NCBI RefSeq assembly: GCF_017565405.1
Contig: NZ_JAGEKR010000016.1
Coordinates: forward strand, 186,001-250,000
Source: Allobranchiibius sp. CTAmp26
Lineage (GTDB): Bacteria; Actinomycetota; Actinomycetes; Actinomycetales; Dermatophilaceae
Length of the DNA stretch: 64,000 nt
Reading direction: 5' to 3'
Both the position numbers and the translations under genes were made by a program. This document shows, piece by piece, positions 1 through 64,000 of the stretch (its first letter is position 1; the number at the start of each line of letters is the position of its first letter). The notes under the pieces are model-generated. The model worked only from the letters and a program-made list of their open reading frames with translations. It did no database searches and was not told where the DNA came from.

Positions 1-2239
1 CGCCTACTTCAGCGCCGAGTTCGGCATCACCCACGTGCTGCCGCAGTACTCCGGCGGCCTCGGCATCCTCGCCGGCGACCACCTGAAGTCCGCCTCCGAC
101 CTCGGCGTGCCGATCGTCGGGCTCGGTCTGTTCTACAAGACCGGCTACTTCTCCCAGTCGCTGTCCGCGGACGGTTGGCAGCAGGAGACCTACCCGGTCC
201 ACGATGCGGACGACCTGCCGCTTTCCCTCGTTCGCGAGGACGACGGCACCCCGGCGCGGGTGACCCTCGACCTGCCGGACGACCGCACGCTGCACGCCCG
301 GATCTGGCGGGCACAGGTGGGGCGGGTGCCGCTGCTGCTGCTCGACTCCGACGTCGACGGCAACGACGACGCCGGGCGCGAGCTCACCAGCCGGCTCTAC
401 GGAGGTGGCGGCGAGCAGCGGCTGCAGCAGGAGATGCTGCTCGGCATCGGCGGGGTGCGGGCCACCCGCATCTGGTCGCGCCTCACCGGCACCCCCTTGC
501 CGGAGGTCTACCACTGCAACGAGGGCCACGCGGGCTTCCTCGGCCTGGAGCGCATCAGCGAGCTGGTCACCGGTGAGGGTCTGGAGTTCGACGACGCCGT
601 CGAGGCGGTGCGCGCCGGCACGGTCTTCACCACGCACACTCCCGTGCCCGCCGGGATCGACCGGTTCGGCAAGGACCAGATCGAGCGGCACCTGGGCACC
701 TTGCCCGGCGTACCCGCCGCCAAGGTCCTACCCCTCGGGTCCGAGACGTACGACGGTGGCGACCCCGCCGTCTTCAACATGGCCGTGATGGGGCTGCGGC
801 TCGCGCAGCGCGCCAACGGGGTCTCGCAGCTGCACGGCGCCGTGAGCCGCGGGATGTTCGACGGGCTGTGGCCCGGGTTCGACGACTCCGAGGTGCCGAT
901 CGCGAGCATCACCAACGGTGTTCACTCCCCGACGTGGGTCGATCCGAAGGTCGTGGAGCTGGGTCAGCGGTTCCTCGGACCGGAGCGGATCCGCGAGGAG
1001 CAGGCGTGGGACGCGCTCGGCCAGGTGCCGGTCGAAGAGTTCTGGCGGGTCAAGCGGGAGCTGCGCGAGCAGCTGGTGCGCGATGCCCGGCGGCGGGTCC
1101 GTGAGTCGTGGCTGCTGCGCGGCGCCTCGTCGGCCGAGTTGGGATGGACCGATGAGATCCTCAGCCCCGACGTGCTCACCATCGGCTTCGCGCGGCGGGT
1201 GCCGACGTACAAGCGCCTGACGCTCATGCTGCGCCACCCCGCGCGGCTGCGCCGGATGCTGTTGGACCCGCAGCGGCCCATCCAGCTGGTCATCGCCGGC
1301 AAGAGCCACCCGGCGGACGAGACCGGCAAGAAGCTGATCCAGCAGATGGTGCAGTTCGCCGACGACCCGGAGATCCGCCACCGCATCGTCTTCCTTCCGG
1401 GCTACGACATCGAGATGGCCCAGACGCTCTACCCCGGCTGCGACGTGTGGCTGAACAACCCGCTGCGCCCGTTCGAGGCGTGCGGTACGTCGGGCATGAA
1501 GGCCGCGCTCAACGGCGGGCTCAACCTGTCGATCCTCGACGGGTGGTGGGACGAGTGGTACGACGGTCACAACGGCTGGGCCATCCCCACCGCCGACGGG
1601 GTGCAGGACGCCGATCGCCGCGACGACCTCGAGGCGAACGCGCTCTACGACCTCATCGAGAACAACGTCGCCGCGACCTTCTACGACCGCGACGACGACG
1701 GCCTGCCGCAGCGCTGGCTGTCGATGGTGTCGCACACGCTCGCCACGCTCGGGCCGAAGGTGCAGGCGACCCGGATGGTCAAGGACTACACCCAGCAGCT
1801 CTACGCGCCGGCCGCGCAGGCGGCCCGGCGGCGGGCGCAGGACGGGTACACGCAGGCGCGTGAGCTCGCGGCGTACAAGCAGGAGGCGGCAGCCGCCTTC
1901 CCGCACGCCCGGGTGGACCACGTCGACGCCGACGGGGTGTCCGACAGCCCGCAGGTGGGCGATCGGGTGCACGTGCGCGCGTACGTGACCCTGGGCTCGC
2001 TGCAGCCGAACGAGGTCGACGTGCAGGTCGTGCACGGGCGCGTGTCGGAGTCGGACGAGCTGAGTGACGTCACCACCGTGCCGCTGTCGTTCGTCGAGAC
2101 CGACGGATCCGGCCGGCACCTGTTCGCCGGTGAGGTCACGATCCAGCGCACCGGCTCGTTCGGGTACACCGTGCGGGTGCTGCCGCACCACGACGGGCTG
2201 GCGAGCCCCAGCGAGCTCGGCCTGGCGCTCAACGCCTGA
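1..2239 (+). CDS. glgP: Alpha-glucan (glycogen/maltodextrin) phosphorylase, 5' truncated by window edge
   Basis: Phosphorolysis of alpha-1,4-glucans to glucose-1-phosphate in the cytoplasm. The reading frame is open from base 2 and begins inside the protein (AYFSAEFGITHVLPQYSGG); 745 residues are visible. Actinobacterial long-form phosphorylases usually run to about 850 residues, so roughly 100 N-terminal residues (the DUF3417-type region) lie outside the window. The PLP-site signature EACGTSGMKAALNGG followed by NLSILDGWWDEWYDG is intact, as is YHCNEGHAGFLGLERI upstream. The gene stands alone here and ends at a nested palindrome before a convergent operon. glgX, which acts on the same substrate pool, lies 6 kb downstream. 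Confidence 0.93.
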   Translation, partial: AYFSAEFGITHVLPQYSGGLGILAGDHLKSASDLGVPIVGLGLFYKTGYFSQSLSADGWQQETYPVHDADDLPLSLVREDDGTPARVTLDLPDDRTLHARIWRAQVGRVPLLLLDSDVDGNDDAGRELTSRLYGGGGEQRLQQEMLLGIGGVRATRIWSRLTGTPLPEVYHCNEGHAGFLGLERISELVTGEGLEFDDAVEAVRAGTVFTTHTPVPAGIDRFGKDQIERHLGTLPGVPAAKVLPLGSETYDGGDPAVFNMAVMGLRLAQRANGVSQLHGAVSRGMFDGLWPGFDDSEVPIASITNGVHSPTWVDPKVVELGQRFLGPERIREEQAWDALGQVPVEEFWRVKRELREQLVRDARRRVRESWLLRGASSAELGWTDEILSPDVLTIGFARRVPTYKRLTLMLRHPARLRRMLLDPQRPIQLVIAGKSHPADETGKKLIQQMVQFADDPEIRHRIVFLPGYDIEMAQTLYPGCDVWLNNPLRPFEACGTSGMKAALNGGLNLSILDGWWDEWYDGHNGWAIPTADGVQDADRRDDLEANALYDLIENNVAATFYDRDDDGLPQRWLSMVSHTLATLGPKVQATRMVKDYTQQLYAPAAQAARRRAQDGYTQARELAAYKQEAAAAFPHARVDHVDADGVSDSPQVGDRVHVRAYVTLGSLQPNEVDVQVVHGRVSESDELSDVTTVPLSFVETDGSGRHLFAGEVTIQRTGSFGYTVRVLPHHDGLASPSELGLALNA

Positions 2240-2285
2240 GTCGAGGCGGAGTCGGGCGCAAAGCGACTGACCCGTGGCCCGTCTC

Positions 2286-2343
2286 GACGGTGTTCGCGTT
2301 CATTGACGGCGTTCGAACACCGTCAACGAACGCGAACGCCGTC
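2286..2343. repeat. Nested palindrome, family A copy 1 (probable bidirectional terminator)
   Basis: The outer arms 2286-2301 and 2328-2343 pair at 15 of 16 positions. They enclose a 24-nt near-perfect palindrome at 2303-2326 (TTGACGGCGTTCG core). The word GACGGYGTTCG therefore occurs four times in alternating orientation. It lies between the convergent ends of glgP and the pyruvate oxidase gene. A second copy is at 63178-63237. Confidence 0.8.
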
Positions 2344-2383
2344 AGCGTCACGCTGCCGGGTCACCGGCCGCGCGCGAACGAGG

Positions 2384-4102
2384 TCAGGCGCTCTCGATCG
2401 TTTCCTTGGACTTGGCGATGGCGAATCCCCACGCCTGCGCGACCTTCGGCTTCGGCGGGATCGACACCTCGTCGGGGTTGGTGACGATGTCGAGCAGCGC
2501 CGGCCGCCCGCTGGCGAGCGCGCGCTGGATGGCCGGAGCGACCTCGTCGGGGTCGGTGACGCGCACCGCGTCCAGCCCCATCGCGGCTGCCACGGCGGCG
2601 ATGTCGGGGTTGTCCAGCTCGGTGCCGAACTCGGGCAGTCCGCCCTGCTCCTGCTCCAGCTTGACCATCCCGAGGCGCCCGTTGTCGAAGACGACGAACG
2701 TCGCCGGCAGGTCGTAGGTGACCGCCGTCCGCAGGTCGCCGAGCAGCATCATCAGGCCGCCGTCACCGCAACAGGCGATGACCTGACGGGACCGGTCGAG
2801 TGCCTGCGCACCGAGCGCCTGGGGCATCGCGTTGGCCATCGAGCCCAGGTTGTAGGAGCCGAGCAGGCGGCGGGTGCCGGAGAACTCGATGAAGCGGGAG
2901 AGCCAGACGGTCGACATCCCTGTGTCGCTGGTGAAGATCGCATCGGGGTCGGCGTGCTCGTTCAGCGCCTGCGCCACGATCTCGGGGCGGATCAGCTTGT
3001 CGGGGTTGTCGCCCAGGCTGCGCAGTCGGCCGAGCAGCTTCTTGTCGTGATCGGGGTCGGTGAGCCGCTGCTGCGCCTCGTGCCAGGTGGCGTACGCCTT
3101 GGTCGCCTTGTCGAGGTGCCGGCCGGAGGGTCGCTTGTCGGGCAGTTGGGGGAGCAGGGCGTCCAGCGTGGGCCCGACGTGGCCGACCAGCGCGTGCTCG
3201 ACGTTGATCCGCCGGCCGATGTGCTCGGCCCGCGAGTTGAGCTGGATGACGGTCTTGCCCTTCGGCAGCCACTCCCGGTAGGGGAAGTCGGTGCCGACCA
3301 GGAAGAGCACGTCGCAGTCGTCCAGCGCCTTCGCGGCGGCCGGGTTGCCGATGAGGCCGGACTGCCCGACGGCGTACGGATTGTCGTGCTCCAGGCCCTC
3401 CTTGGCCTTGAGCGTCAGCACCATCGGCGCCTGCAGGCGATCGGCGAGGTCGAGCACCTGCTGGCGCGATTCACGGCCGCCGCGACCCACCAGCAGGGTG
3501 ACCGCGTCGGCGTCGGCCAGCACCCGGGCCGCCTCCTGGATCTGCGCCACGGGGGCCGCGGCCTCGGCGGGCCGGGGTGCGAAACGGGGCGCCGCGTCGT
3601 CCTCCAGCTTCAGGTCGCCGATGTCGCCGGGCAGCGTCAGCACGGCGACGCCTTGCTGCGCGTACGCCGTGTTGACCGCCTGCTCGAGGATCTGCGGCAT
3701 CTGCGCGGCGGACGTGACCGTGTGGGTGAAGACCGACACGTCGCTGAAGAGCACGTCGTTGTTGACCTCCTGGAAGAACTCGCTGCCCATCTCCTCGGTC
3801 GGCACCTGCCCGCAGACGGCCAGCACCGGGGCATGCGACTTCTTGGCGTCGTACAGCCCGTTCAGGAGGTGGATCGAGCCCGGTCCTACGGTGCCCATGC
3901 AGACCCCGATGGTGCCGGTCAGCTGGGCCTGGGCGCCGGCCGCGAACGCCGCGGCCTCCTCGTGGCGCACCCCGATCCATTCGATCCGGTCCTCGCGGCG
4001 GATGGCGTCGGTGACGGGGTTGAGGGCGTCGCCCACGACCCCCCACACGGTGGTGACACCGTGATCGGCGAGGGCGGCGATGAGGTTCTCGGCAACGTTC
4101 AC
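2384..4102 (-). CDS. poxB: ThDP-dependent pyruvate oxidase / pyruvate:quinone dehydrogenase
   Basis: Predicted to decarboxylate pyruvate to acetate and CO2, passing electrons via FAD to the quinone pool at the membrane. The ThDP N-terminal domain starts VAENLIAALADHGVTTVWG, with the catalytic Glu in RHEEAAAFAAGAQA. A central FAD/ThDP-fold domain follows, then the ThDP-Mg motif GDGGLMMLLGDL...VVFDN. With the GTG at 4102 the protein is 572 residues, the same length as E. coli PoxB, and an AGGAG lies just upstream. The frame is open 52 codons further upstream but that sequence is Arg-rich with no family character. It follows the FMN glutamate-synthase-like gene after 10 nt, so the two are probably cotranscribed. 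An acetolactate synthase-like role is less likely, since ilvB is elsewhere in the window. Confidence 0.88.
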   Translation of the reverse strand: MNVAENLIAALADHGVTTVWGVVGDALNPVTDAIRREDRIEWIGVRHEEAAAFAAGAQAQLTGTIGVCMGTVGPGSIHLLNGLYDAKKSHAPVLAVCGQVPTEEMGSEFFQEVNNDVLFSDVSVFTHTVTSAAQMPQILEQAVNTAYAQQGVAVLTLPGDIGDLKLEDDAAPRFAPRPAEAAAPVAQIQEAARVLADADAVTLLVGRGGRESRQQVLDLADRLQAPMVLTLKAKEGLEHDNPYAVGQSGLIGNPAAAKALDDCDVLFLVGTDFPYREWLPKGKTVIQLNSRAEHIGRRINVEHALVGHVGPTLDALLPQLPDKRPSGRHLDKATKAYATWHEAQQRLTDPDHDKKLLGRLRSLGDNPDKLIRPEIVAQALNEHADPDAIFTSDTGMSTVWLSRFIEFSGTRRLLGSYNLGSMANAMPQALGAQALDRSRQVIACCGDGGLMMLLGDLRTAVTYDLPATFVVFDNGRLGMVKLEQEQGGLPEFGTELDNPDIAAVAAAMGLDAVRVTDPDEVAPAIQRALASGRPALLDIVTNPDEVSIPPKPKVAQAWGFAIAKSKETIESA

Positions 4103-4112
4103 GGGTGGGCTC

Positions 4113-5642
4113 CTAGCGTTGGTGCGAGCGTTGGGGGACGAAGCGGTCGGGGCTCGCAGAGTCCCAGTCGTCGATCCAGCTCTGCGGTGCGCCGGCCAGC
4201 AACTGGCCCGGCGAAAGCCATTCGTACATCTCGTAGTACGACTGCGTCTGGGTCGCATCGATGTTGCGACGCAGCATGTGCGGACTGAGCTCCTCGGGGC
4301 GGGTGGCGCCGAGGGTGGCCATCATGGACGCCGCCTGCTTGACGGTGGCCTCCTGGTAGCGCTTGACCCGCATGCTCTTGTCGCCGACGTCCAGCGCCCG
4401 GGCGCGTGCCTCGCTCTGGGTGGCGACCCCGACCGGGCACTTGTCGGTGTGGCACTTCTGGGACTGGATGCAGCCGACGGCCATCATCATGGCGCGCGCG
4501 GAGTTGGTGTAGTCGGCGCCCTGGATGAGGCGTTTGACCACATCGCTGCCGCCGACGACCTTGCCGCTGGCGCCGATCCGGACCTTGTCGCGCACTCCGA
4601 TGCCGACCAGGGCGTTGTGCACGATCATCAGCCCGTCGGTGAGCGGCATGCCGACGTGGTCCTCGTACTCCAGGGGCGCTGCCGCCGTGCCGCCCTCGCT
4701 GCCGTCCACGATGATGAAGTCCGGCGCGGTGCCGACCTCGAGGATCGCCTTGCAGATGGCGAGGACGTCGCGGCGCGAGCCGACGCAGAGCTTGAAGCCG
4801 GTCGGCTTGCCACCGGTGACCTCACGCAGCCGCGCCACGAACTCGATGAGCTCCACCGGCGTGTGGAATGCCGTGTGCGCGGCGGGGCTCACGCACTTCT
4901 GGCCCTGGGGTACGCCGCGTACCTCGGCGATCTCCTTCGTGACCTTGGCCGCGGGCAGGACTCCGCCGATGCCGGGCTTGGCGCCCTGGCTCAGCTTGAT
5001 CGAGACGCACTTGACCTGGTCGCGGTTCGCCTTGTCGGCGAACTGGCTCTCGTCGAAGTGGCCGTCCTTGGTGCGGGTCGCGAAGTATCCCGACCCGATC
5101 TCCCAGATCAGGTCGCCGTTGTGCTCCTGGTGGTACTTCGACAGCCCGCCCTCGCCCGTGTCGTGCGCGAAGCCGCCCATCTCGGCGCCTTTGTTGAGCG
5201 CCCGGATCGCGTTGGCGGAGATCGCACCGAAGCTCATCGAGGACACGTTGACCAGGGCCATGCTGTAGGGCTTCTTGCAGTCCGGGCCGCCGACCATCAC
5301 CCGCGGCGGCTGCTCGGGCGCCTCCAGCGGAGTGGTGCTGTGCACGAGGTACTCGTACCCGGGCTGGTAGACGTCGCGCTCGGTGCCGAAGGACAGCTCG
5401 GCGGCGGTGCCCTTCGCCCGCTCGTAGACCATCGTGCGGGTGTCGCGGTCGAACGGGCGCCCGTCCCAGTTCTTCTCGATGAAGTACTGCTGGATCTCCG
5501 GGCGGATCTCCTCCAGCAGGTAGCGCATGTGGCCCACCACCGGGTAGTTGCGCAGCACGGAGTGCTTCTTCTGAATGAGGTCGCGCGCCGCCAGTGCCGC
5601 GACCGCCCCTGCGCCGATGCCGAGCCCGGTGAGTCTGCCCAT
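4113..5642 (-). CDS. FMN-binding glutamate synthase-family protein (GltB synthase domain only)
   Basis: 509 residues corresponding to the FMN/Fe-S synthase domain of glutamate synthase, without the glutaminase domain. A hydrophobic stretch near the N-terminus (GLGIGAGAVAALAARDLI) may anchor it to the membrane. Family motifs visible are MSFGAISANAIRALN, FAHDTGEGGLSKYH, CVSIKLSQGAKPGIGG, FIIVDGSEGGTAAAP and GCIQSQKCHTDKCPVGVAT; the last carries the clustered Cys expected for the Fe-S centre. The ATG at 5642 follows an AGGA. The frame stays open to 6656 only by running antisense through other genes, so that extension is rejected. It is first in an operon with the pyruvate oxidase. The substrate is unproven; stand-alone proteins of this family are often just called glutamate synthase-like. 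Confidence 0.85.
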   Translation of the reverse strand: MGRLTGLGIGAGAVAALAARDLIQKKHSVLRNYPVVGHMRYLLEEIRPEIQQYFIEKNWDGRPFDRDTRTMVYERAKGTAAELSFGTERDVYQPGYEYLVHSTTPLEAPEQPPRVMVGGPDCKKPYSMALVNVSSMSFGAISANAIRALNKGAEMGGFAHDTGEGGLSKYHQEHNGDLIWEIGSGYFATRTKDGHFDESQFADKANRDQVKCVSIKLSQGAKPGIGGVLPAAKVTKEIAEVRGVPQGQKCVSPAAHTAFHTPVELIEFVARLREVTGGKPTGFKLCVGSRRDVLAICKAILEVGTAPDFIIVDGSEGGTAAAPLEYEDHVGMPLTDGLMIVHNALVGIGVRDKVRIGASGKVVGGSDVVKRLIQGADYTNSARAMMMAVGCIQSQKCHTDKCPVGVATQSEARARALDVGDKSMRVKRYQEATVKQAASMMATLGATRPEELSPHMLRRNIDATQTQSYYEMYEWLSPGQLLAGAPQSWIDDWDSASPDRFVPQRSHQR

Positions 5643-5687
5643 ACGTCCTGCCCCTGCCTGTGAGAGAGATCCATGACGAAGTACCCA

Positions 5688-5715
5688 CGGCACGCGTTGT
5701 CTAACGAGCGTGCCG
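5688..5715. promoter_or_regulatory. Inverted repeat in divergent intergenic region
   Basis: Perfect 8-bp arms (CGGCACGC / GCGTGCCG) flank 12 nt, about 45 bp upstream of the minus-strand glutamate-synthase-like start. A weak promoter reading leftwards (TTCGGC, 17 nt, TTAGAC) has its -10 inside the loop, which would suit an operator. No regulator gene is adjacent. Confidence 0.3.
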
Positions 5716-5822
5716 GACGTCGCCGAACGTAGCCCAGGTCCCTGACACGTGGCTGCGCTCACCGCAGACGGTCGTCCACGCGCGCAAACACCGGTCCGGA
5801 CGATCCTCCGTACGATGGCCGG

Positions 5823-6188
5823 GTGTTCGCCCCCCTCACCTACCTGACCGGAGCGGCGCTCGCGGTACTCGCCCTGCTGGCGGCGTACGGCCTGGCCCGG
5901 GGGCGGCCGATCGACAACCCGATGTTCTGGACGGGACTGGTCGCCGAAGGGCTGATCGTGGTCCAACTCGTCGTCGGGGTCGCGTTGTCCGGGCACGGCG
6001 GGCACGGGATGTCGGCGGCGCTCTTCATCGCCTATCTCGCGGGCCTGGTGGTGGCACTGCCCGTCGCCGGTGTCTGGGCGATCGCCGAGCGGGAGTCCCG
6101 CTCGAGCTCCGGGGTCATCCTCGTGGCGGCCCTGGGGCTGTTGGTGATGCTGGTGCGGTTGGTGCAGATCTGGAACGGACACGGATGA
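5823..6188 (+). CDS. Small hypothetical membrane protein (four TM segments)
   Basis: 121 residues with a GTG start, almost entirely hydrophobic, with four predicted membrane segments: residues about 6-25, 37-56, 65-85 and 96-114. A His/Gly loop (GHGGHG) sits between the second and third segments. It has no recognisable catalytic motif. It is transcribed divergently from the glutamate-synthase-like operon and lies 52 bp before a lipoprotein gene. I do not recognise the family; it looks like the small actinobacterial integral membrane proteins of unknown function. Confidence 0.7.
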   Translation: MFAPLTYLTGAALAVLALLAAYGLARGRPIDNPMFWTGLVAEGLIVVQLVVGVALSGHGGHGMSAALFIAYLAGLVVALPVAGVWAIAERESRSSSGVILVAALGLLVMLVRLVQIWNGHG

Positions 6189-6240
6189 GGCGGATCGCGG
6201 CCCGTAGAGTGCTGCCGTCCTGGCTCCAGAAAGGCCTCTC

Positions 6241-7062
6241 ATGACCCGCCCAGCAGCGATCCCGACCTGCGTCCTCGCGATCGCTCTCCTCGCCCTGACC
6301 GGTTGCAGCGGCAAGACCGACGCGACCCGCCCGTCCGGCTCGTCGACCCGCCCCAGCGCGACATCGACGACGTCCGGTACGTCGTCGTCCACCTCGTCGT
6401 CGACCCCGTCGAGCGCCTCGGAATCCTCGTCGGCGACTCCGACTCCGTCGAAGGGCGCCGATCCGTTGGGCGCCATCGCGTCGTCCGACTTCGAGTCGGC
6501 GCTGCTGAGCTCGGTGCAGGTGTCTCGCTTCGCCCAGGACATGACGCGCTCCACCGACGGCGACGACACGCAGTTCTCCGGTGAGGGCGGCACCTGTCCC
6601 GAACTCGCGAAGTACGCCGGCTCCGCAGGAGTCCTGCCTGGTGGCGAGGACAGCAAGCAGGAGGTGAGCTACGACAACAGCGATGTCATCGACACCGTCG
6701 ACCAGCTGCGGGGGATCGACGAGATCATCGAGACCCACGCGTCGGGCGACCCGGTGGCGGCGCTCGCCGGTTACCGCGCCGCGATCGTCGGGTGCGACTC
6801 GGCGATCGTCGGCGACGACGGGTCCCGGTACCGCGTCAGACTGACGTCCGCGCCGCGAGGGTACGGGCGCTCCGTGCTGTCGGTCGAGGTCACCGTGACG
6901 AGTGCGGGGGAGGCGTTCCGGGTGGACGAGACCGACATCGTCTCCGGGCGGAACGTGCTGGGTCTGGCCACGACCGGGTTCGCCGCGGCCGAGCGTTCGA
7001 AGCTCCTCGCCAAGACCTGGTCCAATCTGTCGACGCACTCCGGTGGGGCCGGCTCCGTCTGA
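6241..7062 (+). CDS. Hypothetical lipoprotein
   Basis: 273 residues. A signal peptide ends in the lipobox LTGC with lipidated Cys near position 22, predicting a protein anchored to the outer face of the membrane. Residues about 24-80 are a Ser/Thr-rich low-complexity linker, followed by a roughly 190-residue globular domain. The domain has two widely spaced Cys (GGTCPELAKY and AIVGCDSAIVGDDGSRYRVR) that could form a disulfide, which gives it the general look of a small extracytoplasmic sensor or ligand-binding domain. I recognise no specific family. The following membrane protein starts 1 nt after the stop, so the two are probably translated together. Confidence 0.75.
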   Translation: MTRPAAIPTCVLAIALLALTGCSGKTDATRPSGSSTRPSATSTTSGTSSSTSSSTPSSASESSSATPTPSKGADPLGAIASSDFESALLSSVQVSRFAQDMTRSTDGDDTQFSGEGGTCPELAKYAGSAGVLPGGEDSKQEVSYDNSDVIDTVDQLRGIDEIIETHASGDPVAALAGYRAAIVGCDSAIVGDDGSRYRVRLTSAPRGYGRSVLSVEVTVTSAGEAFRVDETDIVSGRNVLGLATTGFAAAERSKLLAKTWSNLSTHSGGAGSV

Positions 7063-7063
7063 G

Positions 7064-7486
7064 ATGCGGGTCAACTCTGGTTTCGGGCGCATCCTCGTCG
7101 CGCTCTACGCGCTGTTCGCTCTCGCGGCGACCGGTCGGTCGGTCCTCCAGATCTCGCAGACCTGGCCGCACCCCGCCCTGCCCTACCTGCTGTCCGCGCT
7201 CGCGGCCGTCGTCTACATCGTGGCCACGGTCGCGCTGGCCCGCGGGGGCGATCGCAACGCGCGAATCGCGTTGTACACCATCAGTTTCGAGCTGCTCGGC
7301 GTCATCGCGGTCGGCATCTGGAGCTACGCCGACGGCGCGGCGTTCGTCGCGCAGGGCCAGGCCGGCGACACGACGGTCTGGGCCAAGTTCGGCCAGGGCT
7401 ACGGCTACGTGCCGCTGCTCCTGCCGATCCTCGGCCTGTGGTGGCTGCGTCACACCCGCCGCGCCGCGCCCGACGAGGTGCGCTGA
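7064..7486 (+). CDS. Hypothetical integral membrane protein
   Basis: 140 residues with four predicted membrane helices. The N-terminus is RVNSGFGRILVALYALFALAATGRSVLQI. A central helix ends at a charged RGGDRNARIA loop, and the last helix ends LLLPILGLWWLRH. It resembles a widespread actinobacterial family of about 140-residue integral membrane proteins with no assigned function. The ATG at 7064 sits directly after the lipoprotein stop, and the longer upstream open frame overlaps that gene, so the short form is preferred. The gene ends 10 nt before an inverted repeat. Confidence 0.72.
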   Translation: MRVNSGFGRILVALYALFALAATGRSVLQISQTWPHPALPYLLSALAAVVYIVATVALARGGDRNARIALYTISFELLGVIAVGIWSYADGAAFVAQGQAGDTTVWAKFGQGYGYVPLLLPILGLWWLRHTRRAAPDEVR

Positions 7487-7496
7487 CCCGCGACCC

Positions 7497-7556
7497 TGAC
7501 GCAGTTGTGTACGAAAGACACAGGTCTACCTGCGTCCCTCGTGCACAACTGCGTCA
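7497..7556. terminator. Long inverted repeat between convergent genes
   Basis: Arms 7497-7514 and 7539-7556 (TGACGCAGTTGTG core) match at 17 of 18 positions around a 24-nt loop. The element sits at the convergent junction of the membrane-protein gene and the alpha/beta hydrolase gene. There is no U-tract; bidirectional terminator function is inferred from position and stem length. Confidence 0.65.
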
Positions 7557-7593
7557 CCGTCGGGCAGCCGGGCAGTCAGGACAAGGGCCGAAC

Positions 7594-8358
7594 TCACAAG
7601 TCGTCGGGGTCGCCCAGGAAGTCTGCGATCGCCCGGCCGAGTGCCTTGTCGGCGACGGCGCTCATATGGTCGCCGGGGACGACCTCGAGCTGGCCGTTCG
7701 GGAGGGCATCGGCGAGCTCCTGCGGTGAGCCGTTGTCCAGGTCCTGCTCGCCGCAGACCACCAGCGTCGGCTGCACGATCGACGACAGGTCGCCGCCCGG
7801 GGTGTCCTGGAAGGACTCCAGCACCTGCAGCAGCGCGACCGGGTCGCCACCGACCTTGCGCAGGAACGACCGGCTCTTCCACTGCGGCGAGTAGCGCGGG
7901 AACTCCTCGGTGCTGGTGAGCACCTCTCGGAAGTGCTCACCGCGGCCGCCGGTCCGGGTGATGCCTTCTAAGCCCATCCCACCGAGGACCGCGCGTCCGG
8001 GGGTCGCCCCGCGCACGAGCATGCGGGCCGTCGTACGCGCGCCGAGGGAGTAGCCGCCCAGGTCGTAGTCGGTGCTGCCGGTAAGCCCGAGATGGTGGAC
8101 GAGTGCAAGGCCGTCGTCCGCGAGGACGTCACCCTGATACCGCTGCGGGTCATGGGGTTTCGCGCTATCGCCGTGCCCGCGCAAGTCGGGCATCACGACC
8201 CGGTAGCCGCGGTCGGCGATGGTCTGGGCGTGGCCGTAGGCGATCCAGTTCACCCGCGCTGTGGAGAAGAAGCCGTGGATGAGGACAAGGGTGCGGCCTG
8301 CGCCGACCTCGTGGAAGGCGAGTCGCTCGCCGTCGTACGCCTCGAAGTAGGAGACCAC
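7594..8358 (-). CDS. Alpha/beta-fold hydrolase
   Basis: 254 residues with a complete alpha/beta-hydrolase signature. The oxyanion region is VLIHGFFSTARVN, the nucleophile elbow is GGYSLGARTT (Ser), the probable acid is in VVCGEQDLDN and the probable catalytic His is in GDHMSAVADKAL. It is cytoplasmic, with no signal peptide. The GTG start at 8358 lies 1 nt after the glgX stop, so it is translationally coupled to the glycogen debranching gene. That suggests cotranscription rather than a shared pathway. The substrate cannot be inferred; esterase or epoxide-hydrolase-like activity are equally possible. Confidence 0.82.
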   Translation of the reverse strand: MVSYFEAYDGERLAFHEVGAGRTLVLIHGFFSTARVNWIAYGHAQTIADRGYRVVMPDLRGHGDSAKPHDPQRYQGDVLADDGLALVHHLGLTGSTDYDLGGYSLGARTTARMLVRGATPGRAVLGGMGLEGITRTGGRGEHFREVLTSTEEFPRYSPQWKSRSFLRKVGGDPVALLQVLESFQDTPGGDLSSIVQPTLVVCGEQDLDNGSPQELADALPNGQLEVVPGDHMSAVADKALGRAIADFLGDPDDL

Positions 8359-8359
8359 G

Positions 8360-10498
8360 TCACACCCCCCGGAAGATCGCCAGCGTCGCGGGTGGCACGT
8401 CGTACGCCGCCCCGACTGTCGTCTCTACCTGCGGCACGTCATCCACCCTTTCGAAACGGCTGTCCCACAGCAGTTTCCATGCCGACACCCCGGACTGTCC
8501 GGGCAGGGTGACCGAGGCGTCGTGCGCGCTGCCGTGGAAGAGCAGCAGCAGGCGGTCGTCGTCGATGTCCGCGCCGTCGAAGACGACGGACAGCGTGCGG
8601 GTGCGCCCGTCGTTCCACTGGTCCGCGGTGAGGAGACGGCCGTCGAGCGCATGCCAGTGCAGCGCCGGGAGGGCGTCACCGTCGACCGGGCTGCCGGGGA
8701 AGAAGTGCCGCTGGCGCAGCACCGGGTGACGGCGCCGCAGGTCGAGCAGGTGGCTCACCGTGTCGTTGAGGTCGCGCTGCCAGTCCGCCAGATCCCAGTC
8801 GTACCAGGAGATCTCACTGTCCTGGCAGTACGGGTTGTTGTTGCCGTGCTGGGTGCGACCGAATTCGTCGCCACCGGTCAGCATCGGCACACCGGCGGAC
8901 AGCAGCAGGGTGCCGAGCAGGTTGCGCATCGACCGCCGCCGCAGCGCCTCGACGCCCTCTGTGGCGTCGACGTGACCCTCGATCCCGTGGTTCCAGGAGC
9001 AGTTGTTGTCGCTGCCGTCGCGGTTGCCCTCGCCGTTGGCGCCGTTGTGCTTGGAGTTGTACGCCGTGAGGTCGGCCACGGTGAAGCCGTCGTGCGCTGT
9101 CACGAAGTTGATCGACGCGAGCGGTCCGCGCCGCGAGTCGCGGAAGAGATCGGCCGATCCGGCGATGCGGGTGCCGAGTTCACGCACCCCGTGGCCGTCC
9201 TCGCCGGCCGCGTCGCGCGCGAGGTCGGGCAGCCAGAAGGTGCGCACGGTGTCGCGGAACCGGTCGTTCCACTCACCGAACGGCGGCGGGAACTGCCCGG
9301 TGCGCCAGCCGTGGATGCCGAGGTCCCAGGGCTCGGCGATGAGCTTGACGTCCGAGAGCACCGGGTCGGTGCGCAGCGCCATCAGGAACGGGTGGTCGGG
9401 GTGGTAGCCGTCGTCCCGGCCGCGCGCGAGGGCCACCGCCAGATCGAAGCGGAAGCCGTCGACGTGCATCTCCTGCACCCAATAGCGCAGCGAGTCCAGC
9501 ACCATCCGCACGGTGATCGGGTGCCGCAGGTCGAGGGTGTTGCCGCAGCCGGTGACGTCGATGTCGTCGCCCCGCTCGTCGAGGCGGTAGTACGCGCGAC
9601 TGTCCAGCCCGCGCCACGCCAGCGTCGAACCGCCGGGCGCGCTCTGCTCGCAGGTGTGGTTGTAGACGACGTCGAGCAGCACCTCGATGCCGGCGGCGTG
9701 CAGCAGCTTGACCATGCCCTTGAACTCCGCCACGGCCTCGACCGGGTCGCTCGCGGCGGCGTACGGCAGGTGCGGGGCGAAGAAGCCCAGCGTGTTGTAG
9801 CCCCAGTAGTTGCTCATCCCGCGCTGTACGACGTGCGGCTCGGAGACGGAGGCGTGCACGGGCAGCAGCTCGAGGGTGGTGATCCCCAGGCGTCGCAGGT
9901 GCGCGATGGTCGCGGGGTGGGCCAGCCCGGCGTACGTGCCGCGCAGCTCCTGCGGCACCCCCGGCAGGTCGTGGGTCACGCCGACCACGTGGGTCTCGTA
10001 GATCACCGTGTCGCACCACGCGGTCATCGGCGCGCGCTCGTCGCCCCAGTCGAAGCCGTCGCCGACGACCACGCTGCGCGGGACGTACGCCGCGCTGTCC
10101 CGGTCGTCGCGCACGTCGGCAGGCTCGCCGACCGCCAGGGACTGGTCGACCACCGTGCCGTAGACCTCGGGGCGCCAGTCGACGGTGCCGTCCACGGCCC
10201 GCGTGTAGGGGTCGAGCAGCAGCTTGGCCGGGTTGTGCCGCTGGCCGTTCGCCGGGTCCCAGTCGCCGTCCACCCGGTAGCCGTAGCGCTGCCCCTGCGT
10301 CACACCCGCCACATGCGTGGACCAGGTGCCGTGCACGTGGCGCACCATCGGCACCTGGCGTTCGGCACCGGCGTCGTCGAAGAGGCACAACTGCACCCCG
10401 GTGGCATGGCCCGCGTAGACCGCGAACTCGGCGCCGTCGCCGGTGAGGGTGGCGCCGTACGGCGGCGGGACGTGGTCGGGGCGGCGCAGGGCGGGCAT
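8360..10498 (-). CDS. glgX: Glycogen debranching enzyme GlgX
   Basis: GH13 isoamylase-type enzyme hydrolysing alpha-1,6 branches of phosphorylase-limit glycogen. 712 residues, normal for the family. The N-terminal CBM48-like domain (GDGAEFAVYAGHATGVQLCLFD) is followed by the catalytic barrel. Conserved region LLDVVYNHT, nucleophile region VDGFRFDLA, acid/base region LIAEPWDLG and the third acidic site VTAHDGFTVADL are all present. A GDEFGRTQHGNNNPYCQDSE motif typical of GlgX follows. The ATG at 10498 is preferred because the longer upstream frame is antisense to the YbjN gene. It works with the glgP at the window start. Confidence 0.93.
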   Translation of the reverse strand: MPALRRPDHVPPPYGATLTGDGAEFAVYAGHATGVQLCLFDDAGAERQVPMVRHVHGTWSTHVAGVTQGQRYGYRVDGDWDPANGQRHNPAKLLLDPYTRAVDGTVDWRPEVYGTVVDQSLAVGEPADVRDDRDSAAYVPRSVVVGDGFDWGDERAPMTAWCDTVIYETHVVGVTHDLPGVPQELRGTYAGLAHPATIAHLRRLGITTLELLPVHASVSEPHVVQRGMSNYWGYNTLGFFAPHLPYAAASDPVEAVAEFKGMVKLLHAAGIEVLLDVVYNHTCEQSAPGGSTLAWRGLDSRAYYRLDERGDDIDVTGCGNTLDLRHPITVRMVLDSLRYWVQEMHVDGFRFDLAVALARGRDDGYHPDHPFLMALRTDPVLSDVKLIAEPWDLGIHGWRTGQFPPPFGEWNDRFRDTVRTFWLPDLARDAAGEDGHGVRELGTRIAGSADLFRDSRRGPLASINFVTAHDGFTVADLTAYNSKHNGANGEGNRDGSDNNCSWNHGIEGHVDATEGVEALRRRSMRNLLGTLLLSAGVPMLTGGDEFGRTQHGNNNPYCQDSEISWYDWDLADWQRDLNDTVSHLLDLRRRHPVLRQRHFFPGSPVDGDALPALHWHALDGRLLTADQWNDGRTRTLSVVFDGADIDDDRLLLLFHGSAHDASVTLPGQSGVSAWKLLWDSRFERVDDVPQVETTVGAAYDVPPATLAIFRGV

Positions 10499-10534
10499 GG
10501 GCGCCAGCGTAAAGACCCCGGGTATCTTGACGGC

Positions 10535-11038
10535 ATGACTGATCCGACCTCGATGCCCAACTTCCCGCCACCCGCCGACGAGCACCCCCTGCGCGGGCGG
10601 GTGCTGGACGTCCTGCAGGACATGCAGGCGCAGCCCGACATCGACGCCGATGGTGACGTCAGCTTCAACGTGCAGGAGCAGCAGCTCTTCGCGCGCTGCA
10701 CCGAGGGCGAGGTGAGCCTGCTGCGCATCTTCGGCCAGTGGCAGATCACCGAGGACATGCCCGACGACCTGGTCAAGCAGCTGCTGGCGTGCAACGACGT
10801 CACGCTCAGCCTCAACATCATCAAGACCGGCATCGCCAACGGCACGCTCGTGGTCTCCGGCGAGCACCTCGTCCAGGACGGCGACAACCTGGAGATGATG
10901 GTGGCCTCCACGACGCAGATGGTGCTGCAGGCCGTCCAGCTCTGGCACCAGACGGTGCTGGGGGAGGGCCCGCACGTCGCGAACACCGACCCGAGCGAGC
11001 TGCCCGGCCCCGACGAGAACCCCGACGGCGAGGTCTGA
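10535..11038 (+). CDS. YbjN-domain protein
   Basis: 167 residues of the YbjN family, a type III secretion chaperone-like fold of unclear role in stress and motility regulation. The body has the family pattern with VSFNVQEQQLFARCTEGEVSLLRIFGQW, then DLVKQLLACNDVTLSLNIIKTGI and a long amphipathic stretch ending MVLQAVQLWHQ. The acidic Pro-rich C-terminal tail looks disordered. TATCTT lies 7 nt upstream of the ATG, consistent with a leaderless transcript. It is divergent from glgX. The enoyl-CoA hydratase starts 2 nt after its stop. Confidence 0.78.
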   Translation: MTDPTSMPNFPPPADEHPLRGRVLDVLQDMQAQPDIDADGDVSFNVQEQQLFARCTEGEVSLLRIFGQWQITEDMPDDLVKQLLACNDVTLSLNIIKTGIANGTLVVSGEHLVQDGDNLEMMVASTTQMVLQAVQLWHQTVLGEGPHVANTDPSELPGPDENPDGEV

Positions 11039-11040
11039 GG

Positions 11041-11841
11041 GTGACCGAGGCACGATCGACGTACGGGGAGTTCGTCTCCCTGGACGTGGCGGACGGCATC
11101 GGTGTGGTGCGCATCGACCGCCCGAAGATGAACCCGTTGAGCGGTGAGGTCCAGGAGGGCCTGGCCGCCGCGGCGGTGGAGGTCTCCGGCCGCGACGACG
11201 TCTCGGCGGTCATCCTCTACGGCGGCGAGAAGGTGTTCGCCGCGGGCGCCGACATCAAGGAGATGCAGACCCTGGAGTACGTCGACATGGTCACCCGCGC
11301 TCCGCGGCTGCAGGCCTGCTTCGCCGCGATCGCGGCCATCCCTCAGCCCACGGTCGCGGCCATCGCCGGATACGCGCTCGGCGGCGGCTGCGAGCTGTCG
11401 ATGACCTGCGACTTCCGGATCGCCGCGAACGACGCCAAGCTCGGTCAGCCGGAGATCCTGCTCGGGATCATCCCCGGGGCCGGCGGCACCCAGCGCCTCA
11501 CCCGCCTGGTCGGACCCGCGCGAGCCAAGGACATCGTCTTCACCGGCCGGATGGTGCCGGCGACCGAGGCTCTGCAGATCGGGTTGGTCGACGAGCTCTG
11601 CGAGCCGGGCTCCGTGCTCGAGGCGGCCAAGGCGCGGATGAGCCGGTACGTCGGTGGCCCCCGGGTCGCCCTGCGCGCCGCCAAGGAAGCCATCGACCGG
11701 GGGCAGGACGTCGACCTCGACACCGGCCTGGCGATCGAATCGGCTCTGTTCGCAGGACTGTTCGCGACGCAGGATCGCGCGACGGGCATGGCGTCGTTCG
11801 TGCAGGAAGGTCCGGGCAAGGCGCGCTTCGCCGGACGCTGA
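11041..11841 (+). CDS. Enoyl-CoA hydratase/isomerase (crotonase family)
   Basis: 266 residues, with GTG start 2 nt after the YbjN stop. Crotonase signatures are the CoA/oxyanion region KVFAAGADIKEM, the second oxyanion region GYALGGGCELSMTCDFRIAA, and the catalytic stretch LGQPEILLGIIPGAGGTQRL holding the first catalytic Glu. The position aligning with the second catalytic Glu of rat mitochondrial hydratase (MEMVLTG) is Asp here (KDIVFTG), so hydratase activity might be altered. etfB follows after 160 bp, which supports a fatty-acid beta-oxidation context. Confidence 0.87.
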   Translation: MTEARSTYGEFVSLDVADGIGVVRIDRPKMNPLSGEVQEGLAAAAVEVSGRDDVSAVILYGGEKVFAAGADIKEMQTLEYVDMVTRAPRLQACFAAIAAIPQPTVAAIAGYALGGGCELSMTCDFRIAANDAKLGQPEILLGIIPGAGGTQRLTRLVGPARAKDIVFTGRMVPATEALQIGLVDELCEPGSVLEAAKARMSRYVGGPRVALRAAKEAIDRGQDVDLDTGLAIESALFAGLFATQDRATGMASFVQEGPGKARFAGR

Positions 11842-11860
11842 GAACCGCGGCGAGCAACCT

Positions 11861-11876
11861 GTTACTCGCCAGTAAC
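11861..11876. promoter_or_regulatory. TTACT-4-AGTAA palindrome upstream of etfBA (candidate operator)
   Basis: Perfect 6-bp arms GTTACT/AGTAAC around CGCC, in the 160-bp gap between the enoyl-CoA hydratase and etfB. A possible -10 (TACCCT, 11886-11891) follows at a spacing that would place the palindrome over the -35. This is typical of a TetR-family operator, but no regulator is encoded nearby. Confidence 0.4.
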
Positions 11877-12001
11877 GTTGTGGCGTACCCTGGATGGTCG
11901 AGCCTGCGGGACCGTGCCGGGTTCGCCGTACGACGCGCCGTACGACCCGCGTCACCGCGTGACACCAGTTATCGAGCACCACGTCAACGAAGGGCAAGGA
12001 C

Positions 12002-12781
12002 ATGAACATCGTCGTCTGTGTCAAGTACGTGCCGGACGCGCAGAGCGACCGCACGTTCAGTGACGACCACACCACCGACCGCACCAACGTCGACGGCCTC
12101 CTGTCGGAGCTCGACGAGTACGCGGTCGAAGAGGCGCTGAAGCTCGTCGAGGCCGGCGAGGGTGAGGTCACCGTGCTCACCGTCGGCCCCGAGGTCGCCG
12201 TCGAGGCGGTCAAGAAGGCACTGAAGATGGGCGCCCACAAGGGTGTGCACGTCTGCGACGACGCGATCCACGGGTCGGACGCCGGCGCCACCTCGCTGGT
12301 GCTCGCCAAGGCCGTGGAGAAGATCGGCAAGCCCGACCTCGTGCTGACCGGCCTGGCCTCCACCGACGGCACCATGAGCGTCGTACCGGCCATGCTCGCC
12401 GAGCGCCTCGGCCTGCCCCAGGTCACCCAGGTCTCCGAGCTGTCGGTCGCTGACGGGTCCGTTAAGGGCCGCCGCGACACCGACATCGCATCCGAGACCG
12501 TCGAGGCGTCGCTGCCCGCCCTCGTGGGCGTGACCGACCAGATCAACGAGCCGCGCTACCCCTCGCTCAAGGGGATCATGGCCGCCAAGAAGAAGCCGGT
12601 CGAGACGTGGTCGCTGTCCGACCTCGGTCTGGACGCCGCGCAGGTCGGCTTCGAGGGCTCCTGGACCAAGGTCGTCGACGTCACCCAGCGTCCGGCCCGC
12701 GAGAAGGGCGAGGTGCAGCCGGACGAAGGCGACGGCGGCACCAAGCTCGTGGAGTTCCTGAACAAATCCAAGCTCGTCTGA
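12002..12781 (+). CDS. etfB: Electron transfer flavoprotein subunit beta
   Basis: 259 residues. ETF passes electrons from acyl-CoA and other flavoprotein dehydrogenases to ETF-quinone oxidoreductase. The family N-terminus NIVVCVKYVPDAQSDRTF is present, with the AMP-binding region around GAHKGVHVCDDA and the C-terminal arm VETWSLSDLGLDAAQVG. The signature around VGVTDQINEPRYPSLKGIMAAKK is intact. The start is supported by an AAGGAC before the ATG. The alpha subunit follows 33 nt downstream after its own AAGGAG, and the pair ends at a strong hairpin. Expression is probably controlled at the 160-bp upstream gap. Confidence 0.95.
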   Translation: MNIVVCVKYVPDAQSDRTFSDDHTTDRTNVDGLLSELDEYAVEEALKLVEAGEGEVTVLTVGPEVAVEAVKKALKMGAHKGVHVCDDAIHGSDAGATSLVLAKAVEKIGKPDLVLTGLASTDGTMSVVPAMLAERLGLPQVTQVSELSVADGSVKGRRDTDIASETVEASLPALVGVTDQINEPRYPSLKGIMAAKKKPVETWSLSDLGLDAAQVGFEGSWTKVVDVTQRPAREKGEVQPDEGDGGTKLVEFLNKSKLV

Positions 12782-12814
12782 CGCAGCGACACCTCAGAAG
12801 GAGACGTAACACCC

Positions 12815-13774
12815 ATGGCTGAAGTCCTCGTCCTGGTCGACCACACCGACGGTGCGGTCAAGAAGACCTCCGCGGAGCTGCTCACGATCGCCCGTCGGAT
12901 CGGTACGCCGTCCGCCGTCTTCATCGGCTCGCAGGTGGAGGCCGCCCGGCCCCGTCTCGCGCAGTTCGGTGCCGAGAAGGTCTACGTCATCGACAACGCC
13001 GACGTCGCCGACTACCTCGTCGCGCCGCTCGCCGAGGCCCTCGAAGCCGTGGTGAAGCAGGCCGGCGACGTCGCGGCGATCCTCGTGCCCACCAGTGGCA
13101 CGAACAAGGAAGCCGCCGCCCGTCTCGCGGTCAAGCTCGAGTCGGGCCTGATCACCGACGCGCAGGACGTGCAGGCCGGTGACGACGGCATCGTGGTGAC
13201 CCAGACGGCGTTCGCCGGCGGTTACACGCTGCAGGGCGTGGTCACCCAGGGCACCCCGATCATCACCGTCAAGCCGAACACCACCCCGCCGCAGGCCTCC
13301 CAGGCCGGTGCGCAGGTCGTGCCGGTCGAGCTGACCGTGTCCGACACCGCCAAGGGCGCGAAGATCACCGAGGTCCAGGAGAAGAAGAAGTCCGGTCGCC
13401 CGGAGCTCACCGAGGCCGCGATCGTGGTCTCCGGTGGCCGCGGCACCGGTGGCGACTTCTCCCCGGTCGAAGGCTTCGCCGACGCGCTCGGCGCGGCGGT
13501 CGGTGCCTCCCGCGCCGCCGTCGACGCCGGGTGGTACCCGCACAGCAACCAGGTCGGCCAGACCGGCAAGCAGGTCTCGCCGCAGCTGTACGTCGCGTGC
13601 GGCATCTCCGGCGCGATCCAGCACCGCGCGGGCATGCAGACCTCCAAAACGATCGTGGCCGTCAACAAGGACGAAGAGGCCCCGATCTTCGAACTGGTCG
13701 ACTTCGGCATCGTCGGCGACCTGTTCAACGTGCTGCCGCAGGCCACCGAGGCCGTCAAGCAGGCCAAGAGCTGA
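12815..13774 (+). CDS. etfA: Electron transfer flavoprotein subunit alpha
   Basis: 319 residues, partner of EtfB. The N-terminal domain ([22 protein letters not shown]) pairs with the beta subunit. The C-terminal FAD-binding domain shows [13 protein letters not shown], then [37 protein letters not shown] and the closing [20 protein letters not shown]. These contain the flavin contacts known in the family. A strong AAGGAG lies 15 nt before the ATG. A terminator hairpin starts 20 nt after the stop, ending the etfBA unit. Confidence 0.95.
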
Positions 13775-13794
13775 CGCTCGCTCCACCCGCACGT

Positions 13795-13825
13795 CGCCCC
13801 TTGCACCTCGTCGGTGCAGGGGGCG
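13795..13825 (+). terminator. Terminator hairpin after etfA
   Basis: Arms CGCCCCTTGCACC and GGTGCAGGGGGCG (one G-T wobble) enclose the 5-nt loop TCGTC. A poor U-tract (GTCGT) follows, as is usual for actinobacterial terminators. Confidence 0.75.
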
Positions 13826-13867
13826 TCGTACGTCTGCGACACGTCCGACCGGTGCGAGGATGTCGGG

Positions 13868-14407
13868 ATGGTCGCCCAGGTCGTCGCCGTCCACGTCAGC
13901 GGCGTGCACGAGTTCAGCAAGCAGCCCGCCGCCAGCATCGTGCTGGACGAGGGGCTCGGCGTCCGCGGCGACGCGCACTACGGCGTCACGGTGCAGCATC
14001 GATCGCGGGTGGCCAGAGATCCGAGTGAGCCCAACCTGCGTCAGGTGCACCTGATCCCCGTCGAGGTGCTCGAGGAGCTGGGGCGTGCCGGGTACGACGT
14101 CGCGCCGGGTGACCTCGGCGAGAACATCACCACCCGCGGCGTGGCCCTGCTCGACCTGCCGGTCGGCACTCGGCTGACGATCGCGGAGGCGACCGTGACG
14201 GTGATGGGCCTGCGCAACCCGTGCCGGCAGATCGAGGACTTCCGCCCCGGTCTGCTCAAGCGACTGGTGCGCACCACCCCGGACGGGCAGGTCGAACGTC
14301 TCGCGGGCGTGATGGGGGTGGTGTCGCGCGGGGGCACCGTGTCGGACGGCGATCCGATCGCGGTGCAGCCGCCGCCCGGGCCGGCGATGCCCCTCACCCG
14401 CGTCTGA
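13868..14407 (+). CDS. MOSC-domain protein
   Basis: 179 residues forming a stand-alone MOSC (molybdenum cofactor sulfurase C-terminal) domain. Family features are the N-terminal [18 protein letters not shown] strand, [22 protein letters not shown] and the conserved Cys in [16 protein letters not shown] domains handle persulfide sulfur for molybdenum or other metal-sulfur sites. That may relate to the cysteine desulfurase at 16.5 kb or the molybdo-oxidoreductase at 59 kb, but adjacency does not prove it. The ATG at 13868 is chosen because sequence upstream runs into the etfA terminator. A 51-bp repeat array follows. Confidence 0.83.
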
Positions 14408-14421
14408 GGTCGGCCGCTCGC

Positions 14422-14829
14422 CGTTTGGGCCCGCTTGGTCCCAAACGTGCGCCCACCGTCGTACCAAGCCGTCGTTTGGGCCCGCTGGGTCCCGAACGCG
14501 GCCCCGCGGCCGTCCCGAGCCGTCGTGTGGGCCCGCTGGGTCCCGAACGCGGCCCCGCGGCCGTCCCGAGCCGTCGTTTGGGCCCGCTGGGTCCCGAACG
14601 CGGCCCCGCAGCCGTCCCGAGCCGTCGTGTGGGCCCGCTCAGTTCCGAACGTGCGCCCACCGTCGTACCGAGCCGTCGTGTGGGCCCGCTCGGTCCCGAA
14701 CGTGCGCCCACCGTCGTACCGGGCCGTCGTGTGGGCCCGCTCGGTCCCGAACGCAGCCCGCAGCCGTTCGCAGGTTGCCGTCTGGGCCCGCTCGGCCCCG
14801 AACGTGCGCCCACCGTCGTCGTACGGGGC
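14422..14829. repeat. Tandem array of eight 51-bp units (minisatellite)
   Basis: Eight contiguous units begin CGTKTGGGCCCGCT; they show no spacers. Units 2-4 are nearly identical, while 1 and 5-8 diverge in two sequence versions. Each unit holds an imperfect inverted repeat around CCGCT (GTTTGGG...CCCAAAC, cleanest in unit 1). The period is a multiple of three, so long meaningless frames remain open on both strands. The array fills the gap between the MOSC gene and the F420-type oxidoreductase gene. Confidence 0.92.
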
Positions 14830-14873
14830 CGGACCGGCTCGCAGCGGGCGCGTTCGCCTGACACGCTGGGGGC

Positions 14874-15338
14874 ATGAGTCCCAAGGTCGCCACCACCACC
14901 CACGTCGACGCCTCCGCGCTCGCCGATTTCGTCCGTCCTCGGCACCGGTTCGTGCTGATCACCACGCGCAAGGACGGCTCGACCCAGGCGTCGCCGGTCA
15001 CCGGGGGCGTCGATGCGCAGGGTCGCCTCGTGATCTCCTCCTACCCCGAACGCGCGAAATCCCGCAACGCCGCACGCGATTCGCGGGTGAGCGTGCTGGT
15101 GCTGTCCGAGGAGTTCGATGCCGAATGGGTGCAGGTCGACGGCGACGCGGAGGTGCTGTCGGGCGATGCCGCGATCGAGCCGCTCGTGGAGTACTTCCGA
15201 GTCATCTCCGGCGAGCACTCCGACTGGGACGAGTACCGCGAGGCCATGCGCCGGCAGGGCAAGTGCCTGATCCGTGTCACCCCCGTGCGCTGGGGCCCGA
15301 TCGCGACCGGCGGCTTCCCGCCGCGGCTCGCGGACTGA
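14874..15338 (+). CDS. PPOX-class F420/flavin-dependent oxidoreductase
   Basis: 154 residues with the split beta-barrel pyridoxamine-5'-phosphate-oxidase-like fold common among F420-dependent proteins of actinobacteria. It shows RHRFVLITTRKDGSTQASPVTGGVD, then RLVISSYPERAKSRNAARDSRVSVLVL and the closing VTPVRWGPIATGGFPPRL. The cofactor and substrate are not determined; F420 is the usual assumption for this subgroup. The start ATG lies 44 nt after the tandem array and the stop is 2 nt before a perfect palindrome. Confidence 0.8.
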   Translation: MSPKVATTTHVDASALADFVRPRHRFVLITTRKDGSTQASPVTGGVDAQGRLVISSYPERAKSRNAARDSRVSVLVLSEEFDAEWVQVDGDAEVLSGDAAIEPLVEYFRVISGEHSDWDEYREAMRRQGKCLIRVTPVRWGPIATGGFPPRLAD

Positions 15339-15340
15339 TC

Positions 15341-15390
15341 TTTTGGACATGCACATCGGGGCGGATGTGCCCCGATGTGCATGTCCAAAA
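15341..15390. terminator. Perfect 21-bp palindrome, bidirectional terminator
   Basis: Arms 15341-15361 and 15370-15390 are perfectly complementary, starting TTTTGGACATGCACATCGGG, with an 8-nt loop. They fill the gap between convergent genes. The T-run at one end and A-run at the other provide U-tracts for transcripts from both directions. Confidence 0.9.
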
Positions 15391-15399
15391 CCGTGAGGG

Positions 15400-16431
15400 C
15401 TACTTCGCCGAGGTCGACCAGGCGGCCGCCGCCCGTTTGCTGGTGGGCGAGGTCAGCTGCAGCAACGTCCAGCTGTGCGGCTGCGCGCCCTTGGGCACCC
15501 AGAAGACGATCGTGTAGCGCCCGGAGGCGTCGGCCTTCACCAGCGCGCTGGTGAGCGTCTCGCCGGGTGAGGGGATGCTGCCGAAACGACAGCTGCGACC
15601 GCCGCCGTCCAACAGCACGAACTGCCGCCGGTCGACGTACGCCGCGGCGCCCCGGGCCGCGACCGAGAAGCTCACGGCCACCCCGTCGACGTCACCCGGC
15701 ACGGTCGGGGAGGGGCCGAGCTGGCGAGCGGTCGGCGCCTGCGGCGTGATGGTGACGCCGATGCCGCCCTGGACGGTCGACCCCGTCGCGCCGAAACGCG
15801 CGGTTGGGATGCCCTTGCGGTCGTACGTGGTGTGGGGGCCGTCGCACGCGTTGGTGACCGTGCGGTGCGGCGCCGTGCCCTGCTTGGACCACTTCGCGAG
15901 AGCGCGCATGTCCGTCGGGTTCTCCACGTAGACCACGGAGTAGTTCGCCAGGTCCGCGTCGGCGGGCACCAGGAAGGCAACGTTGCCGTCGGCCCCGCGC
16001 TGCTCGTCGATCGTGGTCAGCGAGAAGGCCCCGGAGAGCGGGTTGTGTGCAGGTCGGGGACAGGCCCGGCCCTGCGGGTCGAGCATCACCAGCGAACCGG
16101 GCGACACGACGTACGACCCGTTCTGGACCACGCGGGTCGAGACGTGCACCGACGCGATCCGGTAGCTGCTGTCGCCGCTCGAGACCTGGGACAACGTGGG
16201 TGCGCCGACCTGGGTGGCCACCGCGCGATGGTCGGCGGTCGGGACCGGGACGTCGTACGCCGTGGCGCCGCCGGAGTACGACACCCCCCGCTCGCCGGAG
16301 CACCCGCTCGGTGCGGCCACGGTGGTGCGGATCGGCTTCGCGGACGGACCGTGGCTGCAACCCGTGAGCACGGATGTCGCAAGCACGGCGACGGCAGCGG
16401 GACCGCCGAGGCGCGTGGCGCGGGAGAACAA
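15400..16431 (-). CDS. Hypothetical lipoprotein with two tandem beta-rich domains
   Basis: 343 residues. The signal peptide ends in the lipobox LTGC. Two similar halves follow, each with a Cys pair and a segment of the type VSPGSLVMLDPQGRACPRP / FVLLDGGGRSCRFGS followed by a 'P(S/A)..GN...(F/I)...VPADAD' or 'VFWVPKGAQ' strand. This suggests a duplicated immunoglobulin-like domain facing outside. The start is TTG, chosen because AGAGG lies 6 nt upstream; no ATG or GTG fits. The function is unknown. DUF4352-like telokin domains have a comparable layout, but I cannot confirm membership. Confidence 0.72.
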   Translation of the reverse strand: MFSRATRLGGPAAVAVLATSVLTGCSHGPSAKPIRTTVAAPSGCSGERGVSYSGGATAYDVPVPTADHRAVATQVGAPTLSQVSSGDSSYRIASVHVSTRVVQNGSYVVSPGSLVMLDPQGRACPRPAHNPLSGAFSLTTIDEQRGADGNVAFLVPADADLANYSVVYVENPTDMRALAKWSKQGTAPHRTVTNACDGPHTTYDRKGIPTARFGATGSTVQGGIGVTITPQAPTARQLGPSPTVPGDVDGVAVSFSVAARGAAAYVDRRQFVLLDGGGRSCRFGSIPSPGETLTSALVKADASGRYTIVFWVPKGAQPHSWTLLQLTSPTSKRAAAAWSTSAK

Positions 16432-16526
16432 TGCGGACCTCTCGTCGTGGCGGAATCAGCGAGCAGTCTGTCAAAGACGGGGTGCGCGCGCGGGCGGGTC
16501 CCAGGACCGGCTCGTAGAATCGACCG

Positions 16527-17747
16527 ATGCCCCACTACCTCGACCATGCCGCCACGACGCCTGCCCTGCCGCAGGTCGTCGCCGCGGTGGCCGAGCAGAT
16601 GAGCGTCCCGGGCAACGCGTCGTCGCTGCACACGGCGGGTCGCGCCGCCCGACGGGTGGTCGAGGAGTCCCGCGAGATCATCGCGGCCGGGCTCGGCGCC
16701 GGCCCGTCGGAGGTCGTCTTCACCTCCGGGGGCACCGAGTCGGACAACCTCGCGGTCAAGGGCCTCTACTACCAGCGGCGCGCCGACGATCCCCGCCGCA
16801 CCCGGCTGATCGTCTCGGCCATCGAGCACCACGCGGTCCTGGACTGTGTGGACTTCCTGGTCGAGTACGAGGGCGCGCGGATCACCTGGGTCGAGCCCGA
16901 CCCGCTCGGCCGGATCGATCCGGCCCGGGTCCGGGAGGCCATTGAGCAGGACCCCGCGGACGTCGCGCTGGTCTCGGTGATGTGGGCCAACAACGAGGTC
17001 GGCACCGTGCAGCCGGTGGCCGAGATCACTGCCGTGGCACACGAGTTCGGCATCCCGATGCACACCGACGCCGTGCAGGCGATGGGTCAGCTGCCGATCG
17101 ACTTCGCCGCGGTCGGTGCGGACCTGCTCACCGCGAGCGGGCACAAGATCGGCGGCCCGCTCGGGGTGGGCGTCCTGCTGGCCCGGCGCGACGTGCGGTT
17201 GCGACCCCTCACCCAGGGCGGCGGGCAGGAACGCGGGCTGCGCAGCGGCACCCTGGACGTCGCGGCGATCCGCGGGATGGCTGTCGCGACCACGCACGTG
17301 ACCGAGGGCCGGTCGCGAGAGCGTGACCGGCTGGCGTCGCTGCGGGACAAGATGATCCGCGGCGCGCTCGACGCCGGGTTCGACATCACGGTCAGTGGAC
17401 CGCACGAAGTCGGCGACGTCTCGCGCCGGCTGCCGGGCAACGTGCACCTGCTGGTGCCGGACTGCGACGGCGACTCCCTTCTCTATCTGCTCGACGCCGC
17501 GGGCATCGAGTGTTCGACCGGGTCGGCCTGCCAGGCCGGGGTGCCGCGTCCGAGCCATGTGCTGCTGGCGATGGGGGTGCCCGAGGCGCAAGCCCGTGGC
17601 GCGCTGCGCCTGTCGCTCGGGCACACCTCCGACGACGCCGACGTCGCGGCCTTCCTCGACGCGCTTCCGGCCGCGGTCGAACGCGCCCAGCGCGCCCACC
17701 ACGCCGGTCGAGCGGGTCAGGCGCCCGCTCGTACGAAGGGGAACTGA
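16527..17747 (+). CDS. Cysteine desulfurase (NifS/IscS-like)
   Basis: 406 residues. This PLP enzyme takes sulfur from cysteine for Fe-S clusters and tRNA thiolation. The N-terminus YLDHAATTP is characteristic. The PLP lysine is K207 in SGHKIGGP and the persulfide Cys is C335 in STGSACQAG. The [12 protein letters not shown] and [12 protein letters not shown] regions are intact. It overlaps mnmA by 1 nt, pointing to a dedicated role as sulfur donor for tRNA 2-thiouridine. The C-terminal tail is Ala/Arg-rich and variable. Confidence 0.93.
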
Positions 17748-18835
17748 TGCGGGTCGTCGCCGCGATGAGCGGTGGGGTCGACTCGGCGGTGGCCGCCGCC
17801 CGGATGCTCGACGCCGGACACGAGGTGGTCGGCGTGCACCTGGCGCTGTCCCAGTCCGCCGCGACGCTGCGCGAGTCCGCGCGCGGGTGCTGCACCATCG
17901 AGGACGCCGGCGACGCGCGCAGGGTCGCCGACCGGCTCGGCATCCCCTTCTACGTGTGGGACATGGCCGACCGCTTCCGCGAGGACGTGATGGAGGACTT
18001 CGTCGCCGAGTACGCCGCGGGCCGCACCCCCAACCCGTGCCTGCGCTGCAACGAGCGCATCAAGTTCGCGGCGCTGCTGGACAAGGCGCTCGCGCTCGGC
18101 TTCGACGCGGTCGCGACCGGGCACTACGCGCAGATCGTCGATGGACCGGACGGTCGGGAGCTGCACCGCGCGGTCGACCCGGCCAAGGACCAGTCCTACG
18201 TGCTCGGCGTCCTGGACACCGACCAGCTGGCGCGCTCGTTCTTCCCGCTCGGCGACACGACGAAGCCGCACATCCGCGAGGAGGCCGCCGAGCGCGGTTT
18301 CTCCGTCGCGAAGAAGCCGGACAGCCACGACATCTGCTTCATCGCGGACGGCGACACCAAGGGCTGGCTGACCAGCCGGCTCGGTGCGGCGCCCGGTGAG
18401 ATCGTCGACGACTCCGGCGAGGTGGTCGGCACCCACGAGGGCGCGTTCGCGTACACCGTCGGGCAGCGCCGAGGGCTGGGGCTGAAGGTGCCGCGCGACG
18501 ACGGTGCCAAGCGGTACGTCGTCGACGTGCAACCCGCCACCCGGCGGGTCGTGGTCGGCACCGCCGAACTGTTGGGTGTGGACCTGTTGGAGGCCGACCA
18601 CGGCCGCTGGTGCGGTCCCGCGCCGAGCGGCGAGGTGCGGGTGGGCGCCCAGGTGCGTGCCCACGGCGAGGAGATCCCGGCGACCGCCACCGCCGACGGC
18701 GAGCTGGTGCAGGTGCGCCTGGACCGCCGCGTCCGCGGTGTGGCGCCGGGGCAGTCGGTCGTCCTTTACGACGGCACCAGGGTCGTGGGATCGGCCACCA
18801 TCGCCCGGACGGGCCGCGCCGACGCCCCCTCCTGA
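17747..18835 (+). CDS. mnmA: tRNA-specific 2-thiouridylase MnmA
   Basis: 362 residues. It thiolates U34 of tRNA-Lys, tRNA-Glu and tRNA-Gln using persulfide from a cysteine desulfurase. The PP-loop is [16 protein letters not shown] near the N-terminus. The catalytic Cys is C98 in TPNPCLRC, and its partner Cys is in [11 protein letters not shown]. The [12 protein letters not shown] and [13 protein letters not shown] motifs are intact. The ATG shares its A with the TGA of the desulfurase gene, so the two form a coupled pair. Confidence 0.95.
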
Positions 18836-18940
18836 CCGGGGCCGCCGTTCGTTCGGTCGCGATCCCCGCGCGGGAGAGGCCGACGGGTGACAATGGCCGG
18901 GCGCCGGTGACCGCCGGCGACAGGGGCGAAGGAGTGTCGG

Positions 18941-19841
18941 ATGCGGATCCGTCAGGTGGTGGGGGTGGCTGCGGCCGTCGTGATGCTTGCTGCCTGCGGC
19001 GGGGGAGGCGGCGCCCCGACGGTGCAGAACGCGACGTCGTCCGCCGCGACGTCGTCCTCCGGATCGTCGGCGCCGAGCACCAGCACGTCCACCAGCTCCA
19101 GTCCGTCCAGCAGCTCGAGCAGCTCGAGCAGCACCGCGTCGGGCGTGTCGGCGGCTGTAAAGACCGGGCAGTGCCTGACGGACACCACGACGTACCAGGT
19201 CGTCCCGTGCACGCAGACGCACGTCTACCAGGTGACCGCCGTCATCAAGGACTCCCGCGTCAACACCGACCCCACTGCTCGCCAGGTGCTGCGGCAGGAG
19301 ACCTGCAACGCCTCGCTCGTGAAGTTCAGCGGTGGCGCGCCGGTGGGCCTGCTCGCCGTCGGGAACCCGGTCGCGCTGGTCGACGACCCGCTCAACTCCA
19401 CCCGTATCGTGTGCCTCATGCATCTGCGCACCGACGGCGACGGTGCGAACCTGCCCATCAACTACACGCTGCAGGGCAAGCTGAAGGGCGCCGCCGCCTT
19501 CAAGTACACCTTCTGCGTCGACAAGGTCGCGAAGGGATTCAACATCGTCAAGTGCTCCGAGCCGCATGTCGGCCAGACCACCGGTGGGTACCTGTCCGGC
19601 CGGTACGTCGACAAGTTCCCCGGTGACGCGCACCTGATCGCCCAGCGTGCCCAGCAGTGCCCGCCCCTCGCGCAGGCGTTCCTCGGCACGAAGTCGCGCG
19701 CCGACATCAAGCAGGACGGCCTCTACGTGACCAAGACGGCCTGGGCGCAGGGCGATCGGTACGCCGCCTGCTTCGTCAAGGTCACCTCGGGCACCGTCAA
19801 GAAATCGCTGCAGGGAATCGGCGACAAGCCGCTGACGTCCT

Positions 19842-19849
<8 letters not shown>
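18941..19849 (+). CDS. Septum-formation-family lipoprotein
   Basis: 302 residues. The lipobox LAAC follows a typical signal peptide, then a poly-Gly and a long Ser/Thr linker (to about residue 70). The extracytoplasmic part has two repeats of the Septum-formation type, each with the hallmark CxxxH motif: VVPCTQTHVYQV and VKCSEPHVGQT, plus further paired Cys. Family members are actinobacterial envelope proteins, some linked to septum formation; no enzymatic role is known. Its C-terminal codons overlap the apparent beginning of the MetE-like gene. Confidence 0.78.
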
Positions 19850-23557
<3,708 letters not shown>

Positions 23558-23598
23558 GGTCGGGCTCGACTCCACCCCATACGAACGAAGGATCGTTG

Positions 23599-24462
23599 AT
23601 GGCACTGCCCGACGTCGTTGTCGAAGGATCGGTGGCCCTGGTGACAGGCGCAGCCGGTGGGATGGGCGAACACATCGCCCGCGGCCTGGCGAGCCGTGGT
23701 GCGAGCGTGGTGCTCTTGGATCGCGACGAGACCGGCCTGGCCAGGGTCGCGCAGCAGATCGGCCAGGAGAGCCCGTCGGTGCGTGTCACGACGTACGTCG
23801 TCGACCTGGCCGACCGCGCCGGCACGGACGCTCTGATCGCCCGGGTCGTGGGCGCCCACCCCGACGTCAACCTGCTCTTCAACAACGCCGGAGTCGCCCT
23901 CGGCGGCCGGTTCGTGCAGACCTCCGAGCAGGACTTCGAGTGGCTGCTGGAGATCAACCTGCTCGCTCCGATCCGGATCACCCGCGCGCTGCTGCCGATC
24001 CTCATCGAGAACGGCAACGCCCACGTGGTCAACACCTCCTCGCTCTTCGGCCTGGTCGCGCCTCCTGGCCAGACCGCGTACAGCACCAGCAAGTTCGGTC
24101 TGCGCGGGTTCTCGGAGTCACTGCGCCATGAGCTGGCCGAGGAGGACCAGCCCGTCGGCGTGACGGTCGTGCACCCGGGAGGCATCCGCACCAACATCGC
24201 CGTCAACGCGCGCGTCGCCTCAGGCGTCGACGAGGCCGAGAGCGCCGCGCAGAAGAAGTCGTTCGCGGCGATGCTCAGCTACCCCGCCGACCGCGCCGCC
24301 GAGGACATCATCGAGGCCATGATCAACCGGCGGCCGCGGCTGCTGATCGGGCAGGACGCCAAGGCCCTCGACGTGATGGCCCGCACCCGACCGGCCGGCT
24401 ACTGGAAGCTGATGAAGGCTTCGATGGCGGCGGTCGCGAAGCGCAAGGCGAAGACGGCATGA
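23599..24462 (+). CDS. Short-chain dehydrogenase/reductase
   Basis: 287 residues, classical SDR. The Rossmann dinucleotide site is VTGAAGGMGEHIARGL, NNAG is in LLFNNAGVALGG, and the Ser-Tyr-Lys site is NTSSLFGLVAPPGQTAYSTSKFG. A C-terminal extension is rich in Lys and Arg. The ATG at 23599 is preceded by GAAGGA at ideal spacing; a TTG one codon earlier is possible but less likely. Its stop overlaps the enoyl-CoA hydratase start (ATGA), so the pair may act on acyl-CoA or another hydroxy/oxo substrate. Confidence 0.9.
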   Translation: MALPDVVVEGSVALVTGAAGGMGEHIARGLASRGASVVLLDRDETGLARVAQQIGQESPSVRVTTYVVDLADRAGTDALIARVVGAHPDVNLLFNNAGVALGGRFVQTSEQDFEWLLEINLLAPIRITRALLPILIENGNAHVVNTSSLFGLVAPPGQTAYSTSKFGLRGFSESLRHELAEEDQPVGVTVVHPGGIRTNIAVNARVASGVDEAESAAQKKSFAAMLSYPADRAAEDIIEAMINRRPRLLIGQDAKALDVMARTRPAGYWKLMKASMAAVAKRKAKTA

Positions 24463-25337
24463 GCCCGACGTACGAGACCATCCGCTACGAGGTGACCGAC
24501 GGCATCGCGACGGTCACGCTCGACCGCCCCGACGCACTCAACGCCTTCACGGTCACGATGGCGAACGAGCTCATCGACGTCTTCGGGTACGCCGCCCGCG
24601 ACGACCAGGCGCGCGCGGTGATCGTCACCGGCGCCGGCAGGGCGTTCTGCGCCGGCATGGATCTGTCGGTGGGCGGCAACGTCTTCGGCCTCGACGGCTC
24701 GATGGACCCGACGCCGGACGATCTGGTCGACCGCTTCGAGGACCCGGCCGTCGTCGAGGGCGTCCGAGACACCGGCGGGCGCGTATCGCTCGCGATCTAC
24801 GACTGCCCCAAGCCGGTGATCGCCGCGATCAACGGCGCCGCGGTCGGCGTCGGAGCCACGATGACCTGCGCCATGGACTTCCGGCTGGCCTCGACCAAGG
24901 CCCGGATCGGCTTCGTCTTCGGCAGGATCGGCATCGTGCCCGAGGCCTGCTCGACGTGGTTCCTGCCGCGCATCGTGGGCATCCAGCAGGCGCTGGAGTG
25001 GGCCTACACCGCGGACATCCTCACCGCGGACGAGGCGAAGGAGGGCGGGCTGGTCCGGTCGGTCCATGAGCCGGACGAGCTGCTCGCCGCCGCGACGGCC
25101 CTGGCCCACCGGTTCACCGACGATCGCAGCCCGGTGGCGGTCGCCCTGACCCGCCAGATGATGTACCGCAACGCGGCGACCCCGCATCCGCGGGAGGCAC
25201 ACCGCGCGGAGTCCCTCGCGATGTTCCGGACCAGCGAGGGCGACGGCAAGGAGGGGGTCGCGTCGTTCCTGGAGAAACGTGCCCCACGGTTCAGTGGATC
25301 GGCCTCCGACCTACCCGACGTCTTCCCGACCGCCTGA
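24459..25337 (+). CDS. Enoyl-CoA hydratase/isomerase (crotonase family)
   Basis: 292 residues. Crotonase signatures: AFTVTMANELIDVF, oxyanion region AFCAGMDLSVGG, INGAAVGVGATMTCAMDFRLAS and the catalytic region IGFVFGRIGIVPEACSTWFLPRIVG. The last resembles the 'EACSSWFLPR' subgroup of crotonases that includes isomerases and hydrolases, so simple hydratase activity is not assured. The residue pair used by rat hydratase is not obviously conserved. It overlaps the SDR stop by 4 nt and ends just before a nested palindrome. Confidence 0.88.
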   Translation: MSPTYETIRYEVTDGIATVTLDRPDALNAFTVTMANELIDVFGYAARDDQARAVIVTGAGRAFCAGMDLSVGGNVFGLDGSMDPTPDDLVDRFEDPAVVEGVRDTGGRVSLAIYDCPKPVIAAINGAAVGVGATMTCAMDFRLASTKARIGFVFGRIGIVPEACSTWFLPRIVGIQQALEWAYTADILTADEAKEGGLVRSVHEPDELLAAATALAHRFTDDRSPVAVALTRQMMYRNAATPHPREAHRAESLAMFRTSEGDGKEGVASFLEKRAPRFSGSASDLPDVFPTA

Positions 25338-25344
25338 ACCGCCC

Positions 25345-25418
25345 ATCGAGCGGAGGGCTCCGCTCGCGAGCGGAGGGGTCATGACCCCTCCACTCGGCGG
25401 TGGACCCCTCCGCTCGAT
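25345..25418. repeat. Nested palindrome, family F copy 1
   Basis: Outer arms ATCGAGCGGAGGG (25345) and CCCCTCCGCTCGAT (to 25418) enclose a further palindrome centred on GGGGTCATGACCCC. The word GAGCGGAGGGG or its complement occurs five times in alternating orientation. It sits between the crotonase and mycoredoxin genes. Copy 2 is at 57684-57755. Confidence 0.82.
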
Positions 25419-25464
25419 GGCGGACGGTGGGCATACCGGCGGGCGGCGCTGCGTTGCACCCGGC

Positions 25465-25701
25465 ATGAGTGACGTGACGATCTTCTGGCGGCCCGGCTGT
25501 GGCTACTGCTCCCGACTGCGTTCGAGCCTCGGCTCCGCCGCCGACAAGGCGACCTGGCGCAACATCTGGGAGGACGACGAGGCGCGCCGGTACGTCGCGG
25601 GTGTGAACAACGGCAACGAGATCGTCCCCACCGTGGTGATCGGCGGCGCCGCTCACACCAATCCCGACCCGGACGTGGTGCTCACGGCTCTCGCGGGCTG
25701 A
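25465..25701 (+). CDS. Mycoredoxin/glutaredoxin-like protein
   Basis: 78 residues, a single thioredoxin-fold domain. The redox motif is CGYC (C12 and C15 in FWRPGCGYCSRL), identical to mycoredoxin-1 of mycothiol-using actinobacteria. The cis-Pro segment EIVPTVVIGG fits glutathione/mycothiol-type redoxins. The likely role is reduction of mixed disulfides with mycothiol in the cytoplasm. The upstream 47 bp contains no clear ribosome site. Confidence 0.85.
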   Translation: MSDVTIFWRPGCGYCSRLRSSLGSAADKATWRNIWEDDEARRYVAGVNNGNEIVPTVVIGGAAHTNPDPDVVLTALAG

Positions 25702-25781
25702 GACGGTCCCCGCGAGCTGAGCGTGTGGGGTGGGGTACGGCCGCGCCGGTGGCCGTCGAGGGCACCCATAGACTGGCTCGC

Positions 25782-26078
25782 ATGCCTGAGCTGTCCCGCG
25801 CTGAGGTCGCGCACGTCGCGATGCTCGCCCGTATCCAGTTGTCCGACGCCGAGCTGGACAAGCTCGCCGGGCAGCTGGACCAGATCGTCGGCTTCGTCGC
25901 CACCGTCGGTGAGATCGCGGCCGACGACATCCCGCCGATGTCGCACCCGCTGCCCCTGGTCAACGTGTCCCGGCCCGACGTCGTACGCCCGAGCCTGAGT
26001 TCGGCCGACGCGCTGGCCGCGGCGCCCGACGCCCAGGCCGGTCGCTTCGCCGTCCCCCGCATCCTCGACGAAGAGTGA
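25782..26078 (+). CDS. gatC: Asp-tRNA(Asn)/Glu-tRNA(Gln) amidotransferase subunit C
   Basis: 98 residues. Small subunit of the GatCAB complex, which amidates mischarged Glu-tRNA(Gln) and Asp-tRNA(Asn). The family pattern is visible: LSRAEVAHVAMLARIQLSDAELDKLAGQLDQI, then DDIPPMSHPLPLVNVSRPDVVRPS and the C-terminal PDAQAGRFAVPRILDE that wraps between GatA and GatB. It is first in the gatCAB operon. Confidence 0.95.
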   Translation: MPELSRAEVAHVAMLARIQLSDAELDKLAGQLDQIVGFVATVGEIAADDIPPMSHPLPLVNVSRPDVVRPSLSSADALAAAPDAQAGRFAVPRILDEE

Positions 26079-26085
26079 GTAAGAA

Positions 26086-27627
26086 GTGAGCCCGGCCTCC
26101 GTGCCCTCCAGTAACGACATCGTCCGGCGCGGCGCCGCCGACCTCGGCGCTGCCATCGCCGACGGCAGCCTGTCCAGCGTCGAGGTCACCCAGGCCCACC
26201 TGGACCGGATCGCCGACGTCGACGACTCCGTGCACGCGTTCCTGCACGTCGACGCCGAGGGCGCGCTCGCGGCCGCCCGCGCCGCCGACGAGGCCCGCGC
26301 GGCGGGGGAGACCCGCTCGCCGCTGGCCGGAGTGCCGATCGCGGTGAAGGACATCGTCGCCACCAAGGGCCAGCCCACGACCGCCGGCAGCCGGATCCTG
26401 CAGGGGTGGATCCCGCCGTACGACGCCACCGTCACCACCCGGCTGCGCGCCGCGGGGCTTCCCATCCTCGGCAAGACCAATATGGACGAATTCGCCATGG
26501 GCAGCTCCACCGAGCACTCCGCGTACGGGCCCACCCACAACCCGTGGGACCTGGACCGGATCCCCGGTGGCTCCGGCGGTGGGTCGTCGGCCGCGGTCGC
26601 CGCGTTCGAGGCGCCCCTCGCGATCGGCACCGACACCGGCGGTTCGATCCGCCAGCCCGCTGCGGTGACCGGCACGGTCGGCACCAAGCCGACGTACGGC
26701 GGTGTCTCCCGCTACGGACTCATCGCGCTCGCCAGCTCGCTGGACCAGGCCGGCCCGTGCACCCGGTCGGTGCTCGACGCCGCGCTGTTGCACGAGATCA
26801 TCGGCGGCCACGACGTGATGGACTCCACCTCGATCGACGCACCGGTGCCCGGTGTCGTCGAGGCGGCTCGCCGTGGTGACGTGGCGGGGCTGCGGATCGG
26901 CGTCGTCGACGAGATCTCCGGTGAAGGTTTCCAGCCCGGCGTCCGGGCCCGGTTCGAGGAGTCGCTGAAGCTGCTGGAGGCGCGCGGTGCCGAGATCGTG
27001 CGCGTCGGGTGCCCGAGCTTCGTCAAGGGACTCGCGGCCTACTACCTGATCCTGCCCAGCGAGGCCTCCTCCAACCTCGCCAAGTTCGACGCGATGCGCT
27101 ACGGCCTGCGGGTCGGCCCGCAGGGAGTGGCCAGCCCCAGCGCCGAGCAGGTCATGGCCGCCACCCGCGACGCCGGTTTCGGCGACGAGGTCAAGCGGCG
27201 GATCATCCTCGGCACCTACGCCCTGTCCGCCGGCTACTACGACGCGTACTACGGCCAGGCTCAGAAGGTGCGCACGCTCATCGCCCGCGACTTCGCCGCG
27301 GCGTTCGAGCAGGCCGACGTGCTCGTCACCCCGACCGCGCCGACCACGGCGTTCAAGCTGGGCGAGAAGCTCGACGACCCGATGGCGATGTACCTCAACG
27401 ACGTCGCGACCATCCCGGCCAACCTCGCCGGAGTACCCGGCATGTCGATCCCCAACGGCCTGGCCGAGGACGGACTGCCCACCGGCTTCCAGATCCTCGC
27501 CCCGGCCACCCGCGACGACCGCCTCTACGAGGTCGGCGCGGCCCTCGAGGCGGCCCTGCTGGAGCAGTGGGGCGCGCCGATCCTCGACCAGGCACCGGCA
27601 CTCCCGGTGCGGGAGGTGACCCGATGA
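26086..27627 (+). CDS. gatA: Asp-tRNA(Asn)/Glu-tRNA(Gln) amidotransferase subunit A
   Basis: 513 residues, amidase-signature glutaminase subunit that releases ammonia for GatB. The Ser-cisSer-Lys triad is in place: Lys in [12 protein letters not shown], cis-Ser in [15 protein letters not shown], and nucleophile Ser in [12 protein letters not shown]. The [20 protein letters not shown] stretch is typical of GatA. GTG start 7 nt after gatC; its last 4 nt overlap gatB. Confidence 0.96.
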
Positions 27628-29141
27628 GTGTGCTGGACGCCGTCGTCGACTACGACGACGCGATCGCGCGGTACGACCCGGTGATGGGCCTGGAGGTCCA
27701 CGTCGAGCTCAACACCGCGACCAAGATGTTCTGCGGCTGCGCGACCGGCTTCGGCGCCGAGCCGAACTCCCAGGTCTGCCCGGTCTGCCTCGGCCTGCCC
27801 GGGGCGCTGCCGGTGGTCAACGCCGCGGCCGTCGAGTCGGCGATCCGGATCGGTCTGGCGCTCAACTGTTCGATCGCGCCGTGGTGCCGTTTCGCCCGGA
27901 AGAACTACTTCTACCCGGACATGACCAAGAACTTCCAGACCAGCCAGTACGACGAGCCGATCGCCTTCGACGGCTACCTCGACGTCGAGATCCCGAACGC
28001 GGCCGGTGACGGCACCGAGATCTTCCGCGTCGAGATCGAGCGCGCGCACATGGAGGAGGACAGCGGCAAGTCCCTGCATGTCGGTGGCTCCACCGGGCGT
28101 ATCCAAGGCGCGGAGTACTCCCTCGTGGACTACAACCGTGCGGGCGTGCCGCTGATCGAGATCGTCACCCGCCCGGTGCGCGGCGCCGGCGAGCGGGCAC
28201 CCGAGGTCGCCAAGGCGTACGTCGCCGCGCTGCGCGACCTGCTCAAGGCCCTAGACGTCAGCGACGTACGGATGGAGCAGGGCTCGGTGCGCTGCGACGC
28301 CAACGTGTCCCTGATGCCGCGCGGCGAGCAGGAGCTCGGCACCCGCACCGAGACCAAGAACGTCAACTCGCTGCGGTCCATCGAGCGCGCGATCCGCTAC
28401 GAGATCAGCCGTCACGCGGCGGTGCTGGACTCCGGTGCCGCGATCCACCAGGAGACCCGGCACTGGCACGAGGACACCGGAGTGACCACCTCCGGGCGGC
28501 CCAAGTCCGACGCCGACGACTACCGCTACTTCCCCGAGCCCGACCTGGTGCCCGTCGCACCGTCGAGCGACTACGTCGAGCAGCTGCGGACGACGCTCCC
28601 AGAGCCCCCGGACCAGCGCCGTAAGCGACTCCAGAAGGACTGGGGCTACACGGATCTGGAGATGCGCGACGTACTCAACGCCGGTGCCACCGAGCTGATC
28701 GAGCAGACCGTGGCCGACGGCGCCAGCCCTGCCGCGGCTCGCAAGTGGTGGACCGGTGAGCTCGCCCGGCGCGCGAACGCCGACGGTCGCACCATCGACG
28801 ATCTCGGGGTGACCCCGGCGCACATCGCTGAACTGTCCGGTCTGGTGGCCTCTGGTCGCCTCAACGACGCGATGGCACGGCAGGTGCTCGACGGCGTCGT
28901 GGCGGGGGAGGGCACGCCGACCGAGGTCGCGGACGCCCGCGGCCTGGCGCTGGCGCAGGACGACGGGGCCCTGGAAGCCGCCGTCGACAAGGTCATCGCC
29001 GCGAACGAACCGATCGCCGCGAAGGTGCGCGAGGGCAAACTCAACGCGGCCGGTGCGCTGATCGGCGGCGTGATGAAGGAGATGAGGGGTCAGGCGGACG
29101 CGGCACGCGCGCGCGAGCTGATCCTGGCTCGACTGACCTGA
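27624..29141 (+). CDS. gatB: Asp-tRNA(Asn)/Glu-tRNA(Gln) amidotransferase subunit B
   Basis: 505 residues, the kinase/amidotransferase and tRNA-binding subunit. The signature [18 protein letters not shown] carries the zinc-binding Cys together with CPVCLGLPG. The [29 protein letters not shown] and [12 protein letters not shown] motifs are all present. The C-terminal YqeY-like domain ends [30 protein letters not shown] hairpin follows the stop. Confidence 0.96.
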
Positions 29142-29144
29142 CCC

Positions 29145-29159
29145 GGCGGGCAGCCCGCC
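29145..29159 (+). terminator. Short GC hairpin after gatB
   Basis: Perfect 6-bp arms GGCGGG and CCCGCC around CAG, starting 4 nt after the gatB stop. It is too short to be sure of termination but is well placed to end the gat operon. Confidence 0.4.
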
Positions 29160-29195
29160 TCGCGGTGGCACGCCCCACCACGAGAGGCGGACTTC

Positions 29196-30470
29196 ATGGA
29201 ACGACCCGGTCTGATCACGCAGTTGGGCATGGCCCGCTCGTTCATCAAGGACGTCTACGTCAACAAGGCGAGGACCGAGTACGGCGCGCGGGTGCTGCGC
29301 GCACCCGTCGCGCGGGCCATCACCTGGCCGGGTCGGCTCAACCCGTACCCGTACTTCGACCAGGTGCGCGACCTCGCGCCGCTGTCGCCGTCGCCGCGCG
29401 AGGCAAACGTGCACCTCAGCGCCAGCCATGACGTGTGCAAGCACATCCTGAAGAGCCGCGAGTTCGGAGTCGGCGGCCGCACCATCGTCGGCAAGGACGA
29501 GGTCGAGTTCAGCATGTCGCTGCTGGAGATGGACCCGCCCGAGCACAGCCGTCTGCGCCGGGTCGCCGCGCCCGCGTTCACTCCGCGGCGGCTCACCGCG
29601 TACGGCACGACGATCGAGAAGATCGTGCACGAGCGGCTGGACGCGGTGACGCCCGGCGCGCGCTTCGACCTGCTGCACCAGCTCGCGGGGCCGCTGCCGA
29701 TCCGGATCATCTCCGAGTTGATCGGCGTGCCGGAGGCGGACGACGAGCTCTTCATGCGGTGGGGGACCGCCCTCGGCAGTGCCCTGGAAGGGGTGCACTC
29801 GCTGCGGCACGCGCAGCAGGTGCTGGGGGCCAAGCTCGGCCTGGACCGGATGTTCGAGCGGCTGGTGCAGGAGCGGCGCGCCGATCCGCGGGACGACATG
29901 CTCTCGCTGCTGGTCGCCGAGGAGGGCGGTGCGGTCCGGTCCGAGGAGATCCTGCCGCTGTGCACGCTGCTGCTCGTCGCGGGTTTCGAGACGACCGTCA
30001 ACCTCATCGGCAACGCCGTCCTCGCCCTCATGCGCAACCCCGACCAGTGGGAGTTGTTGGTCGGCGACCCCGCGGCGTACGCGCCCAGGGTGGTCGAGGA
30101 GACCCTCCGGTACGACCCGCCGATCCAGTTCACCGACCGGGTCGCGTTGCAGGACACCACGGTCGGTGGGTACGACGTGCCGGCCGGTGACCGCGTGCTG
30201 TGCATCCTGGCGGGGGCGAACCGGGACCCCGCGCGGTTCGCCCGGCCGAACTTCTTCGACATCACCCGCACCGACAACTCCGACCACCTGGCGTTCTCCG
30301 GAGGTGTGCACTACTGCGTGGGCGCTCCGCTCGCGCGCCTGGAGGCCGAGGTGGCGCTGCAGGTGCTCGCCGAACGGATGCCGACGTTGCACCTCGCGGC
30401 GACCCCGAAACGGCGCAACAGTGTCACCATCCGAGGGCTGCGCTCGCTGCCCGTGACGGCGGGAGCCTGA
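29196..30470 (+). CDS. Cytochrome P450
   Basis: 424 residues, a soluble bacterial class I P450 hydroxylase. The I-helix oxygen-binding motif is AGFETT near residue 262; the usual form is AG(G/H)xTT, so Phe at the third position is slightly unusual. The K-helix ExxR is in VVEETLRYDPP. The heme loop is FSGGVHYCVGAPLARLE with axial ligand C374. No ferredoxin or ferredoxin reductase gene is in the window. It overlaps the next dehydrogenase by 1 nt. The substrate is unknown. Confidence 0.93.
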   Translation: MERPGLITQLGMARSFIKDVYVNKARTEYGARVLRAPVARAITWPGRLNPYPYFDQVRDLAPLSPSPREANVHLSASHDVCKHILKSREFGVGGRTIVGKDEVEFSMSLLEMDPPEHSRLRRVAAPAFTPRRLTAYGTTIEKIVHERLDAVTPGARFDLLHQLAGPLPIRIISELIGVPEADDELFMRWGTALGSALEGVHSLRHAQQVLGAKLGLDRMFERLVQERRADPRDDMLSLLVAEEGGAVRSEEILPLCTLLLVAGFETTVNLIGNAVLALMRNPDQWELLVGDPAAYAPRVVEETLRYDPPIQFTDRVALQDTTVGGYDVPAGDRVLCILAGANRDPARFARPNFFDITRTDNSDHLAFSGGVHYCVGAPLARLEAEVALQVLAERMPTLHLAATPKRRNSVTIRGLRSLPVTAGA

Positions 30471-31399
30471 TGGACCCGGTCGTCGCACTGCCGCAACAGG
30501 ACTGGGCCGACGCGCTCACCGACGTGCCCGGCATCGAGATCGTCACCTGGGACATGGAGGACGTGCCCCCGCGCGACGACATCGCCCTGGTCGTGCCGCC
30601 GTACATGAGGGCCGGCCGGCGCCAGCTCGGTCACCTGCAGCAGTGTCCGCAGCTGCGGGCCGTGCAGCTGGTGACGGCGGGGTACGAGCACGCACAGCCC
30701 TATCTGCCCGCAGGCGTCCAGCTCGCGAACGGTGCAGGGATCCACGACACCTCGACGGCGGAGTTGGCCGTCGGACTCGCGCTGGCGTCGTTGCGGGGGA
30801 TTCCCGAGGCGACCCGGGCGGCAGAGAAGGCCACCTGGACGTCGATGACCGGACGGCGCTCGCTGGCCGACCGGCGGGTGCTGATCCTCGGCTACGGCTC
30901 CATCGGCCGTGCGATCGCCCGTCGACTGCAACCGTTCGAGGTCTCGCTCACCGCGGTCGCCTCGCGGGCACGCGCGGGCGACGAACTCGTCGACCGCATC
31001 CACGGCACCGATGAGCTGCCCGACCTGCTGCCGCACCAGGACGTGATCATCGTCGTGGTGCCACTGTCCGACGCGACCCGTCGGATGGTCGACGCGGACT
31101 TCCTGCGCGCGCTGCCCGATGGTGCGCTGCTCGTCAACGTCGCGCGCGGCGGGGTCGTGGACACCGACGCCCTCGTCCGGGAGTGCGCGGCCGGTCGGCT
31201 CACCGCCGCGCTCGACGTCACCGACCCGGAACCCCTGCCGGACGGGCACCCGGTCTGGACGACGCCCGGAATGCTCGTGACCCCCCACGTCGGGGGAGCC
31301 ACCACGGCGTTCGTCCCGCGCGCCCTGGACTTCCTGCGCCGCGAACTCGGCGCGTTCGGCAAGGGCGAAGCGCTGTCCCACGTGGTCGCCACCGGCTGA
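30470..31399 (+). CDS. D-isomer-specific 2-hydroxyacid dehydrogenase
   Basis: 309 residues; NAD(P)-dependent reduction of a 2-oxoacid or oxidation of a D-2-hydroxyacid. The dinucleotide site is ILGYGSIGRAIARRL. The catalytic regions are LLVNVARGGVVDTDALV (Arg), ALDVTDPEPLPDGHPVW (Glu) and TPHVGGAT (His). The N-terminal half has the shortened form seen in the GhrA-like subgroup, which would fit glyoxylate or hydroxypyruvate. The ATG overlaps the P450 stop; the next gene begins 4 nt after its stop. Confidence 0.88.
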   Translation: MDPVVALPQQDWADALTDVPGIEIVTWDMEDVPPRDDIALVVPPYMRAGRRQLGHLQQCPQLRAVQLVTAGYEHAQPYLPAGVQLANGAGIHDTSTAELAVGLALASLRGIPEATRAAEKATWTSMTGRRSLADRRVLILGYGSIGRAIARRLQPFEVSLTAVASRARAGDELVDRIHGTDELPDLLPHQDVIIVVVPLSDATRRMVDADFLRALPDGALLVNVARGGVVDTDALVRECAAGRLTAALDVTDPEPLPDGHPVWTTPGMLVTPHVGGATTAFVPRALDFLRRELGAFGKGEALSHVVATG

Positions 31400-31403
31400 C
31401 CCG

Positions 31404-32453
31404 ATGGCGCACGAGGGGGAGACCGGCGAGCACCTTGCGGAGCGGGCCGGTCGCGGGGGCCTCTGGTACGCCGCCGTCCTGCTCGCCGCGGCCGTCGCCG
31501 TGCTCGCGATCCAGGCGCTGCTGACCGTCGCGTACGTCGGACTCTCGGGCGACCATGCCAGCCGCGGCCCGAAGGTCCTCGTGGTCAGTGCGGACCGGGG
31601 CGTGGCCGGCGGGATCGCCAACCGCCTGAACGCCCTCGACGGACACCCGCTGCGCGCGTTCGTCGCCCCCGACCGTGCCGCCGCCGAGAGCGAGCTCGCC
31701 GGCAACGACGCGTCGGCCGTCCTGGTCTTCAGCCCGAACCAGCCCTCCGACACGATCCTCACCGACTCGGCGGCAGGGTCGGTCGACGCAGCCGCCGCGA
31801 CGGCGATCCTGCGGGCGGACGACACCGCCCAGGGACGCAGCGCTGCTGTCCGCGACGTGGCACCGACCCAGCCCGGCGATCCGGGCGGGCAGATGAGCGG
31901 ATATCTGGTGCTGTGCCAGTCGGTCGGCGGTTTCGTCATCGCCACCGCCCTCGGGGTCTGGCTCCACCGCAACCGGGCCGGCTTCTCCCGATTGCGCCGG
32001 ACCGTGCTCGTCGCCATCGCGTTCTCACTCGGGTCGGGCGCGTTCGGAGCGTGGCTGCTGCTGTGGGTGACCCGCTCCATCACCGCGCCGTGGCTGCCCC
32101 TGGCGCTCGCGGGCGCCCTGGTCGCGGCGGTCAGCTCCGTCCTCACGTTCGCGGCGATCGGTGTCTTCGGACCCGCGGGCGCGGTGCTCCCGGCCCTGAT
32201 GCTCGCGACGTTCAGCGGGCCCTACGCCGCGGCCGACGCCTCGTTGCCGGCGATCACCCACGCCGTCGTCCCGTGGCTGCCCGGAGGGGCCGGCGTGGAC
32301 CTGGTGCGGGACGTCATCTACTTCCACCACACGCACGCCCTGCGCCCGGTGGGCACGCTGGGCTGGTGGCTCCTCGGTGGCCTGCTGGTCACGTTCCTGG
32401 CGGGCGCCAATGCCCGCCGGGTGGGCGATCTGCCGCCGGATCCCGCACAGTGA
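31404..32453 (+). CDS. Hypothetical membrane protein (ABC-2/Pip-like layout)
   Basis: 349 residues. One N-terminal membrane helix (about 20-43) is followed by an external domain of about 120 residues (KVLVVSADRGVAGGIANRL...), then five or six helices from about residue 170 to 335. This one-helix, ectodomain, multi-helix layout matches YhgE/Pip-like and ABC-2-type membrane proteins, though no ATPase is adjacent. It lies immediately after the P450 and dehydrogenase genes and is probably cotranscribed. The function is not known. Confidence 0.65.
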   Translation: MAHEGETGEHLAERAGRGGLWYAAVLLAAAVAVLAIQALLTVAYVGLSGDHASRGPKVLVVSADRGVAGGIANRLNALDGHPLRAFVAPDRAAAESELAGNDASAVLVFSPNQPSDTILTDSAAGSVDAAAATAILRADDTAQGRSAAVRDVAPTQPGDPGGQMSGYLVLCQSVGGFVIATALGVWLHRNRAGFSRLRRTVLVAIAFSLGSGAFGAWLLLWVTRSITAPWLPLALAGALVAAVSSVLTFAAIGVFGPAGAVLPALMLATFSGPYAAADASLPAITHAVVPWLPGGAGVDLVRDVIYFHHTHALRPVGTLGWWLLGGLLVTFLAGANARRVGDLPPDPAQ

Positions 32454-32466
32454 CATGCTCGGTGAC

Positions 32467-32991
32467 ATGACGACCGCCCGCCACCGTCTCGTCCTCATCC
32501 GTCACGCCCAGGCCGCCAGCGGCGACGGCGACACCCCGGATCACGACCGCCCACTCACCGAGCGCGGACGCCAGGACGCCGCCGCGCTCGGACGCTGGCT
32601 CAAGGACGCCGACATCCGGCCCCAGGAGACCCGCTGCTCCACCGCGACGCGCACCCGGGAGACCTGGGCCGCCGTGGTCGAGGCCTCCGCCATCGGCGCC
32701 ATCGTCGAGCACGACCAGCGGGTCTACAACGCGGACCCGCCCGCGCTCCTGGACGTCCTGCGCGAGGTCGACCCCAAGACCGAGACGGTGGCGATGGTCG
32801 GGCACGCGCCCGGCATACCGCTGCTCGCCGCGGACCTGTCCGACGGTCAGGGCGACTCGGAGGCGGTCGCGGCACTCGAGCAGGGGTACCCGACGTGCAC
32901 GGTCGCCGTGCTGGACATCGACGGCGAATGGGCCGAACTCGCCTCCGGCGGTGCGCAGTTACGTGCCGTACACACCGCTCGCGCCGACTGA
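32467..32991 (+). CDS. SixA-like histidine phosphatase
   Basis: 174 residues of the phosphoglycerate-mutase/acid-phosphatase superfamily. The catalytic RHA motif is in LVLIRHAQAASGDGD, with the supporting Arg in TERGRQDAAALGRWL and a second His in VAMVGHAPGIPLL. It is similar to SixA phosphohistidine phosphatases, which dephosphorylate phosphotransfer proteins; the physiological target is unknown. An earlier ATG at 32455 is possible. Its last 33 nt overlap the 3' end of the convergent exporter gene. Confidence 0.82.
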   Translation: MTTARHRLVLIRHAQAASGDGDTPDHDRPLTERGRQDAAALGRWLKDADIRPQETRCSTATRTRETWAAVVEASAIGAIVEHDQRVYNADPPALLDVLREVDPKTETVAMVGHAPGIPLLAADLSDGQGDSEAVAALEQGYPTCTVAVLDIDGEWAELASGGAQLRAVHTARAD

Positions 32992-34548
32992 CGGAACGGG
33001 GCTCTCGACCGTCCGCTCCGGTCGCTCGATCGCCGTGTCCAGCGAGCGCACCCGCGAGCGGACGACCCGTCGCGCGCCGCCGGTGGCCAGCAGCCCGCCC
33101 ATGACGAGGCCGGCGCCGATCGACAGGGTGGACAGCACCGCGATCGCGAGGCGCCAGCCGGAGTTCGGCGTGTGGGCCACCAGGTTGAGCAGCGAGTCGG
33201 CGACGGGGAGCGCGGGCAGCAGGGCGCCACAGAACGCCGGCACCGCGTAGACGGTGGCCGAGGTGTGCTGTCGGGCGGCCCACCAGGTGCACGCGGCACC
33301 CAGCGCGGTCGCCGCGAGGAAGGTGGCCTCGGTGTTGCCCAGCCCGGCGTGCAGACAGCCGCGCAGGACCAGTTGCGCGAGCACGCAGGCCAGCGCCGCG
33401 GCCGGTATGACGCGCGCCGCCGATCCCTGCGCGATGCAGTTGGCGCTCGCCGCGATCGCCGAGGCGAGGGCCGCGAGTCCGAGGCCCAGGGGATGCAGCC
33501 GGATGTCGGTCGGGTCGACCTGGACGGGCAGTTCGCGGGTCAGGGACAACCCGAGCTGCAGGCCGAAGAGGATGCCCATGATGACCAGGCCGATGCCGAT
33601 CGACCGCGAGGCGGCCGTGGCCTTGAAACCGGTGATCGCATCGCGGCCGAACGTCACGATCGAGGCATGCGGCAGGAGCAGCACCAGGCAGGCGGCCAGG
33701 CTGGCCGCGGCGCCGCCGGCGGTGAGCAGCTCGGTGTAGATCGCGACCGTCGCGAACGCGCCCGCGATCGCGGCCTGCGCGCCGGCGGCGAAGAACGCCG
33801 GAAGTCCCCGTCGGGACAGCAGCAGGGAGACCTCGGTGACGACGCACACCAGCAGGAACGCCGCGAGCGCAGCGCGCGGCGAACCACCGCACTGCAGCGC
33901 CACGCTCACCGCGAGTACGGCGGTCGCCACGGTCATCACCTGCGGCCCCCATCGCGGAGGGAGCTGCGCGACCCCGCTCAGCGAGCGCGTCGCCTCTGCC
34001 AGGCCGGTGCCCTCGAGCACGACCTGCTCGACGACCCGGTGCAGTCGGTCCACCCGGCCGAGGTCGGAGGTCTCGGTCCGGATGACCCGCATGGTGACGA
34101 TCGGCTGCCCGTCGGCGGGCGTGTACATCAGGTAGATCGACTCCGAGGCCAGGTCGATCTCCATCGGCAGCAGGTTCCACGTCGAGCACACGGCGACCAC
34201 GGCCACCTCGACGCTGCGCGTGTCGGCCCCGGCGGTGAGCATGAGCTCGCCGAGGTCGAGGCAGAAGTTGAGGATCTCCCGGGCCGAGTAGTGCTGGTTG
34301 GCGGGCGTGACCCGGAAGGTCACGCCGTCGTAGATCGACCCGCGCAGCAGGTCCCGCGCGTCCCGTCGCTGCTGCGCCGTGGGTTGCCGTGCGACCCGGC
34401 CACCCGCGCGTACCCGTCTCGTGGCCTGACCCACGGCGCGGCTCACCACCGGTCGAGGAGTCAGTGGGCGCGGGGGCCGGGCGGACGCGGGAGTGTCTTC
34501 GCCGCTCCAGGAGGGCATGCCGAAGCGGTGCGCGAGGGAGAAACGCAT
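32959..34548 (-). CDS. Threonine/serine exporter (ThrE family)
   Basis: 529 residues. The N-terminal cytosolic domain (about 60-215) contains the ThrE signature: FCLDLGELMLTAGADTRSVE, then LASESIYLMYTP and TRSLSGVAQLPP. It is followed by about ten membrane helices in two halves, the ThrE and ThrE_2 fused arrangement seen in Corynebacterium ThrE. The predicted role is proton-driven export of threonine and serine, a possible outlet for the isoleucine precursor made near the ilv genes. The start is uncertain: ATG at 34548 is used, with another at 34587. Confidence 0.85.
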   Translation of the reverse strand: MRFSLAHRFGMPSWSGEDTPASARPPRPLTPRPVVSRAVGQATRRVRAGGRVARQPTAQQRRDARDLLRGSIYDGVTFRVTPANQHYSAREILNFCLDLGELMLTAGADTRSVEVAVVAVCSTWNLLPMEIDLASESIYLMYTPADGQPIVTMRVIRTETSDLGRVDRLHRVVEQVVLEGTGLAEATRSLSGVAQLPPRWGPQVMTVATAVLAVSVALQCGGSPRAALAAFLLVCVVTEVSLLLSRRGLPAFFAAGAQAAIAGAFATVAIYTELLTAGGAAASLAACLVLLLPHASIVTFGRDAITGFKATAASRSIGIGLVIMGILFGLQLGLSLTRELPVQVDPTDIRLHPLGLGLAALASAIAASANCIAQGSAARVIPAAALACVLAQLVLRGCLHAGLGNTEATFLAATALGAACTWWAARQHTSATVYAVPAFCGALLPALPVADSLLNLVAHTPNSGWRLAIAVLSTLSIGAGLVMGGLLATGGARRVVRSRVRSLDTAIERPERTVESPVPSVGASGVYGT

Positions 34549-34714
34549 CCGCGCATTGTGCAGGGTGGATCCGTGGGTACGACGCACCGTCGCGCCATCC
34601 GGACAGGTCCCTCCGGCGTGGCCACCGTGGCGCAGGTACGCCCGAGAGACACACGCCGGCCTGTGCTTCTCGGACCTACCTGAGTCAGCGTGGCGGTGTG
34701 CCTACTCTGCAGGT

Positions 34715-35347
34715 GTGGATCACCGGGCGTCGCAGGCGGAGCGCGGACGTGACCTGGAGCGGCTGCTCACCTTCATCGACGCGATCGTCGCGATCGCCAT
34801 CACGCTGCTCGTCCTGCCCCTGGCGGACCTGGCCTCCGGGGTCACCGACAACCAGTCCGTCGCGGCGCTCATGCGGGTCCACCAGGCGCAGATCTGGTCC
34901 TTCCTGCTCAGCTTCGCGGTGATCGCCCGGCTCTGGTTCGCCCAGCACCGAGCGGTGCGGCACCTGCAGGACGCGGACCGGGCGGTGTCGTGGTTGCTCG
35001 TCGTGTGGACACTCACCATCGTCTTCCTGCCGTTTCCGACGGCCCTGGTCGCCGAAGCGGGTCATCAGGCGACGGTCAAGGTCCTCTACATCGGCACCAT
35101 CGCGGTGAGCATGGCCATCATCGGCGTGATCGCCGGCGTCATCCGACGGCGGCCGGGGCTGGCCGACGGAGAGGGTCTGCCGCAGGTGGAGCCGTCGGCG
35201 GTGAGCGCGCTTCTCTTCGGGGTGGCGCTGGTGGTCACCCTCGTCGTCCCCGCTACGAGCTACTACCCCTTGCTGCTGCTTCTGGCGGAATCCCCGCTGC
35301 TGCGGCTCTACCGCCGGTGGGCCCCGCAGCGTGACATCAGACCGTGA
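34715..35347 (+). CDS. TMEM175/DUF1211-family channel-like membrane protein
   Basis: 210 residues. The N-terminal helix carries the pore-lining motif FIDAIVAIAITLLVLPL, matching the FSDxVxAIxxT signature of prokaryotic TMEM175-type potassium channels with Ile replacing Ser at the second position. Five further hydrophobic segments follow to the end. The second signature is in LLSFAVIARLWFAQHRAVRHL. Known relatives form K+-leak channels; conductance here is unproven. GTG at 34715 is preferred over an upstream frame antisense to the exporter gene. It converges on the TetR gene with an 11-nt overlap. Confidence 0.78.
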   Translation: MDHRASQAERGRDLERLLTFIDAIVAIAITLLVLPLADLASGVTDNQSVAALMRVHQAQIWSFLLSFAVIARLWFAQHRAVRHLQDADRAVSWLLVVWTLTIVFLPFPTALVAEAGHQATVKVLYIGTIAVSMAIIGVIAGVIRRRPGLADGEGLPQVEPSAVSALLFGVALVVTLVVPATSYYPLLLLLAESPLLRLYRRWAPQRDIRP

Positions 35348-35942
35348 GGCGTGCCAGCGCCGTCACCAGGTGCTCCAGCACTCCGTCCCACGCCGCCACG
35401 TGCTGGTCGACGATGAGCATCGCGCACCCGTGCAGCCCCGCCCACAGCGCGCTCGCATCGCCCTCAGGGTCCGTGCTGCTGGAGGCGCCCGCGTCGATAC
35501 AGGCCTGGATGCCCTCGACGAGGATCGCGAACGCGCGCAGGCCTGGGCTGTCGCCGGTCGTGGGCGGACCCGTCATGGTCTTGGCGCCCCCGAAGAGCAC
35601 CCGGTACCGATGCGGTGACTGCTCGGCGTACGCCAGATACGCGGCGCATCCCCGGCGGAGGCGACTGACCGGATCCTGCGGTCCGGTGTCGATGGCGTGC
35701 TGCGCGAAAAGCCGTAGCTGGGTGAAGGATTCGTCGATCACGGCCAGCACGATGGCGTCCCGATCCGGGAAGTGCGCGTAGATCGAGGGTGCGGAGATCC
35801 CGACCTCCCGAGCGACCGCGCGCAAGGTGATCGCGTCCTCCCGGCCCTCCCGGTCGAGGATCCGGCCCGCGGCCGCCACGATCTCGGGCCCGAGGGAGGC
35901 ACCCTGACCGCGCGGATTCCGTGGACGTTCCGTCGTCGTCAT
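35337..35942 (-). CDS. TetR-family transcriptional regulator
   Basis: 201 residues. The N-terminal helix-turn-helix DNA-binding domain spans about residues 20-66 (ITLRAVAREVGISAPSIYAHFPDRDAIV), with the recognition helix APSIYAHF. A helical ligand-binding C-terminal domain of the TetR_C type follows (QSPHRYRVLFGG...WAGLHGCAML). It is divergent from the MFS efflux gene across 82 bp, so it is very likely that transporter's repressor. ATG at 35942 is taken, with a GTG three codons earlier as the alternative. Confidence 0.9.
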   Translation of the reverse strand: MTTTERPRNPRGQGASLGPEIVAAAGRILDREGREDAITLRAVAREVGISAPSIYAHFPDRDAIVLAVIDESFTQLRLFAQHAIDTGPQDPVSRLRRGCAAYLAYAEQSPHRYRVLFGGAKTMTGPPTTGDSPGLRAFAILVEGIQACIDAGASSSTDPEGDASALWAGLHGCAMLIVDQHVAAWDGVLEHLVTALARLTV

Positions 35943-35948
35943 GACGAT

Positions 35949-35961
35949 CACTTTACAAGTG
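35949..35961. promoter_or_regulatory. Candidate TetR operator
   Basis: Perfect inverted repeat CACTT-TAC-AAGTG, 6 bp upstream of the tetR start in the 82-bp divergent region. Its position would let the regulator block its own transcription. A partial half-site (GATGTAAGG) lies nearer the MFS gene. Confidence 0.38.
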
Positions 35962-36024
35962 TTAGGTGAGGGTGCAGGATTACGGATGTAAGGCAACAGC
36001 CGTTAACTCATTCGGGAGCAACCG

Positions 36025-37599
36025 ATGGATGTCACGCCCACCCCCTTCTCCGGCCATCCCCGACGCCGCCAGGTGCTCGCGGTCATGTGCCTGTCGTTGC
36101 TGATCGTCGTGGTCGACAACACCGTCCTCAACACCGCACTGCCGTCCCTCGCCCGGGCGCTGCACGCGACCAGCACCGACCTGCAGTGGATCACCGACGG
36201 ATACACCCTGGCCTTCGCCGCTCTGCTGATCGTGGCCGGCGCGCTCGGCGATCGGTTCGGGCGGCGCGGCGCACTCCTGCTCGGTTTGTCGATCTTCGGC
36301 GCGGGTTCCGTGGCCGCCGCGCTGTCGGGCAGTCCCGAGGCGCTGATCGCCTGCCGTGCGGTGATGGGCGTCGGCGGCGCCTTCGTGATGCCCGCCACGC
36401 TGTCCATCCTCACCAGTGTCTTCCCGGCCAAGGAACGTGCCGGAGCCATCGCGGCCTGGTCCGGTGTGGCCGGCATCGCGATCGTGGTCGGGCCGACGCT
36501 CGGCGGATTTCTGCTCGAGCACTTCTCCTGGAGCTCGGTCTTCTGGATCAACGTGCCGCTGGTCGTCGTCGCGCTCGGCGCCGTCACGACCGTCGTACCG
36601 GCGATGCCGCCCTCGGCGTCCGCGGACGGACGCCGTCCCCGCCTCGACGTCCTGGGCGCCGGGTTGTCGGCGCTCGGAATGCTCGCTCTGATCGACGCGG
36701 TCATCGAGGCCGGCGACCGGGGATGGACCTCCGCCCTCACCCTGGGTGAGGGTGCTGCGGCCGCTGCCTTGTTCGCGGCCTTCATCGCCCGGGAGCTGAC
36801 CACCGCCCACCCCCTGATCGACGTACGGATCTTCGCCAACCGGGCGTTCTCCGCCGCGGCCGTCTCCGTGGGTCTGATCTTCTTCGCGCTGTTCGGCTCG
36901 CTCTTCGGCCTCACCCAGTACCTCCAGCTGGTGCATGGGTACAGCCCGTTGTCCGCCGGTCTGCGCGCGCTGCCCTTCGCGGCGGCCGTCCTGGTGGCAG
37001 CGCCACTGAGCAGCCCACTGGCTGCGCGGGTCGGTGCCCGGGTGGTCATCCCCGCCGGACTGGTGTTCATGGGCGCCGGCCTGCTGGCGTTGTACGACGT
37101 CACCCCGACCACCGGCGTCGTGCACATCTCGGTGGGTGTCGCCCTCATGGGCACCGGCATGGGCCTGGCCCTGGCGCCCGCGGGCGAATCGATCATGAGC
37201 GTGCTGCCCGAGCGTGAGCGGGGCGTCGGGAGCGCCGTGAACGACACCGTGCAGGAGCTCGGTGGAAGTCTCGGCGTCGCGGTCATCGGGAGCCTGGTGA
37301 CGGCGGCGTACCGCTCGAACTTCACGGCCGCTGCCGTGCACCTGCCGGCCACGATCGTCCAGCCTGCGCGCGGGTCGGTCGCAGCCGCGGATGCGACGGC
37401 GACGCACTCGGGTCCCTACGCCGCGTCGGTCACCCAGGCTGCCGACCAGGCGTTCACGAGCGCCATGACCCACGGCTTCCTCGTCGCGGCGCTCGTCGCG
37501 CTGGTGGGAGCCGCGCTGACGGCCTGGGCCCTCCCGGGACGGGCCGCGACGTCGGTCGTCGAGCCCGAGATCCCCCGACTGGAGCCCGTCACGTCCTGA
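36025..37599 (+). CDS. MFS drug:proton antiporter, DHA2 (EmrB/QacA) family
   Basis: 524 residues with 14 predicted membrane helices. Motif D1 is VVVDNTVLNTALPSL in helix 1, motif A is GALGDRFGRRGALL and motif C is AGIAIVVGPTLGG in helix 5, all diagnostic of DHA2 multidrug exporters. ATG follows GGGAG. It is divergently paired with a TetR regulator, so expression probably depends on a toxic ligand. The last helix is followed by a short acidic tail and a terminator-like double hairpin. Confidence 0.9.
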   Translation: MDVTPTPFSGHPRRRQVLAVMCLSLLIVVVDNTVLNTALPSLARALHATSTDLQWITDGYTLAFAALLIVAGALGDRFGRRGALLLGLSIFGAGSVAAALSGSPEALIACRAVMGVGGAFVMPATLSILTSVFPAKERAGAIAAWSGVAGIAIVVGPTLGGFLLEHFSWSSVFWINVPLVVVALGAVTTVVPAMPPSASADGRRPRLDVLGAGLSALGMLALIDAVIEAGDRGWTSALTLGEGAAAAALFAAFIARELTTAHPLIDVRIFANRAFSAAAVSVGLIFFALFGSLFGLTQYLQLVHGYSPLSAGLRALPFAAAVLVAAPLSSPLAARVGARVVIPAGLVFMGAGLLALYDVTPTTGVVHISVGVALMGTGMGLALAPAGESIMSVLPERERGVGSAVNDTVQELGGSLGVAVIGSLVTAAYRSNFTAAAVHLPATIVQPARGSVAAADATATHSGPYAASVTQAADQAFTSAMTHGFLVAALVALVGAALTAWALPGRAATSVVEPEIPRLEPVTS

Positions 37600-37608
37600 G
37601 CGCACGCC

Positions 37609-37649
37609 GTGCCCCGGAGCCCACGCCCGTCCCGTGGACCCCGGGGCAC
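37609..37649 (+). terminator. Stacked hairpin after MFS gene
   Basis: Outer arms GTGCCCCGG and CCGGGGCAC are perfectly complementary, with inner CCACG/CGTGG pairing in the loop. It starts 10 nt after the transporter stop and ends 31 nt before ilvD. Confidence 0.65.
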
Positions 37650-37680
37650 CGGTCTGCCATGCGGGAATAGGCTGCCGGAC

Positions 37681-39381
37681 ATGTCTGGGACCCCTGATCT
37701 GAAGCCCCGCAGCCGCGACGTCACCGACGGTCTGGAGAAGACCGCATCCCGCGGCATGCTGCGCGCGGTCGGGATGGGCGACGAGGACTGGGCCAAGCCC
37801 CAGATCGGCGTGGCGAGCTCCTGGAACGAAATCACCCCCTGCAACCTCTCGCTCGACCGGCTCGCGACCGCGTCCAAGGAGGGCGTGCACGCGGCCGGTG
37901 GCTACCCGCTGGAGTTCGGCACGATCAGCGTCTCCGACGGCATCTCGATGGGCCACGAAGGGATGCACTTCTCCCTGGTCAGCCGCGAGATCATCGCCGA
38001 CTCGGTCGAGACGGTCGTCAGCGCCGAACGCCTCGACGGCACAGTGCTGCTCGCGGGATGCGACAAGTCGTTGCCCGGCATGCTGATGGCCGCCGCGCGC
38101 CTCGATCTGGCCAGTGTCTTCCTGTATGCCGGGTCGATCCTGCCGGGCATCGCCAAGCTGTCGGACGGCACCGAGAAGCAGGTCACGATCATCGACGCCT
38201 TCGAGGCCGTCGGTGCCTGTGCCGCCGGGCTGATGAGCCGAGCGGACGTCGACACCATCGAACGCGCCATCTGTCCGGGCGAGGGTGCCTGCGGCGGCAT
38301 GTACACCGCCAACACCATGGCGTCGGTCGCCGAGGCCATCGGCATGTCGCTGCCCGGCAGCGCCGCGCCGCCCGCGACCGACCGCCGCCGTGACGGGTTC
38401 GCCCGCAAGTCCGGTGAGGCCGTCGTGGAGATGCTGCGCCAGGGCATCACGGCACGGGACATCATGACCAAAGAGGCGTTCGAGAACGCGATCGCCGTGG
38501 TGATGGCGTTCGGCGGATCGACCAACGCGGTGCTGCACCTGCTCGCGATTGCCCACGAGGCCGACGTCGACCTGTCGATCGACGACTTCCAGCGGATCGG
38601 CTCCCGGGTGCCGCACCTGGCGGACGTCAAGCCGTTCGGCAGCTACGTGATGACCGACATCGACAGGGTCGGCGGAGTGCCCGTGGTCATGCGCGCGCTG
38701 CTGGACGCCGGGCTCATGAACGGCGACTGCATGACCGTCACCGGTCGGACGATGGCGGAGAACCTCGCGGACGTGCCGCCGCCGGACATCGACGGCAAGG
38801 TGATCCGCGCGATGAACGAGCCGATCCACCGCACCGGCGGTATCACGATCCTCAAGGGTTCGCTCGCGCCCGAGGGCGCGGTCGTGAAGTCCGCCGGCTT
38901 CGACAGCGACGTATTCGAAGGCACCGCAAGGGTCTTCGACGGGGAGCGTGCCGCGATGGACGCCGTCTCCGAGGGCTCGCTCAAGCCCAAGGACGTCGTC
39001 GTCATCCGGTACGAGGGCCCCAAGGGCGGCCCGGGGATGCGCGAGATGCTCGCGGTCACCGGCGCCATCAAAGGCGCCGGGCTGGGCAAGGACGTGCTGC
39101 TGCTGACCGACGGGCGTTTCTCGGGGGGCACCACCGGCCTGTGCGTCGGTCACGTCGCGCCCGAGGCGGTCGACGAGGGGCCGATCGCGTTCGTGCACGA
39201 CGGCGACCCCATCCGCCTCGACGTGGCGGGCGGCACCCTCGACCTGCTGGTCGACGAGGAGGAGATGGCGCGTCGTCGTACGGCGGGCGTCACGCACCCC
39301 GAGTCCAAGTACACCCGCGGCGTGCTCGCCAAGTACCGGCGACTGGTCGGCTCGGCGAGCAACGGCGCCGTCTGCGACTGA
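37681..39381 (+). CDS. ilvD: Dihydroxy-acid dehydratase
   Basis: 566 residues. Third step of valine and isoleucine synthesis, converting dihydroxy acids to 2-oxoacids; an Fe-S dehydratase. Cluster-binding Cys are in [23 protein letters not shown] and [18 protein letters not shown]. The [20 protein letters not shown] segment near the C-terminus is conserved. It is a single gene, separated from ilvBNC by the ABC exporter and an NAD(P)-binding protein, and has its own upstream region after the MFS terminator. Confidence 0.96.
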
Positions 39382-39441
39382 CCACCGAGATCGCGGGGAA
39401 GCTTCCCGCGCGGTTGACCCTATGTAGGGCGTCGATCCTGG

Positions 39442-40212
39442 TTGACTGCGCTCGTGCAGCACGCGGTCGTCTTCGACGGACTCTTCAAGACCTTCGGCGG
39501 CCGGGTGGCGGTGGACCGGCTGTCCCTGCAGATCCCGGTCGGGTCCGTCTACGGGGTGCTGGGGCCGAACGGCGCCGGCAAGACCACGTCGATGCTCATG
39601 GCGAGCGGCCTGCTGCGCCCCGACGCCGGACGAGTGGAGGTGCTCGGCCGTGACGTGTGGGCCGATCCGGTGGCGGCGAAGGCGTTGTTCGGTGTCGCGC
39701 CGGACGGCCTGCGACTCTTCGACAGTCTGAGCGCGCAGGAGCTGCTGCGGTTCGTCGGCGAGTTGCGCTCGATGCCCGGCCCGGTCATCGCCGAGCGCGC
39801 CACCGAGTTGCTCCACGTGCTCGGTCTGGCGGACGCCGCGAACGTGGTCGTCGCCGACTTCTCGGCGGGCATGACCAAGAAGATCGGTCTCGCCTGCGCG
39901 ATGCTGCACGCGCCGCGGGTCCTGATCCTGGACGAGCCGTTCGAGTCCGTCGACCCGGTCTCGGCGCAGACCATGCGCAGCGTCCTCTCGCGGTACGTCG
40001 CGGGCGGGGGCACCGTGGTGATGTCCAGCCACGTGATGGAGCTGGTCGAAGCGGTCTGCGATCACGTCGCGGTCATCGTCCGCGGCCGACCTCTCGCGGC
40101 GGGGCGCACGGCGGACGTACGAGGCGGCATGAGCCTGCACGAGCGGTTCCTGCAGTTGGCGGGGGTGGGCACGAACGAGCTCGGAAGCGGGTTGCAGTGG
40201 CTGCAGTCCTGA
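39442..40212 (+). CDS. ABC transporter ATP-binding protein
   Basis: 256 residues. Walker A is GPNGAGKTTS, the signature is FSAGMTKK (degenerate LSGGQ), Walker B is VLILDEPFESVD and the H-loop is MSSHVMEL. Sequence type matches the CcmA/DRA-like ATPases of ABC-2 exporters. The start is uncertain: TTG at 39442 is used, and GTG at 39454 is the alternative; neither has a convincing ribosome site. Its 3' end overlaps the permease gene by 16 nt. The cargo is unknown. Confidence 0.87.
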   Translation: MTALVQHAVVFDGLFKTFGGRVAVDRLSLQIPVGSVYGVLGPNGAGKTTSMLMASGLLRPDAGRVEVLGRDVWADPVAAKALFGVAPDGLRLFDSLSAQELLRFVGELRSMPGPVIAERATELLHVLGLADAANVVVADFSAGMTKKIGLACAMLHAPRVLILDEPFESVDPVSAQTMRSVLSRYVAGGGTVVMSSHVMELVEAVCDHVAVIVRGRPLAAGRTADVRGGMSLHERFLQLAGVGTNELGSGLQWLQS

Positions 40213-41759
40213 TCCGGCTCAAACTGACGATCCTGCGCCGGTCGCTCGGAAGGGACACGTCCCGGCTCATCAGCTTCGTGTTCGGCCTCGTGGCCGGGGC
40301 GATGGTGTGCCTCGGGTCGATCCTGGCCACCGCGGGCCTGCGCAGCGGGTCCGTGGCGGACGCATCCGGTGCCGTCGCGGCGCTGGCCACGGTGACCATG
40401 CTCTGGATGGTCACTCCGCTGATGATGGCCGGAGTCGACAGCTCGCTGGACACCGCCGCGTTCTCGCTGCTTCCGCTCGGTGCCCGACGCCTCATCCCCG
40501 GGCTGACGCTGGCGGCGTTCGTCGGCATACCCGGCGCGGTCACCGCGGTGTTCGCCCTCGATCAGATCGCGGTCTGGAGCAGATCCGTGCCCGCGACGCT
40601 CGCGGCGATCGTCGCGGGCCTCCTCGGTGCCGCCACCTGTGTGGTGCTGTCGCGGGTGGTCACCTCCCTGATCGCCCGCTCGATGTGGCGACGGCGTGCG
40701 CGGTTCCTCGTGACCTTGGTGCTGCCCGTGGTCTACCTGGTGCCGTTGATGCTCGACCAAGTCCTCCAGCGCGGCCATTCGAGCCTGGAGGCCTCCGCTG
40801 TCCGGCCAGCAGCAGGCATCGCGGGGTGGACCCCGTTCGGGTGGGCTTGGGCGGTCCCGTGGGAGGTCGCGCGCGGCGCGTACGCCGGTGCGGCGGTGCA
40901 CCTCGCGCTCGCCGTCGCGTTGCTGGTCGTGCTGGCGGTGCTGTGGGAGCGGGTGCTCGACGTCGAACTGACGACCACCGCTCCGAGGCAGGTGGGGACG
41001 GTCCACGCGTCGCGGGCCCGGTCGGGACGGTCCGGCCCGCTGGCCGCGATCGCCCGCCGACGACTGCTCGGCTGGCGTCGCGATCCGCGGCTCACCATGC
41101 AGGCGGTCACCCTCGTCGCCGTATCCCTCATCCCGGCAGTGCCCGCGCTCTTCGGTCCTGGCCATCAGGATGGTCCGTCCGGACTGGTCCCGCTGGTCCT
41201 GTCGGCCTCGATGGCAGGCGTGCTGATGGCGAACGACCTGGCCTACGACGGCACGGCGTGGTGGCTGCAGGTGGCTGCCGGCGTCCCCGGCTGGGTCGAC
41301 CGCGCCGGGCGGGTGCTCGCGATCGGGGTGAGTGTCCTGGCCTTCGATGTCCTGGTGTCGATCGTGCAGGTCGCGTTCGGGACACGGACCGCCTGGTTGG
41401 CGGTGAGCGGGCCGTTGCTCAGTGCGCTGCTGATCGCCCTCGGCATGGGGGCCGCCCTGGGAGCGATGGATCCGGGGACCGCTGCGCGCCGAGGACCGAA
41501 TCCGTTCGCCGGCAGCGCCGGAGGCGGTGCGCGGGGGTGCCTCACCGCGCTCGTGATGTTCGGCGTGCCGGTGTTCCTGGTCGCACCGGTGATCGTCGGC
41601 GCGGTCCTTGCCGGGCACTCGACCCTCCTCCAGTGCCTGGTCCTCACGGCGGGAGCGCTGTGGGGCGCCGGCGGGCTCGTGGTCGGGATCTGGTGGGGCG
41701 GCCGGATCCTGGACCGGGGCGCACCCGAGATGCTCGGCAAGCTGCGCACGTTCGGCTGA
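40197..41759 (+). CDS. ABC exporter permease
   Basis: 520 residues with roughly 10-12 hydrophobic helices. It begins with a short cytosolic VLIRLKLTILRRSLGRDTS segment of the kind seen in membrane partners of ABC-2 ATPases. A central charged loop (about residues 265-300, QVGTVHASRARSGRSG...RRRLLGWRRDP) splits it into two halves. GTG at 40197 follows GGAAG and lies inside the ATPase gene, giving strong coupling. The transported substrate is unknown. Confidence 0.8.
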   Translation: MAAVLIRLKLTILRRSLGRDTSRLISFVFGLVAGAMVCLGSILATAGLRSGSVADASGAVAALATVTMLWMVTPLMMAGVDSSLDTAAFSLLPLGARRLIPGLTLAAFVGIPGAVTAVFALDQIAVWSRSVPATLAAIVAGLLGAATCVVLSRVVTSLIARSMWRRRARFLVTLVLPVVYLVPLMLDQVLQRGHSSLEASAVRPAAGIAGWTPFGWAWAVPWEVARGAYAGAAVHLALAVALLVVLAVLWERVLDVELTTTAPRQVGTVHASRARSGRSGPLAAIARRRLLGWRRDPRLTMQAVTLVAVSLIPAVPALFGPGHQDGPSGLVPLVLSASMAGVLMANDLAYDGTAWWLQVAAGVPGWVDRAGRVLAIGVSVLAFDVLVSIVQVAFGTRTAWLAVSGPLLSALLIALGMGAALGAMDPGTAARRGPNPFAGSAGGGARGCLTALVMFGVPVFLVAPVIVGAVLAGHSTLLQCLVLTAGALWGAGGLVVGIWWGGRILDRGAPEMLGKLRTFG

Positions 41760-41801
41760 ACCGCTCTCGAGGGGAGGGAGTGCATGCGGCACAGTGGTCG
41801 C

Positions 41802-42455
41802 ATGACTTCCATCGCCATCTTCGGCGGCCACGGCAAGGTCGCACTCACGCTGTCCCGACTCCTCGTCGGCGCGGGCCACGACGTCCGGTCGATCTTCCGC
41901 AACGAGGACCACGTGCCCGATGTCGTCGCGACCGGCGCCACGCCGGTGGTCACCGACCTGGAGACCACCGACGTCCCGGCGATGGCCGAGCTCCTGCACG
42001 GGGTCGACGCGGTGGTCTGGACCGCGGGTGCCGGCGGCGGGAGCGAAGCACGCACGTACGCGGTCGACCGCGATGCCGCGATCCGCAGCATGAACGCCAC
42101 GGTCTCAGCTGGTGCGACCCGCTACGTGATGGTGTCCTATTTCGGAGCGGGTCCCGATCACGGTGTGCCGCACGACAACTCGTTCTTCGCGTACGCCGAG
42201 GCGAAGGCTGCCGCCGACGAGTACCTGCGCGGGACGGGCCTCGACTGGACGATCCTCGGACCGAGCTCGCTGACCGACGACCAGCCGACCAGCCGCATCG
42301 AGATCAACGACGGTTCTGTGAAGGGCGGTTCGGTCGACCGCGCCGATGTGGCAGCCGTCATCGCCGGCGTCGTGGAGCTTCCGACGTCGTACAGCCGGAT
42401 CATCGAGTTCAACAACGGACCGACCCCGATCGGGGAGGCCCTCGAGGCGCTGTGA
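41802..42455 (+). CDS. NAD(P)-binding Rossmann protein (atypical SDR, NmrA/YwnB-like)
   Basis: 217 residues. The N-terminal nucleotide-binding motif is IAIFGGHGKVALTLSRLL, followed by AVVWTAGAGGGS. The middle region YVMVSYFGAGPDH...FAYAEAKAAADEYLRGTGLDWTILGPSSL is typical of atypical SDRs such as NmrA and SDR_a5 proteins. The catalytic Tyr is placed as YAEAK. The function is unassigned; relatives are sugar epimerases, quinone reductases or redox sensors. It ends just before a palindrome. Confidence 0.82.
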   Translation: MTSIAIFGGHGKVALTLSRLLVGAGHDVRSIFRNEDHVPDVVATGATPVVTDLETTDVPAMAELLHGVDAVVWTAGAGGGSEARTYAVDRDAAIRSMNATVSAGATRYVMVSYFGAGPDHGVPHDNSFFAYAEAKAAADEYLRGTGLDWTILGPSSLTDDQPTSRIEINDGSVKGGSVDRADVAAVIAGVVELPTSYSRIIEFNNGPTPIGEALEAL

Positions 42456-42465
42456 CCCCCCGCGG

Positions 42466-42509
42466 TTGTCAGCGGATCCCTGGTGCCGGCGCCAGTAATC
42501 CGCTGACAA
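42466..42509. terminator. Nested palindrome after NAD(P)-binding gene
   Basis: Perfect 12-bp arms TTGTCAGCGGAT (42466) and ATCCGCTGACAA (to 42509) enclose a second 16-nt near-palindrome CTGGTGCCGGCGCCAG. It starts 11 nt after the stop codon and likely ends the upstream operon before the ilvB promoter. Confidence 0.72.
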
Positions 42510-42551
42510 TCGGGTGCAGTTCTCGAATGATGAGACGCCGGTCTCACATTG

Positions 42552-42580
42552 TTGACGGTGGTCCGGTCCGGTTGCAGACT
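42552..42580 (+). promoter_or_regulatory. ilvBNC promoter
   Basis: TTGACG (-35, 42552-42557), 17-nt spacer, CAGACT (-10, 42575-42580). The predicted start point is about 42587, exactly the GTG of the leader peptide, which would make the leader mRNA leaderless. Confidence 0.6.
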
Positions 42581-42586
42581 GTGGCT

Positions 42587-42625
42587 GTGGCCCGAATTCT
42601 CGTACTTGTGAGGCACGCCCGCTGA
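42587..42625 (+). CDS. ilvB leader peptide ([12 protein letters not shown])
   Basis: A 12-codon frame GTG to TGA with Ile-Leu-Val-Leu-Val in a row. It sits 100 bp upstream of ilvB, between a good promoter and a terminator hairpin. This is the classical arrangement for transcription attenuation by branched-chain aminoacyl-tRNA supply: stalling at the Ile/Leu/Val codons would disrupt the hairpins downstream. Leader peptides of this ILVLV type precede ilvB in several actinobacteria. Confidence 0.88.
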
Positions 42626-42677
42626 CACACCGTCGGTGAGCGTGCCAGCCCTCAATGCCTGCGAAGGCTGGGGGCCT
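42612..42677 (+). promoter_or_regulatory. ilvB attenuator hairpins
   Basis: A hairpin GGCACGC / GCGTGCC (42612-42646) starts within the leader codons. Its 3' arm overlaps the terminator stem CCAGCC / GGCTGG (42645-42671), which is followed by GGGCC and a T-run. The two are mutually exclusive at their overlap, consistent with a pause/terminator attenuation switch before ilvB. Confidence 0.75.
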
Positions 42678-42725
42678 TTTTCATGCCATGTTCCAGCAGG
42701 GTCAGGACCGAACGCGAGGACAACG

Positions 42726-46155
<3,430 letters not shown>

Positions 46156-46168
46156 CACCCGTCGCACC

Positions 46169-46201
46169 GAAGGCCGCCACCCGGGCAGGGTGGCGGCCTT
46201 C
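46169..46201 (+). terminator. ilvBNC terminator
   Basis: Perfect 13-bp arms GAAGGCCGCCACC and GGTGGCGGCCTTC with a 7-nt loop, 13 nt after the ilvC stop. Its right end touches the start of the first 68-bp repeat. Confidence 0.9.
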
Positions 46202-46265
46202 GTCGTACGAGATGTCACTTTCGGAGGGTGATCGGGCGTCCGCACCCTCCGAAACCGACATCTCG
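46198..46265. repeat. 68-bp palindromic repeat, family D copy 1
   Basis: Identical to copy 2 at 48262-48329 at 66 of 68 positions. It contains 23-nt inverted arms (46208-46230 and 46243-46265; CGAGATGTC...TTTCGGAGGGTG) around a 12-nt loop. It lies between ilvC and the exonuclease-TerD gene. Confidence 0.9.
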
Positions 46266-46360
46266 GCTGGGCGAAGGGCGTTCGCGACGTGGTTCGGCGG
46301 GTTAGGTTGTGGTCGGTTCGCTGCTGGTGAGGCAAAGGTGTTGCAGGTGGGGGAGATTCG

Positions 46361-48253
46361 ATGATTCTCGACGCAGTTGGTCCGTTGGGGTCCCAGGTCT
46401 CGACCTGTTATCCACACGATTACGCCGTCGTTGACGTGGAGACGACCGGTCTCGCTTCCGCGACGGACCGAGTGGTGCAGATCGCGGTCACACAGATGGG
46501 CGCGGACGGCGCCATCGGTGAGTCCTGGTCGACTCTGGTCGACCCCGGGCGCGATCCTGGTCCGACACACGTCCACGGTCTGACGGCGGCTGATCTACGC
46601 GGCGCACCACAGTTTGGAGCCGTCGCGGGGCCCCTGTCCGACCTCTTGTACGGGCGGGTCCTCGTTGCCCACAACGCAAAATTCGACTGGTCGTTCCTGC
46701 AAGCGGAGTTCGGAAGGGGGCGACACGATGTCGCCATCGAACGCCGGCTCTGCACTATGGCGTTGACCCGACGACTCAATCTCAACGTCCCCAACCTCAC
46801 GCTCGGAACACTTGCAAACTACTGGGGAGTGTCCCAGCACCGCGCACACGACGCTGTCGACGACGTCCGGGTGCTGGTGGAGGTGCTGCGGCTCGAACTC
46901 GTCATGGCCTATCAGATGGGCCTCGACCTTCCCCTCACGATCGACAGCCGAATCCCGGTGGGGTCTCTGTATCCGACGCCGGCACCCCGGGCAGAGAAGT
47001 GCCCGTGGTTGTGGCCCGGAGAGTGGCAGCTTGGTCGACAGCTGGTCCAGGGCATGAAGGTGGTCGTCACGGGACCGACTGCGGTCGATCGCTCGGAATT
47101 GATGCGGGACGCCACCGCTGCCGGACTTGACGTGATGAATTCGGTCAGCTCGCGGACGAGCGTGGTGATCTGCAACTCCGATCAGTCATCGACGAGGAAG
47201 TTCGCCCAGGCCGTGCGTCTCGGCATACCGCTGATATCGGAGCCGGACTTCCGGCGAATGCTTGGTTCAGTCCGTCCGGGGACCCCCCTCATGCGTGCTC
47301 TCGGCCGGACAGATATCGATCCCACGGGTATCGAGGCGACGGTGGAACGCCGAGTGCGTTCTGAGCAGAGCTCGCGAGCCACGCCGGTCCCTGGTCCCGA
47401 TACGCCGGAGCACGCTGTCGGCGACGGCGGGGTCACTGGGCGCAATGTGATCGGTCCCGGAGACCGCGTCCTGGTGCTCGGTGGCTCGCATGAGCAGTGT
47501 CTGCGCGTTCGGCGGCGGGTCATGGCGCTCGGGGCGCAGCCGGCGGTAAGGCTGACTGCGTCCATTTCTCACGTCGTGATGTTGGGTCGAGCCGATCAGG
47601 ACCCGCGGCTGGCGCGTGCCCGCGAGATGGGCGCGTGCATGCTTCGTGGCGAATCATTCGTCGTCGAAGAACCTGCCAGACCGCTTGCGGTCACGGAGCA
47701 GACGCCAGCGAGCGAGAGCGCGGCGGTGCACGGTGGCGTCCAGCTGCCGCGGGGTGGTGTCATCGACCTCCCGGGAGGTAAGCAGTTCGCGCTCACGGTC
47801 GAGTGGGATTCGAATCTGCTGCGCGGCGAAGTGGACATCGTCGGGTTCGTACTCGATGAGAGGGCCGCTGTGGGGTCCGACGAAGACTTCGTCTTCTACA
47901 ACCAGTCCAAGCACCCGTCAGGTGCCCTTGCGCTGGGCTTGGACATCAGCGGCGAGGTCACCGCTGAGGTCGACCCACGACTGTTGCCTGAACCTCGGTG
48001 CATCCGAATTGCCGCGTCGCTCGATGGCGATTGTTCGTTCGGCGACGTCGGCGCGCTTGAGCTCACGCTGCGTTCGAGCCTCGGAGAACCCATCGCATCG
48101 ACGACGATCGATGCAGCGACGTCGGAGACGTCGCTGCTATTGGCCGACTTCTACCTCCGCGGCGACGTGTGGCGGTTCCGTTCTATCGGTCAGGGATACG
48201 AGCGAACATTGGCGGAGCTCGCGCGGCAGTACGGGGTCGAGGTCGAAGGCTGA
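46361..48253 (+). CDS. DEDDh exonuclease - BRCT - BRCT-like - TerD fusion protein
   Basis: 630 residues. A DnaQ-like 3'-5' exonuclease domain occupies residues about 20-185: ExoI VVDVETTG (D25, E27), ExoII VAHNAKFDW (D109), ExoIII HRAHDAVDD (H163, D168). A BRCT domain at 228-303 (GMKVVVTGPTAVDRSEL) has the ligase-type fold signature. A second BRCT-like segment is at 366-440 (DRVLVLGGSHEQCLRV). A TerD domain at 458-630 shows FALTVEWDSN, then GSDEDFVFYNQSKHPSGAL and WRFRSIGQGYERTLAEL. TerD domains bind calcium and belong to tellurite/stress-response systems. Codon use is lower in GC than its neighbours, and 68-bp repeats flank it. It may process nucleic acid under stress. Confidence 0.88.
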   Translation: MILDAVGPLGSQVSTCYPHDYAVVDVETTGLASATDRVVQIAVTQMGADGAIGESWSTLVDPGRDPGPTHVHGLTAADLRGAPQFGAVAGPLSDLLYGRVLVAHNAKFDWSFLQAEFGRGRHDVAIERRLCTMALTRRLNLNVPNLTLGTLANYWGVSQHRAHDAVDDVRVLVEVLRLELVMAYQMGLDLPLTIDSRIPVGSLYPTPAPRAEKCPWLWPGEWQLGRQLVQGMKVVVTGPTAVDRSELMRDATAAGLDVMNSVSSRTSVVICNSDQSSTRKFAQAVRLGIPLISEPDFRRMLGSVRPGTPLMRALGRTDIDPTGIEATVERRVRSEQSSRATPVPGPDTPEHAVGDGGVTGRNVIGPGDRVLVLGGSHEQCLRVRRRVMALGAQPAVRLTASISHVVMLGRADQDPRLARAREMGACMLRGESFVVEEPARPLAVTEQTPASESAAVHGGVQLPRGGVIDLPGGKQFALTVEWDSNLLRGEVDIVGFVLDERAAVGSDEDFVFYNQSKHPSGALALGLDISGEVTAEVDPRLLPEPRCIRIAASLDGDCSFGDVGALELTLRSSLGEPIASTTIDAATSETSLLLADFYLRGDVWRFRSIGQGYERTLAELARQYGVEVEG

Positions 48254-48261
48254 CCCGCGGG

Positions 48262-48329
48262 CTTCGTCGTACGAGATGTCACTTTCGGAGGGTGATTGGG
48301 CGTCCGCACCCTCCGAAACCGGCATCTCG
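48262..48329. repeat. 68-bp palindromic repeat, family D copy 2
   Basis: Second copy of the element at 46198, with two substitutions (the second is G for A in the right arm). It separates the convergent ends of the exonuclease-TerD gene and the acyltransferase gene, and probably terminates both. Confidence 0.9.
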
Positions 48330-48331
48330 CG

Positions 48332-50344
48332 TCACTGGGAGGTCGTGGGCGCCGGGGTCGTCGGGGTGGCGGGAGTGGTCGGCTTGTAGCCGGCCGCGGA
48401 GTAGATGGTGGGCATCAGCCAACCCCACACGATCTTCCCGCCCGCCACGGTGTAGTGCACCCCGTCGCTGCGGATCTTGACCCCGTCGATCACGTCCAGC
48501 GGCTTGCCACCCGGGCACAGCTTCGATGCGACGTCGGCGATGCGCACCCGCCCGGGGTGCTGCTGGGCGAACGTCGCGAGGACGGCGTTGACGGCCTTCC
48601 CTCGGTACGCGGCGTTTCGGATCGGTGAGATGTCGACGCCTGCCACCACCGAGGAAGTCCAGTCGTAGCACGGCACGTTGGGGATGACGACCTTGGAGTT
48701 CGGACCGAGATGCGCCAGTGCCTTGTTGAGGTAGGACAGCAAGTACGCCGCGTACGCCGGGGTGCCGGCGTTCACGATCGAACCCGCCGGGGTGACGTGG
48801 TCGAAGACCTCCCAGCCCCCCAGGCTGAGCAGGACGACGGGATTCTTGTCACGCTGCAGGTGCGAGGTCCAGCCCGGGTAGAGATCCGAGCACTCCGGCG
48901 CAGCCTGCGCGGTCTGCTTCTTGCCGTAGATCGCGAGTTGCTGTGGCATGAGCCCGCACCCGAAGACGGCGTTCCCGTCGAGGCCCACCTGAGGGAAGGT
49001 CGATTGCGGGAAGCTGAACTCCAGCGAGATGCCGACGGAGTCGCCGAGCACTAGGACGCGGACGGGCTTGTTGACGTCCATCTGGCCGACGCCGTAGCTC
49101 TTGCCGGTCTGGCCCTGGACGAGAGGGTTGCCGCTCGCGCTTGACGTCGTGAGGATGACGGCGAGCGCGGTCACCGGCAGGACGAGCGCCCCGGTCAGGG
49201 TCCCGCCGAGGGTGCCGATCCACTTGCGCAGCCCATGGATGCGGATCGGGTTCTCCACGAGATAGAACGAGGCCGCGCCGGCGGCGAAGCTCAGCGCGAA
49301 TCGCAGCAGGAACAGGCCGGGGCCGCCGAATCCGACCCGTTTCGGGGTGAGCATCACGAAGATCGGCCAGTGCCAGAGATAGAGGCCGTAGGAGATCTTT
49401 CCGATCCAGGCGAACGAGCGGAAGCCGAAGATCGCGGCGATCGGTCCTTCCTGGTCGAGCTCGACGACCGCGATGACCGCGAGGGTGGCGAGCACGAAGA
49501 CGAAGAACCCGCCGCGCCAGGTGAAGTCGTTCTGATAGCTGACGAAGAGGAAGAAGAAGGCCATCACGGCCATCCCCACCCCGCCGATGACGGTCAGACG
49601 CCGATAGTCGCGGGTCAGGCGGCGGCGCGGCGCGTAGCTGAGGTAGACCGCCAGCGCGCTGCCGAGCAGCAACGACTGCGCGCGGCAGTCGGTGCCGTAG
49701 TAGATACGGGACGGGTCACCGCCGGGCTGGTAGAGCCAGGCCATCCATACGGCGGACAGGACCGACAGCCCCACCAGGATCTGGGTGATCCGGCGCCGGT
49801 TGCCCCGGGTCAGGGCGATCAGGGCGATCATCAGCGCCGGGAGCACGAAGTAGAACTGCTCCTCGATCGCGAGGGTCCACATGTGCCGGTACGGCGAGGG
49901 GTCGCCGTACTGCTGGAAGTAGGACTCTCCCTCGGAGATGAAGTGCCAGTTGGCGTAGTAGAAGACGGTGGCGATGCCGTCCGAGCGCATGGTGGCCCGC
50001 GCGTACTGGTCGAGCACGTAGGGGCAGATCACCGTGATGCCGATGACGGCGAGCACGAGCCCGGGCAGCAACCGGCGGGCGCGCCGTACGTAGAAGCTCG
50101 CCAGGCTGATCGAGCCCCACTTGCGATTCTCGGCGATCAGGAGACCCGCGATGAGGTATCCGGACAGGACGAAGAAGACATCGACCGAGTAGAAGCCGCC
50201 CGTCGGCAGGTTGTTGGTGGCGTGGAAGATCATCACCAGGACGATGGCGAGGGCACGCACACCGTCCAGCGCCGGCCGGTGCCGCTTCTTCGGTGCGCTG
50301 GCGGAGCGCTTGTGGGCGGCTTCCTTCGCGGCGAGCGTCGTCAA
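48332..50344 (-). CDS. OafA-like membrane acyltransferase with C-terminal SGNH domain
   Basis: 670 residues. The N-terminal acyltransferase-3 domain has about ten helices (residues 25-390), with RALAIVLVMIFHATN, SVDVFFVLSGYLIAGLL, RRARRLLPGL and TLAIEEQFYFVLPAL. A periplasm-facing SGNH/GDSL-like domain follows, with VLVLGDSVGISLE and catalytic-type DGVHYT near the end. This layout matches OafA/YrhL O-acetyltransferases that acetylate envelope polysaccharide. The TTG start follows AAGAGA. The C-terminus is Thr/Pro-rich. Confidence 0.88.
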   Translation of the reverse strand: MTTLAAKEAAHKRSASAPKKRHRPALDGVRALAIVLVMIFHATNNLPTGGFYSVDVFFVLSGYLIAGLLIAENRKWGSISLASFYVRRARRLLPGLVLAVIGITVICPYVLDQYARATMRSDGIATVFYYANWHFISEGESYFQQYGDPSPYRHMWTLAIEEQFYFVLPALMIALIALTRGNRRRITQILVGLSVLSAVWMAWLYQPGGDPSRIYYGTDCRAQSLLLGSALAVYLSYAPRRRLTRDYRRLTVIGGVGMAVMAFFFLFVSYQNDFTWRGGFFVFVLATLAVIAVVELDQEGPIAAIFGFRSFAWIGKISYGLYLWHWPIFVMLTPKRVGFGGPGLFLLRFALSFAAGAASFYLVENPIRIHGLRKWIGTLGGTLTGALVLPVTALAVILTTSSASGNPLVQGQTGKSYGVGQMDVNKPVRVLVLGDSVGISLEFSFPQSTFPQVGLDGNAVFGCGLMPQQLAIYGKKQTAQAAPECSDLYPGWTSHLQRDKNPVVLLSLGGWEVFDHVTPAGSIVNAGTPAYAAYLLSYLNKALAHLGPNSKVVIPNVPCYDWTSSVVAGVDISPIRNAAYRGKAVNAVLATFAQQHPGRVRIADVASKLCPGGKPLDVIDGVKIRSDGVHYTVAGGKIVWGWLMPTIYSAAGYKPTTPATPTTPAPTTSQ

Positions 50345-50610
50345 GGGATCTCTTCGGGTGTGATGGAAGTTACTCGGCAGTCAGTGTAAAGGACCGGGTC
50401 CGTCGAGCGAGTCGAACGCGCGGCTTCCAGGCGGTCCCCACCCGTCTCGAATGGTGGGATGCCTGTATCGGATCTTGGATGGTCGCCGCTACCGTCGAGT
50501 TCAGAACGGCGCCCGAACGGCGCCCAGCGGTCATGGCCAGAGCGCGCTCGACGGTGGAGACCCCACCAGGGCGCGCAGCGGCTCACACCGAGCATGTCAG
50601 GAGACGGACG
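50345..50610. other. Non-coding stretch before the 20-codon frame
   Basis: No ORF with coding character, RNA gene or repeat is recognisable in this 266-nt stretch. It must hold the minus-strand acyltransferase promoter and a promoter for the short frame at 50611. A weak TACCGT near 50490 is the only -10-like sequence I see reading rightwards. Confidence 0.5.
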
Positions 50611-50673
50611 ATGTCCGAAGAGCAGATCGAGATCCAGCGGGCGTTGCAGGAGTCCATGGACCTGCGCGACTGA
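50611..50673 (+). CDS. Candidate 20-residue small protein (MSEEQIEIQRALQESMDLRD)
   Basis: ATG to TGA, 20 codons, with AGGAG seven nt upstream and a strong terminator 20 nt after the stop, so it has the signals of a short independent transcript. The peptide is acidic and probably one amphipathic helix (EEQIEIQRALQESMD). It lies 125 bp upstream of leuB but has no run of Leu codons, so it is not an obvious leucine leader. I recognise no family. Confidence 0.45.
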   Translation: MSEEQIEIQRALQESMDLRD

Positions 50674-50693
50674 CGCGTCGCACCTGTTCGACG

Positions 50694-50724
50694 GAAGGGC
50701 CCCGGCATCACGCCGGGGCCCTTC
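50694..50724 (+). terminator. Strong terminator before leuB
   Basis: Perfect 13-bp arms GAAGGGCCCCGGC and GCCGGGGCCCTTC with loop ATCAC. It ends the short transcript carrying the 20-codon frame. Confidence 0.88.
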
Positions 50725-50738
50725 GTCGTCGCTGAGAG

Positions 50739-50757
50739 GGTCTCGATATCCGAGACC
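50739..50757. promoter_or_regulatory. Candidate operator palindrome upstream of leuB
   Basis: Perfect 7-bp arms GGTCTCG and CGAGACC around ATATC, ending 5 bp before the proposed -35. IclR-type regulators (LtbR in Corynebacterium, NdgR in Streptomyces) are known to control leuB and leuCD; whether this is such a site is inference. Confidence 0.5.
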
Positions 50758-50761
50758 TGCG

Positions 50762-50790
50762 TTTCAAATGGCAAGACGAATGACTAGCGT
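50762..50790 (+). promoter_or_regulatory. leuB promoter
   Basis: TTTCAA (-35, 50762-50767), 17-nt spacer, TAGCGT (-10, 50785-50790). Transcription starting near 50797 would give an almost leaderless leuB mRNA, matching the absence of a ribosome site before the ATG at 50799. Confidence 0.5.
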
Positions 50791-50798
50791 GCTGAGGC

Positions 50799-51863
50799 AT
50801 GACCACCACTTCCACACCCACTGCGTCGGACTCCATCGACCTGGCCGTGATCGGCGGGGACGGCATCGGCCCCGAGGTGGTCGCCGAGGGCCTCAAGGTC
50901 CTCGAAGCGGTCAGCGCGGCGAAGATCGCGCGCACCGAGTACGACCTGGGCGCCCGTCGTTGGCACGCGACCGGCGAGATCCTCCCGGAGTCGGTCGAGG
51001 ACGAGCTGCGCGGGCACGACGCGATCCTGCTCGGTGCCATCGGCGACCCGTCGGTGCCCAGCGGGGTCCTGGAACGCGGGCTGCTGCTCAAGCTGCGCTT
51101 CGACTTCGACCACTACGTCAACCTGCGCCCGTCCGTGCTGTTCCCCGGCGTGCGCTCGCCGCTGGACGTGGCCCGTGTCGCGCCGGACGGCATCGACTTC
51201 GTCGTGGTCCGGGAAGGCACCGAGGGTCCGTACACCGGCAACGGGGGGGCGCTGCGGGTGGGCACCCCCGCCGAACTCGCGACCGAGGTCAGCGTCAACA
51301 CCCGGTTCGGCGCCGAACGCGCCGTGCGGGACGCGTTCGCCCGCGCCCAGGCCCGTCCGCGCAAGCACCTCACGCTGATCCACAAGCACAACGTGCTGTC
51401 GTACGCCGGCCACCTGTGGCGTCGTACGGTCGAGGAGGTCGGCGCGGAATTCCCCGAGGTCAGCACCGACTACGCGCACGTGGACGCCGCGACCATCTAC
51501 CTGGTCACCGACCCGGGCCGCTTCGACGTCATCGTCACCGACAACCTCTTCGGTGACATCGTCACCGACCTGGCGGCCGCGGTGACCGGCGGGATCGGCC
51601 TGGCGGCATCGGGCAACATCAACCCCGAGCGCACGGCACCGTCGATGTTCGAGCCGGTGCACGGCTCGGCCCCCGACATCGCCGGGCAGGCCAAGGCCGA
51701 CCCGACGGCGACGATCCTGTCGGTCGCGATGCTGCTGGAGCACCTGGGTCGGCCCGACGAGGCGCGGCGCGTCCAGGAGGCGGTGGCCGCCGACCTGGCG
51801 GGGCGTGGCGACGCTCCCCGCTCGACCACTCAGATCGGCGCCGCCATCGCGGAGCGGGTATGA
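50799..51863 (+). CDS. leuB: 3-isopropylmalate dehydrogenase
   Basis: 354 residues; oxidative decarboxylation in leucine synthesis, NAD-dependent. Conserved features are [31 protein letters not shown] (substrate Arg/Tyr loop), the Lys in [14 protein letters not shown], the metal-binding [13 protein letters not shown] and the NAD-binding [13 protein letters not shown]. These fit the short actinobacterial type. ilvE follows 82 bp downstream with its own GAGGAG. leuA and leuCD are not in the window. Confidence 0.95.
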
Positions 51864-51945
51864 CGCCCGGGCGTAACCTGGCCCCACCGCCGCACTTGTA
51901 GCGCGCGTCACACTCCGACGCGCCGTACGCCCCGAGGAGACCGCC

Positions 51946-53040
51946 ATGGCACTGACCTTCGATGTGACCCGACGCCCCGACGTCGTCAGCGACACCGACC
52001 GTGCGGCGGTGCTCGCCGATCCCGGCTTCGGCAACCACTTCACCGACCACATGGTGACGGTGACCTGGACCAAGGGTGACGGCTGGCACGACGCCCGCGT
52101 CACGCCGTACGGCCCGATCGCGATCGACCCGTCGGCCGCCGTCCTGCACTACGCGCAGGAGATCTTCGAGGGGATGAAGGCCTACCGGCACGCCGACGGC
52201 TCGGTGTGGACCTTCCGGCCCCAGCAGAACGCCGCCCGGTTCGCCCGCAGCTCGGCACGGATGGCGCTGCCGGTGATGCAGGAGGCGGACTTCATCGATT
52301 CGTTGCGCGCCCTGGTGACCGTGGACGAGGCCTGGGTGCCGCCCGCGGACGGCGGCGAGACCTCGCTCTACCTGCGGCCGTTCATGTTCGCCTCGGAGCC
52401 GTTCCTCGGGGTTCGGCCGGCCAACGAGGTCACCTTCTGCGTGATCGCCTCACCGGCGGGCGCGTACTTCAGCGGCGGCGTCAAGCCGGTCTCGCTCTGG
52501 ATCTCCACCGACTTCGCCCGGGCGGGTGACGGAGGCACCGGCGCGGCCAAGTGCGGCGGCAACTACGCCTCGTCCCTGGCGGGTCAGCTCGAGGGCATCG
52601 AGCACGGCTGCGACCAGGCCGTCTTCCTGGACTCCTCGTCGCACACCTACATCGAAGAGCTCGGCGGGATGAACCTGTTCTTCGTCTACAAGGACGGCCG
52701 CCTGGTCACCCCGGAGCTGACCGGCTCGATCCTCGAGGGCGTCACCCGCGACTCGATCCTGGAGCTGTCCAAGGACCTCGGCCTGCAGCCGGAGGAGCGC
52801 CGCATCCCCATCCAGGAGTGGAAGGACGGGGCCGCATCCGGCGAGATCGCCGAGGTCTTCGCGTGCGGTACGGCGGCCGTGGTCACCCCGGTCGGCGAGC
52901 TCAAGTGGGACGGCGGGTCGTGCGACCACCGCCGCGACGGGCACGACGACGCGATCGCGTTGAAGATCCGCTCGTCGCTGCTGGACATCCAGTACGGCCG
53001 GGTCGAGGACTCGCGCGGCTGGCTCACCCGCCTCGCCTGA
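51946..53040 (+). CDS. ilvE: Branched-chain amino-acid aminotransferase
   Basis: 364 residues, fold type IV PLP enzyme; last step of valine, leucine and isoleucine synthesis. The PLP lysine is K202 in TGAAKCGGNYA. The conserved EIFEGMKAYRHADG, ELGGMNLFFVYKDG and EVFACGTAAVVTPVG segments are present. ATG follows GAGGAG. leuB lies upstream; a nested palindrome directly follows the stop. Confidence 0.95.
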   Translation: MALTFDVTRRPDVVSDTDRAAVLADPGFGNHFTDHMVTVTWTKGDGWHDARVTPYGPIAIDPSAAVLHYAQEIFEGMKAYRHADGSVWTFRPQQNAARFARSSARMALPVMQEADFIDSLRALVTVDEAWVPPADGGETSLYLRPFMFASEPFLGVRPANEVTFCVIASPAGAYFSGGVKPVSLWISTDFARAGDGGTGAAKCGGNYASSLAGQLEGIEHGCDQAVFLDSSSHTYIEELGGMNLFFVYKDGRLVTPELTGSILEGVTRDSILELSKDLGLQPEERRIPIQEWKDGAASGEIAEVFACGTAAVVTPVGELKWDGGSCDHRRDGHDDAIALKIRSSLLDIQYGRVEDSRGWLTRLA

Positions 53041-53056
53041 CCGGTCGGGCAGCTCG

Positions 53057-53128
53057 CCGAGTGGCATACATATCTATCGAGTGCACCTGTCCCAGGTATG
53101 CCACTCGAAGGACATGTATGCCACTCGG
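53057..53128. repeat. Nested palindrome, family E copy 1
   Basis: Outer arms CCGAGTGGCATACAT (53057-53071) and its complement (53114-53128) are perfect. The inner TCGAGTGCACCT and AGGTATGCCACTCGA arms reuse the same GAGTGGCATAC word, so the word occurs four times in alternating orientation. It is 16 nt after the ilvE stop. Copy 2 is at 60802-60873. Confidence 0.82.
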
Positions 53129-53192
53129 CGTGTGATCACCTGGTGAGACGGTGATGTCGGATGGTGGACGGGACACAACGGACGGTGCGACG

Positions 53193-53252
53193 ATGCTGCG
53201 CGTGATGACCTTCGGGTCCGCGGTCACCCCCGCGGCGACGATTACCGACTAG
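53193..53252 (+). CDS. Candidate cimA leader peptide (MLRVMTFGSAVTPAATITD)
   Basis: A 19-codon frame ending Thr-Ile-Thr-Asp, followed after 23 nt by a strong intrinsic terminator and then cimA. CimA feeds isoleucine synthesis, and the Thr and Ile codons just before the stop could sense isoleucine or threonine supply. There is no strong ribosome site and no run of control codons, so the assignment is less secure than that for ilvB. Confidence 0.45.
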   Translation: MLRVMTFGSAVTPAATITD

Positions 53253-53275
53253 CGCGTCGGACGACCCGGCGCGCT

Positions 53276-53302
53276 ACCTCCCGTTACCCCGGGAGGTTTT
53301 TT
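53276..53302 (+). terminator. Intrinsic terminator/attenuator before cimA
   Basis: Perfect 8-bp arms ACCTCCCG and CGGGAGGT, 6-nt loop, then TTTTTT. It is the best U-tract in the window, 84 nt before cimA. An upstream GCGCG/CGCGC pairing (about 53252-53274) could be the competing hairpin. Confidence 0.82.
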
Positions 53303-53385
53303 CGTCCCCGGGCATCACCCACGCGCCGGAGACGGCGCCGGATCGGGATTCACCAGCCCGCCCCGCCCCACCCGAAAGGCCCGCG

Positions 53386-54993
53386 ATGAGCGGCTTCGAC
53401 CTCTACGACACCACCCTGCGCGACGGCGCCCAGCAGGAGGGCCTGCACCTGACCGTCGACGACAAGCTGGTCATCGCGCACCTCCTCGACGAGCTGGGTG
53501 TGGGCTTCATCGAGGGCGGCTGGCCCGGTGCCAACCCGAAGGACACCGAGTTCTTCCGGCGGGCCCGCACCGAGTTGACCCTGCGGAGTGCGCAGTTGGC
53601 CGCCTTCGGGAGCACCCGGCGCGCCGGCGTACGCGCCTGCGACGACCCGCAGGTCGCGGCCCTGCTCGAGGCGCAGACGCCGGTGGTGACGCTCGTCGGC
53701 AAGTCGCACGTGCGCCACGTGACCGATGCCCTGCGCACCACTCCCGCAGAGAACCTCGCGATGGTCGCCGACACGGTGGCCCATCTGGTCGACCACGGCC
53801 GCACGGTCTACCTGGACGCGGAGCACTTCTTCGACGGCTACGAGGCCGATGCGGCGTACGCGATCGAGGTGGTGCGGGTGGCAGCCGAGGCCGGCGCGGC
53901 GGCGGTCGTGCTGTGCGACACCAACGGCGGGATGCTCCCGCACGACATCGAACGCATCGTCGCCGAGACGGCCCAGCGCACGGGTATGCGCCTGGGCATC
54001 CACTGTCACAACGACAGCGGCTGTGCCGTCGCCAACAGCATCGCTGCGGTGCGGACCGGCGCGACGCACGTGCAGGGCACCGTCAACGGGTACGGCGAAC
54101 GCACCGGCAACGCCGACCTGATCGCCGTGACCGCCAACCTGCAGCTCAAGCTCGGCATGCGGTTGGTGAGCGAGGAGCAGCTCGCGACTGCCGTGCACGT
54201 GAGCCATGCCGTTAGCGAGATCACCAACCTCCCGCCGTTCGAGCGCGCGCCGTACGTCGGTGCTAGCGCGTTCGCGCACAAGGCCGGCCTGCACGCGAGC
54301 GCGCTGCGGGTCGACCCCGACCTCTACCAGCACATCGACCCGGCGTCGGTCGGCAACGAGATGCGCACGCTGGTCTCGGACATGGCGGGCCGTGCGAGCA
54401 TCGAGCTGAAGGGCCGCGAACTCGGCTACGACCTCGCCGGGCAGCCCCGACTGCTCGCCGATGTGCTGCAGCGGGTGAAGGAGATGGAGGGCGCCGGGTG
54501 GAGCTTCGAGGCCGCCGACGCGTCGTTCGACCTGCTCCTGCACGAGGAGGTGCACGGGCGCCCCGCGGCGCTCTTCCGGCTCGAGTCGTGGCGGGTGCGC
54601 ACCGACGCCGAGGGCAGCGGGAGTGCCCTGTCGGAGGCGACCCTGGAGTTGAGCGTCGACGGGCAGCCGCAGGTCGCGGTCGGCCACGGCAACGGCCCGG
54701 TCAACGCCCTGGACCACGCGCTGCGGCACGCCCTGACCCCGATCTACCCGCGCCTCGCGGATCTGGAGCTCATCGACTTCCGGGTGCGGATCCTCGATGC
54801 CGACCACGGCACCGACGCGACCACCCGGGTGCTCATCGATACGACCGACGGCGACCGCACCTGGACCACGGTGGGGGTGGGCCCGAACATCGTGCACGCC
54901 AGCTGGATCGCCCTGGTCGACTCCTTCACCTTCGGGTTGTTGCGCTGCCCGGCGCGCGGCGGGCAGGTTCCCGTTCCCGCTGCGTCCATGTGA
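53386..54993 (+). CDS. cimA: Citramalate synthase
   Basis: 535 residues. Condenses pyruvate with acetyl-CoA to citramalate, giving a threonine-independent route to 2-oxobutyrate for isoleucine. HMGL-like TIM barrel at residues 5-280: YDTTLRDGAQQEG, CDTNGGMLPHDI, HCHNDSGCAVANS and GTVNGYGERTGNADL. The C-terminal LeuA dimer/allosteric domain contains FELLDASFDLLL-type sequence (EAADASFDLLLHEEVHG). Alpha-isopropylmalate synthase is the main alternative, but RDGAQQEG and VNGYGERTGNADL fit CimA. Regulation by the upstream leader region is likely. Confidence 0.88.
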   Translation: MSGFDLYDTTLRDGAQQEGLHLTVDDKLVIAHLLDELGVGFIEGGWPGANPKDTEFFRRARTELTLRSAQLAAFGSTRRAGVRACDDPQVAALLEAQTPVVTLVGKSHVRHVTDALRTTPAENLAMVADTVAHLVDHGRTVYLDAEHFFDGYEADAAYAIEVVRVAAEAGAAAVVLCDTNGGMLPHDIERIVAETAQRTGMRLGIHCHNDSGCAVANSIAAVRTGATHVQGTVNGYGERTGNADLIAVTANLQLKLGMRLVSEEQLATAVHVSHAVSEITNLPPFERAPYVGASAFAHKAGLHASALRVDPDLYQHIDPASVGNEMRTLVSDMAGRASIELKGRELGYDLAGQPRLLADVLQRVKEMEGAGWSFEAADASFDLLLHEEVHGRPAALFRLESWRVRTDAEGSGSALSEATLELSVDGQPQVAVGHGNGPVNALDHALRHALTPIYPRLADLELIDFRVRILDADHGTDATTRVLIDTTDGDRTWTTVGVGPNIVHASWIALVDSFTFGLLRCPARGGQVPVPAASM

Positions 54994-55010
54994 GGTCCGC
55001 GAGTGGGTTG

Positions 55011-55086
55011 TCGGCCGTGCGGTCACTTTCCTGCGTTGGGGGGACGGCGCGCGGGTGGGCGATCGGCCGTGCGGTCACTTCCTGCG
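55011..55086. repeat. Direct repeat after cimA (about 52-bp spacing)
   Basis: TCGGCCGTGCGGTCACTTTC at 55011 recurs at 55063 with one base deleted, with weaker similarity extending about 12 bp upstream of each. The spacing resembles the 51-bp period of the array at 14422. It lies between cimA and the FAH-family gene. Confidence 0.7.
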
Positions 55087-55131
55087 GCCGGCTGGTTCGC
55101 CGGTGTCGGCCGACGTGATTAAGGTCGAGGC

Positions 55132-55914
55132 GTGCGTATTGCGAGGTACACGACAGGCGAGGATCCGACGTACGGGCTGGTCGACGGTGCGGGGGAGAAG
55201 ATCGCCCAGATCACCGGCGACCCCCTCTACTCCAAGATCGAGCTCACCGGCGTCACCACCACGGTCGACGAGGTGCGCCTGCTCGCGCCGGTGATCCCGC
55301 GCTCGAAGGTGATCGGCATCGGCAAGAACTACGCCGAACACGCCCGCGAGATGGGTGGCGAGGCGCCGAAGGAACCGCTGATGTTCCTGATCCCGAACAC
55401 CGCCGTCATCGGCCCGGGCGACCCGGTGGTCATGCCCCGACAGAGCGAGCGGGTCGATTACGAGGGCGAGCTCGCGGTCGTCATCGGCAGGATGTGCCGC
55501 GACGTGTCGGTCGAGGAGGCGCAGTCGGTCATCTTCGGATACACCTGCGCCAACGACGTGACGGCGCGGGACCTGCAAAAGAGCGATGGCCAGTGGGCCA
55601 GGGCCAAGGGTTTCGACACGTTCTGCCCGCTCGGTCCCTGGATCGAGACCGATCTGGACGTCAGCGACCTGCGGCTGCGCACCCGCCGCGGCGACGAGGT
55701 GGTGCAGGACGGCACGACCGCCGACATGATCCACGACATCCCGACGCTGATCTCCTACGCGTCGCAGGCGTTCACCCTGCTGCCCGGCGACGTGATCCTC
55801 ACCGGCACGCCGGAGGGCGTGGGGCCGGTCGAGTCCGGACAGAGCGTCGAGGTCGAGATCGAGGACATCGGGGTGCTGCGCAACCCGTTCGTCCGCTATG
55901 CCGCCGACTCGTGA
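55132..55914 (+). CDS. Fumarylacetoacetate hydrolase-family protein
   Basis: 260 residues of the FAH superfamily. The N-terminal barrel is followed by the catalytic domain from about residue 62 (VIGIGKNYAEHAREMG), with metal ligands expected in YEGELAVVIGRMC and the sequence YTCANDVTARDLQKSDGQWARAKGFDTFCPLGPWI. Substrates in this family vary (acylpyruvates, oxaloacetate decarboxylation, catechol meta-cleavage products), so no specific reaction is assigned. In actinobacteria a close homologue often precedes gltX; here murI follows instead. Confidence 0.87.
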   Translation: MRIARYTTGEDPTYGLVDGAGEKIAQITGDPLYSKIELTGVTTTVDEVRLLAPVIPRSKVIGIGKNYAEHAREMGGEAPKEPLMFLIPNTAVIGPGDPVVMPRQSERVDYEGELAVVIGRMCRDVSVEEAQSVIFGYTCANDVTARDLQKSDGQWARAKGFDTFCPLGPWIETDLDVSDLRLRTRRGDEVVQDGTTADMIHDIPTLISYASQAFTLLPGDVILTGTPEGVGPVESGQSVEVEIEDIGVLRNPFVRYAADS

Positions 55915-55970
55915 TCAACATCTCCAGCCGGCTGTCGGTCGGCGGCCGGGGCCGACCGTAGGCTTCCATC

Positions 55971-56873
55971 GTGTCTGATGCCCCGATCGGGATCTTCGAC
56001 AGCGGGTACGGCGGCCTCACCGTCGCCCGTGCCGTCCTGGATCAGCTGCCCCACGAGTCGGTTGCCTACCTGGGTGACACGCTGCGCGCGCCGTACGGCC
56101 CGCGGCCGATCGCCGAGACCCGCGCCTTCGCCCTGCAGTGCCTGGACCGGTTGGTCAACCACGGCGTCAAGGTGCTGGTCATCGCGTGCAACACCGCCAG
56201 CGCAGCAGTGCTGCACGACGCCCGGGAGCGTTACGACGTGCCGGTCGTCGAGGTGATCCGCCCCGCAGTACGCCGTGCCGTGCGCGCCACCCGCAACGGC
56301 CGGATCGGCATCATCTCCACGCGGGGCACCCACCAGTCCGGCGCCTATCTCGACGCCTTCGCCGCCGCGCCCCAGCTGCAGGTGACCAGCGAGCCGTGTC
56401 CGCGCTTCGTGGACCTGGTGGAGGCCGGCGTCACCGGAGGGCCGGAGATGCTGTCGTACGCGCGGGAGTACCTCGAGCCGCTGCGCGAGCGTGACATCGA
56501 CACGCTGGTCCTCGGCTGCACCCACTACCCCCTGCTCACCGCGGTCATCTCGTACGTGATGGGCGACGGCGTCACGCTGGTGTCGTCGGCCGAGGAGACC
56601 GCCAAGGACGTCTACCGCGTGCTCGCCGACCGACGCGACTTGCGACCGGATCACCTTGCGGCCCCTGAGCATTCGTTCACCACCACCGGCGACCCGGACC
56701 GGTTCCGGGCACTGTCGAAGCGCTTCCTCGGGATGGGCCCGGAGTTCGACCACGTCTTCGTCAACGACTTCGCCCAGCGCTCCATCGTGCGACCCTCGAG
56801 CGACCCGGACGACGATCCGGACGCCGACCAGGTCGAGCGTCCGCACCACCTGACGGCGGGGTCGCCCCGATGA
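55971..56873 (+). CDS. murI: Glutamate racemase
   Basis: 300 residues; makes D-glutamate for peptidoglycan. The Asp/Ser motif is [14 protein letters not shown], with catalytic Cys C73 in VIACNTASA and C183 in [10 protein letters not shown]. The [13 protein letters not shown] segment is intact. The C-terminal 30 residues after [11 protein letters not shown] are acidic and not conserved. Its stop overlaps the metallo-beta-lactamase gene (ATGA). Confidence 0.95.
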
Positions 56874-57658
56874 GACTCACCGTGGTCGGATGCTCCGGCT
56901 CGTTCCCCGGGCCGGACTCCCCGGCGTCCTGTTACCTGGTGCAGGCCGAGCACGAGGGTCGCACCTGGAGCGTGCTGCTCGACCTGGGCAACGGCGCGCT
57001 CGGGCCCCTGCAGCACCACGTGCGGCTGGATCAGATCGACGCGATCGTCATCAGCCACCTGCACCCCGACCACTGCCTGGATCTGTGCGGGCTCTTCGTG
57101 GTGCAGAAGTACGACCCGACGGTCGGCGGCACGCCCCACCCCCCGGTGCCGGTCCACGGCCCGCAGGACATCGGCGCGCGCATCTCCCGGGCCAACGGCG
57201 TCACCCTGGAGGAGACCCAGGACGTGCACGGCCTCGACCCGGAATTCGACTTCCGCACCATGACCTCCGGCGTCACCTTCACCGTGGGGCCGTTCACGAT
57301 CACCCCGCACCTCGTCAACCACCCGGTCGAGGCGTACGGCGTCCGGATCGAGGCCGATGGCCGGACGCTCGCGTACACCGGTGACACCGACGTATGCGGC
57401 GCGCTCACCGACCTGCTCGGCGGCGCGGACCTCGCCCTGGTCGACTCGGCGTTCGTCGAGGGGCGTGACACGGTCGAGGGCATCCACCTGACCGGTGCGC
57501 GGGCCGCGCAGGCAGCGCTCGACGCCGGCGGCGTCGAGCGGCTCATGCTGACCCACATCCCGCCGTGGAACGACCCGGAGACCTGCCGCAAGGAGGCGGC
57601 CGCCGTCTGGCCCGGCGAGGTCGAGCTGGCCCGTCCCGGCGCGTCGTACGAGGTCTGA
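56870..57658 (+). CDS. Metallo-beta-lactamase-fold hydrolase (RNase Z-like)
   Basis: 262 residues. The zinc-binding motif is [11 protein letters not shown], with later ligands in [22 protein letters not shown] and MLTHIPPW. The N-terminus [22 protein letters not shown] is typical of the actinobacterial subgroup near ribonuclease Z and cyclic-nucleotide phosphodiesterases. Coupling to murI by ATGA and proximity to rph and rdgB suggest a housekeeping role in RNA or nucleotide metabolism. Confidence 0.87.
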
Positions 57659-57683
57659 CCGACCGCGCTCCTTCTTTCTTCGC

Positions 57684-57755
57684 CGAGCGGAGGGGTCCGT
57701 GCTCGAGCGGAGGGGTCATGACCCCTCCGCTCGACGCCGAAGCCCTCTGCTCGAT
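57684..57755. repeat. Nested palindrome, family F copy 2
   Basis: Contains a 32-nt perfect palindrome (57703-57734) centred on GGGGTCATGACCCC, flanked by CGAGCGGAGGGG and CCCTCTGCTCG. Same word and layout as 25345-25418. It follows the metallo-beta-lactamase gene. Confidence 0.84.
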
Positions 57756-57797
57756 GGCAGGGGTGGGAGTGTCAGGTGAGCCTCCTATCGTGGAGGC

Positions 57798-58601
57798 ATG
57801 ACGGACACCACCACCTCGCACCCGGCCGCACCGACCTCCGCCACCTCCACGGGCGCCGGTCGTCACGACGGGCGGACCGCCGACCAGCTGCGCGAGGTGC
57901 GCTTCACCCGCGGCTGGCTGGACCACGCCGAGGGGAGCGTGCTGGTGGAGTTCGGTAAGACCCGGGTGCTGGTGGCCGCATCCTTCACCGAGGGTGTGCC
58001 GCGTTGGATGAAGGGCCGGGGGACCGGCTGGATCACCGCCGAGTACGAGATGCTGCCGCGCGCCACGAACACCCGCTCCGACCGCGAGTCGCGTAAGGGC
58101 AAGGTGGGGGGCCGCACCCACGAGATCTCCCGGCTCATCGGCCGCAGCCTGCGCGCCGTGATCGACACGAAGGCGTTGGGGGAGAACACGATCGTGCTGG
58201 ACTGCGACGTGCTCCAGGCCGACGGCGGCACCCGCACGGCGTCCATCACGGGCGCGTATGTCGCCCTCGCGGACGCCATCGAGGACGCGCGTGCGAAGGG
58301 TCTGATCACCAAGGGCGCGCAGCCGCTCACCGGGTCGATCGCGGCGATCAGCGTGGGCATCGTCGACGGGCAGCCGGTGCTCGACCTGGACTACCCGGAG
58401 GACTCGACCGCCCAGACCGACATGAACGTCGTGATGACCGGTGCCGGCGGGTTCGTCGAGGTGCAGGGCACCGCCGAGGGCGCGCCGTTCGACCGGTCCG
58501 AGCTGGACAGCCTGCTGGCCCTGGCGGCCGGCGGCATCGAGGAGATCACCCGCAAGCAGCAGGAGGCGCTCGCCGTACCGCTGGAGGCGCACCGCCGATG
58601 A
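57798..58601 (+). CDS. rph: Ribonuclease PH
   Basis: 267 residues; phosphorolytic 3' exonuclease trimming tRNA precursors. It has the family start [30 protein letters not shown] and the active-site region [42 protein letters not shown]-type sequence across residues about 75-118. Conserved [20 protein letters not shown] follows. The first 30 residues are Thr/Ser/Ala-rich and atypical. It overlaps rdgB by 4 nt. Confidence 0.95.
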
Positions 58602-59200
58602 CGACCGTGGTGCTCGCGACGCGCAACACCGGCAAGCTGCGCGAATTCCGGGCGCTGATCGACGGGTGGTCCGGGCTGCAGGGCATCCGCATCGTCGATG
58701 TCTCCGAATTTCCTGATGTGCAGGACGTGGTGGAGTCGGGAGTGACGTTCGAGGAGAACGCCACCTTGAAGGCGCGCGCCGTGGCGGAGGCCACCGGGCT
58801 GCCGGCCATCGCCGATGACTCGGGCCTGTCGGTCGACGTCCTCGGCGGCTGCCCCGGAGTCTTCAGTGCTCGCTGGGCCGGCACACACGGCGCGGACCAG
58901 GCGAACATCGACCTGCTGCTGGCCCAGACGATGGACGTGACGGCCACGATGGCCGCCCACTTCGTCTGCTGCATGGTGCTCGCACTGCCCGGCGGAGCCG
59001 AACGCGTCCGCCGCGGCGAGCTGCACGGCACCATCACTCGCAACCAGCGCGGCACCGATGGTTTCGGCTACGACCCCATCTTCGAGCTCCCGGACGGTCG
59101 CACGCTCGCCCAGCTGCCCGCGCAGGAGAAGAACGAGATCTCGCATCGGGCGATCGCGATGCGGGCCATTCGCGAGGACCTGGGAGGCACCCTCACGTGA
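58598..59200 (+). CDS. rdgB: dITP/XTP pyrophosphatase (RdgB/HAM1)
   Basis: 200 residues; hydrolyses non-canonical purine nucleoside triphosphates, keeping them out of DNA. N-terminal [45 protein letters not shown] and [34 protein letters not shown] motifs are complete. It follows rph in the usual rph-rdgB order; its stop overlaps the next start (GTGA). Confidence 0.95.
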
Positions 59201-60786
59201 GCGCCACGCGCCAGGCCGAAGAAGAGACCGTCACACCATCCGCGGCCCGTTCATGGGTCGCGGTCCTTGGCGGCATCGCTGCCGGTGCCGTCACCATCGG
59301 CGTCGCGGAGCTTCTGGCCGGCCTGATGGAACGCTTCGGCTGGAGCGGCGGGATCCCCTCCCCGGTCATCGCCGTGGGCGAGGCCTTCATCGACCGCACC
59401 CCGCCGTGGCTGAAGGATTTCGCGGTCAACAAGTTCGGCACCAACGACAAGGCGGTGCTGCTGGCGGGCATCGGGCTCGTGCTCTTCCTGCTCTCGTGTG
59501 TCATCGGACTGCTCCTGCGCCGTCTGCCGGTGGTGGCGCTGGTGGGCTTCGTCGTGCTGCTCGCCGTCGCGATGGCAGCGGTGCTGACGCGGCCGGGCGC
59601 GCGTCCTGCCGACCTCGTCCCGACGCTCGTCGGCGGACTGGCGGGGCTGTGGGTGCTGCATCGATGGCGTGGGCTGTTGAGCGTGGGTGCCGGCCGGCGT
59701 GAGATGACCACCGAGCGTCGGCAGGTGCTCACCTGGACCGTGCTGAGCGTGATCGGTGGAGGCCTCGCTCTCGCCGCAGGGCGTGCCGTCAGCGGCAGCG
59801 CCCGGGCGATCCAGGCCGCGCGCGAGACATTCGTGGCGCCGCGGGTGCAACGCCCGGTGCAGGTGCCGCCGGTCGCCCCGGTCGGCGACGTACCCGGCAT
59901 CACCCCGTACATCGTGCCCAATGGGCAGTTCTACCGGATCGACACGGCATTGCAGGTGCCGCAGGTCGAAGCGTCCGGGTGGAGTCTGAAGGTCACCGGG
60001 ATGGTCGACCACGAGGTCGAGATCGACTGGAAGACCTTGCTCTCCAAGCCGATGCAGCAGGCCATGATCACCTTGATGTGCGTCTCGAACGAGGTGGGCG
60101 GCAGTCTCAACGGCAACGCGATCTGGACCGGGTGGCCGGTGCGCGAGCTGCTGAAACTGGCCGGGCCGAAGCCGGGCGCGGACATGGTCCTGTCCACCAG
60201 TGTCGACGGGTTCACCGCCGGTACGCCGATCGGTGCGCTCACCGATGGACGCAACGCGCTGCTCGCGGTCGCGATGAACGGCAAGGCGCTGCCGGTGGAT
60301 CACGGCTACCCCGTGCGGATGGTGGTGCCGGGTCTCTACGGGTACGTGAGCGCGACCAAGTGGATCACCCATCTGAAGGTCACGACGTACGCGAAGGACC
60401 AGGGCTACTGGACCCCGCGCGGCTGGTCGGCGATGGGACCGGTGAAGATCTCCTCGCGCATCGACGTGCCGCACGACGGCCGTTCGGTCGCGCCCGGCAC
60501 GGACGGCACCGTGCCCATCGCGGGGGTCGCATGGGATCAGCACACCGGCGTCAGCGGTGTCCAGGTACGCATCGACAACGGTCCGTGGCAGAGTGCCCAG
60601 CTCGGCGAGCAGGCCACCGTCGATGCCTGGCGGCAGTGGGTGCTGCACTGGCCCGCGACCAAGGGACGGCACACCGCGACGGTGCGCGCCGTCGATGCCA
60701 AGGGGCACGTGCAGATCTCGGCGGAGGCCGCGCCTGCGCCGAACGGCTCGACCGGTCTGCACTCGGTCACCTTCACCGTCGCCTGA
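59197..60786 (+). CDS. Membrane-anchored molybdopterin-dependent oxidoreductase (sulfite oxidase family)
   Basis: 529 residues. Residues 1-200 hold about five hydrophobic helices, including LLAGIGLVLFLLSCVIGLLL and a pair after residue 110. The sulfite-oxidase-type molybdenum domain (about 235-400) has the Mo-ligating Cys C295 in LMCVSNEVGGSLNG and the pterin site DHGYPVRMVVPGLYGY. A C-terminal Ig-like dimerisation domain (ISSRIDVPHDG...) ends the protein. The active site therefore probably faces outside. The substrate is unknown. The MOSC protein at 13.9 kb is a possible cofactor-handling partner but is not linked. Confidence 0.9.
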   Translation: MSATRQAEEETVTPSAARSWVAVLGGIAAGAVTIGVAELLAGLMERFGWSGGIPSPVIAVGEAFIDRTPPWLKDFAVNKFGTNDKAVLLAGIGLVLFLLSCVIGLLLRRLPVVALVGFVVLLAVAMAAVLTRPGARPADLVPTLVGGLAGLWVLHRWRGLLSVGAGRREMTTERRQVLTWTVLSVIGGGLALAAGRAVSGSARAIQAARETFVAPRVQRPVQVPPVAPVGDVPGITPYIVPNGQFYRIDTALQVPQVEASGWSLKVTGMVDHEVEIDWKTLLSKPMQQAMITLMCVSNEVGGSLNGNAIWTGWPVRELLKLAGPKPGADMVLSTSVDGFTAGTPIGALTDGRNALLAVAMNGKALPVDHGYPVRMVVPGLYGYVSATKWITHLKVTTYAKDQGYWTPRGWSAMGPVKISSRIDVPHDGRSVAPGTDGTVPIAGVAWDQHTGVSGVQVRIDNGPWQSAQLGEQATVDAWRQWVLHWPATKGRHTATVRAVDAKGHVQISAEAAPAPNGSTGLHSVTFTVA

Positions 60787-60801
60787 CGCTGGGGTCACCG
60801 C

Positions 60802-60873
60802 CCGAGTGGCATACATATCTTTCGAGTGGCGTACATCTACGTGCGCCACTCGAAACATATGTATGCCACTCGG
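60802..60873. repeat. Nested palindrome, family E copy 2
   Basis: Perfect 17-bp outer arms (60802-60818 and 60857-60873) and inner arms TTCGAGTGGCGTAC / GTGCGCCACTCGAA, with the GAGTGGC word used four times. It separates convergent genes and probably terminates both. Confidence 0.85.
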
Positions 60874-60889
60874 CGGGAGGGGCGTCCGG

Positions 60890-61768
60890 TCAGCTGCGGT
60901 GCACGTGCACGTAGTGGTCGACGGGAGGGACCTGTTCGTAGAACGGGTGCAGCAGGGCACGCCACTGCTCGTAGTCGGCCGACCCGCGGAACCCGACGGT
61001 GTGATCCTCGATCCGCGCCCATTCCACCGACAGCACGTAGTGCGAGGGGTGTTCGACCGACCGGACCAACCGCACCGAGCGGCACCCGGTCTGTCGCCGG
61101 ATGGTCGGCGCGGCCTGCGCGAACGCCGCCTCGTACGCCGCCTCCTGCCCCTCCCGGACGTGCAGCTCCACCTGCTCGAGCACCGGCGCCGCCGGGCGCG
61201 GGTCGCCGGGATGGATCGCCATCAGGTGCTCGGCCTGCCAGACGCCGTCGTACCGCAGCGCGCGCTGCCGGGTGCCCTCGATCGCGAACCCGACCCGCTC
61301 GTACGCCCGGATCGCGCGGGGGTTGAAGGTGAAGACCGTGAGGGTGATCCGCGCCAACCCGACCGCGAAGGCATGCTCGATCAGCAGGGCGGTCGCCTCC
61401 GTGCCGAGCCCGCGACCCTGGCCCTCAGGGGCGAGCAGGATCCGGAAGTTGCAACTGCCCGCGCCCGGGTCCCACTCGTTGAGCACGACCTCTCCGACGC
61501 ATCGTCCGGTCACCACGTCGACCACGGCGAGATCCATCCGGTCCGGCTGCTCGGCGCGCGACAGATACCAGTCGCGCAGCTCGGCGTCGGACTCCGTGCG
61601 ACCTGCCTGGGCCTGCGCCGTGGAGGTCACGCTTCCGGTCAGTCGCCGCACGTCGGGGTCGCCGATCGCGGCGGCCATCGCGGGAAGGTCGCCCTCCTCG
61701 AACGGTCGCAGGACGACGCGTTCACTGGTGAGGACGGGTTTACGGGCGAGCGGTGGGTCCGTGGCCAT
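60890..61768 (-). CDS. GNAT acetyltransferase - ABM domain fusion
   Basis: 292 residues. The N-terminal GNAT domain of the RimJ/RimL type spans about 1-185: SERVVLRPFEEGDLPAM, acetyl-CoA loop LLAPEGQGRGLGTEA and NPRAIRAYERVGFAIEG. The C-terminal domain, about 195-290, resembles antibiotic biosynthesis monooxygenase (ABM) proteins: LEQVELHVREGQEAAYEAAFAQ, then HYVLSVEWARIEDHTVGFRGSADYEQW. Both domains are complete in one frame with no stop or shift. The ABM family includes heme-degrading and quinol monooxygenases, but the partner reaction is unknown. Confidence 0.82.
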   Translation of the reverse strand: MATDPPLARKPVLTSERVVLRPFEEGDLPAMAAAIGDPDVRRLTGSVTSTAQAQAGRTESDAELRDWYLSRAEQPDRMDLAVVDVVTGRCVGEVVLNEWDPGAGSCNFRILLAPEGQGRGLGTEATALLIEHAFAVGLARITLTVFTFNPRAIRAYERVGFAIEGTRQRALRYDGVWQAEHLMAIHPGDPRPAAPVLEQVELHVREGQEAAYEAAFAQAAPTIRRQTGCRSVRLVRSVEHPSHYVLSVEWARIEDHTVGFRGSADYEQWRALLHPFYEQVPPVDHYVHVHRS

Positions 61769-61858
61769 CGGGCGAGACTAGGCGACCGATCGTCGTACGG
61801 CGCGGGGTCCGGCGCGATGCGCTTGCGCCGACGCGACCCGAACGCGAGGGTTACCGGC

Positions 61859-62263
61859 ATGGCGATGCGCTGGTGGTCCGTGGTGGTCGATTGTCACGAC
61901 CTGGCAGCTCAGGCACGGTGGTGGGCGCAGACCCTGGACTGGGAGCTGGTGTACGAGGCAGCTGACGAGGCGGTCATCGTCCCGCCGCACGCGATGACGA
62001 CGGAGCCCGCATCGGTGCAGGAGTGGCTGCAGGTGGGGCCCGGGCTGGTCTTCGTGCAGGTCCCGGAGGGCAAGGCGGTCAAGAACCGACTGCACCTCGA
62101 CCTGGCGCCGCACACCACGCAGGACCGCGACTCCGAGATCCGGGCGCTGCTGGACCGGGGCGCCACCAGGGTCGATGTCGGGCAGGACGACACTGTGGTC
62201 ACCTGGGCCGTGCTGGCCGACCCCGAGGGCAACGAGTTCTGCGTGCTCTCTTCGAGAGAGTGA
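61859..62263 (+). CDS. VOC-superfamily (glyoxalase-like) protein
   Basis: 134 residues of the glyoxalase/bleomycin-resistance/dioxygenase fold. It has the half-repeat pattern [26 protein letters not shown] and [29 protein letters not shown], ending with [15 protein letters not shown]. That last segment carries the Glu typical of the metal site. The substrate is unknown; relatives act in resistance or detoxification. It is 4 nt upstream of the next hydrolase, probably coupled. Confidence 0.82.
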
Positions 62264-62267
62264 CGCG

Positions 62268-63140
62268 ATGACACTGCTGGACCTGCCGGACGGCCGACGG
62301 CTCGACGTACGCGTCGACGGACCCGACGACGCACCTGTGCTGCTCTTCCATCACGGCACACCGGGGTCGGTGCCGCCGTTCCGCTTCCTGGTCCGCGCAG
62401 CGAGCGCTGTCGGGCTGCGCACGGTCACGTACGCCCGTGCGGGGTACGGCGATTCGACGCGCAACCCCGGCCGCGACGTGGCCGCCGTGGTGCCCGACGC
62501 GGTCGCGATCCTCGATCACCTCGGGGTGGCGCAGTGCGTGACCGCCGGCTGGTCCGGCGGGGGGCCGCACGCACTGGCCTGCGGGGCGCTCGCGCCGGAC
62601 CGGTTCAGCGGGGTGCTCGTGATGGCCGGTGTGGCTCCGTACGACGCGGCGGGCCTGGACTTCCTGGCAGGGATGGGCGAGGACAACGTCGAGGAGTTCG
62701 GTGCGACGCGGGCGGGCGAGACCCGGTGGCGCGAGCTGATGCAGCCGGAGGTGCGCGCGCTCGCGGACGCGACACCGCAGAACATCATCGAGAGCATGGC
62801 GTCGCTGCTGCCGCAGGTCGACCGGACCGTACTGAGCGCGGAGTTCGGCGACGACCTGGCCGCCGGATTCCGCGACGGTCTGCGGGCCAGCGGGGACGGT
62901 TGGCTCGACGACGACCTGGCGTTCGTGCGCTCGTGGGGCTTCGACCTGGCCGAGGTGCACGTGCCGACGTCCCTCTGGCAGGGCAGCGAGGACCTCATGG
63001 TGCCGTTCGCGCACGGTGAGTGGCTGGCGCGGCACCTGCCCGGCGTCCGCGCACACCTGCTGCACGGCGAGGGCCACCTGTCGGTGGTCATCGGCAGCAT
63101 CGCGGCGATGCTCGAGGAGCTCGTGGCGTCGCCTGCCTGA
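62268..63140 (+). CDS. Alpha/beta-fold hydrolase
   Basis: 290 residues. Oxyanion region [16 protein letters not shown], nucleophile elbow [10 protein letters not shown] (Ser) and probable catalytic His in [10 protein letters not shown]; the acid is likely Asp in [15 protein letters not shown]. The HHGTPGS motif is common in actinobacterial proline iminopeptidase/haloalkane-like hydrolases of unknown substrate. It follows the VOC gene and precedes a nested palindrome. Confidence 0.85.
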
Positions 63141-63177
63141 CGTGCGCGTCATACCGGCGCGGTCGAGCGAGTGACGG

Positions 63178-63237
63178 TGACGGCGTTCGCCACGATTGAC
63201 GGCGTTCGAACACCGTCAATGACCGCGAACACCGTCA
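63178..63237. repeat. Nested palindrome, family A copy 2
   Basis: 26-nt core at 63195-63220 identical to copy 1 at its central 24 nt, flanked by TGACGGCGTTCGC and GCGAACACCGTCA. It lies between the hydrolase gene and the opposing tRNA-Leu and bcp genes. Confidence 0.8.
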
Positions 63238-63265
63238 GCGTGGGTCGCACGGCGACGCCAGGACG

Positions 63266-63347
63266 TGCGCGAGGCGGGACTCGAACCCGCACACCCGAAG
63301 GCACCAGGACCTAAACCTGGCGCGTCTGCCAGTTCCGCCACTCGCGC
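63266..63347 (-). tRNA. tRNA-Leu (anticodon UAG)
   Basis: Read on the minus strand, the acceptor arms GCGCGAG and CTCGCGC pair perfectly, with discriminator A. The anticodon stem CCAGG/CCTGG closes the loop TTTAGGT (anticodon TAG, decoding CUN). A long class II variable arm (TGCCTTCGGGTG) and T-arm GCGGG-TTCGAGT-CCCGC follow. The CCA is not encoded. Confidence 0.95.
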
Positions 63348-63375
63348 GCCGGATCATCGTAAGGCGCGCCGGACG

Positions 63376-63843
63376 TCAGGCGAGCTGCAGTGCCTTGCGC
63401 AGCGACGCGACGTGCCCGGTGGCCCGCACGTTGTACTTGGCGAGGGCGATGCTGCCGTCCGGGTCGACCACGAACGTCGAGCGGATGACGCCGACGACGG
63501 TCTTGCCGTAGAGCTTCTTCTCGCCCCAGGCGCCGTACGCCTCGAGCACCTTCTTGTCGGGGTCGCCGAGCAGCGGATACGTCAGCGACTCCTTCTCGGC
63601 GAACTTGACCAGCTTGTCCTGGCCGTCCGGGGAGATTCCGAGCACGTCGTACCCCGCAGCGCGCAACGGCTCCAGGGAGTCGCGGAAGTCGCAGGCCTCC
63701 GTGGTGCACCCGGGCGTCATCGCCGCCGGGTAGAAGAAGATCACCAGGTGCCGGCCGGCGTAGTCGGAGAGGGAGACCTGCTCCCCGGTGTGCGAGGTGA
63801 GGGTGAACGCCGGTGCGGTGTCGCCGGTCTCGAGTCGTGTCAC
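63376..63843 (-). CDS. bcp: Thioredoxin-dependent thiol peroxidase (Bcp/PrxQ)
   Basis: 155 residues; reduces hydroperoxides. The peroxidatic Cys is C46 in PAAMTPGCTTEAC and the likely resolving Cys C51 is in the same loop, typical of PrxQ. GISPDGQDKLVKFAEKESLTYPLLGDPD and STFVVDPDGSIALAKYNVRATGHV complete the fold. GTG follows GGGAG. It is divergent from the gene that runs off the window end. Confidence 0.93.
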   Translation of the reverse strand: MTRLETGDTAPAFTLTSHTGEQVSLSDYAGRHLVIFFYPAAMTPGCTTEACDFRDSLEPLRAAGYDVLGISPDGQDKLVKFAEKESLTYPLLGDPDKKVLEAYGAWGEKKLYGKTVVGVIRSTFVVDPDGSIALAKYNVRATGHVASLRKALQLA

Positions 63844-63952
63844 GTTGTACTCCCGAATCGTTGGGTTGCAGGTGCGTTATCGTCTCAGCAGAGTCCGAAC
63901 GCCGGTCAATCCAGTTCAGTGCGACCCACCAAGCCCCACTCGAGGAGAACCC

Positions 63953-64000
63953 ATGGCCGACAAGTCCAAGCCCGCAGCGCCGACCGCCAAGGACATCGAG
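63953..64000 (+). CDS. Start of a gene running off the window (DUF3618-like?)
   Basis: Only 16 codons are visible (MADKSKPAAPTAKDIE) after GAGGAG six nt upstream of the ATG. A Lys/Pro/Ala-rich opening next to bcp is the usual position for a small DUF3618 membrane-associated protein in related actinobacteria, but too little sequence is present for a real assignment. Confidence 0.4.
   Translation, partial: MADKSKPAAPTAKDIE

Follow-up and report, generated by a model that had tools for sequence, protein, structure and literature searches.

What does a TerD domain do at the end of a DNA-processing nuclease, in a gene that stands apart from any ter operon? We addressed this question for a protein of 630 residues encoded within a window of 64,000 nucleotides (the whole stretch of DNA that was analyzed) on contig C8 of the genome of Allobranchiibius sp. 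CTAmp26 (3.71 Mb, 33 contigs). To our knowledge, the molecular function of TerD is not settled. In the fusion, TerD is tethered to a nuclease whose predicted activity can be assayed; the gene lacks neighboring ter genes and is variably present among close relatives. The role of TerD can thus be probed directly in this protein, which also ties Ter-type stress proteins to DNA processing at the level of domains.

A sequence-only reading had described a single frame joining an exonuclease, a BRCT domain, a BRCT-like segment, and a TerD domain, and all four were recovered by profile searches, HHalign comparison, or predicted fold (Table 1). Matches to RNase_T (E 1.1e-22, 81.7 bits against a cut-off of 24), BRCT (E 8.9e-8, 32.7 bits against 21.3), and TerD (E 4.7e-20, 72.3 bits against 25.3) exceeded the Pfam cut-offs over the residues given in Table 1, with the exonuclease and TerD matches falling within the proposed residues 20-185 and 458-630, respectively. 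The best NCBIfam match was to NF004719 (PRK06063; residues 14-310, E 3.7e-105), with a score of 351.5 bits that does not reach the equivalog cut-off of 389. The full-length AlphaFold2 model had a pLDDT of 77.1 and a pTM of 0.49. Comparison of residues 1-535 between two congeners (G000 and G002) yielded a dN of 0.10 and a dS of 0.86 (dN/dS of approximately 0.12), indicating purifying selection, while eight nearby genes compared between the same genomes had dS values of 0.23-0.49 and dN/dS values of 0.03-0.14. This divergence shows selection on the fusion protein together with what may be either faster drift or separate acquisition. The Pfam domains, the full-length relatives described below, and the dN/dS ratio rule out that the fusion is a chance product or artifact of a long GC-rich frame.

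Table 1. Features of the fusion gene and its flanks, in positions of the window.
Feature	Position	Strand	Basis
Whole fusion gene, exonuclease-BRCT-BRCT-TerD, 630 aa	46361..48253	+	Open frame, ATG, no internal stop
DEDDh 3'-5' exonuclease domain, residues 23-176	46427..46888	+	Pfam RNase_T, fold matches, residue counts
BRCT1, residues 230-294, nearest LigA and RFC1 BRCT	47048..47242	+	Pfam, solved-chain profile search, fold
Linker, low confidence, residues 316-361	47306..47443	+	AlphaFold2 pLDDT < 50
BRCT2, residues ~369-430	47465..47650	+	HHalign against BRCT1; fold against MCPH1, BRCA1, and XRCC1 BRCT
TerD domain, residues 460-624, without acidic GDNRTGxGDGDDE loop	47738..48232	+	Pfam; 3ibz Z 18.7; alignments
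Upstream flank, reads as ilvB, ilvN, ilvC	42636..46155	+	Names by sequence reading, no family search
Downstream flank, acyltransferase-3 domain fused to SGNH domain	48332..50344	-	Pfam
Further flank, reads as leuB, ilvE, cimA-like	50799..54993	+	Names by sequence reading
73-nt palindromic repeat upstream of fusion, 23-nt arms, 12 nt between	46193..46265	.	
73-nt palindromic repeat, 96% identical to upstream one, 3 nt past stop codon	48257..48329	.	

The exonuclease part of the full-length model resembles the DinG, PolC, DnaQ, and TREX exonucleases (Z up to 23.3). The complete DEDDh active site that had been proposed (D25, E27, D109, H163, and D168) was correctly placed and is present in 18 of the 19 full-length proteins that were aligned, including that of the window; E27 is kept in all 19. 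The alignment comprised full-length proteins, with three partial copies (L022, L024, and L025) and broken copies left out. By profile and by its five catalytic residues, the fusion is a member of the DEDDh 3'-5' exonuclease family, and metal-dependent exonuclease activity is predicted. The exception is the protein of Rhodococcus sp. CH91 (L020), in which H25, H109, G163, and E168 replace four of the five DEDDh letters (the alignment has one inserted residue near position 163 in this protein). It also carries I237 and E280 in the BRCT1 pocket, while D492, D507, D509, and other TerD invariants persist. The joint loss of nuclease and pocket residues in this protein fits the exonuclease and BRCT1 acting together.

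BRCT domains that bind phosphate carry an S/T-G and an S/T-x-K signature, to which we take T237-G238 and T278-x-K280 of BRCT1 to correspond. These positions are conserved among the 19 aligned proteins as T/S237 (18), G238 (19), T/S278 (19), and K280 (18), L020 being the exception at both 237 and 280. All ten solved chains matched by a profile of the BRCT region were DNA ligases or RFC1, and all aligned to BRCT1. The segment that had been called BRCT-like proved to be a real BRCT domain: profiles of BRCT2 and BRCT1 (residues 358-440 and 225-312) matched in HHalign with 91% probability (E 1e-6), compared with less than 1% for each of three control pairs. In the full-length model, no BRCT chain was among the best 50 VIA-align matches, which were all taken up by one domain, and residues 216-440 were therefore modeled apart with AlphaFold2 (pLDDT 82.7). 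In this model, BRCT1 resembled RFC (7u19_A; Z 10.5, rmsd 1.9, 79 aligned) and a ligase chain (9a6z_B; Z 10.0, rmsd 2.3, 76 aligned), and the best VIA-align match for the BRCT2 half was MCPH1 (2wt8_C; Z 8.8, rmsd 2.6, 72 aligned), with BRCA1 and XRCC1 BRCT chains also similar. Since VIA-align rates Z values below 8 as common, a Z of 8.8 is supportive of the BRCT2 fold but not strong on its own. Foldseek likened the 216-440 model to the tandem-BRCT proteins TopBP1, Rad4, and BRCA1; the rmsd of approximately 15 across both repeats indicates that the relative placing of BRCT1 and BRCT2 in the model is unlike that of eukaryotic tandems.

The TerD part of the full-length model resembles 3ibz, and D492, D507, D509, and W482 are invariant in all 19 aligned fusion proteins. 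The acidic loop of TerD forms part of its calcium sites. When aligned with 3ibz, 2kxt, and the genome's free TerDs, six fusion proteins proved to lack this loop (GDNRTGxGDGDDE), whereas it is kept in the TerD on contig C21 and in two of the three TerDs of the genome's ter cluster. Its absence makes the earlier label of a calcium-binding domain doubtful for the fusion TerD, although the invariance of D492, D507, and D509 suggests that one calcium site may survive. One published account treats TerB and TerD as domains that may sense signals (PMC7824862).

Five TerD matches were identified in the genome: the fusion, one beside a MatE gene on contig C21, and three on contig C2. The latter lie in a ter cluster that also encodes PRTase, HAD, DUF475/TerC, and TelA proteins. 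The sequence-only reading had noted that ter partners are lacking; this holds for the surroundings of the fusion within the window, where no TerC, TelA, or TerB partner was found, but the search of the rest of the genome turned up the C2 cluster. The fusion is not part of a ter operon, and the ter cluster of the genome is on another contig. In G001, of the same genus, leuB comes directly after ilvC with no gene between them; G006 and G005 encode a gene of the size of the acyltransferase at the same place, with no fusion. The fusion has a GC3 of 0.75, compared with 0.86-0.93 in adjacent genes.

We scanned 52 places (20 Streptomyces-like and 32 others) with 18 reference proteins (phmmer, E 1e-8), covering flanks of up to 6-9 kb that were shorter at contig ends. 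Not all of these places are independent, some hold broken or partial copies, and some references were taken from those very loci; L193, L195, L197, L199, and L200 (contigs equal in length to those of L010, L013, L019, L015, and L016) and a remnant (L209) were kept out of the scan. A free TerD was beside the fusion at none of the 52 places, and a ter-type partner was absent at 47, which fits the earlier description of the factor as self-contained and leaves the TerD domain as the sole tie to Ter systems. The five remaining places encode TerC (L011 and L021, Pseudonocardia; a label based on sequence reading, a shared cluster, and two TerC members in the Pfam tally), DUF475/TerC (L214), TerB_C (L123), or vWA-TerF (L171). 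Ter-type partners occurred at 2 of the 20 Streptomyces-like places compared with 0 of 20 same-genus control stretches, which were available for these 20 only; this difference is too small to count, and a consistent ter association was rejected as a rule.

A conserved partner gene was likewise rejected. In a separate set of 20 loci, the sole cluster present in more than two was the fusion itself (19 of 20; at L011, the gene caller had picked the wrong strand). The neighbors of these loci, defined as called genes of less than 800 aa with at most four per side, numbered 142, and no Pfam family was found in more than 3 of them. This size limit left out long neighbors such as SbcC at L171. PADLOC (E 1e-10) matched 61 models to the 142 neighbors, and the 25 listed matched one member each; reverse-transcriptase-like and mad3 members were among them. 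A ParD-like match was found in 2 of the 142 neighbors, and a Zeta-toxin gene lies near the fusion at four places in one genus.

Two neighborhoods stand apart. On a Streptomyces plasmid (L171), the order is SbcD, SbcC, vWA-TerF, and fusion, with vWA-TerF assigned by Pfam and SbcCD by sequence reading. In G037 (L123), the order is a TerB_C protein (28 bits against a cut-off of 26.3), a BrxC/D ATPase and helicase, a UvrD-like helicase, the fusion, RmuC, and a RAMA protein. The DNA-processing neighbors at these two places were counted in favor of the DNA-end role proposed below. PADLOC rated the L123 set as Shango-like (SngB 2.8e-122, SngC 2.7e-189; BrxC/D ATPase E 3.4e-116); the TerB_C protein itself had no match to SngA. 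Published accounts describe Shango as an anti-phage system of a TerB-like protein, an ATPase, and a helicase (PMC10250203) and place TerB in Shango and RmuC in Shield and as a DISARM accessory (PMC10952713). At weaker E-values, SngC matched a long helicase in all 44 genomes searched. Strong SngC matches (E < 1e-100) were found in 5 of the 44, comprising 3 of 23 with an intact fusion (adjacent in G037, approximately 23 kb away in G433, and approximately 79 kb away in G448) and 2 of 21 without; there was no enrichment, and a link between the fusion and Shango was set aside. The PADLOC candidate PDC-S48 matches the fusion (E 6e-73) and also two control short exonuclease-BRCT genes (E 1.2e-60 and 1.5e-74), and was discounted as evidence for defense since ordinary short genes match too. 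Among the matches listed for two peptide patterns at 75 loci on viral contigs, none extended beyond the exonuclease or TerD part, and 0 of 56 phage records covered 80% of the query; 2 of 2,956 matching plasmid records did. For the proposal of a DNA-damage or phage-response factor, the neighborhoods offer the phage role only anecdotal support (L171 and L123).

The suspicion that related fusions occur in other actinobacteria was borne out. Seventeen full-length relatives were found in named genomes of Geodermatophilus, Klenkia, Actinomadura, Rhodococcus/Rhodococcoides, Pseudonocardia, and Nocardia, with further full-length copies on a plasmid of Streptomyces sp. NBC_01340 and a replicon of Nocardia farcinica (with a BRCT match just below the Pfam cut-off in the latter). 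Their distribution is patchy rather than universal. At least 3 of 38 genomes (our own and near relatives) encode the fusion (G000, G002, and G037), and the copy in G002, of the same genus, is 82% identical with a frame broken near residue 540. In a sample of the phylum, at least 23 of 396 genomes had matches (E 1e-60), of which 5 were full-length (our own included) and 18 were limited to exonuclease-BRCT1; both long and short forms were found together in G142, G196, and G368. The fusion is encoded by at least 18 of the 37 genomes in the G313 genus (taken as Rhodococcoides), with 17 of the 18 copies spanning the model and that of G446 stopping at position 558 of 585. Among the others, G452 is split by a 2.5-kb insert with 50% GC, G436 has a TerD remnant, and 17 had no match. 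For the G142 genus (taken as Streptomyces), copies in at least 15 of 101 genomes span the model and 4 more match partly, including G521, which has TerD in the same 687-residue frame. These counts are lower bounds, as 3 candidates per genome were scored in the phylum sample, up to 36 in the G313 genus, and 13 in the G142 genus. Since decayed or partial copies are common (G002, G452, G436, and 4 of the 19 matches in the G142 genus), the function is dispensable. Other TerD genes are present in all 37 genomes of the G313 genus, 18 of which encode the fusion, while TelA reached its cut-off in none of the 37 (one weaker match, in G465).

Phylogenetic reconstruction of the exonuclease domain (57 rows) grouped fusion rows mostly by genus. 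The 25 fusion rows require three label changes, compared with a mean of 18.9 after shuffling, and 0 of 500 shuffles were as low as three. Mycobacterium-like short proteins are located inside the fusion-rich part of the tree and Streptomyces-like short proteins elsewhere; deep forks are open, and several long branches were flagged by the program. By this kinship, the fusion is a TerD-bearing branch of the exonuclease-BRCT proteins. The topology fits an old fusion that would have been followed by repeated loss of the gene or its C-terminal part and by some transfer.

Both halves of the protein have known counterparts. NF004719 (exonuclease and BRCT, 331 positions) covers the N-terminal half, to which the fusion adds BRCT2 and TerD, and short relatives (e.g., 329 and 351 aa) are encoded in Mycobacterium-like and Streptomyces-like genomes. 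The C-terminal domain shares the profile and fold of TerD (PF02342; 3ibz, 2kxt/2kxv) but differs from canonical TerD in lacking the acidic loop, in its position C-terminal to a nuclease, and in its location outside a ter operon. TerD is joined to another module in proteins with vWA-TerF (L040), AIM24 (L067), CAP (L027), or HNH (L029) domains, but with other partners and in another order. Another relative in domain content is a plasmid protein of Paenibacillus cellulosilyticus (L173; 408 aa, annotated as 'TerD family protein'), in which RNase_T is followed by TerD in one frame, also without the acidic loop. Unlike the fusion, it has no BRCT match; its exonuclease is 27% identical and forms a very long branch, a divergence that suggests a possibly separate joining event. 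PDC-S48 matches the exonuclease and BRCT parts of the fusion but not the TerD part, and our literature search found no paper on it. Shango, like the fusion, ties a Ter-type domain to DNA processing, but does so with three genes, with TerB rather than TerD, and with no exonuclease. TerD fusions and exonuclease-BRCT proteins are already known, while the literature searched yielded no published description of the exonuclease-BRCT-BRCT-TerD combination and no paper naming TerD with exonuclease and BRCT, or TerD with DEDDh.

We propose that the fusion is a stand-alone accessory DNA-end nuclease, a reading to which we give about an even chance. The likeness of BRCT1 to RFC1 and NAD-dependent DNA ligases, together with its kept phosphate-pocket residues, suggests that it would dock at DNA ends, on a 5'-phosphate or a junction; the exonuclease would then trim the 3' strand and BRCT2 would bind a partner. 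TerD would be a regulatory or docking module, coupling the nuclease to a stress signal or to the other TerD proteins of the cell by something other than canonical two-site calcium chemistry, and the gene would work outside a ter operon and often be gained or lost. The nuclease and BRCT steps follow from family knowledge and conserved residues, while the TerD step is one that we infer. Against this reading stand the scarcity of ter-type neighbors and the many decayed or partial copies; the acidic loop is missing, and TerD could be inert. A bolder version, which we consider unlikely, is a one-gene Ter-type system of DNA-end surveillance, in which BRCT1 would read 5'-phosphate ends, the exonuclease would degrade the 3' strand, and the loop-less TerD would gate the activity through a non-canonical ligand, which may be the nucleoside-like signal that has been put forward for Ter systems. 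A single mobile accessory gene would then combine two tasks, sensing and DNA destruction, that Ter- and Shango-type loci divide among several proteins.

A serious rival, even if we hold it to be somewhat improbable, is that the protein carries out ordinary DNA repair as a paralog of the shorter exonuclease-BRCT protein and that its TerD and BRCT2 domains are incidental. Its close kinship to the short gene, the co-occurrence of both forms in three genomes, and the lack of nearby ter genes at most places are all compatible with this. However, among the 19 proteins several TerD residues match the catalytic ones in invariance, and TerD persists in L020 despite the lost nuclease residues. In two genera, moreover, about half of the genomes or more lack the gene, which speaks against a routine role.

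The same patchiness, with its accompanying decay, would fit a single-gene effector of phage or plasmid defense, in which the BRCT pair and TerD would sense either a Ter-type signal or DNA ends related to infection, and the exonuclease would degrade invading DNA. The low GC3, the Shango-like set and RmuC beside one copy, the Zeta-toxin genes, and the PDC-S48 match also point in this direction. We nevertheless regard this explanation as doubtful. The neighborhoods are otherwise unlike in both Pfam families and listed PADLOC models, the Shango signal lacks SngA and any enrichment of SngC, PDC-S48 also matches ordinary short genes, no listed viral match spans both protein ends and none of the 56 phage records covers 80% of the query, and the copy in the window sits among amino-acid biosynthesis genes. 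That the protein is decaying or non-enzymatic in its own genome is highly improbable: the broken frame in G002 and the elevated dS relative to nearby genes would agree with decay, but the frame is intact, all catalytic residues are present, and dN/dS is low.

The fusion gene is bracketed by two near-identical palindromic repeats (Table 1). Their interpretation as the ends of a mobile cassette is doubtful: related palindromes occur at five distinct places in the genome and at others in both congeners. A palindrome pair brackets a gene in G001 too.

The fusion copy of Rhodococcus sp. CH91 (L020) has lost four of the five DEDDh residues and also two of the BRCT1 pocket residues, yet it retains the TerD invariants. 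RNase_T is joined directly to TerD in a plasmid protein of Paenibacillus cellulosilyticus (L173), and a Nocardia sp. AG03 protein with a C-terminal HNH nuclease (L029) is a further TerD-nuclease fusion. The only annotation of the Paenibacillus protein is "TerD family protein"; a few kb upstream of it, the plasmid encodes an ATP-dependent DNA ligase as well as a site-specific integrase. Frames in which BRCT-BRCT-TerD occurs without the exonuclease were also identified (table).

Features of the fusion, its relatives and its surroundings
Feature	Source	Locus	Positions
Fusion copy	Rhodococcus sp. CH91	L020	5941-7833
RNase_T-TerD protein	Paenibacillus cellulosilyticus plasmid	L173	7998-9221
TerD + DUF2510 + C-terminal HNH nuclease protein	Nocardia sp. 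AG03	L029	6058-7797
Exonuclease-less BRCT-BRCT-TerD frame, 365 aa	Streptomyces sp. NBC_01445 plasmid	L296	8013-9110
Exonuclease-less BRCT-BRCT-TerD frame, 410 aa	G517	L313	
Cluster containing fusion	G037	L123	2229-15167
Fusion gene with insert	G452	L211	1304-3815
Palindromic repeat, 73 nt, one side of fusion gene	Window		46193-46265
Palindromic repeat, 73 nt, other side of fusion gene	Window		48257-48329

In the near relative G037, the fusion lies in a cluster that begins with a TerB_C protein, a BrxC/D ATPase and a helicase, which together form a Shango-like set; a UvrD-like helicase separates this set from the fusion, and RmuC and a RAMA protein follow. This RmuC bears an Lsr2 DNA-binding tail. 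Within one genus (L193-L209), the fusion occupies a variable region with flanking genes common to only some genomes of that genus, and examination of the flanks revealed a Zeta-toxin gene near the fusion at four distinct places.

The fusion gene of G452 is split by a 2.5-kb insert (50% GC) carrying a 705-aa open frame. The beginning of this frame is membrane-like.

The two palindromes that flank the fusion gene in the window are 96% identical. Related palindromes were identified at five distinct places in the same genome and at further places in both congeners; in one congeneric genome (G001), a 298-aa gene (L135) lies between two of them, which are spaced about 1 kb from each other. The palindrome is possibly a REP-like or terminator element at the level of the genus.
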